DNA of 33,723 bases, from positions 1 to 33,723 of the IMG/VR virus record IMGVR_UViG_3300035188_000575, one strand, 5' to 3'. This document shows, piece after piece, positions 1 to 33,723 of this stretch. Position 1 is the stretch's first letter. Each line of letters begins with the position of its first letter. Source of the DNA: a virus. Under the pieces are notes generated by a model that worked only from the letters and a program-made list of their open reading frames with translations, had not been told where the DNA came from and did no database searches. The position numbers and the translations under genes are program-made.

Positions 1-861
1 ACTAATTTAACGGTTAATCAAAAACTTTTAAATGCTTCCTATAAAGGATTTGTTATTCCTGATGATGGTAAAATGGTTTGGAAAAATACTAATGATAAGC
101 CAATTAAAGAATATCCTCATAGAGTATCTAAAGGTCAACAAGGATGTATTGAAGTATTTGAACATCCTGTAGAAAATGATGATGGAATAATTCCAGATAA
201 TATATATATTGCTGGATGTGACCCTGTAGATGATGATGATTTTAATGGTTCTTTACAATCTACTATTGTAATTAATAGATTAACGAGAAGAATTGTTGCT
301 GAATATACTGCACGACATGAAACAGCAAAAGAATATTATGAAAATGTAAGACGATTATTATTGTATTATAATGCTAAATGCAATTATGAAAATAATAAAA
401 AAGGTCTTTTTCAATATTTTGAAGTAAAAAATTCTACTCATTTACTATGTCCTACTCCTAAGATTCTTAAAGACATGAGTATAATGTCAAAAGCTTTACT
501 AAAAGGTAATAAAGCTTATGGTACTCCAGCTTCAGAATCAGTAAATAATTGGCATAGAAACTTAACAAAAGAATGGTTATTAGAAACAGCATATGGAGAA
601 GAAGATATAAATAACTGTTATTTTATTAGGTCTATAGCAATACTTGAAGAATTATTATATTGGAATCCAGAAGGAAACTTTGACCGAGTTTCTGCACTTG
701 GTATGGCAATGATACTTCTTGAAGAAAAAGCTAAAAGACCAATCATAATGGAACAAGAAAATAATACATCTTTAGCAAGATTTGAAACATTTATAAATAA
801 AAATTCAATTTTAAATAATGATAAACAAAGAATTTCCCAGACAAAAACTAGCTTCTTCTAA
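1..861 (+). CDS. terL: Terminase large subunit, C-terminal nuclease part (5' end outside window)
   Basis: This is the C-terminal part of the DNA-packaging motor protein, which translocates phage DNA into the procapsid and cuts the concatemer. The frame is open from base 1, so the N-terminal ATPase domain lies upstream; the first in-window ATG at 73 is internal. The RNase H-like nuclease triad can be traced. The first Asp is in IAGCDPVDD (codon at 220-222), a Glu is in NYENNKKG about 56 residues later, and a late Asp is in GNFDRVSALG, followed by a helix. That spacing and the YENN and FDR contexts fit crAss-like and other tailed-phage terminases. The gene overlaps the portal gene by 44 bases in another frame. 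The stop is TAA. I am confident of the family; the missing ATPase half prevents checking Walker motifs. Confidence 0.88.
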   Translation, partial: TNLTVNQKLLNASYKGFVIPDDGKMVWKNTNDKPIKEYPHRVSKGQQGCIEVFEHPVENDDGIIPDNIYIAGCDPVDDDDFNGSLQSTIVINRLTRRIVAEYTARHETAKEYYENVRRLLLYYNAKCNYENNKKGLFQYFEVKNSTHLLCPTPKILKDMSIMSKALLKGNKAYGTPASESVNNWHRNLTKEWLLETAYGEEDINNCYFIRSIAILEELLYWNPEGNFDRVSALGMAMILLEEKAKRPIIMEQENNTSLARFETFINKNSILNNDKQRISQTKTSFF

Positions 862-3631
862 AAAAGGAGAAGAATGGGGTAAACAATGCGTAGAGGGAGC
901 TTTTGAATTAGCATGTAACACTTTACCATTAATTAGACAAGATTATACAAATAAAAGAGAGAATTATGATCTCTTTAATGATATAATGGACACTAGAAAT
1001 ATGTCTAAAATTATATCACCTGCTGGATTAAATTTATCTTCTTTTCCAGCAACAATGCAAAACTATCCGTTAATCAATCCTAAATTAAAACTTCTTTTAG
1101 GTGAAGAAATTAAAAGACGTTTTGAATGGAGAGTTATATGTACTAATCCTGATAATTTTACAATTAAAGAAGATAAGATGAAAGAGTCTTTAATGCAGTA
1201 TATTAATGAAGCTTTACAAGCTGGAGAACAGGATCAAGAAGTAATAAAGCGCAGACTCCAAGAAATACAAAAATATTATAAATATGACTATCAAGATTTT
1301 AGAGAAAAGATTTCTTCTGAGATCTTAAAATTCTATTTTCAAGAGCAAGAAATGCAAAGAAAATTTAATGAAGGTTTTCTTGATGCTCTTATTTCAGCAG
1401 ATGAAATCTATCGTGTAGATATTATTGCTGGCGAACCTAAATTAATAAAATGTGATCCTTTACGTATATGGACTTATGGAAACGGCCTTTCTCCATATAT
1501 TGATGATGCTGATATAATTGTAGAGGATGTTTATGCATCTTTAGGTTCAGTTATAGATGAATTCTATGATGACCTTACAGAATCTGAAATCAAAAGTCTT
1601 GAAGATCAGTGTAATTACATGCGTACGCAAGGTAATAATTATGAAGGTAATGGTAAAGTAAATTATCAATTTAGAACACCTACTATCTATACATCTGCAT
1701 TTTCTGAAACTCCTATTTCTTGGGAAGTAGATCGCTTTTCTTCTACAGGAGAATATTTTGATAATAATGGAAATGTTAGACTTATTAGATCAACTTGGAA
1801 ATCAAAACGTAAAAAAGGAATACTTAAATACTACGACGAAGAAGGAATGCCACAAAAAATGATTGTAGATGAAAATTATAAAATAAATGAACAATACGGA
1901 GAAGAAATTACGTGGATTTGGACAAATGAATATTGGGAAGGAGTTAGAATCGGTAAAGATATTTATAAAAGAATTAGACCTAAACCTCTTCAATTTCAGT
2001 CAATTAATAACTTATCGGAATGCAAATCCGGATATATTGGCACTTATTATAATACTAATTCATCAAGGGCTCGATCTTTATTTGATCAATTAAAACCTTA
2101 TCAGTACTTATTTAATATATTTATGTATCGTACTGAATTGGCTTTTGCTAAATACAAAGGTCCTCAAATTGTACTTCCTTCTACTCTTATTCCTAATAAT
2201 TGGGATATGGAAAAATGGATGACATATGCAGAATCTTTAGGTTATTTGATTATTAATCCTTTCAATGAAATAATGGAAGGTCCTAACAAGGGTGAATTAG
2301 CTTATCAAGCTAATGCTTTTCAGCCTAATATTATTTCTGATGATACTGTAGCTACTTATATTAATGCTAATATACAAATGTTAGCTTATATTGAAGAACA
2401 AGTAGGAAATATATCTGGTGTAACTAAACAAAGACAAGGACAAATAGAGCAAAGAGAACTAGTAGGTAATACAGAAAGAGCTGTTACTCAAAGTTCACAT
2501 ATTACAGAACCTTGGTTTTCTATTCATGAATATACAAAATTAAGAGCTATGCAGACTTTTCTTGAAGCTGCGAAATTCTGTATAAAACATAAAACAGATA
2601 AGAGATATTATCACATACTTGATGAAGCTTCTATTAAATTAATAGAATCGGATCCTACAGATGTTTCTGATGCTAACTTAGCTATTTTTGTTACCTCATC
2701 TTCAAAATATATTGAATTTGAAATGGCTATTAAACAATTAGCTCATGCAGCTATGCAAAATCAAATGATCGGATTTAAAGAAATTATTGATATATATCAA
2801 TCTGAGTCTATAACTGAAATGGCTAAAATTATGGAAAATGCTGAAGAATTAAAAAAGCAACAGCAAGAAGCTATGGAAAAAGCACAGAGAGATCATGAAA
2901 TGCAGATGCTTCAAACTCAACAAGAACTTGAACAAGCTAGATTACAAAGAGAGATAGAGGCTCGTGAAGATCAACAAATGCATGAATTAGCTTTACTTAA
3001 AATAGGAGAAGAAGAAAAACGTAAAACAGAAATACTAAAATCTCAACTTTCTAACGATCCTCAAATTGTTAATTCTGAATTAAATCTTAAAGTACTTGAA
3101 ATGCAGGAGAAATTGAGAATTCAAGCTGATGAACATAATCGCGATCAAAAACGTAAAGATGAGGAACATCAAACAAATAAAGAATATACTAAGTTTGAAA
3201 TGGAAATGGCTCGTAAAAAACAAGAACGTGAAGATCAAAGAAAGCAAGAAGAATTAAAACATAATAAAAATTATGATAAAGAGCAATTAAAAACAGATAA
3301 AACAAAAACAGAAAAAGAAAAACAACTTAAAGAAAAGGAACTTAAAGAAAAAATGGCTCTTGAACTTAAGTATCTTGAGTTAGAAAAGAAAAAAATTGAA
3401 CAAGAAATTCAATTAAAAGAAAAAGAAATGCAGCAAGAACTTGAACAAGCACAAAAAGAAGGCGAACTTGAACTTCAGCTTATGAAACAAGAACATGCTT
3501 TAGCTATGGAACTTAAAAAACATGAAATGTCTATTAATAAAGAAGTAGCTAATGTTAAAGGAGAAGAAGCTAAAAAACAAGCTCAAATTAAAACTCAACA
3601 ATCAAAAAAACCAAATAATCCTTCTAAGTAA
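818..3631 (+). CDS. Portal protein with long charged C-terminal tail
   Basis: This is the portal: a dodecameric ring at one capsid vertex through which DNA enters and leaves. It is 937 residues long, well above the roughly 500-725 of most portals. Residues 1 to about 665 look globular, with the conserved late segment NISGVTKQRQGQ near residue 530 followed by GNTERAVTQSSHITEPWF, as in crAss-like portals. From about residue 667 almost to the end the chain is nearly all Glu, Lys, Gln, Met and Leu, without Pro or Gly breaks over long stretches, and should be one very long helix or coiled coil. Its place directly after terminase supports the call. The start at 818 lies inside terL (44-base overlap); the next in-frame Met is about 57 residues later and would remove conserved-looking sequence. 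A short noncoding gap with an inverted repeat and a promoter follows. Confidence 0.85.
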   Translation: MINKEFPRQKLASSKKGEEWGKQCVEGAFELACNTLPLIRQDYTNKRENYDLFNDIMDTRNMSKIISPAGLNLSSFPATMQNYPLINPKLKLLLGEEIKRRFEWRVICTNPDNFTIKEDKMKESLMQYINEALQAGEQDQEVIKRRLQEIQKYYKYDYQDFREKISSEILKFYFQEQEMQRKFNEGFLDALISADEIYRVDIIAGEPKLIKCDPLRIWTYGNGLSPYIDDADIIVEDVYASLGSVIDEFYDDLTESEIKSLEDQCNYMRTQGNNYEGNGKVNYQFRTPTIYTSAFSETPISWEVDRFSSTGEYFDNNGNVRLIRSTWKSKRKKGILKYYDEEGMPQKMIVDENYKINEQYGEEITWIWTNEYWEGVRIGKDIYKRIRPKPLQFQSINNLSECKSGYIGTYYNTNSSRARSLFDQLKPYQYLFNIFMYRTELAFAKYKGPQIVLPSTLIPNNWDMEKWMTYAESLGYLIINPFNEIMEGPNKGELAYQANAFQPNIISDDTVATYINANIQMLAYIEEQVGNISGVTKQRQGQIEQRELVGNTERAVTQSSHITEPWFSIHEYTKLRAMQTFLEAAKFCIKHKTDKRYYHILDEASIKLIESDPTDVSDANLAIFVTSSSKYIEFEMAIKQLAHAAMQNQMIGFKEIIDIYQSESITEMAKIMENAEELKKQQQEAMEKAQRDHEMQMLQTQQELEQARLQREIEAREDQQMHELALLKIGEEEKRKTEILKSQLSNDPQIVNSELNLKVLEMQEKLRIQADEHNRDQKRKDEEHQTNKEYTKFEMEMARKKQEREDQRKQEELKHNKNYDKEQLKTDKTKTEKEKQLKEKELKEKMALELKYLELEKKKIEQEIQLKEKEMQQELEQAQKEGELELQLMKQEHALAMELKKHEMSINKEVANVKGEEAKKQAQIKTQQSKKPNNPSK

Positions 3632-3643
3632 AGCTATAGATAA

Positions 3644-3668
3644 GTAAAATAATTATTAAATATTTTAC
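3644..3668. repeat. AT-rich inverted repeat between portal and head-operon promoter
   Basis: Perfect 8-base arms (GTAAAATA and TATTTTAC) flank a 9-base spacer. It lies 13 bases after the portal stop and 9 bases before the TTG box of the next promoter. With no G/C-rich core it would be a weak terminator, so it may be an operator-like palindrome or chance in AT-rich DNA. Confidence 0.3.
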
Positions 3669-3677
3669 AATATTCTA

Positions 3678-3708
3678 TTGACTTTTAAAAAAGATTTAAG
3701 TAAATTTA
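3678..3708 (+). promoter_or_regulatory. Bacteroidota-type promoter for the head operon
   Basis: TTG at 3678-3680 (within TTGACTTTT) is separated by exactly 20 bases from TAAATTTA at 3701-3708, which matches TAnnTTTG except for the last base. This is the -33/-7 architecture of the primary sigma factor of Bacteroidota. The expected start of transcription is about 10-14 bases upstream of the ATG at 3726. The same TTGACTTT box and 20-base spacer occur at the two other promoters in this window. Confidence 0.7.
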
Positions 3709-3725
3709 ACATTAAAATATAATAT

Positions 3726-4847
3726 ATGGAACTAGGATTAGAATTTTTAACGCCGGATATACAAAAAAAGTTGATGGAAGAACAACTTTTAAATCCGAAA
3801 AAACAAGAGGATCCTATCAATAATGATACGGAAACTCTTATAATTGATACAACAAATAATAATAACGAACATAAAGAAGAAAGGGATGATGCCTCCTCAA
3901 AAGCAAAAAATTCTTCTCCATATGTTCTTTTAGGTAAACACCTAATAGAGGAGGGTCTCCTTTCTGAAGAACTTAGTAAGGAACTTGAAGAAGATCCCAC
4001 AATTGAAGGTTTGACTTCTGCATTAACTCGTCATTTAGATACTATAGCATCAGCTAAAATATCTCAATATGAACCAGAGGTACAAGAATTTATAGATTTA
4101 GTTAAAAACGGAGTCGATAAAGAAACAGCTAAAGCAATAATGAAAGAATCTGTAGATTTAGAAAAAATTACAGATGATGTTTTAGAAAATTCACAAACTA
4201 TTCAAGAAAATATTGCGCGTCAATATCTTGGTAAACTAGGAATGAGCACTGATGAAATTGATGAGCAAATTGAATATTTTAAAGATACTGATAAACTTTA
4301 CACTAAATCTTCTTTATTTAAAGATAAACTTTCAGATTTAAATAAAAAAGAAAAGCAAACTGAAATTGAAAGAGCAACTAATTTTCGTAAGCAACAAGAA
4401 GAAGCTAATAAAGATTTATTAGGTAAGATTAAAACACAAGTTGAATCTTACGAAGAAATTATACCTGGTATTAAATTACCAAAAGCAACAAAAGATAAGA
4501 TTTTTAAAAATCTTACTACTCCGGTAGCAATGGATGATAACGGTAATCCTGTAACTTTTGTACAATCCGTTAGAGCTAAAGATCCTATTAAATTTGAGAT
4601 TCTTCTCAATTATTTTGCAGATCAAGGCTTTTTTGAAGGTAAATTTGATAATGTTCTAAAAGGAACTAAATCAAAAACCATTGAAGAATTAGAAAAAACA
4701 TTATCAAGTTCTACTCTATTTGATAAAGGAATATCAACTATAAGCAAAACAGCTTCTGACGGTAATGATGAAACAACAACTAAGGATCTTGCGACATCTA
4801 TTCCTGGTTCAATGGACGAACTTCTTAAATTTTATAACAAAAAATAA
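3726..4847 (+). CDS. Putative scaffolding-type head protein
   Basis: This 373-residue protein lies between portal and major capsid protein, the place where podovirus-like genomes usually carry a scaffold gene. It is mostly helical in composition. An acidic, Asn/Asp-rich low-complexity N-terminal stretch (about residues 27-60) is followed by Glu/Lys-rich helices around residues 70-240. A conserved-looking segment comes next (EIIPGIKLPKATKDKIFKNL, then TTPVAMDDNGNPVTF and RAKDPIKFEILLNYF), and the Lys-rich C-terminus ends in YNKK. Soluble, helical and charged is what a scaffold looks like, but no catalytic motif or protease signature is visible. I recognise the middle segment as recurring beside capsid genes of gut phages; the scaffold role is inferred from position. 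The first gene behind the 3678 promoter, it has a very short 5' leader. Confidence 0.6.
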   Translation: MELGLEFLTPDIQKKLMEEQLLNPKKQEDPINNDTETLIIDTTNNNNEHKEERDDASSKAKNSSPYVLLGKHLIEEGLLSEELSKELEEDPTIEGLTSALTRHLDTIASAKISQYEPEVQEFIDLVKNGVDKETAKAIMKESVDLEKITDDVLENSQTIQENIARQYLGKLGMSTDEIDEQIEYFKDTDKLYTKSSLFKDKLSDLNKKEKQTEIERATNFRKQQEEANKDLLGKIKTQVESYEEIIPGIKLPKATKDKIFKNLTTPVAMDDNGNPVTFVQSVRAKDPIKFEILLNYFADQGFFEGKFDNVLKGTKSKTIEELEKTLSSSTLFDKGISTISKTASDGNDETTTKDLATSIPGSMDELLKFYNKK

Positions 4848-4865
4848 TTTAAAAATTAATTAATT

Positions 4866-6353
4866 ATGGCAGGAATGTTTCCTTTACAAGAGACTACCCC
4901 TACAGATTGGTCTGGATTAACTACAGTTAATCACTTGTATTCTATTTATGGAATGGAGCCTCAGAAAGCATCTAATCTTATTACTATGATTCGCCAAGCG
5001 AATTACGGTTTAGATTTCAATAACTTTCTTGAAACTCAATTTGGTGTAGAATACTATGATTCTGATGCTGATTTCAGATGGATGTTGCAGGGTCACTCTC
5101 GCAAAAATATACCTCTTATTCGTGCAGAAATTAACGGTACTACTGTTACTGGAGCAGATAAGACAGGTATTAACATGTCTCACTTCACCCTTGTTTTTGG
5201 AGAAAATTATTTCTCTGAAACTGATTTAATTGTCGGTGAAAAAAATGAACGCTATCCAATTCGTATTGTGGAAGAACCAACTTTTGTTGGTAATGAAGTA
5301 CATTATAATTGTGAATTGTTTACTGGCGATGATGATCTTTTTATTCCTTTTGAAGAACTTCAAGAGAGCAAAAGATTCTCTAAAGAATGGAATCCAGTAG
5401 AAACTTATCTTTCTACTAAAGGCGGAACTGTAAACTACACTTCTCCATTCTCTATGATTAACCGTTTCTCTTCTATTCGTATGGAAGATACTCGTCCTGG
5501 TAATTTTGCAGCAAAGCCTGTATCATTTACTTGGATGACTGGAGACGGTCCTAAAACTACTTGGTTGCAGTATGCAGACTGGGAATTTGATACTCAGTTT
5601 CAAGATTCTCTTTCTTATCTTTTGATGTTTGCTACATCAAATCAGACTGAAGAAAAAACTTTCCGTCAAAAAGGTAAATCAGGTGTGCAAATTGTACAAG
5701 GAGCTGGTGTTAAGCAGCAAATTGATAGCTCAAACGTAGCTTATTATAATTCATTTACTGTTCAATATATTACTCAGTTTATGTTGGAAATGTCTATTAA
5801 TAGATTGTCGAAAGACCAACGTAAATTTATGTTCCGTACTGGCGAATGGGGTATGTATCAGTTTTCTGAATCTATCGAAGATTACACACAACTTTATACT
5901 CCTAATCAAACTGAATCTCGTATTTATATGGGTTCAGGAAATTCAATGGGGTATCGTGGCCAATTCCTTGAATATAAAGGTCCTAACGGACTTGAAGTAT
6001 CTGTAATGCATGAACCTCTTAATGACGACTTAGTTCGTAATAAGATTATGCACTCAGAAGGTGGTGTTGCAGAATCTCGCGTTTACTATATTTTGGATAT
6101 TGGTACTTCTAATGGAAATCGTAATATTCAAAAATGTTCTGTTCGTAACAGTACAACTCGTGCGGTAGTTCCTGGTATTCGTTGCAATCCAATGGCTCCT
6201 TCTTTGCAAGGCGGTTGGCAAATGGCAGCTAATCCTGTAGATGGTTGGTATATCACTATAATGGAACAAGGTATTGGTTCTCGCGTAACTGATCCTTCTC
6301 GTACTGGTATTATGTATCCAGCAGTTCTTGCTGATGTAGGTGTAACTTATTAA
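4866..6353 (+). CDS. Major capsid protein (crAss-like, HK97 fold expected)
   Basis: This 495-residue protein is the main shell subunit. Its length matches the roughly 490-500 residues of crAss-like major capsid proteins. Recognisable parts are the N-terminus MAGMFPLQETTPTDWSGL, WMLQGHSRKNIPLIRAEI near residue 75, and a late region RKFMFRTGEWGMYQFSESI typical of this family. It follows the scaffold-like gene by 18 bases and has an AT-rich leader (AAAAATTAATTAATT) with no Shine-Dalgarno sequence. Codon use differs from most neighbours: arginine is mainly CGT/CGC rather than AGA, and GCT, GGT and AAC are frequent. This is usual for the most abundant phage protein. It ends with two stops in tandem (TAATAA). 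The HK97 fold is established for the family, not shown here. Confidence 0.9.
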   Translation: MAGMFPLQETTPTDWSGLTTVNHLYSIYGMEPQKASNLITMIRQANYGLDFNNFLETQFGVEYYDSDADFRWMLQGHSRKNIPLIRAEINGTTVTGADKTGINMSHFTLVFGENYFSETDLIVGEKNERYPIRIVEEPTFVGNEVHYNCELFTGDDDLFIPFEELQESKRFSKEWNPVETYLSTKGGTVNYTSPFSMINRFSSIRMEDTRPGNFAAKPVSFTWMTGDGPKTTWLQYADWEFDTQFQDSLSYLLMFATSNQTEEKTFRQKGKSGVQIVQGAGVKQQIDSSNVAYYNSFTVQYITQFMLEMSINRLSKDQRKFMFRTGEWGMYQFSESIEDYTQLYTPNQTESRIYMGSGNSMGYRGQFLEYKGPNGLEVSVMHEPLNDDLVRNKIMHSEGGVAESRVYYILDIGTSNGNRNIQKCSVRNSTTRAVVPGIRCNPMAPSLQGGWQMAANPVDGWYITIMEQGIGSRVTDPSRTGIMYPAVLADVGVTY

Positions 6354-6376
6354 TAAATAAATAAATTTTGAAACAT

Positions 6377-7222
6377 ATGGAGAATACAGAATTTACATTT
6401 CCTAAAAAAAGAGTTTTTATAAAGCCTGTAACTAGAAAAGCTGGTTGGCTTCCAGCAAATCATGATGGTAATTTTATGTTTACTGGTACTGGCGCAAAGT
6501 ATGTTATACCCGCCGATACTCATGGTAATCTCAATCTTGTAGCTAACGAATCTGAATTAAGAGCTTTAGAAAAAGCAATGGCTGTTCCAGAAGGATATTT
6601 AAGTCCGAACAAACCTGATAAAGATAATTATTGGAAAGATTTTAAAACTAATTTAAAATTAAATAAAGATGGTTTACGTCTAAATTTAGAAAATCCAAAT
6701 GATTATAAGCTTTTTATTATTGCTCGTTCTAATACAGATACAATAGCTCCTACATGGGAATCGCGATTACTCAAAGCAACATATAAATTTGCAATGATTG
6801 ACGAAGCTGAAGAAACAAAAGCAAAAGCTAGTGAAGCTGATATCACATCAGAAATATGGACACATTATGGACAAATTTCTACTTCAGATGTGAAAATGAA
6901 AAACGCTTTAAAACTTTTAAATTTGAGTTCAAATATTAAAGTTCCTAAAAGCGCAAGTTCAGATTTCTTAAAAGCAGAATTGAAAAAATTCGCTGAAAAA
7001 GAACCTAAAAAATTCTTATCAGTATTGAAAGATGAAGATTTTACTATGAAAGCTGATATTATATCAGCTGTTGATTCTAAAGTAATTTCTAAAGACGGTC
7101 TGAAATATTATATCACTGGTAATCCAGATTTAAAAATGACTTTTGAAAGTCTTGTAGAATATTTAAAAAATCCTGAAAATCAGGACGTATTAATTGAAAT
7201 TAAAGAAAGAATTAATAGTTAA
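6377..7222 (+). CDS. Head-associated structural protein of unknown role
   Basis: This 281-residue protein is encoded directly after the major capsid gene. I chose the ATG at 6377 (MENTEFTFPKKR); an in-frame TTG lies 9 bases upstream but is the poorer start. The N-terminal part (GWLPANHDGNFMFTGTGAKY, then IPADTHGNLNLVANE) looks like a compact beta-rich domain. A middle segment ends in SRLLKATYKFAMIDEAEE, and the rest is Lys/Glu-rich and helical. The pattern recurs in Bacteroidota phages next to capsid genes, so a head-completion or capsid-associated role is likely but not proved. It shares a TAATG stop-start with the next gene, which suggests coupled translation. Confidence 0.6.
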   Translation: MENTEFTFPKKRVFIKPVTRKAGWLPANHDGNFMFTGTGAKYVIPADTHGNLNLVANESELRALEKAMAVPEGYLSPNKPDKDNYWKDFKTNLKLNKDGLRLNLENPNDYKLFIIARSNTDTIAPTWESRLLKATYKFAMIDEAEETKAKASEADITSEIWTHYGQISTSDVKMKNALKLLNLSSNIKVPKSASSDFLKAELKKFAEKEPKKFLSVLKDEDFTMKADIISAVDSKVISKDGLKYYITGNPDLKMTFESLVEYLKNPENQDVLIEIKERINS

Positions 7223-7914
7223 TGGCTATAGATATGAAAAAAGAGTTTTTGGTTGGCTATGATAAAGTAGCCAACCTTAGCTCTCCTGGGTATACAGATG
7301 AAGAAATTTCATTATTTCTTTCACAGTCTCAAGAAAGAATAATTAAAAGAAGATACAAACCTTTACCAGGTGATTCTTTTGAAGAAACTGAAAAGAGACG
7401 AAAAGAATTACAAGGGCTCATATCTTCTTCTCGTAATGACGATAATACTATAAAAACTTCTGTATCTTTAAACCAAACAGGTCGTGTTTCAAATAATTCA
7501 ATTATTTATGATCTTCCTGATGATCTTTGGCTACCTATAATTGAATGGGTAATTACTGATTCTTCTTGTGAAGAAATACGTGAAGTTATACCAATTACAA
7601 GAGATGAATATCTTTTACAAAAAAGAAATCCGTTTCTTAAACCTAATAAAAATAAAGTTTGGAGAATAGATGCTCCAGTCTTTGAAAATAAATTTCGCTC
7701 TGAGATAATTACAAATGGCGATAATATCGAAGAGTATCATGTACAATATCTAAAAAAACCAAACGATATTGTCGTAGGAGATAATCCAGTTCCTTGTGAA
7801 CTTCATGATAATTTACATCGTGAAATTGTTTCTGAAGCTATTAATATCGCCCTTGAAACGAGTCAAGAACCTCGTTTTCAATCACAAAGTATATTAAATA
7901 ATACAATAGAATAA
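7222..7914 (+). CDS. Probable head-tail adaptor/connector protein
   Basis: This 230-residue protein begins with MKKEFLVGYDKVANLSSPGY followed by TDEEISLFLSQSQERIIKRRY. That helical N-terminal pattern is common in connector and adaptor proteins that bind the portal. Later segments (NSIIYDLPDDLWLPIIEWV, RIDAPVF, IEEYHVQYLKKPNDIVVG) suggest a beta-rich core, and a helix near the C-terminus (HDNLHREIVSEAINIALETS) resembles the closing helix of such adaptors. The gene overlaps the previous one by one base (TAATG) and ends with tandem TAA stops. A later gene (20606-21400) has a similar overall plan, so the window may encode two stacked ring components. The exact ring assignment cannot be made from sequence alone. 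Confidence 0.55.
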   Translation: MAIDMKKEFLVGYDKVANLSSPGYTDEEISLFLSQSQERIIKRRYKPLPGDSFEETEKRRKELQGLISSSRNDDNTIKTSVSLNQTGRVSNNSIIYDLPDDLWLPIIEWVITDSSCEEIREVIPITRDEYLLQKRNPFLKPNKNKVWRIDAPVFENKFRSEIITNGDNIEEYHVQYLKKPNDIVVGDNPVPCELHDNLHREIVSEAINIALETSQEPRFQSQSILNNTIE

Positions 7915-7935
7915 TAAAAATTAAATTAAATTAAA

Positions 7936-9141
7936 ATGTTTACACAAAGAAATATTTCTTATGTTCTTGTTGGTAAAGATTTAGCAGCTACCACAGCTAC
8001 TAGAGCTGAAAATCTCTTAGATGGTGAAGTTGCTATTACCAACGTATTTGGACAAGTTCTTACTTCTGGTACAGGAGTAAAAAAAATTATGATTCATCAA
8101 GGTGGATCAACTAGGGTAACTGATGTTATTACAGCTGCTGATGTAGTTAATGTTAAAACAAAAGGTTATGCAGCTGCTACTGAGCAAGTTGATTTTATAG
8201 GTTATAACGGAACAGCTGGTTCTATTGTTGTTGCTAACTCAAATGATTATTTCGTTCGTCTTCAATTTCCTTTTGGAGATCGTGGACAAGAGTTTCCTCA
8301 ACAGAATTTCATTTTTGCGCATTATCTTTCTGATGCAACTGCTACACAAGCAGAAATTGCTAAAAATTTAGCTAATGTAATGAACGCAGATGCTCGTAAA
8401 AGATATGAGCGCGATCTTCGTGTAGAATTGATTTGTGATAATGCTGGTGTTGCTGTAACAGGTGCTCCAACTAACCTTACTTTTACTCAAGATTCTAAAA
8501 CTGTTGTTTGGACAGGTACTGATCCAACTAACATTGTAGCTGGAGTTTGGCTTCGTGTAGGTGGTACTACTACTGCATCACCTGTATATGAAGTTGCTTC
8601 TATCGATGCTGCTTCTAATACTTTACAGTTAGTTACTCCTTTTGTAGGAGCTACTGCTACTGTTCTTGTAGCCAATGTCGAAATGATTACTGCTGCACTT
8701 GCAGACGCAGCTGCTTTCGGAATGAAACTTATAGGAATTCCTCGTAAATTCCGTCTTAAAGAAGGTGTTCGTTATCGTAAAGCTAAATGGATTCCTACAA
8801 TACAAGGTTTCGGTTCAACTTTAATTACTCGTTCTGTAGCTTCTTTCTTAGGATCAGGAGTTTATGAACAAGTCGCCGAAGAAGATCTCTTTGGAGATAT
8901 TATCTTTGGTAATGGATATTCTCGTGTTGATGTTCGTTTCCAACCTAATCTTTATGCTGAAGTTGGTGGACAATACGGTTGTGTAACAATTGTATGGGAT
9001 GATAAAACAAATCATACTATTGGTCCTAATTCAATAAGTCGTAAATCTGCTAGAATATTCTTCAATGACCAAGCTTCTGCTCAGGCTGTTGAATTCCTTA
9101 CTACTCTTGGTGAGGTTATGAATACTACTTATACTTTCTAA
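7936..9141 (+). CDS. Abundant virion structural protein (possibly auxiliary capsid or tail), unassigned
   Basis: This 401-residue protein is last in the head operon and directly precedes the terminator. It is rich in Ala, Thr, Val and Gly, with beta-strand-like segments throughout. Notable segments are NISYVLVGKDLAATTATRAE at the start, YFVRLQFPFGDRGQEF near residue 105, a Thr/Val-rich insert around residues 175-245 that looks like an immunoglobulin-like or other small beta domain (LTFTQDSKTVVWTGTDP), and LYAEVGGQYGCVTIVWDD near the end. Like the major capsid gene it uses CGT, GCT and GGT codons heavily, so I infer high expression. There is no signal peptide or membrane segment. Candidates are an auxiliary capsid protein or another major virion component. 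An AT-rich leader (ATTAAATTAAATTAAA) precedes the ATG. Confidence 0.6.
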   Translation: MFTQRNISYVLVGKDLAATTATRAENLLDGEVAITNVFGQVLTSGTGVKKIMIHQGGSTRVTDVITAADVVNVKTKGYAAATEQVDFIGYNGTAGSIVVANSNDYFVRLQFPFGDRGQEFPQQNFIFAHYLSDATATQAEIAKNLANVMNADARKRYERDLRVELICDNAGVAVTGAPTNLTFTQDSKTVVWTGTDPTNIVAGVWLRVGGTTTASPVYEVASIDAASNTLQLVTPFVGATATVLVANVEMITAALADAAAFGMKLIGIPRKFRLKEGVRYRKAKWIPTIQGFGSTLITRSVASFLGSGVYEQVAEEDLFGDIIFGNGYSRVDVRFQPNLYAEVGGQYGCVTIVWDDKTNHTIGPNSISRKSARIFFNDQASAQAVEFLTTLGEVMNTTYTF

Positions 9142-9165
9142 TTTTAAGTAAATCAATAAATTATA

Positions 9166-9199
9166 AAAAGGAGGAGAGGGTAATCCTCTACCTCCTTTT
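9166..9199 (+). terminator. Strong hairpin terminator ending the head operon
   Basis: The left arm AAAAGGAGGAGAGG (9166-9179) pairs with CCTCT and CCTCCTTTT (9185-9199). There is one bulged A at 9190 and a five-base loop GTAAT, giving about 14 base pairs with a G/C-rich core. The 3' arm ends in a T run. It starts 25 bases after the stop at 9141 and is by far the most stable hairpin seen in this AT-rich window. The reverse strand would also end in a T run, but no genes run that way. Confidence 0.88.
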
Positions 9200-9221
9200 A
9201 TATTATAAAAATTAATAAAAA

Positions 9222-9809
9222 ATGGCATTTGTTCCAAAAATAAATTTTTGTCTTGAAAAAAATAACGATGGTGATTATTTTCTTCAAGTTACGGATACTA
9301 CAGATATATATGATGATCCAGATAATATAACTGGCTGGGAAGATGCAACTACTCTTTTATCAGGAGATGTCGATTCATTAATATTAGATGTTTCAATAAT
9401 AGATTCTTCTAATGTCGAATCTACATTTAATATAGACACTACAGATTCGCTAGTTGATCCTGTTACAGGAACTTTTGAATTGAATCCTATTTTAAATACT
9501 GATATTTCATTAATAGATGGTTTTTATAAAGTTACTTATACTGTAACAGCAGGAACAACTATTTATACTGTATGTAAACAAAAATTAATTTATACAAATG
9601 TTGCTTGTTGTATTAGTAAATCTATAACGAAACTTTTAAAAAACCCTTCAGATACTGAACAGCAATTATTTGTAGATAAAATAAAAGCTTTAGAATTTGC
9701 GTTAATTGAATCAGGAAAAACTTTAGATCATATATCTGGTTTAAAAATTTTAGCTTTACTTCAAGACTATTGTAATTCACCACAGGCAAATTGTGGATGC
9801 GGATGTTAA
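9222..9809 (+). CDS. Fibre-cassette protein with Cys-rich C-terminal domain
   Basis: This 195-residue protein has two parts. Residues 1 to about 120 are beta-rich and acidic with many Thr, Asp and Val, like a small beta-sandwich (SLILDVSIIDSSNVESTF, GFYKVTYTVTAGTTIYTV). The remainder is helical and bounded by cysteines: Cys129-Cys130, then a helical hairpin, then Cys184, Cys191, Cys193 and Cys195. The protein ends in NCGCGC. The cysteines could bind a metal or form disulfides. The following gene starts with a matching Cys cluster (MCQCLNSCGC), so the two products may interact. First gene after the terminator, with no promoter found in the 22-base gap, it presumably depends on readthrough. I do not recognise a named family; an attachment or base part for the fibres is plausible. 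Confidence 0.55.
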   Translation: MAFVPKINFCLEKNNDGDYFLQVTDTTDIYDDPDNITGWEDATTLLSGDVDSLILDVSIIDSSNVESTFNIDTTDSLVDPVTGTFELNPILNTDISLIDGFYKVTYTVTAGTTIYTVCKQKLIYTNVACCISKSITKLLKNPSDTEQQLFVDKIKALEFALIESGKTLDHISGLKILALLQDYCNSPQANCGCGC

Positions 9810-9830
9810 ATTAAAAAAAATAATAATTAA

Positions 9831-10748
9831 ATGTGTCAATGTTTAAATTCATGTGGTTGTGATTCTTCTGTAGAATTGCCTTATTTAAATGGACTTGATG
9901 GTTTAAATGGTAAATATGGAGGACATTCTTCAAAATGGACATTTAAATCAGAAATTATAGTTGCTCCTGTTATTAATACTTTACGTATGAATAATGCTAC
10001 TCCGGCTTCAGTAACTGCTTTATATATTCATCAAACAGATGCTAATGCTGTTAATATGAGTCTTTTTCTAGCCTCTTTTAATAATAGTAATAACTATGGT
10101 CTTATAAAAATTTTTAAAGAATATGACGATTCTAAATTTTGGATTGGTCGTATAACAAATGTAACTAATACAGCTTCTTATTATACCATAACTGTAACTT
10201 ATATACATCATAATGGTACTTTCAATAGTGATGAGGCTTTAATAGTATCTTTTACTCCTCAAGGTATACCTGGAAACGATGGAGATAATTCAACAACACT
10301 TGCTTGGGTAGAAGAATCTTTAACTACGGATCCTTTTGTTGAAACTAAAGCAAATACTGTAACAGGTGCTTTTTCAACAGTTTTAACTATTCCAGAAGAT
10401 ATTCTTGTGAATGATGAAGATTGTTACAAATTTCAAATTCATTTAGAAAATGCCGGTACTTCGGACGCTTCTACGGTACAGATTTTAGTAAATGCTACTA
10501 TACTCACTACAGTATATATACCTACAGGTAAATCATATATATACGGCGAGATAAATGAAACAAAACATTTTTTTATTACAACTGAAAAATATGCAGCAGG
10601 AGTATTTGTAGAAAAAGAATATATAGAAGGACATACAGCTGGAATTCCTAATTTTACTTCTACAAATACCATATCTTTAAATGTAACTTCAAATAAAGGT
10701 GGTTTGACAATTAATAAAATACAATCAGAAATAATTCTTAAAGGATAA
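9831..10748 (+). CDS. Fibre-like protein with N-terminal Cys cluster and short collagen-like motifs
   Basis: This 305-residue protein begins MCQCLNSCGC (Cys2, 4, 8, 10), followed by a Gly-X-Y-like stretch GLDGLNGKYGG. A domain covering about residues 33-140 follows (SSKWTFKSE, then SVTALYIHQTDANAVNMSL and KIFKEYDDSKFWIGRI), of a type I recognise from fibres of Bacteroidota phages. A second Gly-X-Y patch, PQGIPGNDGDN, is near residue 142. The last 150 residues are beta-rich with alternating Thr/Val/Ile strands and probably form the distal domain. Collagen-like links usually mean a trimer. The gene follows the Cys-tailed 195-residue protein by 21 bases and overlaps the next fibre gene by one base (TAATG). 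Whether it sits on the head or the tail cannot be told. Confidence 0.65.
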   Translation: MCQCLNSCGCDSSVELPYLNGLDGLNGKYGGHSSKWTFKSEIIVAPVINTLRMNNATPASVTALYIHQTDANAVNMSLFLASFNNSNNYGLIKIFKEYDDSKFWIGRITNVTNTASYYTITVTYIHHNGTFNSDEALIVSFTPQGIPGNDGDNSTTLAWVEESLTTDPFVETKANTVTGAFSTVLTIPEDILVNDEDCYKFQIHLENAGTSDASTVQILVNATILTTVYIPTGKSYIYGEINETKHFFITTEKYAAGVFVEKEYIEGHTAGIPNFTSTNTISLNVTSNKGGLTINKIQSEIILKG

Positions 10749-11605
10749 TGGCAACTAGAAATAATTTTGTATATAATTATACAATTACAAATTCAGGAGG
10801 TACTCTTAGTCTTGTTGCTAATGAACCTTACAATTTATATCGATTAACAGGTACTCCTACACTATCTTCTAACTTTACGGTTAGTGATTCCGGAGCAGCT
10901 GCTACAGGAACTGAATATCGTATTCTTTATGATGCTACAGTAAATCTTAATGGTAATACTATGACTATTTTTGGAGCAAGTATTCCCGCTGATCTAACTA
11001 ATGTACAATTCGAAGTAAGAGCTTATCACCAAGGATCAGGTGTTTGGAAAACAAATATTCTTGTTGATTTTGAATCGATTCCTTTTATTACAGGTAATAT
11101 GATTGAAGACGATACTATTGAAACAGTTCATATTCAAGATGATGCTATAATAGAAGATAAAATATTAGATGCCGCAGTAACTAAAAATAAAATAGCAAAT
11201 AATGCTATTACTACTGTAAAAATAGAAGATGAAGCAGTAACAGCAGCTAAATTAAATCCAGCAGCTAAAAAAGAAGTACTTACTGTTCCTATTTCTTTTG
11301 ATTCGGGAGAACAATCTGAAAATACTTTTACAATACCTTATGATTTTGAAATAACTTCAATTAGGTATACTGTAACAAAAGTAATAGCAGGAACAGATGC
11401 TGCATCAATATCACTATCTATTAATGGTGTTGCTATGACTCCAGGTTCAATTTCAATACCTGCCTCTACTTTAATTAACACTACTTCTTCTACAAATATA
11501 ACAGCAACTAATACTGGTACTGCTAATCAGCAAGTAAAAGTAACTTCAGCAAAAGCAACAGCAGGAGGAAAAGCTTTATTAACTATCAATTTAGAAAGAG
11601 TATAA
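10748..11605 (+). CDS. Fibre protein with beta-helical repeat shaft
   Basis: This 285-residue protein has three parts. Residues 1 to about 112 are beta-rich (SLVANEPYNLYRLTGTPTL, YRILYDATVNLNGNTMTI). Residues of about 117-173 carry a short repeat with the pattern D-x-A-I/V-x-x-x-K-I, for example IQDDAIIEDKI, LDAAVTKNKIA, NNAITTVKIED and EAVTAAKLNP. This is a phage-fibre repeat that forms intertwined beta-helical shafts. The C-terminal 110 residues begin after PAAKKEVLTVPISF and form a Ser/Thr/Ala-rich beta domain suited to surface binding. It is tied to both neighbours by one-base TAATG overlaps. A trimeric receptor-binding or adhesion fibre is the best reading; the ligand is unknown. Confidence 0.65.
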   Translation: MATRNNFVYNYTITNSGGTLSLVANEPYNLYRLTGTPTLSSNFTVSDSGAAATGTEYRILYDATVNLNGNTMTIFGASIPADLTNVQFEVRAYHQGSGVWKTNILVDFESIPFITGNMIEDDTIETVHIQDDAIIEDKILDAAVTKNKIANNAITTVKIEDEAVTAAKLNPAAKKEVLTVPISFDSGEQSENTFTIPYDFEITSIRYTVTKVIAGTDAASISLSINGVAMTPGSISIPASTLINTTSSTNITATNTGTANQQVKVTSAKATAGGKALLTINLERV

Positions 11606-11841
11606 TGACACAAGAAATATTAGCTTCTCATATAGGATATTTATATAATGAACATAAAGAATATGCTGTAAAAATTAAAGATAAATTAAATTTAGGAATA
11701 GCTTGTCAAAATCAATTAATAAATTTAAGAAATGCTTTTTACGGAATTCAAGAATTAGAAAATTATTATACAGATTGTTCTTGTTTAGAAGAAACTGATC
11801 TTTGTGATATTATACATCAAATTAAAAATTTATTAAACTAA
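11605..11841 (+). CDS. Small Cys-containing helical protein in fibre cassette
   Basis: This 78-residue, apparently all-helical protein has Cys34, Cys58, Cys60 and Cys67 (DCSCLEETDLC). No signal peptide or membrane segment is visible. Its layout, helices with a C-x-C and an outlying Cys, resembles the C-terminal part of the 195-residue protein at 9222-9809, so it may be a stand-alone version of that Cys-rich domain. It is coupled to the fibre gene before it by TAATG, and the next fibre gene starts immediately after its stop. A connector, chaperone or cap for the adjacent fibres is possible. No named family is recognised. Confidence 0.55.
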   Translation: MTQEILASHIGYLYNEHKEYAVKIKDKLNLGIACQNQLINLRNAFYGIQELENYYTDCSCLEETDLCDIIHQIKNLLN

Positions 11842-13728
11842 ATGGCAGCACATAGAGATTATTATCCCGCGTATGATTTTTGGATAGATGATTTACAACC
11901 TGAGTTTCAATTATTTATAAATCCTCTTACTGATAATCTTAGTCGTAAGATAAAATTAGTTGACCTTTTAACTTTTGTTCAAGAAAACTTGGAATTTCCA
12001 TTAAATAATTTATTTGTTGATGGTGTTACAATTACAGGAACAGGTACTGAAGCTGATCCTTTTGTTGCCTCTGGTGCTGGTGATAATATATATACTATCG
12101 ATGGAACATTAACAGGTAATAGAACTTTAGTTGGATCTGGTACTCATAGTCTAACTTTTGACGGTCTTACTGAATTTAATATAGAGGCTGACTATATTGA
12201 ATTAACTACTCCTCTTACTTTAAATACTGCTCTTACTGAAATTTTAGGCAGAAATACTTTGAATGGTGAAGTTCAATACTTAACTCCTGATGATATTTAT
12301 TCAAACGAAGATGCTCAAGATACTATAGGAAATATTCTTGTAGATACAAATACGATTAATTTTACTTATAACGATAGTACTCCTTCTATTATAGCTGATA
12401 TTAAATATCAAATGTCTATTACATCAGATATTAATGGACTTAAATTTGTAAATGACGTATTAGCACCAGCAACAGGTTTAACAAAAACTACTAGATTTTA
12501 TTACGGAACTGATTTTTCTGGTACAAAAGGATATCATAAAAATTTTCTTCAATACGATGGAACAACAATATGGTCTCCTTATGTGAACGGTGGTGATTAT
12601 GAAGCAAATGGAAAATTAAATTTTGCTGCATCTGGAGGTATAATACTTGGAAATAATGTTTTAGGAGGAGCTACTTCACCTGGAGCAGGAGTACTTAATA
12701 CTATTATATTTGGACATAATCAATGTTTTTATACTACTAACTCAGGATATAGCAATATTATAGGTTATGATAACTTTAATTGTCCTGGATCTAATCCTTT
12801 GTGGCACAATACGGTAATGGGCTACGCTAACGTAGATGTAACAAGTACCGGTGGTGGAAACATGACATATAATTCCTTATTTGGAACTTTAAATTTACGA
12901 GGAACTTCAATAGGCACAAGTAGCCAAAATTCTGCATTTGGTACTGAAAACTTATTAAATATGAGTGGAGGAAGTAATTATGGATTTGGTTATTTTGCTC
13001 TACAAGGAGTTTCCGGATCAACTGGAACTCACAATATTGGAATAGGTAAAGAAAATACTGGTGATTTAAGAGCTGCTTTTTATAATATAATAATAGGAAG
13101 TAGTTCAGCTAACAGCTTAAGAGATGGTGATAATAATATTTTATTAGGGAACTTTTTAGGAGGGGTAAATTTAATAGATCAAAACAATTGTATTTTAATT
13201 GGAAATTCTGCTGTAGCCGCAGCAGTAGATGATTATCAATTATTAATCGGTCCTGTAACATCTTCAGGACAAGGAACATGGTTGGCAACAGAGTACCAGA
13301 CAGAGTTAGGATTAGCTTATAATTTAGCTTATGATAATACAACTGGGCAAATAACACATTATGAAAACGGAGGAAAATACACACCTTCTTTTTCTGGAAA
13401 CGGCACCAACTCTTTGATAGGGGCTTTCTTTATAAGAAACGGCAATATAGTGCATGCTACTGTTCATTTTCAATCAAATCAATTCGTTTCAGTAGGAGGT
13501 AACGCAAATGTACAAATTAGTTTACCCACCAATACAACTTTAACCAATCCTCAAGATGTAATTGGTATTTGTAAAATGGAGAGAACCAATGAATCTAGTT
13601 TGTGTGCAAATATTGAAGTAGCCTACGATGGTGTTAATGAGGCTTGTAATGTTAGATTTGGACTTGTTGCAGCAGGATGGACAGGTAGCGAACACATAAC
13701 TGTTACTTTTATGTACGAAGTAGTATAA
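11842..13728 (+). CDS. Large fibre protein with repeated NxxIG-type beta-solenoid
   Basis: This 628-residue protein starts with a short anchor-like segment containing LFINPLTDN and, a little later, LLTFVQENL, similar to the start of the next gene's product. Residues of about 50-200 are beta-rich. Residues of about 263-470 repeat a 14-20 residue unit ending in I/F-G: SNIIGYDNF, NTVMGYANV, NSLFGTLNL, NSAFGTENLL, YGFGYFALQG, HNIGIGKEN, NIIIGSSSANS, NNILLGNFL and NCILIGNSA. This pattern is known from phage fibres and trimeric adhesin heads and folds as a parallel beta-solenoid. The last 130 residues (KYTPSFSGNGTNSLIGAFFI onward) look like a compact beta domain at the tip. The start is directly after the stop of the 78-residue gene. 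Fibre assignment is firm; head or tail location is not. Confidence 0.72.
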   Translation: MAAHRDYYPAYDFWIDDLQPEFQLFINPLTDNLSRKIKLVDLLTFVQENLEFPLNNLFVDGVTITGTGTEADPFVASGAGDNIYTIDGTLTGNRTLVGSGTHSLTFDGLTEFNIEADYIELTTPLTLNTALTEILGRNTLNGEVQYLTPDDIYSNEDAQDTIGNILVDTNTINFTYNDSTPSIIADIKYQMSITSDINGLKFVNDVLAPATGLTKTTRFYYGTDFSGTKGYHKNFLQYDGTTIWSPYVNGGDYEANGKLNFAASGGIILGNNVLGGATSPGAGVLNTIIFGHNQCFYTTNSGYSNIIGYDNFNCPGSNPLWHNTVMGYANVDVTSTGGGNMTYNSLFGTLNLRGTSIGTSSQNSAFGTENLLNMSGGSNYGFGYFALQGVSGSTGTHNIGIGKENTGDLRAAFYNIIIGSSSANSLRDGDNNILLGNFLGGVNLIDQNNCILIGNSAVAAAVDDYQLLIGPVTSSGQGTWLATEYQTELGLAYNLAYDNTTGQITHYENGGKYTPSFSGNGTNSLIGAFFIRNGNIVHATVHFQSNQFVSVGGNANVQISLPTNTTLTNPQDVIGICKMERTNESSLCANIEVAYDGVNEACNVRFGLVAAGWTGSEHITVTFMYEVV

Positions 13729-13729
13729 T

Positions 13730-14656
13730 ATGGACTTTAAAGATTATAATTTTTATAATGGTTTATTAAAAGATAACCAAGAAGTTTTAATAAATCCTTT
13801 TCAAAGTTCTCAAAAACCTTTTAAGATTACCTTAAAACAATTGCGAGACTTTGTAGAAAATAATATTCAATCTGGAATTGAAGAAGCTCCTATTGATGGA
13901 ACTTTATATGGAAGACAAAATGGTTCATGGGTATCTATAGCAGGAGGCTTAGAAACAGATCCTATATGGACTGCTGATAAACCAAATTATTTAACTTCTG
14001 CTACAGCAGCTGCTACATATTCTTTATTAGGACATACTCATACTTTTGCTTCTATAACTTCTAAGCCTACAACACTAAGTGGTTATGGAATTACTGATGC
14101 TTATCCTTTATCTGGTAATCCTTCAGGATTTTTAACTTCTTTTACTGAAACAGATCCTTTAGCTGTTAAATTAGCTGGTTCTTATGCAAATCCTTCTTGG
14201 ATAACATCTTTAGCATGGTCTAAAATAACTGGAGCTCCTTCTTTTTTAACTGCTGGCGATACTGGTTTTAATTTAAAAACTACAGGATTTACTATAGGAG
14301 CTGGACTAACAGTATTTTATGATGCGTACGGAACTTCTAATTTTGGAGCTTCTGAAATTGTAAGATCTTGTATTAATCAATATACAGGATTAGTTAAAGA
14401 CATTTATGTTTATATTAATACTAACCAACCAGCAAGTGGTTCATTAGTAATTACTTTACGTCAAACAACAGGAGGTCCTTATGTTGATACTTCATGTACT
14501 TTAACAATAGCTGCTGGATCAGTTGCTGGAGTTTATTCTGTTACAGGATTGTCAACACCATTAACAGCAGGTTCTAATTTAACATATAAAGTAGTTAATA
14601 ATGCTACTACTTTTTCGGCACAACTTTTTTCAATAGGACTTTTAATCGAACACTAA
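13730..14656 (+). CDS. Tail-fibre-like protein with GHTH-type shaft repeat
   Basis: This 308-residue protein opens with DFKDYNFYNGLLKDNQEVL and INPFQ, then ITLKQLRDFVEN, matching the start of the preceding fibre. A segment found in many Bacteroidota phage and prophage fibres follows: SWVSIAGGLETDPIW, then GHTHTFASITSKPTTLSGYG and ITDAYPLSG, around residues 70-128. The C-terminal 125 residues form a beta-rich domain (IYVYINTNQPASGSLVITL, LTAGSNLTYKVVNNATTF), probably a receptor-binding or capping domain. The gene begins one base after the previous stop and overlaps the next gene by one base (TAATG). A second, alternative fibre sharing the same base as the 628-residue one is likely. Confidence 0.68.
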   Translation: MDFKDYNFYNGLLKDNQEVLINPFQSSQKPFKITLKQLRDFVENNIQSGIEEAPIDGTLYGRQNGSWVSIAGGLETDPIWTADKPNYLTSATAAATYSLLGHTHTFASITSKPTTLSGYGITDAYPLSGNPSGFLTSFTETDPLAVKLAGSYANPSWITSLAWSKITGAPSFLTAGDTGFNLKTTGFTIGAGLTVFYDAYGTSNFGASEIVRSCINQYTGLVKDIYVYINTNQPASGSLVITLRQTTGGPYVDTSCTLTIAAGSVAGVYSVTGLSTPLTAGSNLTYKVVNNATTFSAQLFSIGLLIEH

Positions 14657-14952
14657 TGGCACACACATTTACATCAAGAATTGTTTCTGGAATTACTACA
14701 TGGGATTTTAAAGTTAATACATTAACTTTAACTCTATCAGAAGGAAATGTATTTCATAATAGTGTTTTAAATTTATTAAAAAATCCTATTAACGGAATAT
14801 ATTACAGAAACTATTTAGAAGAATTATGTTTAGTAGAATTACAACAAGGTATCAGACCATCTTTACCAAAGTTCGTTGATACTTTTAAAAATACTTTAGG
14901 ATTTGATACTATTCCAGATCCTGAAGTACCGATAGAAATAATAGAAGAATAG
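14656..14952 (+). CDS. Small protein after fibre gene, possible fibre partner
   Basis: This 98-residue protein has a beta-like N-terminus (SRIVSGITTWDFKVNTLTLT), a helical middle (LLKNPINGIYYRNYLEEL), and an acidic tail ending EIIEE. No membrane segment, signal or catalytic motif is visible. It is coupled to the preceding fibre by TAATG, and small genes in that place often encode fibre chaperones or caps, though nothing in the sequence proves it. It is the only gene in the window ending in TAG, and that TAG is directly followed by TAA. Confidence 0.5.
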   Translation: MAHTFTSRIVSGITTWDFKVNTLTLTLSEGNVFHNSVLNLLKNPINGIYYRNYLEELCLVELQQGIRPSLPKFVDTFKNTLGFDTIPDPEVPIEIIEE

Positions 14953-14970
14953 TAATTAAATAAAATAAAA

Positions 14971-16035
14971 ATGGAAAATAAACAAAAAGCATTAGAATTA
15001 CTTAACATTCCTTCTGAATTTGAGGAAGTAAATGGTCAAGTAAATACCGTAACAGATAATATAATTATCATTGAAAAAACATTTGATTTTTTAAGAAAAG
15101 GAGCATCTGATGCTGTAAAACCAGAAAACATTAGTATTAAAATCACTACTGGTTCTCAAGTGGTTTTGAATTCTGATATGATTAATACTATAGATCCTTT
15201 AAAGACTAAATCAATATCTCTTTTTGGTGCTTATTCTTATAATATGATAGCTAATTATATTCATGGTTTTAATTATCAGCACATTCCTGGAACTAAAACA
15301 CTAGTTAAAGATAATCGTTCTTTTGTTTGCGAACCTACTTCAGACGGATGGGATCTTAAAACACTTAACAATCCGTTTATAGCTAGTAGCGACAAAGTTA
15401 ATCCTACTCTTATGGGAGGTACTTTTATTGTATTAAATCGTATCATAAGCGGACAAAAAAGTGTTAAAGCTGATGGTACTGTTACCATTATAAAAGAAAA
15501 TATAACTGTCAATCGTCATCGTAGAGCTACTGTTACAAAAAATGAACTTGAATCTTGGGGTTTTGATTTTAATGAAATACAAAACGCAACAGCAAAAGTA
15601 TTTAATGTTAAAACTGTAAATCCTTCAACACATGTAACATCAATGGCTATGGATGTTGAACTTACGGATAATAGTTATAAAGGAGTTGTTTATATTAATG
15701 GTGTTAAGTTTAATGAAATACCATATACTTCATTAATGGCTTCTTATGGAAAATTATTTCCTAATTTTATATTTAGATGGATGCTTTATAATGGTCAAAA
15801 TAATTCTATGACAACAGGAGCTACTTGGTTAAAGCAATATTCTGCTTCTGAAAACAATACTATAATCGTAAATTCAGGAGAAACATTTAATGTTAACGGC
15901 AATGAAGTTACTTTTAATAATAATTCTCCAGCAGAATTGATAGCTTATATGGAATGTTTACCTGCACAAGGTAAAAATGAAAATACAGGGGCACTTGTAG
16001 ATTTAAAAACAGGATTAGAAAAACTTTGGGCCTAA
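14971..16035 (+). CDS. Unrecognised 354-residue protein between fibre and lysis genes
   Basis: I do not recognise a family. The chain is mixed alpha/beta. It starts MENKQKALELLNIPSEFEEV, and its features include a hydrophobic strand NIIIIEKTFDFLRKGA near residue 30, GGTFIVLNRII near residue 150, a basic patch VNRHRRATVTKNELESWGF near residue 181, and the C-terminal YMECLPAQG. There is no signal peptide or transmembrane segment and no obvious enzyme motif. The gene has an AT-rich leader (AATTAAATAAAATAAAA) after an 18-base gap and is followed closely by the first holin-like gene. Position suggests a virion protein, perhaps of the fibre or baseplate region. Confidence 0.5.
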   Translation: MENKQKALELLNIPSEFEEVNGQVNTVTDNIIIIEKTFDFLRKGASDAVKPENISIKITTGSQVVLNSDMINTIDPLKTKSISLFGAYSYNMIANYIHGFNYQHIPGTKTLVKDNRSFVCEPTSDGWDLKTLNNPFIASSDKVNPTLMGGTFIVLNRIISGQKSVKADGTVTIIKENITVNRHRRATVTKNELESWGFDFNEIQNATAKVFNVKTVNPSTHVTSMAMDVELTDNSYKGVVYINGVKFNEIPYTSLMASYGKLFPNFIFRWMLYNGQNNSMTTGATWLKQYSASENNTIIVNSGETFNVNGNEVTFNNNSPAELIAYMECLPAQGKNENTGALVDLKTGLEKLWA

Positions 16036-16048
16036 AAATTAAAAATCT

Positions 16049-16321
16049 ATGCATATATCTGAAATATTATTAGAATCTAAAAAATTAGTATTAGCAGCAA
16101 TAGATAGTTTTACAGCAGGGACTGTTTTTATAGCAACAGCCCTTTCTTTAGATAATCTTGATATTATATATAAAATAATTATGATTGCTGTAGGAACTCT
16201 TTTATTTCTTAGAGGTTTTATTAACTATCAAAAATCTAAACTTGATAAAAAAATTAAAGAATATGATTTGAAAATAAAAAGAAAAGAATATGAACAAATT
16301 TTGGAAAAAACTGAAATATAA
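16049..16321 (+). CDS. Holin-like small membrane protein
   Basis: This 90-residue protein has two hydrophobic segments, about residues 16-34 (VLAAIDSFTAGTVFIATAL) and 39-58 (IIYKIIMIAVGTLLFLRGFI). A strongly charged Lys/Glu tail predicted to be helical follows. Size, two membrane spans and a charged cytoplasmic tail fit a class II holin, which would make the inner-membrane lesion that starts lysis. It is first of five overlapping genes that include an endolysin, which strengthens the case. The gene overlaps the next by 32 bases. An alternative is another small phage membrane protein of unknown role. Confidence 0.6.
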   Translation: MHISEILLESKKLVLAAIDSFTAGTVFIATALSLDNLDIIYKIIMIAVGTLLFLRGFINYQKSKLDKKIKEYDLKIKRKEYEQILEKTEI

Positions 16322-16670
16322 ATTAGAATTTTATGATGGTATATGGTCAATACCATTAGCTTTTTTAGCTTTCTTTTTAGGAGGTAAATATTCATTTAAA
16401 TATTTCGGTGATGCTTTGATATCAACAGAATATATTCAATACGGATTGTTATCATCTTTAATTATGATATTTATGAATTTTGTTGTTTTATTAGGAGCTA
16501 GATTTAATTTTAAATCTTTACAGAATTATTTTTATTCCAAAGAAGTTAAAGAAGACGTAGCAAAAAATTTATCAACATGGCAAAGATTAAGACTTTATTT
16601 ATTTGTTTACTTTGGATTATCATTCCTTTTTATTCTTATTCTGTTTCTAGTTATGATTATGACTGCATAA
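16290..16670 (+). CDS. Three-span membrane protein in lysis cassette
   Basis: This 126-residue protein has a basic N-terminus (MNKFWKKLKYKLEFYDG) and three hydrophobic segments, near residues 18-36, 50-70 and 100-125. The last, after STWQRLRLYLFVYFG, runs to the C-terminus. Proteins with this closing segment recur in Bacteroidota phages beside lysis genes. It could be a second holin, an antiholin or an accessory membrane protein. It overlaps the gene before by 32 bases and the endolysin gene by 94 bases, so the DNA coding its last membrane span also codes the endolysin signal peptide in another frame. Confidence 0.6.
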   Translation: MNKFWKKLKYKLEFYDGIWSIPLAFLAFFLGGKYSFKYFGDALISTEYIQYGLLSSLIMIFMNFVVLLGARFNFKSLQNYFYSKEVKEDVAKNLSTWQRLRLYLFVYFGLSFLFILILFLVMIMTA

Positions 16671-17158
16671 TATACAATTCAACAGAACACATTGATATAA
16701 CTGAAAAGGGTGGTAATAATAAAGGATTTTCAGATCCTTTATTTGAAAAACAAATGAGAGCTGTAGGTTGGAAACCCTCAATGGCTTGGTGTAGTTTTTT
16801 AGTAAAACTTTGGCTAACTCAATGTAATATTCCACATACTATTACTGGCTGGTCTCCTACTTCCTATAATAAAAATGATGTTATATATACTGACGGAGAA
16901 TTCAAACAACCTTATTTCAAAAATGATATTTTAGTAATGTCATTATCTTATGATAAATTTAAAAATGTCAAATCAAGATATAAAGGCATTGGACATACCG
17001 GATTAGTTAAAGAAATAGGAACACATTCAGTTATTACTATTGAAGGTAATACAAATGATTTAGGAACTAGAGATTCAAGAACAGGGGATGGTGTATATCA
17101 AAAAAGAAGACCATTAAACAAAAAAATACATATAACAAGATGGGGAAAAAGAAGTTAA
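16577..17158 (+). CDS. Endolysin, CHAP/NlpC-P60-like peptidoglycan hydrolase with signal peptide
   Basis: This 193-residue protein starts with a classical export signal: a basic MAKIK, a hydrophobic core (TLFICLLWIIIPF), and a small/polar region SYSVSS. The mature part has the order expected of a CHAP-type cysteine peptidase or amidase: Cys72 in SMAWCSFLVKLWL, His140 in GIGHTGLV, and a polar third residue in IEGNTN (Glu156/Asn158). Earlier, KGGNNKGFSDPLFEKQMRAV resembles the entrance helix of phage lysins of this class. It should cut the peptide part of host peptidoglycan after Sec export, making holin needed mainly for timing or activation. The start at 16577 lies 94 bases inside the membrane-protein gene; the fitting signal peptide supports it. 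The stop overlaps the next start by 19 bases. Confidence 0.78.
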   Translation: MAKIKTLFICLLWIIIPFYSYSVSSYDYDCIIYNSTEHIDITEKGGNNKGFSDPLFEKQMRAVGWKPSMAWCSFLVKLWLTQCNIPHTITGWSPTSYNKNDVIYTDGEFKQPYFKNDILVMSLSYDKFKNVKSRYKGIGHTGLVKEIGTHSVITIEGNTNDLGTRDSRTGDGVYQKRRPLNKKIHITRWGKRS

Positions 17159-17520
17159 TAAAAAGTTTACCTTGGTTTTTATTAGGAATAACTTTAATTA
17201 TATTAACTATACAGACTGTAAAAGGTTGTAATAATAAATATATAGAAAATCCTGCTGAACAAGGTATAAAAACAATGCAGTTAAAATTAGACTCTATATC
17301 AAAATCACTAGACCAGAAAAAAGATATTATTAGAGATACTTTAATAATGCAAAAGAATAATGAAAAGACAATAGTTAAACAACTTCAAGATATAAATAAT
17401 TATTATGAAAATAAACAAGATACTATTATCTTTATGCCTGTCACTGATACTCTCGCTAGGCGTAAAGTCGATGAGTGGGTTCGTGGAGATGAAAAAGGAT
17501 ACTACAATATACCTAAGTAA
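17140..17520 (+). CDS. Spanin-like envelope protein with N-terminal membrane anchor
   Basis: This 126-residue protein has a basic start (MGKKKLIKSL) and a hydrophobic segment (about residues 11-27), followed by VKGC with Cys30. A long Gln/Lys/Asp-rich region of about 60 residues then looks like a periplasmic coiled coil (LKLDSISKSLDQKKDI, MQKNNEKTIVKQLQDINNYY). The layout fits an inner-membrane spanin. Alternatively, if VKGC acts as a relaxed lipobox, it would be a lipoprotein of the outer membrane. It follows the endolysin with a 19-base overlap and itself overlaps the next gene by 116 bases in another frame, as Rz/Rz1 pairs often do. Spanins fuse inner and outer membranes at the end of lysis. 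The role is inferred from layout and position. Confidence 0.58.
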   Translation: MGKKKLIKSLPWFLLGITLIILTIQTVKGCNNKYIENPAEQGIKTMQLKLDSISKSLDQKKDIIRDTLIMQKNNEKTIVKQLQDINNYYENKQDTIIFMPVTDTLARRKVDEWVRGDEKGYYNIPK

Positions 17521-17878
17521 AGATACTGTAATATGTTTAAACGGTGAAGAATTTCGTGTTGTTTTAAAAATGTCTAATGCTTATGATTATTATTATAATG
17601 CTTATTATGTACATACTGAAAAATTAATTCCTAATTTAAGAACACAAATAACTTTACTAAATGAAGTATTAGAAATTGAAGAATACCAAAAAGAAATAAA
17701 TAAAGCTATTTCAACAGGTGATCAAGCATTAATTGCTCAAGCAAGAGATAATTATACAAAAAAAGCTAAAGACTTTAAAAAGATAAAACGACAATTGATT
17801 TTTTATAAAACTCTTTCTATTGCTGAAGCAGTTGTGATTACAGGACTAACAGGTTATATAGTTATATCAAAGCTTTAA
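17405..17878 (+). CDS. Spanin-partner candidate with signal peptide and C-terminal membrane span
   Basis: This 157-residue protein begins MKINKILLSLCLSLILSLG, a good signal peptide without a convincing lipobox (the Cys11 lies in the middle of the hydrophobic core). A short beta-like part (TTIYLSKDTVICLNGEEFRV) is followed by a long helical region of about residues 57-135, rich in Tyr, Lys and Glu. The last 20 residues are hydrophobic (AEAVVITGLTGYIVISKL), so the protein may be anchored by its C-terminus with its coiled coil in the periplasm. The first 116 bases are shared with the preceding spanin-like gene in another frame. It is the last gene before the 17900 promoter. It could be one half of an unusual spanin pair or an unrelated envelope protein. 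Confidence 0.55.
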   Translation: MKINKILLSLCLSLILSLGVKSMSGFVEMKKDTTIYLSKDTVICLNGEEFRVVLKMSNAYDYYYNAYYVHTEKLIPNLRTQITLLNEVLEIEEYQKEINKAISTGDQALIAQARDNYTKKAKDFKKIKRQLIFYKTLSIAEAVVITGLTGYIVISKL

Positions 17879-17899
17879 CATTTTTTAAGAAAAAAGTAC

Positions 17900-17930
17900 T
17901 TGACTTTTAATAAAAAGTGTTGTACCTTTG
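17900..17930 (+). promoter_or_regulatory. Bacteroidota-type promoter for metallophosphoesterase/tail operon
   Basis: TTG at 17900-17902 (CTTGACTTTT) and TACCTTTG at 17923-17930 are separated by exactly 20 bases, a full match to TTG-N20-TAnnTTTG. The gap between lysis and tail genes (17879-17954) is one of only a few noncoding gaps over 50 bases. The expected leader before the ATG at 17955 is about 17-20 bases and contains AATTAAAAATTAAG. Confidence 0.85.
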
Positions 17931-17954
17931 CCCCGTAATTAAAAATTAAGTTTA

Positions 17955-19082
17955 ATGATAGAAAAAAATCAAATTAAAGAGTTTCTTAAATCAAGACCTG
18001 GTTATTTAAAGAAAGGCGCTGCTACATTAGCAGAAAGATTATTTGGCTCTTCTTTTAGTAACGAAGAGTTAAATGCTTGTGTAGAAGCTCTTTACGAAAT
18101 AAGATCTGAAATAAGAATTCAGGAACATGTTGAAGAAGTAAAAGAAGAATTAGAAATCCCAGAAGGTTTAGTCTTAAAATCAGCTTGGCAAACTTCTGGT
18201 GGTGAAATGAGATATTCTTTTGCTAAACCAACTTCAAAAGACGTAGATTTAAGTGAGTTTCAATCAGCTAAAGAAGAACTCTTAAATTCTATAGCATCTT
18301 TAAAAGTTCCTGAAATTAAACAAAAAGATCAAAATCAAAATAAAGAATCTGTTCTTTTAGAAATTTCATTACCTGATCTTCATTTTGGTAAAGGAGATAC
18401 TGATGAACTTCTTTATAACTTTGCTAATTCAGTTTCACAACTTTTAGCACAAACAGAAGCTGTTTACAATATAGATCGTATTCTTTTTCCAATTGGAAAC
18501 GATGGTATGAATTCTGAAGGCAAGCGTCAAGCAACTACTAAAGGAACTCCTCAACACGATTCGCTCGATTGGAAATCTTGCTTTGTAATCTACTGTAATG
18601 CAGTAAAGCAAGCAGCAATGTTAGCTGCAACTTATGCTCCAGTAGATATAGTAGTAGTTCAAGGAAATCATGATTTTGAACGTATGCTTTATGCAGGTGA
18701 GGTTCTAAAAGCTTACTTCCATGATAACGATAAAGTTACAGTAGATAATAATTTTAATCCTCGTAAATTTTATGGTTATGGAGAAGTAGCAATAATGTAC
18801 ACTCACGGAGATAAAGAAAAACCAAGTGATTTAGCACTTATAATGGCTACAGAACAACCTGAACTTTTTGCTAAGACCAGACATAGAGAAATACATTGTG
18901 GTCATTACCACAAAGAAATGATTCTTGAAGAAGTAAGAGGTATTAAAACTCGTTTTCTACCATCTATTTGTGCTACAGACGACTGGCATAATGAAATGGG
19001 ATATAGTCATTATAGAACAGCGCAAGCACTTATATGGCATCCTGAACAAGGCTTAAAAGCAATATTTCAACATAACGTATGA
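17955..19082 (+). CDS. Calcineurin-like metallophosphoesterase
   Basis: This 375-residue protein shows all five metal-binding blocks of the two-metal phosphoesterase fold: DLH (141-143), GNDGMN (181-186), GNHD (237-240), THGD (283-286) and GHYH (316-319). Members cleave phosphodiester or phosphomonoester bonds in nucleotides, nucleic acids or proteins; the substrate cannot be read from sequence. The first 120 residues precede the catalytic domain. They contain a helical segment (GYLKKGAATLAERLFG, then SNEELNACVEALYEIR) that resembles a small helix-turn-helix or winged-helix domain, and a charged linker. Metallophosphoesterases are known within crAss-like genomes. It has its own promoter and is first in the tail-gene operon. 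The stop overlaps the next gene's start (ATGA). Confidence 0.85.
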   Translation: MIEKNQIKEFLKSRPGYLKKGAATLAERLFGSSFSNEELNACVEALYEIRSEIRIQEHVEEVKEELEIPEGLVLKSAWQTSGGEMRYSFAKPTSKDVDLSEFQSAKEELLNSIASLKVPEIKQKDQNQNKESVLLEISLPDLHFGKGDTDELLYNFANSVSQLLAQTEAVYNIDRILFPIGNDGMNSEGKRQATTKGTPQHDSLDWKSCFVIYCNAVKQAAMLAATYAPVDIVVVQGNHDFERMLYAGEVLKAYFHDNDKVTVDNNFNPRKFYGYGEVAIMYTHGDKEKPSDLALIMATEQPELFAKTRHREIHCGHYHKEMILEEVRGIKTRFLPSICATDDWHNEMGYSHYRTAQALIWHPEQGLKAIFQHNV

Positions 19083-19240
19083 TAGCACAACCTAAAGAAA
19101 TAAAAAATTGTTTTACTGCTTGTACTCAAGAAATAATTGAAAAAGGAAGATGTGATTGTTTAAATAGAATATTAGAAAAAACTTTAAAGCAGTCATTAAA
19201 AACAGAAGAAGAATTAACAAGAAATATAAATTCAATATAA
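19079..19240 (+). CDS. 53-residue Cys-rich small protein
   Basis: A short gene begins at ATG 19079 inside the metallophosphoesterase stop (ATGA) and ends with TAA at 19238-19240. The product starts MIAQPKEIKNCFTACTQ and contains Cys11, Cys15, Cys25 and Cys27 (C-x3-C-x9-C-x-C), then a Lys/Glu-rich helix. The four cysteines could hold one zinc ion or form two disulfides. The ATGA overlap, the exact fit between neighbours and the absence of any other use for this stretch support a real gene. I do not recognise a family. Confidence 0.6.
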   Translation: MIAQPKEIKNCFTACTQEIIEKGRCDCLNRILEKTLKQSLKTEEELTRNINSI

Positions 19241-19247
19241 AGAACAT

Positions 19248-19433
19248 ATGGTAACATTAACGCAAGAAGACATTAAAAAATTATTTGAGTATTTGAATAC
19301 TCAACCTTACAAATTTTCAGCACCTATTTTTGAATTCTTTTATGCAAAAATGAATTCAAAAACAGAAACTTCACCTGAGCAACCTCAAAGTGAAACTGAA
19401 GTTCCTAAGACAAGGACTAAAACAAAACCATAA
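19248..19433 (+). CDS. Small protein with disordered Pro/Thr/Lys tail
   Basis: This 61-residue protein has a helical N-terminal half (TQEDIKKLFEYLNTQPYKFS, then APIFEFFYAKMN) and a tail of Ser, Thr, Pro, Glu and Lys ending KTRTKTKP that should be unstructured. It starts 7 bases after the previous stop and shares TAATG with the following tail gene. No family is recognised. Position suggests a small virion or assembly protein. Confidence 0.5.
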   Translation: MVTLTQEDIKKLFEYLNTQPYKFSAPIFEFFYAKMNSKTETSPEQPQSETEVPKTRTKTKP

Positions 19434-20128
19434 TGAGTACTCTTAATGAAATAGTATTTAGCGTGTTATCCCCGGTTAAGTCTCACTTATCTGGGGATTC
19501 ACGTTTAACATATGAAAAAGTTGCCTTTGATGTAAAAAATCAAAGATCATTACTTATTCGTAATGAAGTTAATAAGTCAAGAGCTAAAGACCCAGCTCTT
19601 ATACAATCTTTAGGTTGTGTACCTATTAAAGCTGTAGATACAGCAGAATGTTGTGATATTAAAACAAATTGTTATATCATGCGTACTGTTGATAAGATAC
19701 CTAATTTTATACAAACACATTCTCGTAAACAATTAACAAGAGTTGGTCCTATTGATATTACAAAAAAACCATATTCATTTGTCACATATACTCAAGCTAT
19801 ATATACAGGTAATAATCCTTATGTAAAAAATGAAATTTACGCTTTTGAATTAAATGGTTATATATATTTAATGTCAAAAAATGCAGATATATTTACATTA
19901 AAATATATAAATATTCAAGGTATTCTTGAAGATCCTCAAGACGCTGCTAAATATGCTTGCGATAGTGATTCTAATGAACCTTGTTATTCAGAAGATTCTC
20001 CTTATCCAATTTCAGATTGGATGATACCTTATATAGAAAATATACTTCAGGAAAAGTATGTAAAAACATATTTATCATTACCTAAAGATCAAGGTAATGA
20101 TGCAGCAGATAAATTAACAGATAGATGA
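19433..20128 (+). CDS. Tail-barrel/ring-type structural protein
   Basis: This 231-residue protein begins MSTLNEIVFSVLSPVKSHL, followed by LTYEKVAFDVKNQRSLLIRN, a helical start seen in a conserved family of Bacteroidota-phage tail proteins. A Cys-containing block follows (Cys62, Cys73, Cys74, Cys80: LGCVPIKAVDTAECCDI), then KIPNFI and RVGPIDI, and a strand segment EIYAFELNGYIYLMS. In crAss-like genomes the genes just upstream of the muzzle gene encode ring proteins of the tail barrel, so this is the best reading; which ring is not decidable here. It is coupled on both sides, by TAATG before and ATGA after. TGA is its stop, one of only two in the window. Confidence 0.6.
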   Translation: MSTLNEIVFSVLSPVKSHLSGDSRLTYEKVAFDVKNQRSLLIRNEVNKSRAKDPALIQSLGCVPIKAVDTAECCDIKTNCYIMRTVDKIPNFIQTHSRKQLTRVGPIDITKKPYSFVTYTQAIYTGNNPYVKNEIYAFELNGYIYLMSKNADIFTLKYINIQGILEDPQDAAKYACDSDSNEPCYSEDSPYPISDWMIPYIENILQEKYVKTYLSLPKDQGNDAADKLTDR

Positions 20129-20613
20129 AAAATTTAACAAGTTATCCTTTATCATATTTCTTTAAAATTTTTATTAGTAAATCTAATAAAAAAATTACAC
20201 AGAAACAATACGGCGATATAATTCGGTTATCTCATCAATTAATTTCTAAAGGTATTGTTGAAGATAATTTTATATTTTCACCTCCTTATTTAAAGTGTAA
20301 ATTTAGAATTAAAAAATATAAACAGAAAATTAAATTAGATCCTACAGGCAAAATTATTAAATCTAATTTACCGGTCAATTGGAAAGCTACTAAAGAATAT
20401 TGGCAAAAAAATCCAAAAGCAAAAGAGAATAAAGTTCTAATATATCATTTAAATGATCATAGTGATGGATATAGATATAGATTTTCTAAGGCTCCTTTAC
20501 GACATTCTATTAAAAATTTAGCATATTATAATTTTAAACCTTGTCGTAATAATGATAGGGCTTTAGCAAAACAAATATTAAATCCATATAATAAAACAGA
20601 ATATTATGAATAA
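20125..20613 (+). CDS. Basic tail/ring-associated protein
   Basis: This 162-residue, strongly basic protein has a hydrophobic/aromatic N-terminus (MKNLTSYPLSYFFKIFIS) that is probably structural rather than a signal. A basic stretch FRIKKYKQKIKL follows. A conserved-looking block comes next (LPVNWKATKEYWQKNPKAKE, then LIYHLNDHSDGYRYRF), with an Asn/Lys-rich end. I recognise the NWKATKEYW...HLNDHSDGYRYRF pattern as recurring immediately before adaptor and muzzle genes in related phages. The basic charge could allow contact with DNA in the tail channel, which is inference. It overlaps the previous gene by 4 bases (ATGA) and the next by 8. Confidence 0.55.
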   Translation: MKNLTSYPLSYFFKIFISKSNKKITQKQYGDIIRLSHQLISKGIVEDNFIFSPPYLKCKFRIKKYKQKIKLDPTGKIIKSNLPVNWKATKEYWQKNPKAKENKVLIYHLNDHSDGYRYRFSKAPLRHSIKNLAYYNFKPCRNNDRALAKQILNPYNKTEYYE

Positions 20614-21400
20614 TCAGTTTATATCTTTAAAAAGGGTAGTTGAGGATGTTGTCCAAAACCACCCTTTTGTCGATTATGAAATAGATTGGGCTAAAGTAGT
20701 TTCAATTACAGCAAGAACTTTAAAACTTTTTGGCATTCCTCAATACTATATTAATAAATATGAAAACGTAGAAATAGAAAATTATAGAGGTGAATTACCT
20801 ATTAATTATCTTTATTTTGATCTTTTTATTGACTGTAAAACAAAACTACCTTTGAAATATACAGGAGACGAATCTATTATTAAAAATGCAATGTCAGATT
20901 GTTGTAATACAACATCTGAAACTAATACTGAAGGTTCTACAACTTTTAAAGGTCATTTACCTTCATTTAATTGTTTTACTGATCAAACATTTAGATTAAA
21001 TGATAACTATATTTTTACATCTTTTAAAGAAGGTACAGTTACTATCTACTACAGAGCTATCCCTGTTGATGATGAAGGCTATCCTCTTATACCTGATAAT
21101 GAAGCTTTTATACGAGCTTTAGAATTACAAATAGCAAAACAAATAGCATATGAACTCTGGGTAATGGAAAAATTACCAGATAAGGTTTATAATGAAGTTA
21201 AAAAAAATGCAGCTTTTGCCAAAGCTAATGCAATAGGAGAACATAGAATTCCTGATAAAGATCGCTTAGAATATTGGTTACATACATTAAGATTAACTTT
21301 AATTCCTGATGTACATCAACATTCTAAAAAATTTGCTTGGAATAGACAGCAAAGATTTAATCAAAATACAAATAATTTTAATCAAGGGAGTGCATTATAA
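20606..21400 (+). CDS. Tail adaptor/stabilisation protein (P22 gp4-like or T7 gp11-like)
   Basis: This 264-residue protein lies directly before the muzzle gene, where podoviruses carry their adaptor/tubular protein. It starts with helical ISLKRVVEDVVQNHPFVDYE. A beta-rich middle follows (ELPINYLYFDLFIDCK, TFRLNDNYIFTSFKEGTVTI). The typical adaptor signature comes next: YYRAIPVDDEGYPLIPDNEA followed by a long helix (FIRALELQIAKQIAYELW). A Gln/Asn-rich C-terminus ends the chain. Such proteins form the dodecameric ring connecting portal to nozzle. The last base of the stop is the first base of the muzzle start (TAATG), which would favour coupled synthesis of two parts that assemble together. Confidence 0.68.
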   Translation: MNNQFISLKRVVEDVVQNHPFVDYEIDWAKVVSITARTLKLFGIPQYYINKYENVEIENYRGELPINYLYFDLFIDCKTKLPLKYTGDESIIKNAMSDCCNTTSETNTEGSTTFKGHLPSFNCFTDQTFRLNDNYIFTSFKEGTVTIYYRAIPVDDEGYPLIPDNEAFIRALELQIAKQIAYELWVMEKLPDKVYNEVKKNAAFAKANAIGEHRIPDKDRLEYWLHTLRLTLIPDVHQHSKKFAWNRQQRFNQNTNNFNQGSAL

Positions 21401-24400
21401 TGGAACAACCTTTTATTAACACCTATATTAAAGGTTTAGATAAAGATACTACACCAACTAAATATTCTCCAGAAAAATATTATCATCTGGAAAATTTTCG
21501 CATTGTTACAGCTGGAGGATCTTCTTTAGCGTCACTTGAAAATGAATTAGGTAATCGTCTTGATTTTAAACTTCCTAATTTACAAGGAGTTTATAAAATT
21601 AAAGAAGAAGATATAGGATCAGTTGTTGTTACTTTATTTGGTGATAGTTATTCAGAAACTTTTGATTCTACAGGTTATGATATAACGCAATTCTATAATA
21701 TTATAGAATCTAATCCTACTATATCTTCAGTATTAGGTATTGACTTTAACATAGCATTAAACGATGGATATATTCTATTTTTTGGTTTAGATAATCTTAA
21801 TATATCTACTGTCGATTCTAATCATCTTATTACAATTGTAACTCCAACACCGTCTAATTTCTATTCAATAATACATCTTAACTACATAGATAATTACATT
21901 ATATTATTTACTTCTACAGGTCTTGGAGATGGTCAAATATGGTATATACCTTATAATGAACAAACTAATACAGTAAGTACTGTAAATGGAGAAATTATAC
22001 CTTCTCAGCATTTAAAATATAACAATCTCTTAAATATTGATTTCTCTAAAGCTATTAATAAATCGGTAGTTAGAAAAGAAACAGCTAAAGTTTGCAGAAT
22101 TTACTGGACTGATTTTTTTAATCCTTCTCGTAAATTTAATATTCTTGATCCTAAAGGGTTTGCTATTGAACCATCTGATTTAGATTTTGTACCTAATGTA
22201 TCTTTTACAAAACCAATTATTTCTGATATTTCTGACGGAGGTTATTTAAATTACGGATCGATGATTCAATTTGGTTATATTTTAATTGGATCTGGTAACG
22301 ATACTATAGTTTCTCCTTTATCTGATTTAGTTCCTATATACGGAGCCGATGATGAAACAGATGCTTTTGTAAATATAGAAGGTTCTACTTACCAACAGAG
22401 TTCAGGTAAAGCAGTTACGTATAAAATTAATGGTATTGATACTTCATTTTCTCAAATAAAGCATGTTGCTATTATTTATGAACTTGAAAATATTCCATTT
22501 ATAAAAGTATTTAAAACTGAAAATATACTTTCAGAAGATATTATTGTTACCTTTACTAACGGTGAAGAATATCAAACTCTTACTGAACAAGAATTAAATG
22601 ATATAAGAGCACAATTTGATACTTGTAAATCTCTTACTTCTCAGAATAATCGTCTTATAGCGGCTAATACTAAATCTACTAATTTTGAAGTTATAGATAC
22701 GTTATTCGATGCTAGAGCTTATCGTTTTAATTCTTCAGGAGTATCAAAAATTAAAGATAAATTAAACAATTTATTAACTGTTAATAATTCATTTGATGTT
22801 CCAGAAGAACATGATGCTATAAATCCATTTAATAATGAAGATGATCCTGACTACGATCTTTATAAGTATCAATCTGATGGCTCTACATTAGGAGGAGAAG
22901 GAGCTTTTATAAAATATAAATTTGTTACTAAAAAAGTTATTGTTGATGCTAAAGGACCTCTTGAAGTAACAGCAGCTCCTTTCGCTACTCCTATTGATAG
23001 AACAACTATTAATGAAGGAGAATATCAATTTACTAATCAATTTAAAAATTTCAAATCTCCATTTATTCATTTTTTATATTCTGGTTATACTAGAGATGAG
23101 ACTTATCGTTTTGCTATAGTTTTTATTTCCAAAAAAGGAAAACCTTCGTTTGTAAAATGGATAGGTGATATTAAGTTTCCGACTATTGAAGAAATGCCTT
23201 TGGAAACTTATACTGGTAATTTAAATGCTAACCAATTAGGTATTGAATTTGATGTTGCTATTCCAGATGAACTTTCTTCTCAGATATCAGGTTATGAAAT
23301 AGTTAGAGTCAATAGAGATTTAGCAAATAAAACTTCTTTAGGAGGTGGTCTTTTTGATCCTTTATTTCAATATACAGGCCAAGGAGGTCAAACTTCATCT
23401 TCATTAGAATATAATCATAGATGGGAAGCTCCTTATGTTGATATAACATCTTCATATACAGCTGCTGGTAATCATAATAATGTATTCTCTTTTATAAGTC
23501 CTCAATTATTATTTTTTGGACAAGACTATAAATCAGGAGATTATATAGAATTTAATTCCTATGCTAGAGTTATTAATAACTCTTTTCCTAATCAAGAAGA
23601 TGGATGGATTAATCCTATTCCTGTAAACTCAACTGGTATTGATTTTATTAAATTAAGAGAAAAATTATCTTATCCAACGCCTCAAAAATTAAATATACAA
23701 GGAGTAGCTTATGTTCCAGTTGGAGCAGGTGTATCTTTTACAAATGCTTTTCCTTCTTTAACTTCTAATACCGCAACTTATAATAATGAATTACCTGATG
23801 GTACTGGAAACGGAGGTCCTAAATATCTTTTTGCTGTAGATAATGATCAACAAATATCTGATGTTATTATTAACGACGACGAATCAATTCATTATATGAC
23901 TTATCGTAGAAAGCTTTTAAAGCAATACGGAGGTAATACTTTTGAAGAAAGATCAGGTAATACATATATGTCTACGTCATCTTTTCAAAATACTACTAAA
24001 TCAGCAGTATTTAATGTTTTTGGTGGAGATACTTATTGTAATTATTTTGGTTTTGAATATACTCAATACGCTGATGGTGGAGTAAATGCTACCTCTAAAG
24101 GAGTTTTCTTTGTTTCTGAATCTTCTTTTAATGTTGATTTAAGACATGGTAATTATTTTAATAAATCAAGAGCAAATATTAATTCATATACTCTTGAAAA
24201 TTATTATATTAATTCAGTATATGTTCAACAAAATAAAATAATTCAATATTTTAAAGCAAAACCATTTAACGCATCTTTAGAAGACGAACAACCTTATGCT
24301 ATTTGGGTTTCTGAAAAGAAACAAAATGGTGAACAACTTGATTCATGGTCTGCATTTAAAGTAAATAATCAAATTGAAGTTGATGGTGATTTTGGACCTA

Positions 24401-25359
24401 TTAATTATATAACTTCATTTAAAGATAGGATTTATTTCTATCAAAATCAAGCTGTTGGTATACTTCCAATAGAACAACAAGCAATAACTACAGATCAAGA
24501 TGGTGTTGAACTTGTTCTTGGTACTGGTGATGTTATTTCAAATTATGGTTATATATCAACTAAAATAGGAGTTCTTCAACACGACGCTGTAATAGAATCT
24601 GAAGATTTTATTTACAATTTTGATATGAGAACTAAAAAGATGTGGAGATTTTCACCAGGATCTAAAGAACCTCTTTCAGATATTAAAGGACTTTCTTCAT
24701 ATTTTTTCAATACTTTAACAAATACATCTCTTGAAGATCAAGATTTAAAAATAACAAAGATTCCGTCTTCTATTCATGGTGCTTATGAACCGAGATTCAA
24801 TCGAGTTCTTTTTACTTTCAATACTACAACTAATTCATTTACAGTTTCTTATAATGAAGCTTTAAATGCATTTGAATCTTTTTATGGGTTTCAGCCTTCA
24901 TTATATTTATCTACAGGTCGTAAATTATTCTCAGTACCTAAAGGTAATAACGCTAATAAATTTTATCAGCATAATTTAGGCCCTTACGGTGTTTTTTATG
25001 ATCAAGACCCAGTAGATTCTAAAATAAAATATCTAATAGGATCTCCTATCACTAAGGTATTTACTAATTTAGAATGGTATTCGCAATGCTTTAATAATTT
25101 AAATCAAGATCAACCTAATGAAACATTTGAATTTATATCAATATCTAATGACCATCAATCTACAGGATCCATCAGTCTTCAAACGCCTGAAAGTAGAAGA
25201 AGATTTAGACATTGGAGGCATACTATACAGAGAGATATTAATTCACCTCAATCACAAGCGAGAATTAGAAATCCTTGGATTTTCGCTGAATTAATTAAAT
25301 CTAATGAAAATAATACAAGATTTGTTATGCACGATTTAATAACTTATTATTACAAATAA
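21400..25359 (+). CDS. Tail nozzle / muzzle protein (P22 gp10-like, T7 gp12-like)
   Basis: At 1319 residues this is the largest complete protein here. The start has GLDKDTTPTKYSPEKYY followed by HLENFRIVTAGGSSLASLEN. This is the standard opening of nozzle proteins (few conserved residues, then Asn-Phe/Arg, then a Gly-rich turn and GN). The body is beta-rich with many Tyr, Asn and Asp, and contains repeated beta-propeller-like segments such as FKDRIYFYQNQAVGILPIEQ, AYEPRFNRVLFTFNTTTNS and NSFTVSYNEALNAFESFYG. No enzyme motif is visible. Crassvirales have a large muzzle at the tail tip made by a protein of this class and position; ordinary T7/P22 nozzle proteins are far shorter (about 470-800). 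It is coupled to the adaptor gene (TAATG). A 69-base gap with a promoter follows. Confidence 0.78.
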   Translation: MEQPFINTYIKGLDKDTTPTKYSPEKYYHLENFRIVTAGGSSLASLENELGNRLDFKLPNLQGVYKIKEEDIGSVVVTLFGDSYSETFDSTGYDITQFYNIIESNPTISSVLGIDFNIALNDGYILFFGLDNLNISTVDSNHLITIVTPTPSNFYSIIHLNYIDNYIILFTSTGLGDGQIWYIPYNEQTNTVSTVNGEIIPSQHLKYNNLLNIDFSKAINKSVVRKETAKVCRIYWTDFFNPSRKFNILDPKGFAIEPSDLDFVPNVSFTKPIISDISDGGYLNYGSMIQFGYILIGSGNDTIVSPLSDLVPIYGADDETDAFVNIEGSTYQQSSGKAVTYKINGIDTSFSQIKHVAIIYELENIPFIKVFKTENILSEDIIVTFTNGEEYQTLTEQELNDIRAQFDTCKSLTSQNNRLIAANTKSTNFEVIDTLFDARAYRFNSSGVSKIKDKLNNLLTVNNSFDVPEEHDAINPFNNEDDPDYDLYKYQSDGSTLGGEGAFIKYKFVTKKVIVDAKGPLEVTAAPFATPIDRTTINEGEYQFTNQFKNFKSPFIHFLYSGYTRDETYRFAIVFISKKGKPSFVKWIGDIKFPTIEEMPLETYTGNLNANQLGIEFDVAIPDELSSQISGYEIVRVNRDLANKTSLGGGLFDPLFQYTGQGGQTSSSLEYNHRWEAPYVDITSSYTAAGNHNNVFSFISPQLLFFGQDYKSGDYIEFNSYARVINNSFPNQEDGWINPIPVNSTGIDFIKLREKLSYPTPQKLNIQGVAYVPVGAGVSFTNAFPSLTSNTATYNNELPDGTGNGGPKYLFAVDNDQQISDVIINDDESIHYMTYRRKLLKQYGGNTFEERSGNTYMSTSSFQNTTKSAVFNVFGGDTYCNYFGFEYTQYADGGVNATSKGVFFVSESSFNVDLRHGNYFNKSRANINSYTLENYYINSVYVQQNKIIQYFKAKPFNASLEDEQPYAIWVSEKKQNGEQLDSWSAFKVNNQIEVDGDFGPINYITSFKDRIYFYQNQAVGILPIEQQAITTDQDGVELVLGTGDVISNYGYISTKIGVLQHDAVIESEDFIYNFDMRTKKMWRFSPGSKEPLSDIKGLSSYFFNTLTNTSLEDQDLKITKIPSSIHGAYEPRFNRVLFTFNTTTNSFTVSYNEALNAFESFYGFQPSLYLSTGRKLFSVPKGNNANKFYQHNLGPYGVFYDQDPVDSKIKYLIGSPITKVFTNLEWYSQCFNNLNQDQPNETFEFISISNDHQSTGSISLQTPESRRRFRHWRHTIQRDINSPQSQARIRNPWIFAELIKSNENNTRFVMHDLITYYYK

Positions 25360-25391
25360 TACTTTATTCAATGAAATATTTAACAATTTAC

Positions 25392-25422
25392 TTGACTTTG
25401 TTTAAATAATTATATATATTTG
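25392..25422 (+). promoter_or_regulatory. Bacteroidota-type promoter for cargo-protein operon
   Basis: TTG at 25392-25394 (CTTGACTTTG) and TATATTTG at 25415-25422 are separated by exactly 20 bases, a full match to TTG-N20-TAnnTTTG. Only 6 bases separate the last G from the ATG at 25429, so the transcript should start at or within a few bases of the start codon. Confidence 0.82.
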
Positions 25423-25428
25423 TAAATT

Positions 25429-26313
25429 ATGAATTGGTTAGATAATTATAACGGTGATCCTAAAAAGAAACAACCTATTACAGTTTATGATAAAAAAGAC
25501 CCTAGATTATTAGCTTATAACGATAGTTTAAAATTATTTAACTTAGGGGAAGAAACATATAAACAATTTAAAAATATTACAAATAAAAATAAAACAACTT
25601 CTGAAGAAGCTGATAATTATAAAAATTATTATCAAAAAATAAGAGAAGAAACAGGCGAAGGGTTTGTTGAACCAAATGAAAGGTTATTTAGGTTAAATAA
25701 TAAAATGCCTAAAGGTATTTTATTTACAAGTGAAGCAATTAAAGATGAAAAAGAAAATATTCATTATTTTTCAGGTGAAAGATTTAAAAAACCTACTCAA
25801 CCTGTAAAATATAAGAAACCTGATTATTGGGATACTGATAAAGATGTTTTAGCATTTAGAAAAATATTTAAAGAAAAATTTAACGAAGAGCCTTCAAGAG
25901 ATCCTAATATCGCTAATTATGATTATGATGCCGCTTATAAAGCAGGAGTAAGACCAGTATTAGATGAATCTGATGGTTTATATCATTGGAGTAGTGAATT
26001 CAAACATGATGATCATCCTAATCGATTTGTTAATGGTTTAGATACTAAAACGGGTAAGATACAATCTAAAAAAGGTAGTTTTAATCAAGGTAAATTAGCA
26101 CCTATTAAAACACAGTATTCTCCTTATAATAACACTATGGATGTTCTTAATATGTTAAAAACAGAATATCCTACGGGTCCTCCTAGTTTTGATCAAAAAC
26201 CAGATTATGCTGGTGGATACAGAGGAATGGGTCAAGAAGAACAACAACCTCAACCTAAGAAATTACGTAAAATCGAATTTGCTTATGGTGGTTGGCTTAA
26301 TAATTACGAATAA
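25429..26313 (+). CDS. Virion-protein candidate with AYGG C-terminus
   Basis: This 294-residue hydrophilic protein is first in the cargo operon. It is rich in Lys, Asp, Asn and Tyr and has no signal or membrane segment. A segment around residues 160-200, ANYDYDAAYKAGVRP followed by DGLYHWSSEFKHDDHPNRF, matches a short domain I recognise from phage internal or tail proteins (Tyr-Asp...Ala-Gly, then Trp/Gly-Ser...Lys..His-Pro-x-Phe). Its function is unknown. The last residues are KIEFAYGGWLNNYE; closely related AYGG tags recur in the next protein. It shares TAATG with that gene. The start is fixed by the promoter only 6 bases upstream. Confidence 0.58.
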   Translation: MNWLDNYNGDPKKKQPITVYDKKDPRLLAYNDSLKLFNLGEETYKQFKNITNKNKTTSEEADNYKNYYQKIREETGEGFVEPNERLFRLNNKMPKGILFTSEAIKDEKENIHYFSGERFKKPTQPVKYKKPDYWDTDKDVLAFRKIFKEKFNEEPSRDPNIANYDYDAAYKAGVRPVLDESDGLYHWSSEFKHDDHPNRFVNGLDTKTGKIQSKKGSFNQGKLAPIKTQYSPYNNTMDVLNMLKTEYPTGPPSFDQKPDYAGGYRGMGQEEQQPQPKKLRKIEFAYGGWLNNYE

Positions 26314-28313
26314 TGAAAAAAGATATATTAAAGATTTCTGGTTGTAAAACAGAAGCAGAGTTTTATAAAAAATATCCAACAGAAAAAGCTTTTGCAAAAG
26401 CTCATCCTGATTTTGAACCTATGAAAAAGAAATATCTCTTAGGAGGTGCTCTTTACGGAGCTGCTAAAGCCTTTGGAGCAAATGATAAAACATCAAATAT
26501 AATAGGAGCTTTAGGAGGAGGAGCAGAAATGTTTTTTAATCCTCTTTCAGGAGGAGCTGATGTAGCTAAATACGGAGCTTCATTTCTTAATAATGCTGGT
26601 GTAATTACACCTGAAGCAGCTAATGCAGTTGGTCAAGTATCATCTATAGGTTCTAAATTTGTACCTTCTATGATGGCTTATGGCGGTTCTCGTAAAAAGA
26701 TTTGTGCTTATGGTGGAGATCTTTTTAATGAATATAATGGACCTCAGCATGAAAATGGAGGAATTCAAATATCTCCTGTTGCTGAAACAGAAGGTGGTGA
26801 AAACGAATACAAAGGTTATATCCACTCCAATAGAGTAAAATTCGATAAGAATAGAACTTATGCTGATGAAGCTTCTCGCATTTTTAGCAAATATAAAAAA
26901 CGTCTTACGGATAAATTAGCTTTAGAATCTTTAGAAAGAGAAATGAAAGCTTTAGAAATGCATCAAGAAGCTAATCCCGAAATTCAAAAAGGAAGAACTA
27001 CTCTTGAACAAGAATACGGTTTTGGTGGTAAAAAATATGCTTATGGTGACATAGATCCTATTAAACCTTTGTCATATAAAAGTACAAGAAATTATAAAGG
27101 TGAAGAAATTCCACTTTCTTTACCTCCTAGTTATTATAATTCTTATGGATTAACAGGTCCAGATGATAGAGTTTTAAGAAACCCTAATGGTTTATTTACA
27201 ACTGGTCCGTTATCAGGAGAATCTTTTTCTTATCCAGGATCAGAAGGGCAACTTTTAGAAAATCAAATAGATCCTTATAATTTTGATAATGAAACTTTTA
27301 AAAGTTTTAATCCTAATTATCCAAATCCGTATTCTCAAAATAATTTACCCCTTAATGTAAATTCTAATATTCCTAGCAAATTAAATTATTCTCAAAATAA
27401 TCCTACTTCAGTTCCTGTAAATACCTCAGTTTCAAATTCAACAAAACAATTTCCTTGGCAATCTAAAATATCTAGTTGGAATCCACAATCTCCACAATCT
27501 AATATTCAAAGTTCTTATGCTAAACTAGATTCGTACGGAAATCCAATAACTACTGATTTTAAACAAGTATTTGCAGATCCTTCACAATTACCAAATAATG
27601 AAATAACTTATTCAGGTTATTCACCTATAAAATCTCGTGCAACAGATACTCGTTTTTCAACTCCTACTCCAACTTTAAAAACAACTGCTCCTAATTTAGG
27701 AGGACAACCTCAAACATTTAATTCTAATATTTTACCAGATACCAATATTCCTATTAGAGGAGCTTTAATGAATTCTATTGGTCCAGCTTCTCAATTAATT
27801 GGAACTTTAATACAAGGAGCTGATAAAACACAATTCGATAGAGTTAATCCTCAACTTGTTAATTATAATCCTGCAATTAATATTGCACAAAATAGTTATA
27901 TGGGAGCTCGTGGTAATATGAGAGCGGGTATTGTTAATAATGCTCGTTCAAGTGGTCAATTGCTTTCTAATATGGTAGCAGGTGACGTTGGATTAGGTCG
28001 TAATTTATCTAATCAAATTGGTGAAATTAAAATGAATGAAGTAAATCAAAATGCTGGTATTACTAATCAAGCTAATATGACTAATGCACAAATTCAAATG
28101 CAAGAACGTATTGCAAATGAACAAAATAAAGCAGCATATCGTCAAGCTATTTATGGTTCATTAACAGATTTAGGTAATATTGGAGCAGGTTATACAAGAG
28201 ATAATGCGTTATTAGATGCACAAACTCTTCAAAATCAAAGAACATTAAATATGTTATCTGGTTTACCATCAAGATACACAATTGATGCTAACGGTAATAC
28301 TATTACGAAATAA
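26313..28313 (+). CDS. Large virion/cargo protein with AYGG motifs and HENGG domain
   Basis: This 666-residue protein has several parts. Residues 1-45 have CKTEAEFYKKYPTEKAF, then KKKYLLGGALYG. Residues of about 46-120 are a Gly/Ala-rich, weakly hydrophobic stretch that might touch membranes. Residues 120-136 carry two tags, MAYGGSRKK and CAYGGDLF. Residues 140-226 form a compact domain, YNGPQHENGGIQISPVAET, then YIHSNRVKFDKNRTYADEAS and a Glu/Lys-rich helix. Another tag, GFGGKKYAYGD, is near 236-245. A Pro/Ser/Asn/Gln-rich linker of about 200 residues follows. The C-terminal 190 residues (GALMNSIGPASQLIGTLIQG, RSSGQLLSNMVAG, EQNKAAYRQAIYGSLTDLGN) are helical and Ala/Asn/Gln-rich, like proteins ejected through the tail. 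crAss cargo protein is the best reading, from position and composition. Confidence 0.6.
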   Translation: MKKDILKISGCKTEAEFYKKYPTEKAFAKAHPDFEPMKKKYLLGGALYGAAKAFGANDKTSNIIGALGGGAEMFFNPLSGGADVAKYGASFLNNAGVITPEAANAVGQVSSIGSKFVPSMMAYGGSRKKICAYGGDLFNEYNGPQHENGGIQISPVAETEGGENEYKGYIHSNRVKFDKNRTYADEASRIFSKYKKRLTDKLALESLEREMKALEMHQEANPEIQKGRTTLEQEYGFGGKKYAYGDIDPIKPLSYKSTRNYKGEEIPLSLPPSYYNSYGLTGPDDRVLRNPNGLFTTGPLSGESFSYPGSEGQLLENQIDPYNFDNETFKSFNPNYPNPYSQNNLPLNVNSNIPSKLNYSQNNPTSVPVNTSVSNSTKQFPWQSKISSWNPQSPQSNIQSSYAKLDSYGNPITTDFKQVFADPSQLPNNEITYSGYSPIKSRATDTRFSTPTPTLKTTAPNLGGQPQTFNSNILPDTNIPIRGALMNSIGPASQLIGTLIQGADKTQFDRVNPQLVNYNPAINIAQNSYMGARGNMRAGIVNNARSSGQLLSNMVAGDVGLGRNLSNQIGEIKMNEVNQNAGITNQANMTNAQIQMQERIANEQNKAAYRQAIYGSLTDLGNIGAGYTRDNALLDAQTLQNQRTLNMLSGLPSRYTIDANGNTITK

Positions 28314-28315
28314 TT

Positions 28316-30139
28316 ATGGCAAGAAATCGATTTGAAAATTACATAAGTAATCAGTATACTTCGCAGTTTACTCCCACTCCTATTGATGCTAATATGGGGC
28401 TTAATGTTATCAATGCTCGTCAAGGTTATTACGATAACGTAATGAAAGCTATTGATCAATTAAATCCTGATTTACAATATATAGCACCTAATCAATTTGA
28501 TCAAGGTGATTTACCAATAGCTAATGAATTATTTCAATCAAGAGCTCAAGAACAACAATCGTTAATTGATGATATATTAAAAACAGATAACTTAAACGAT
28601 GCTGCAAGACGTGTATCTAAATTAGCAAATGATCCAACTTATAAACAAAAAGCTGAAGCATTAAAAATGCGTAAATTACAATACGATCAAAATCGTAAAA
28701 TGCTTGAAGATCAATATGGTAAAGATGCTTATTTTAATGATTATTTAACATATTACGAACAAAATAGATTAACTCCTTTTGATGTTACTAATTACGGTTT
28801 GAATTCTGCAATAGGGGCTCAAACTCCTGATGCTAGTAAATTAGCTAAAGATTGGGCATCGATTTTAGAATATGATGAAATACCATTAGGTAATGGTTCT
28901 TTTATAGGGAAAACAGGGGATTCTGGAGAATATTATATTTCAGTAGATGGAAAAAGACAAACATTAAGTCCTGAAAAAGTAGCTTCTACTTTAACTAACG
29001 GAATGTTAGGAGATCCTACTGTTCAAAATTGGTTAAGTACTATGAATAGAATTGGTCAAGGCGAAAAAGCTTTTAAAATGATAGAATCTCAAATTAATGC
29101 TGTTGTAGCTGGTAAATCATTTAATAGGACTCAATTATCTTATGATCAGAAACAAAACGATGAATATTTATTAAGATTAAAAAATTCATTAGAAAATCCA
29201 GAAAGTCCAAAAAGTCCTGAACAAACAGATAGTTTATATAATATTACTGATTTTGCAAATTTAGATACTTTTGAAGCTGGTTTTGAAGATGTAGAAAAAG
29301 CTCTAAAAGAAGGAGATAAAACATATTCTTCGCCTGGTTCTACTCTTACAATGGGTTCTAATACACCATTTATGAATAATAATAAACAGCCTGAAATAGT
29401 TGATAAATATTTAAAAATAAAAGAATCTCCTACTTTTCAATTATTAATGGCTCAAAATAATTTAAATCCTAAAAATAAAAATGATATTAACAAAGGAATT
29501 AAATTATACAATAATACTATTAAAATAAATAGTTCTCGTGAAGAATATTATAATCCTTTACCAACTAATAAACAAGAAAAAGTAAATGAAGCTACTTACG
29601 GATCAAATAAAGCATATTATGATTATTTTGAAAATAAAACATTAACTTTTAATGATTTAGATTTTGATTGGAAATCTGCTTTAAAAATAGGAACTTCAAA
29701 ATCAGGAATTAAAGATCGTGTTTCTGGAGATGTTATTAGAGATAAATCAGGTAGAACTTTATTAGTATCTAATAATACAAATCAAGAAACAGATCATTAT
29801 TCTGGTTACAATCAAATGTTATCAGGAAGAAAAGATCCTAATTCATTAGTTAAACAAATTATTTTACCAACTGCTGACGGTAATCAAACTTCTGCGACAG
29901 TAATATATTATTTTGATCCATCTGGTAAAAAAAGAGCTTTAACTATGATGGATAAAGATAAAAATCAAATAATGAATAGAGCACAAAATACTAAAAATAC
30001 TAAAGATTATTTTGAAATTTTAAAAAATGATCCTTTAGTATATGATGAACAAGAAGTTGAAGATGCATTTAATTATAGTTTTGATATTAAATATCCAGCA
30101 AAAATAACAGAAAGAAAAGAAATAAGATATGGTGAGTAA
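28316..30139 (+). CDS. Large virion/cargo protein, helical N-terminus
   Basis: This 607-residue hydrophilic protein follows the previous one by 2 bases. The N-terminal 140 residues look conserved and helical: SQFTPTPIDANMGLNVINAR, GYYDNVMKAIDQLNP, then ELFQSRAQEQQSLIDDIL, RRVSKLANDPTYKQKAEALK and MRKLQYDQNRKMLED. This kind of start recurs in internal proteins of gut crAss-like phages. The remainder mixes beta (NGSFIGKTGDSGEYYISVDG) and Lys/Asn-rich helical parts, with a C-terminal domain of about 150 residues (RVSGDVIRDKSGRTLLVS, SATVIYYFDPSGKKRAL). No enzyme motif is recognised. A cargo or ejection protein is inferred. The stop overlaps the start of the giant gene by 11 bases. Confidence 0.57.
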   Translation: MARNRFENYISNQYTSQFTPTPIDANMGLNVINARQGYYDNVMKAIDQLNPDLQYIAPNQFDQGDLPIANELFQSRAQEQQSLIDDILKTDNLNDAARRVSKLANDPTYKQKAEALKMRKLQYDQNRKMLEDQYGKDAYFNDYLTYYEQNRLTPFDVTNYGLNSAIGAQTPDASKLAKDWASILEYDEIPLGNGSFIGKTGDSGEYYISVDGKRQTLSPEKVASTLTNGMLGDPTVQNWLSTMNRIGQGEKAFKMIESQINAVVAGKSFNRTQLSYDQKQNDEYLLRLKNSLENPESPKSPEQTDSLYNITDFANLDTFEAGFEDVEKALKEGDKTYSSPGSTLTMGSNTPFMNNNKQPEIVDKYLKIKESPTFQLLMAQNNLNPKNKNDINKGIKLYNNTIKINSSREEYYNPLPTNKQEKVNEATYGSNKAYYDYFENKTLTFNDLDFDWKSALKIGTSKSGIKDRVSGDVIRDKSGRTLLVSNNTNQETDHYSGYNQMLSGRKDPNSLVKQIILPTADGNQTSATVIYYFDPSGKKRALTMMDKDKNQIMNRAQNTKNTKDYFEILKNDPLVYDEQEVEDAFNYSFDIKYPAKITERKEIRYGE

Positions 30140-33100
30140 TAATTTAGATCCTATAACAGGATTACCAATAAAAGAAAGTAAATCTTTATTAGATAATCCT
30201 AATTTTAAAATTGGTGAATATAAAGCTCTTTCTAAATTTGATACAGAACCCGTAGCTGGCGAAATGGATTTAGATTATGATAAAGGTTTATCAAGATCTA
30301 CATTACCTTTTAGAGATTATTTAAGAGCAGATAATCAATCTAATCTACAGGCAATTGGAAATACATTTATGAGAATGAGCAATATGATACCTGAATTCAT
30401 TTCAGGTTTTGCTTCATTAGAGGATGCTATGCCTGGTATTCAAGAAAGAGGTAATGCTGTAATGGACGCTATGGATGTTTGGAAAAAAGCTACAGAAGAA
30501 GCTTTTCCAATTTATAGCCGTCCAGATAATTTTATTAATATGAATGATATTTCTGGGCTAATTAATTCAGCAGGTTCATTTGTTGCAGCTGGTTTAGTTA
30601 GTGGAGGAGTACTTAATTTTTTAGGTAATGTATCTAAATTAAATAAAATAGGTGCTTTAGGAGAAGCTCTTAAAATAGGTGCTAATGCTACTATTTTAAA
30701 TAGAATGGAAGCTCATGTTGAATCTACTCCTGTTTATAAAAAAGCATATGAAGATGCTATTAATGCGGATATAGATCCTATTAGAGCTAAAGAAATTGCA
30801 GATGCAGCAGCTGATGAAGTAGAATTTGTTAACTGGGCTAATTTACCTCTTAATTTAACTTCAGCCGCAATGTTAATAAAAGGTGCTAATGCTCCTTTTA
30901 AAGATCTTGTTAAAGAGGTTACTGCTAAAAATACTTTAAAATCTTTAGGTACAGAAGGTGTACAAGAATCATTTGAAGAGTTTATTAACTATACAGCTCA
31001 AAGATCAGGTGAACGTACAGCAGAAAATTTAATTCAAGGTAAAGATCAAGACGTATATCAATTTGTGAATGACTTTTTTACTAAGGAAAATGCTAAGTCA
31101 ATGGTACTTGGTTTCTTAGGAGGTTTTGGACAAACTGGAATTTCAGCTGGTGTTGGTAATTTAGATACAAAATGGTATACTGGTAAATATGTAGAGCAGA
31201 AACTTAAATATAAAGAACAACAAGATTTTCTAAATAAACTATCTCCTTTTAAAGAAACTGATATAAATAAGTTTCTTGGAGATATTAAAGAATATGCAGA
31301 AACTGATAAAAGAATTAATGCATTAAGAGCTAAGGGTGATGATAAACAAGCTCAAGCTTTAGAAGAACAATTATATGCTGATAGAGCTTATCGTGCGTTT
31401 GAAATAAATGCGGAAAAAGGACTTGCTGACTTTTTACAAGAAAGAATTGATTCTGGTAATCTTACTGAATCAGAAAAAACTCGTGCTCAAAAAGGAATAG
31501 AAGATTTAAAAAAATATAGAGAGTACTATGATAGTATTTCTAATAAACATCCTAATAAAGAACTTTTATATACATATAAAGTTTTTTCTAAACAATTAGG
31601 TGAAGAAATATCAACTATTGAAAATACAATTAAAGAAAAAAATTCAGAAATTGAAACACAGATTTCTGAATTAGCTGATTTAAGTGCAAAAGCTAATAAA
31701 ACAGATGCTATTACAGAAGTAGAACGTCTTAGAGATTTAGCTAAAGAGTATGAAGCAGCAGCTGGAATACCAGAATTACAAGCTGAATTAGATGGTATTT
31801 ATAAAAGAGCATTACAAATTTCTAAAGAATTTAATGATATAAAAAGAAATCCTATTATTAAAGATAATGATAAACAAGAAAATATAGATAAGCAAGCTGT
31901 TCAGTCTGTTAAAGACGGTACTCTATCACCAAAAGAAGTTCAAAGAAATCCTATAGTATCTGAAAAAACTAAAGAGGAAATTGATGAAGTTGCTAAAAAA
32001 GCAGCTCCTAATACAAAAGCTAAAAATCCTAATGTAAAAGCAATATTCAGAGATAATAAAGATCCTGAAAAAAGAAATACTGTATTAGATAATGCTCTTA
32101 AAGAAAGATATGAAGATATTCCAGCAGCATTAGACGTTGATTTAGAGAATATTACAAAAAGATTAACTTCTAATGCGTTTAGACAAAAATTAGAAGATGA
32201 AAGAGATCTTGCTTTAGAACAAGCAGAAAAAGGAGGAGATAGTTCTAATATTGATTTTATTGATAATTTATTATCAATGGTAGAAGATCTTGAAAAAAGA
32301 CCATTATCTTCTATTGAAGAGTTAAAAGAACTTTTACAATATTATGAAATTCGTCAAGAAGTTGATGATTATTTTAATCAATCTTCATTATCTGAAGATG
32401 ATAAAAATGAAATTGAAAATAGAACTTCTTCAGGAGATATAACTGGTATAATAGATAGTAATCCTGAACCTATTAAAGAAAGTGATCCTTCAAGAATATT
32501 TATTTGGGAATCGAATTTAAAAACTGAAAAAGGTAAAAAAGGTCAAGAAAAAGATGGTTTTTACGAAGAAAAGTTTCAAAGAGGATTAGATATTTTAAAT
32601 GATCCTAATTCTCCTATAGATGAAAATACTGAAGTTCATTTTGAATATGATCCTTTTTATACACAAGAAAAGAAAGATGATCCTAATGGATTTGCTGTTT
32701 TAGTATTTATTTACTATAATGGTGAAAAAGTATATATAGGTAAACTTCAAAAAGATGAAGTTTTAGCAGCAACTGATTTAGTAAAAATAAGAAAAAGTTT
32801 TGGTTCAGAACAAGAAAGATTAAACTCAACAGAACCTATAGTAAGTCCTCATAAAGGTTTATTTCGTTCTAAAACTAACGGTTTTATAAGAAATAATCCA
32901 GGAGTCAGAGAAAATTTATCTTCTCGTTTAAATCCTGGAGAATCTATTGTATTAGGTATTGTTAAAAAGAATAGCGTAACAGGTGAATTTTTTATTTCTA
33001 TACCTAACGGTGAAAAATTAGGATTTACTAATACTATACCTTTACCTTCAGATACAAAAGCAACTGATGGTTCTGCATATTTTATTATTAAAAATAATAA

Positions 33101-33723
33101 TGGTATTCCAATTCCAGTTAAACCTTATATTGAAAGATTAGGTAATATACCTTCTCTTACTGAAGAATTTAATAAAGCTATTGAAGGTTTAAGAAATGCT
33201 AAAACAGATAAAGAAGGTTTACCTTTCTTTGAAAAAATTCTAGAATTAACTTCTTTACAGCATATTAATTATAAACCAGAAACTGGTGAATTTTATATTG
33301 CTCATTCTAAAGATGAAAAAGGACATTTTAAAACTTTATGGGTTAATAAAAATGGTAAATGGGAATTAGAATATGATATTATAACTCTTGATGATTTTGC
33401 TAAATTAGCTTTAGAAGCTGGTGTTCAAATTTCTTTAAACTCTGTTAATAAAGATGGTCATAATGAAAAGTTAGATGAATTAGGAGTATTAAAAACTGAT
33501 TTAGATAAAAATCATTTCCATAGTTCAGGTGCTAGAATTAAAGTTAGTTTGCCTGCTATACCTACTCCAAAAACTTCTACTGAATCTACAAATGAATTAC
33601 CAATAGCAAGTGTATTTGGAAATGCTACTGTTGGTGAAGAACCTGGAGAACGTGAAGAAACAAAGACTCAAGAAACTCCTAAAAAAATAAGAGTTGTACG
33701 TGGTTTTAAAAAAGGAAATAATA
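30129..33723 (+). CDS. Giant virion protein, N-terminal ~1198 residues (runs off window end)
   Basis: The frame opens at ATG 30129 (MVSNNLDPITGLPIKES) and has no stop through 33723, so about 1198 residues are visible and the C-terminus is missing. The N-terminal 320 residues contain GLSRSTLPFRDYLRADNQSN, then amphipathic or hydrophobic Gly/Ala-rich segments (SGLINSAGSFVAAGLVSGGV, SMVLGFLGGFGQTGISAGVG). The motif TEGVQESFEEFINYTAQRSG is near residue 275, of a kind seen near the start of giant phage internal proteins. About 350-780 is Glu/Lys-rich helix. A beta-rich part with EVHFEYDPFYTQEK and FAVLVFIYYNGEKVYIGKLQ follows. Giant proteins at this place in Crassvirales are packaged cargo or virion RNA polymerase; no DxDxD-type polymerase motif is visible here. 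The start overlaps the previous gene by 11 bases. Confidence 0.7.
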   Translation, partial: MVSNNLDPITGLPIKESKSLLDNPNFKIGEYKALSKFDTEPVAGEMDLDYDKGLSRSTLPFRDYLRADNQSNLQAIGNTFMRMSNMIPEFISGFASLEDAMPGIQERGNAVMDAMDVWKKATEEAFPIYSRPDNFINMNDISGLINSAGSFVAAGLVSGGVLNFLGNVSKLNKIGALGEALKIGANATILNRMEAHVESTPVYKKAYEDAINADIDPIRAKEIADAAADEVEFVNWANLPLNLTSAAMLIKGANAPFKDLVKEVTAKNTLKSLGTEGVQESFEEFINYTAQRSGERTAENLIQGKDQDVYQFVNDFFTKENAKSMVLGFLGGFGQTGISAGVGNLDTKWYTGKYVEQKLKYKEQQDFLNKLSPFKETDINKFLGDIKEYAETDKRINALRAKGDDKQAQALEEQLYADRAYRAFEINAEKGLADFLQERIDSGNLTESEKTRAQKGIEDLKKYREYYDSISNKHPNKELLYTYKVFSKQLGEEISTIENTIKEKNSEIETQISELADLSAKANKTDAITEVERLRDLAKEYEAAAGIPELQAELDGIYKRALQISKEFNDIKRNPIIKDNDKQENIDKQAVQSVKDGTLSPKEVQRNPIVSEKTKEEIDEVAKKAAPNTKAKNPNVKAIFRDNKDPEKRNTVLDNALKERYEDIPAALDVDLENITKRLTSNAFRQKLEDERDLALEQAEKGGDSSNIDFIDNLLSMVEDLEKRPLSSIEELKELLQYYEIRQEVDDYFNQSSLSEDDKNEIENRTSSGDITGIIDSNPEPIKESDPSRIFIWESNLKTEKGKKGQEKDGFYEEKFQRGLDILNDPNSPIDENTEVHFEYDPFYTQEKKDDPNGFAVLVFIYYNGEKVYIGKLQKDEVLAATDLVKIRKSFGSEQERLNSTEPIVSPHKGLFRSKTNGFIRNNPGVRENLSSRLNPGESIVLGIVKKNSVTGEFFISIPNGEKLGFTNTIPLPSDTKATDGSAYFIIKNNNGIPIPVKPYIERLGNIPSLTEEFNKAIEGLRNAKTDKEGLPFFEKILELTSLQHINYKPETGEFYIAHSKDEKGHFKTLWVNKNGKWELEYDIITLDDFAKLALEAGVQISLNSVNKDGHNEKLDELGVLKTDLDKNHFHSSGARIKVSLPAIPTPKTSTESTNELPIASVFGNATVGEEPGEREETKTQETPKKIRVVRGFKKGNN

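Follow-up and report, generated by a model that had tools for sequence, protein, structure and literature searches.

A cassette of five overlapping genes in a crAss-like phage pairs a predicted CHAP endolysin with a spanin-like pair that lacks a lipobox

Introduction

Known spanins take two forms: an inner-membrane partner combined with an outer-membrane lipoprotein, or a single lipoprotein carrying a C-terminal transmembrane (TM) segment (PMC6139136). Overlapping gene pairs are the commonest arrangement of the two-component form (228/528), and annotation of spanins depends on the lipobox, so a system that works without a lipoprotein would be missed systematically (PMC6139136). Endolysins are known to be exported either by a signal peptide, as in phage fOg44, or as SAR types (PMC8879335). 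Little has been written on how Bacteroidota phages breach the outer membrane, and a review of the Crassvirales touches on spanins and lysins in passing only (PMC10136315).

Here we analyse a cassette of five genes, g1 to g5, in a 33.7-kb viral record from IMG/VR, whose whole stretch of 33,723 nucleotides we call the window. The original prediction, made from the letters alone, read these genes as the lysis cassette of a crAss-like phage and proposed structure prediction of the endolysin and a gene-order comparison as checks. Our main reading, to which we assign a probability of roughly 0.7, is that they form a complete three-layer lysis cassette of a crAss-like phage infecting Bacteroidota, in which the outer-membrane step would be performed by a non-lipoprotein, tail-anchored analogue of spanins.

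Results

A crAss-like phage outside the cultured genera

The major capsid protein (MCP) encoded in the window is 35–37% identical to those of the Crassvirales phi14:2, crAss001 and DAC17, and the terminase, portal and virion genes match PHROG head and packaging families. A homologous MCP, portal and terminase and the virion gene order of the Crassvirales are all present. Judged by this MCP identity and these PHROG matches, the phage is crAss-like, as the original prediction had it, and lies outside the genera with cultured members. Besides one identical copy (L011), the nearest capsids in IMG/VR are 58–64% identical to the window MCP. A scan of genome contigs with g3 returned only two remote matches, in Clostridium MAGs, and therefore provides no evidence of a host or a prophage. 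Structural genes surround the cassette in the window. In a related genome, G002, a homologue of the 354-residue neighbour of the cassette (Table 1) sits downstream of g5.

Five genes with conserved overlaps

All five open reading frames start with ATG and lie on the + strand, together spanning positions 16049–17878. We re-read their coordinates and strand, and the claim that every junction overlaps is exact, at 32, 94, 19 and 116 nt in gene order. In the rest of the window, no junction overlaps by more than 44 nt, and most overlap by 11 nt or less or are gaps.

Table 1. Features of the cassette and its flanks, in window coordinates.
Feature	Positions	Strand	Description
Neighbour gene	14971..16035	+	354 aa, function not assigned; homologues adjoin the cassette in 27/84 relatives
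g1	16049..16321	+	90 aa, small membrane protein with a hydrophobic hairpin followed by a K-rich tail
g2	16290..16670	+	126 aa, three predicted TM segments, likely holin; relatives 37–66% identical
g2/g3 double-coding stretch	16577..16670	+	94 nt; g2 TM3 and g3 signal peptide in two frames
g3	16577..17158	+	193-aa predicted endolysin, CHAP/NlpC-P60 papain-like peptidase, N-terminal signal peptide
g4	17140..17520	+	126 aa, i-spanin-like: one N-terminal TM segment, membrane-proximal Cys30, coiled coil
g4/g5 double-coding stretch	17405..17520	+	116 nt; g5 in +1 frame
g5	17405..17878	+	157 aa: SPase-I-type leader, coiled coil, basic patch, C-terminal hydrophobic tail
Promoter candidate	17900..17930	+	Bacteroidota type, TTGACTTT-N15-TACCTTTG; just 3' of g5, where the unit with the cassette ends

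Relatives were collected via the capsid gene and via g3 itself; IMG/VR holds 171 relatives of g3 and 246 of g2. In dozens of genomes of uncultured viruses, four of the five genes recur together with their overlaps. All five genes are present in G002 (L180), with overlaps of 35, 106, 16 and 158 nt. g2 overlaps g3 in 74 of the 76 IMG/VR loci whose sequence reaches 420 nt or more beyond the g3 start, nearly always by 94–124 nt. The g3/g4 overlap measures 16–40 nt in the relatives and the g4/g5 overlap 116–230 nt as first called, the largest of the latter being overestimates because the earliest possible start precedes the probable one in several loci. Frame offsets are constant wherever a pair is correctly identified: +2 for g2/g3, +2 for g3/g4 and +1 for g4/g5. 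The overlaps are not peculiar to crAss-like phages, since most relatives are more distant phages. Of 20 larger records tested, ten have a capsid gene that is only a remote relative, and no capsid gene was found in the other ten.

The overlaps are genuinely coding and constrained in both frames. We compared codons, at conserved residues only, in 24 representatives that are less than 90% identical in g3. Codon identity inside and outside the overlap was 0.80 and 0.44 for g3, 0.65 and 0.46 for g4, 0.65 and 0.45 for g5, and 0.58 and 0.48 for g2, with 0.35–0.40 expected under random synonymous choice; these figures are descriptive because the sequence pairs are not independent. The four genes agree; two of them have the overlap at their 3' end and two at their 5' end. 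Synonymous shuffling of g4 in the window left the g5 frame open in 4.5% of trials, and in a mean of 2.1% across the 24 representatives, in all of which the frame is actually open. The corresponding g2/g3 frame stayed open in 80% of trials in the window, so that an open frame alone is unsurprising there and the case for double coding rests on codon constraint. The recurring offsets, the constrained codons and the rarity with which shuffled g4 keeps g5 open place the overlaps beyond chance.

g3 has the predicted fold of an exported CHAP peptidase

Taken alone, the window g3 matches the Pfam CHAP family weakly (E=0.026); of the 43 g3 relatives, 40 match the family (best E=2.2e-7), and the window protein matches PHROG 9589, annotated as ‘endolysin’, at E=3e-7. 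An AlphaFold (AF2) model built from 43 sequences reached a mean pLDDT of 89.5 and was used throughout; a model from two sequences only reached 32 and was discarded. The best BFVD match of the model is a CHAP protein from a virus (E=1.9e-19, TM-score 0.92 on target), and VIA-align gave Z scores of 8–11 against NlpC/P60 and CHAP structures, including those of the endolysins LysIME-EF1, PlyGRCS, LysGH15 and LysK. A plain Foldseek search of the PDB with the model returned nothing at E<0.001, and a PDB sequence search with g3 profiles gave no match; the fold is assigned from BFVD, VIA-align, Pfam and motifs.

Cys72, His140, Glu156 and Asn158 are invariant in all 43 sequences. Cys30 and Cys83 are present in 41, and both are missing in the other two; this joint loss is the signature of a structural disulfide and fits an oxidised periplasmic protein. 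The N-terminus consists of a basic start, 13–15 hydrophobic residues, a proline and small residues, followed by NDGYC. As read from the relatives, the helix-breaking proline and the small residues before NDGYC resemble an SPase I site; signal peptides and TM segments were assigned by hydropathy in all genes. A cysteine occupies position 10 in 26 of the 43 proteins, and N-terminal cysteines are frequent. We considered for these a SAR-type, P1 Lyz-like redox caging of Cys72, and set it aside on two grounds: Cys30 and Cys83 are lost jointly, as expected of a structural disulfide, and the leader has a cleavable appearance. Sequence and model together firmly support assigning g3 as a CHAP-fold peptidase with a catalytic Cys–His pair and a third polar residue, and hence the endolysin call. 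The original prediction of a signal-peptide endolysin with Cys72 and His140 holds, and the structure prediction returned a peptidase fold. The protein would cleave peptidoglycan and thereby act in lysis.

g2 is the constant partner of g3, g1 an optional addition

In most members, g2 has three TM segments by hydropathy, the design of a class I holin: a small protein adjoining the endolysin. A search with g2 only yielded 78 loci not fetched before, many of them on contigs already sampled, and all 78 also encode g3, which indicates that g2 and g3 form a functional pair. Against PHROG, g2 had no match below E=0.006. We conclude that g2 is probably a holin; this designation, like ‘holin-like’ for g1, is based on TM count and position only. 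Matches of g1, g2, g4 and g5 to NCBIfam and Pfam families (SpoIIGA, SLC3A2, EMC3 and others) fell far below the cut-offs and were rejected.

Among g3 cassettes, g1 occurs in the window and in G002 (L180/L196) only, the two proteins being 31% identical (tblastn E=0.26); the other relatives examined do without it, so lysis in this cassette family works without g1. It is an optional accessory and a candidate second holin or antiholin. As stated, the claim of two holins is not supported: g2, the holin-like three-TM protein next to g3, is the constant partner of the endolysin, and g1 was seen only in the window and one relative. At the corresponding position, G007 (L182) has a gene of similar design that encodes two TM segments.

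Timing appears to be set after transcription

The promoter pattern, TTGACTTT and TAnnTTTG at 20-nt spacing, occurs exactly twice in the window, at 17900 and 25392. Both sites are intergenic, and intergenic DNA makes up 2% of the window. Positions 3678–3708 contain a near match that keeps this spacing. Upstream of g1, a gap of 13 nt leaves no room for a promoter. The positions of the promoter candidates suggest that the cassette is probably the 3' end of a long late unit beginning near 3.7 kb. A sigma-70 promoter scan of the window gave nothing above shuffled sequences, and none of three terminator-like sites in the window lies at the cassette. Timing is likely to be post-transcriptional, through accumulation of the holin and translation of the overlapping genes.

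g4 and g5 resemble a spanin pair without a lipobox

By hydropathy of the relatives, g4 has a single N-terminal TM segment followed by a coiled coil, the layout of an i-spanin; the coiled coil was judged from heptad-like sequence and PHROG matches only. Just past the TM segment, a cysteine at about position 30 is found in more than 90% of members, matching the periplasmic cysteine that is usual, though not universal, in one spanin partner. The gene arrangement is also that of spanins, whose two genes are embedded, overlapped or adjacent: in overlapping two-component pairs the second gene lies in the +1 frame, and g5 does so relative to g4 in every correctly identified pair, including pairs on the reverse strand. 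Rz-like spanins are the PHROG family most widely matched among g4 and g5 members, if weakly (g4, 10 of 22 members, best E 7e-4; g5, best E 4e-3), and these matches may reflect coiled-coil bias.

The lipid anchor is missing. No lipobox pattern occurs in the first 50 residues of any of 61 g5 proteins, and the single match among the g4 proteins of the 61 pairs is spurious, lying within the TM segment (L274). Neither protein of the 61 loci therefore has the accepted route to the outer membrane, that of an o-spanin lipoprotein, and g5 has the C-terminal hydrophobic tail of a unimolecular spanin with no lipoylation signal. We do not file g4 and g5 as spanins because a defining feature is absent; we call them spanin-like on indirect signs. 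The earlier description of two spanin-like proteins agrees with their architecture, gene overlap and context, and disagrees with the lack of a lipobox in 61 loci.

Could Cys30 of g4 be lipidated all the same? In that case, g4 would be the o-spanin and g5, with its C-terminal TM segment, the i-spanin of an ordinary pair in reversed order with a non-consensus lipobox. The cysteine after the hydrophobic segment of g4 is nearly universal, and experiments have validated unusual lipoboxes, AWAC among them (PMC6139136). However, the hydrophobic stretch of g4 has the length of a TM segment, Lys or Arg at −2 and Thr or Ser at −1 are common, and two divergent members (L208 and L180) lack the cysteine, which is therefore not essential. 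We consider this arrangement quite unlikely.

The leader of g5 ends in ...GQ or ...SQ in nearly all relatives. A glutamine after the signal peptidase I cleavage site is the Q-rule of Bacteroidota (PMC5837995); the window g5 itself does not have the +1 Gln found in its relatives. At the other end, the hydrophobic tail forms the C-terminus of the protein, and in 29 non-redundant members (<80% identical) the 15 positions preceding the tail contain a mean of 5.7 Lys or Arg residues, as against 0.17 beyond the tail. Provided that the leader is used, this basic patch would be periplasmic, contrary to the positive-inside rule for an inner-membrane stop-transfer segment. A possible reason for the patch is that the tail is directed to the outer membrane or is fusogenic.

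The default reading would nevertheless anchor both proteins in the inner membrane, where, facing the periplasm, they could regulate the exported endolysin or the holin in an antiholin-like manner, and the outer membrane would be left to osmotic force or another gene. A cleavable-type leader like that of g5 is found in the periplasmic T4 RI (PMC8385771), and about 13% of surveyed phages (91/677) have no recognised spanin (PMC6139136). Such a regulator is unlikely, however: the g4/g5 overlap and frame match the spanin pattern, and the pair is not bound to a particular endolysin or holin, as it also occurs beside amidases without a signal peptide (L181, L182) and on the strand opposite g3.

This mobility is evident across the relatives. 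Pairs of the same design adjoin CHAP endolysins in the window, G002 and dozens more genomes, and amidase endolysins in G005 and G007. In one clade (L242, L256, L262, L266, L232), the pair lies on the opposite strand, convergent behind g3, with its +1 overlap kept. We had taken loci without a + strand pair as having lost g4 and g5, and dropped this interpretation once both strands of five were read and the pair proved to be inverted. Profile searches (E 1e-5 to 1e-2) connect the main family with the reverse-strand pairs and with that of G005; for the pairs of G007 and G009, the tie is mainly one of architecture and position, their sequence homology to the window pair being weak. A scan with a window-type g5 profile returned only the CHAP cassettes already collected. 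The best indirect argument for g4 and g5 doing the job of a spanin comes from a related record, L002, which has a canonical u-spanin (lipobox LIAC and a C-terminal TM segment) at the corresponding site.

The corresponding position also holds a lysis module in phi14:2, as it does in L002, which speaks against the small genes being virion or tail-assembly proteins placed beside the endolysin by chance. The cassette does lie among structural genes, and the 354-residue neighbour accompanies it, but all four small proteins have membrane or leader architecture and g2 is inseparable from g3. We regard a virion role as very improbable.

Discussion

The original prediction held that all three envelope layers are covered, and as a module the cassette supports it, with a predicted CHAP peptidase, a holin-like g2 and the g4/g5 pair. 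In the lysis pathway that we favour, the compact cassette would be transcribed late. As a CHAP peptidase, g3 would be exported by Sec and held waiting in the periplasm. The holin-like g2, with its three TM segments, would permeabilise or depolarise the inner membrane and so set the time of lysis; the cutting of peptidoglycan would follow. With its inner-membrane anchor and periplasmic coiled coil, g4 would form a complex with the exported g5, and this complex would disrupt or fuse the outer membrane: a spanin's job done without a lipoprotein. g1 may serve as an optional modulator, either a second holin or an antiholin.

More tentatively, and at somewhat less than even odds, we propose that g4 and g5 are the founding members of a third class of systems that disrupt the outer membrane, which in phages of Bacteroidota would be a ‘tail-anchored spanin’ with two components. 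Here the lipid anchor would be replaced by an exported partner with an SPase-I (Q-rule) leader, and membrane contact would be made through the basic patch and hydrophobic C-terminus.

Among 50,697 annotated phage records, g2 and g5 found no match and g3 one remote CHAP match for each of two queries; neither PHROGs nor Pfam hold a close match to the cassette. No description of it was found in the open-access literature, subscription papers lying outside the search. The cassette is conserved and widespread in IMG/VR, and the missing lipobox is an interesting result. The cassette also provides a small, defined object for testing how a CHAP endolysin exported in a diderm host stays inactive, whether a spanin works without a lipid anchor, and why double-coding overlaps persist across diverged phages.

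Comparison with known lysis systems

The closest counterparts of g4 and g5 are lambda Rz/Rz1 and the overlapped two-component spanins of the P2 LysB/LysC class. As in these, the pair forms the final genes of the cassette, the second gene begins within the first and in its +1 frame, the first protein has one N-terminal TM segment and a periplasmic coiled coil, and one partner has a periplasmic cysteine. In contrast to their second proteins, g5 has no lipobox, has an SPase-I-type leader, is 140–160 residues long and ends in a basic patch and hydrophobic tail. With the unimolecular spanin gp11 of T1, g5 shares an N-terminal export signal, a periplasmic domain and a C-terminal hydrophobic segment; unlike gp11, it is not a lipoprotein, has a predicted coiled coil and is always paired with g4.

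The catalytic domains of the CHAP endolysins LysK, LysGH15, PlyGRCS and LysIME-EF1 resemble g3 in their papain-like fold, their Cys–His pair with a third polar residue and their role as phage lysis enzymes. g3 differs from them as a single-domain protein with an N-terminal signal peptide, a Cys30–Cys83 pair and a diderm host, at about 10% identity; it joins the CHAP class as a new, leader-bearing member. Like Lys44 of the Oenococcus phage fOg44 and the SAR endolysins P1 Lyz and R21, g3 would be exported by Sec before the holin triggers, but its leader looks cleavable rather than SAR-like, its setting is Gram-negative and its catalytic domain is a different one. Finally, the lysis region of the Cellulophaga phage phi14:2 (g076–g078) occupies the same genome position, before a metallophosphoesterase and a phrog_9863 virion gene, and encodes, in place of the CHAP endolysin and g4/g5, a GH19-like endolysin and a single protein with an N-terminal TM segment and a beta-rich-looking C-terminus.

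Arrangement and neighbours of the lysis cassette

In five related loci (L232, L242, L256, L262 and L266), the spanin-like pair g4/g5 lies on the reverse strand behind the endolysin gene g3. Because the inverted pair is convergent to g3, its transcription is separable from that of the holin and endolysin genes; the +1 overlap of g4 and g5 is retained in all five.

Next to the cassette, 27 of 84 relatives encode a 354-aa protein, mostly immediately 5' of the holin-like gene g2 but in some downstream and inverted; in G002, a relative with all five genes, it is located behind g5. This protein seems to co-travel with the lysis genes among diverged phages. The g2-g5 cassette also occurs in ten records (G023, G024, G025, G027, G029-G032, G034 and G039) whose capsid genes are only remotely similar (E 1e-12 to 1e-28), hinting at either a broader clade around Crassvirales or exchange of the lysis module.

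Three TTGACTTT/TAnnTTT(G/A) sites in the window share a spacing of 20 nt and are probably Bacteroidota-type promoters that split the structural region into units. The window further contains a short gene, absent from the simple ORF list, that resembles one in G002 (locus L180). The virion gene at 19433 has homologues in G019 (L171) and G018 (L178) that contain an in-frame TAG and an in-frame TAA, respectively, as crAss-like phages would be expected to show where stop codons are recoded or an intron is inserted.

Coordinates of the features discussed
Feature	Locus	Positions	Remark
354-aa protein	window	14971-16035	
354-aa protein	L180	5031-6113	reverse complement
354-aa protein	L242	3629-4729	
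Promoter-like site	window	3678-3708	intergenic
Promoter-like site	window	17900-17930	intergenic
Promoter-like site	window	25392-25422	intergenic
Short gene	window	11605-11841	about 78 aa; in ORF-list gap
Short-gene counterpart	L180	910-1146	reverse complement
N-terminal-TM protein	L003 (NC_021806 g076)	22193-22771	reverse complement
N-terminal-TM protein	L189	7006-7671	
N-terminal-TM protein	L190	2319-2948	
Related lysis region	L002	8698-9918	

Comparison with other lysis regions

At the corresponding site, Cellulophaga phage phi14:2 (NC_021806 g076), L189 and L190 encode a single protein that has a TM at its N-terminus and whose C-terminus appears beta-rich, with hydrophobic or aromatic strands last. 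It may be a spanin that crosses the envelope and is held in the outer membrane by a beta anchor. The related lysis region of L002, with gene overlaps of 4 and 53 nt, combines an M15/VanY-like endolysin and a 2-TM gene with a canonical u-spanin, which has the lipobox LIAC and a C-terminal TM.
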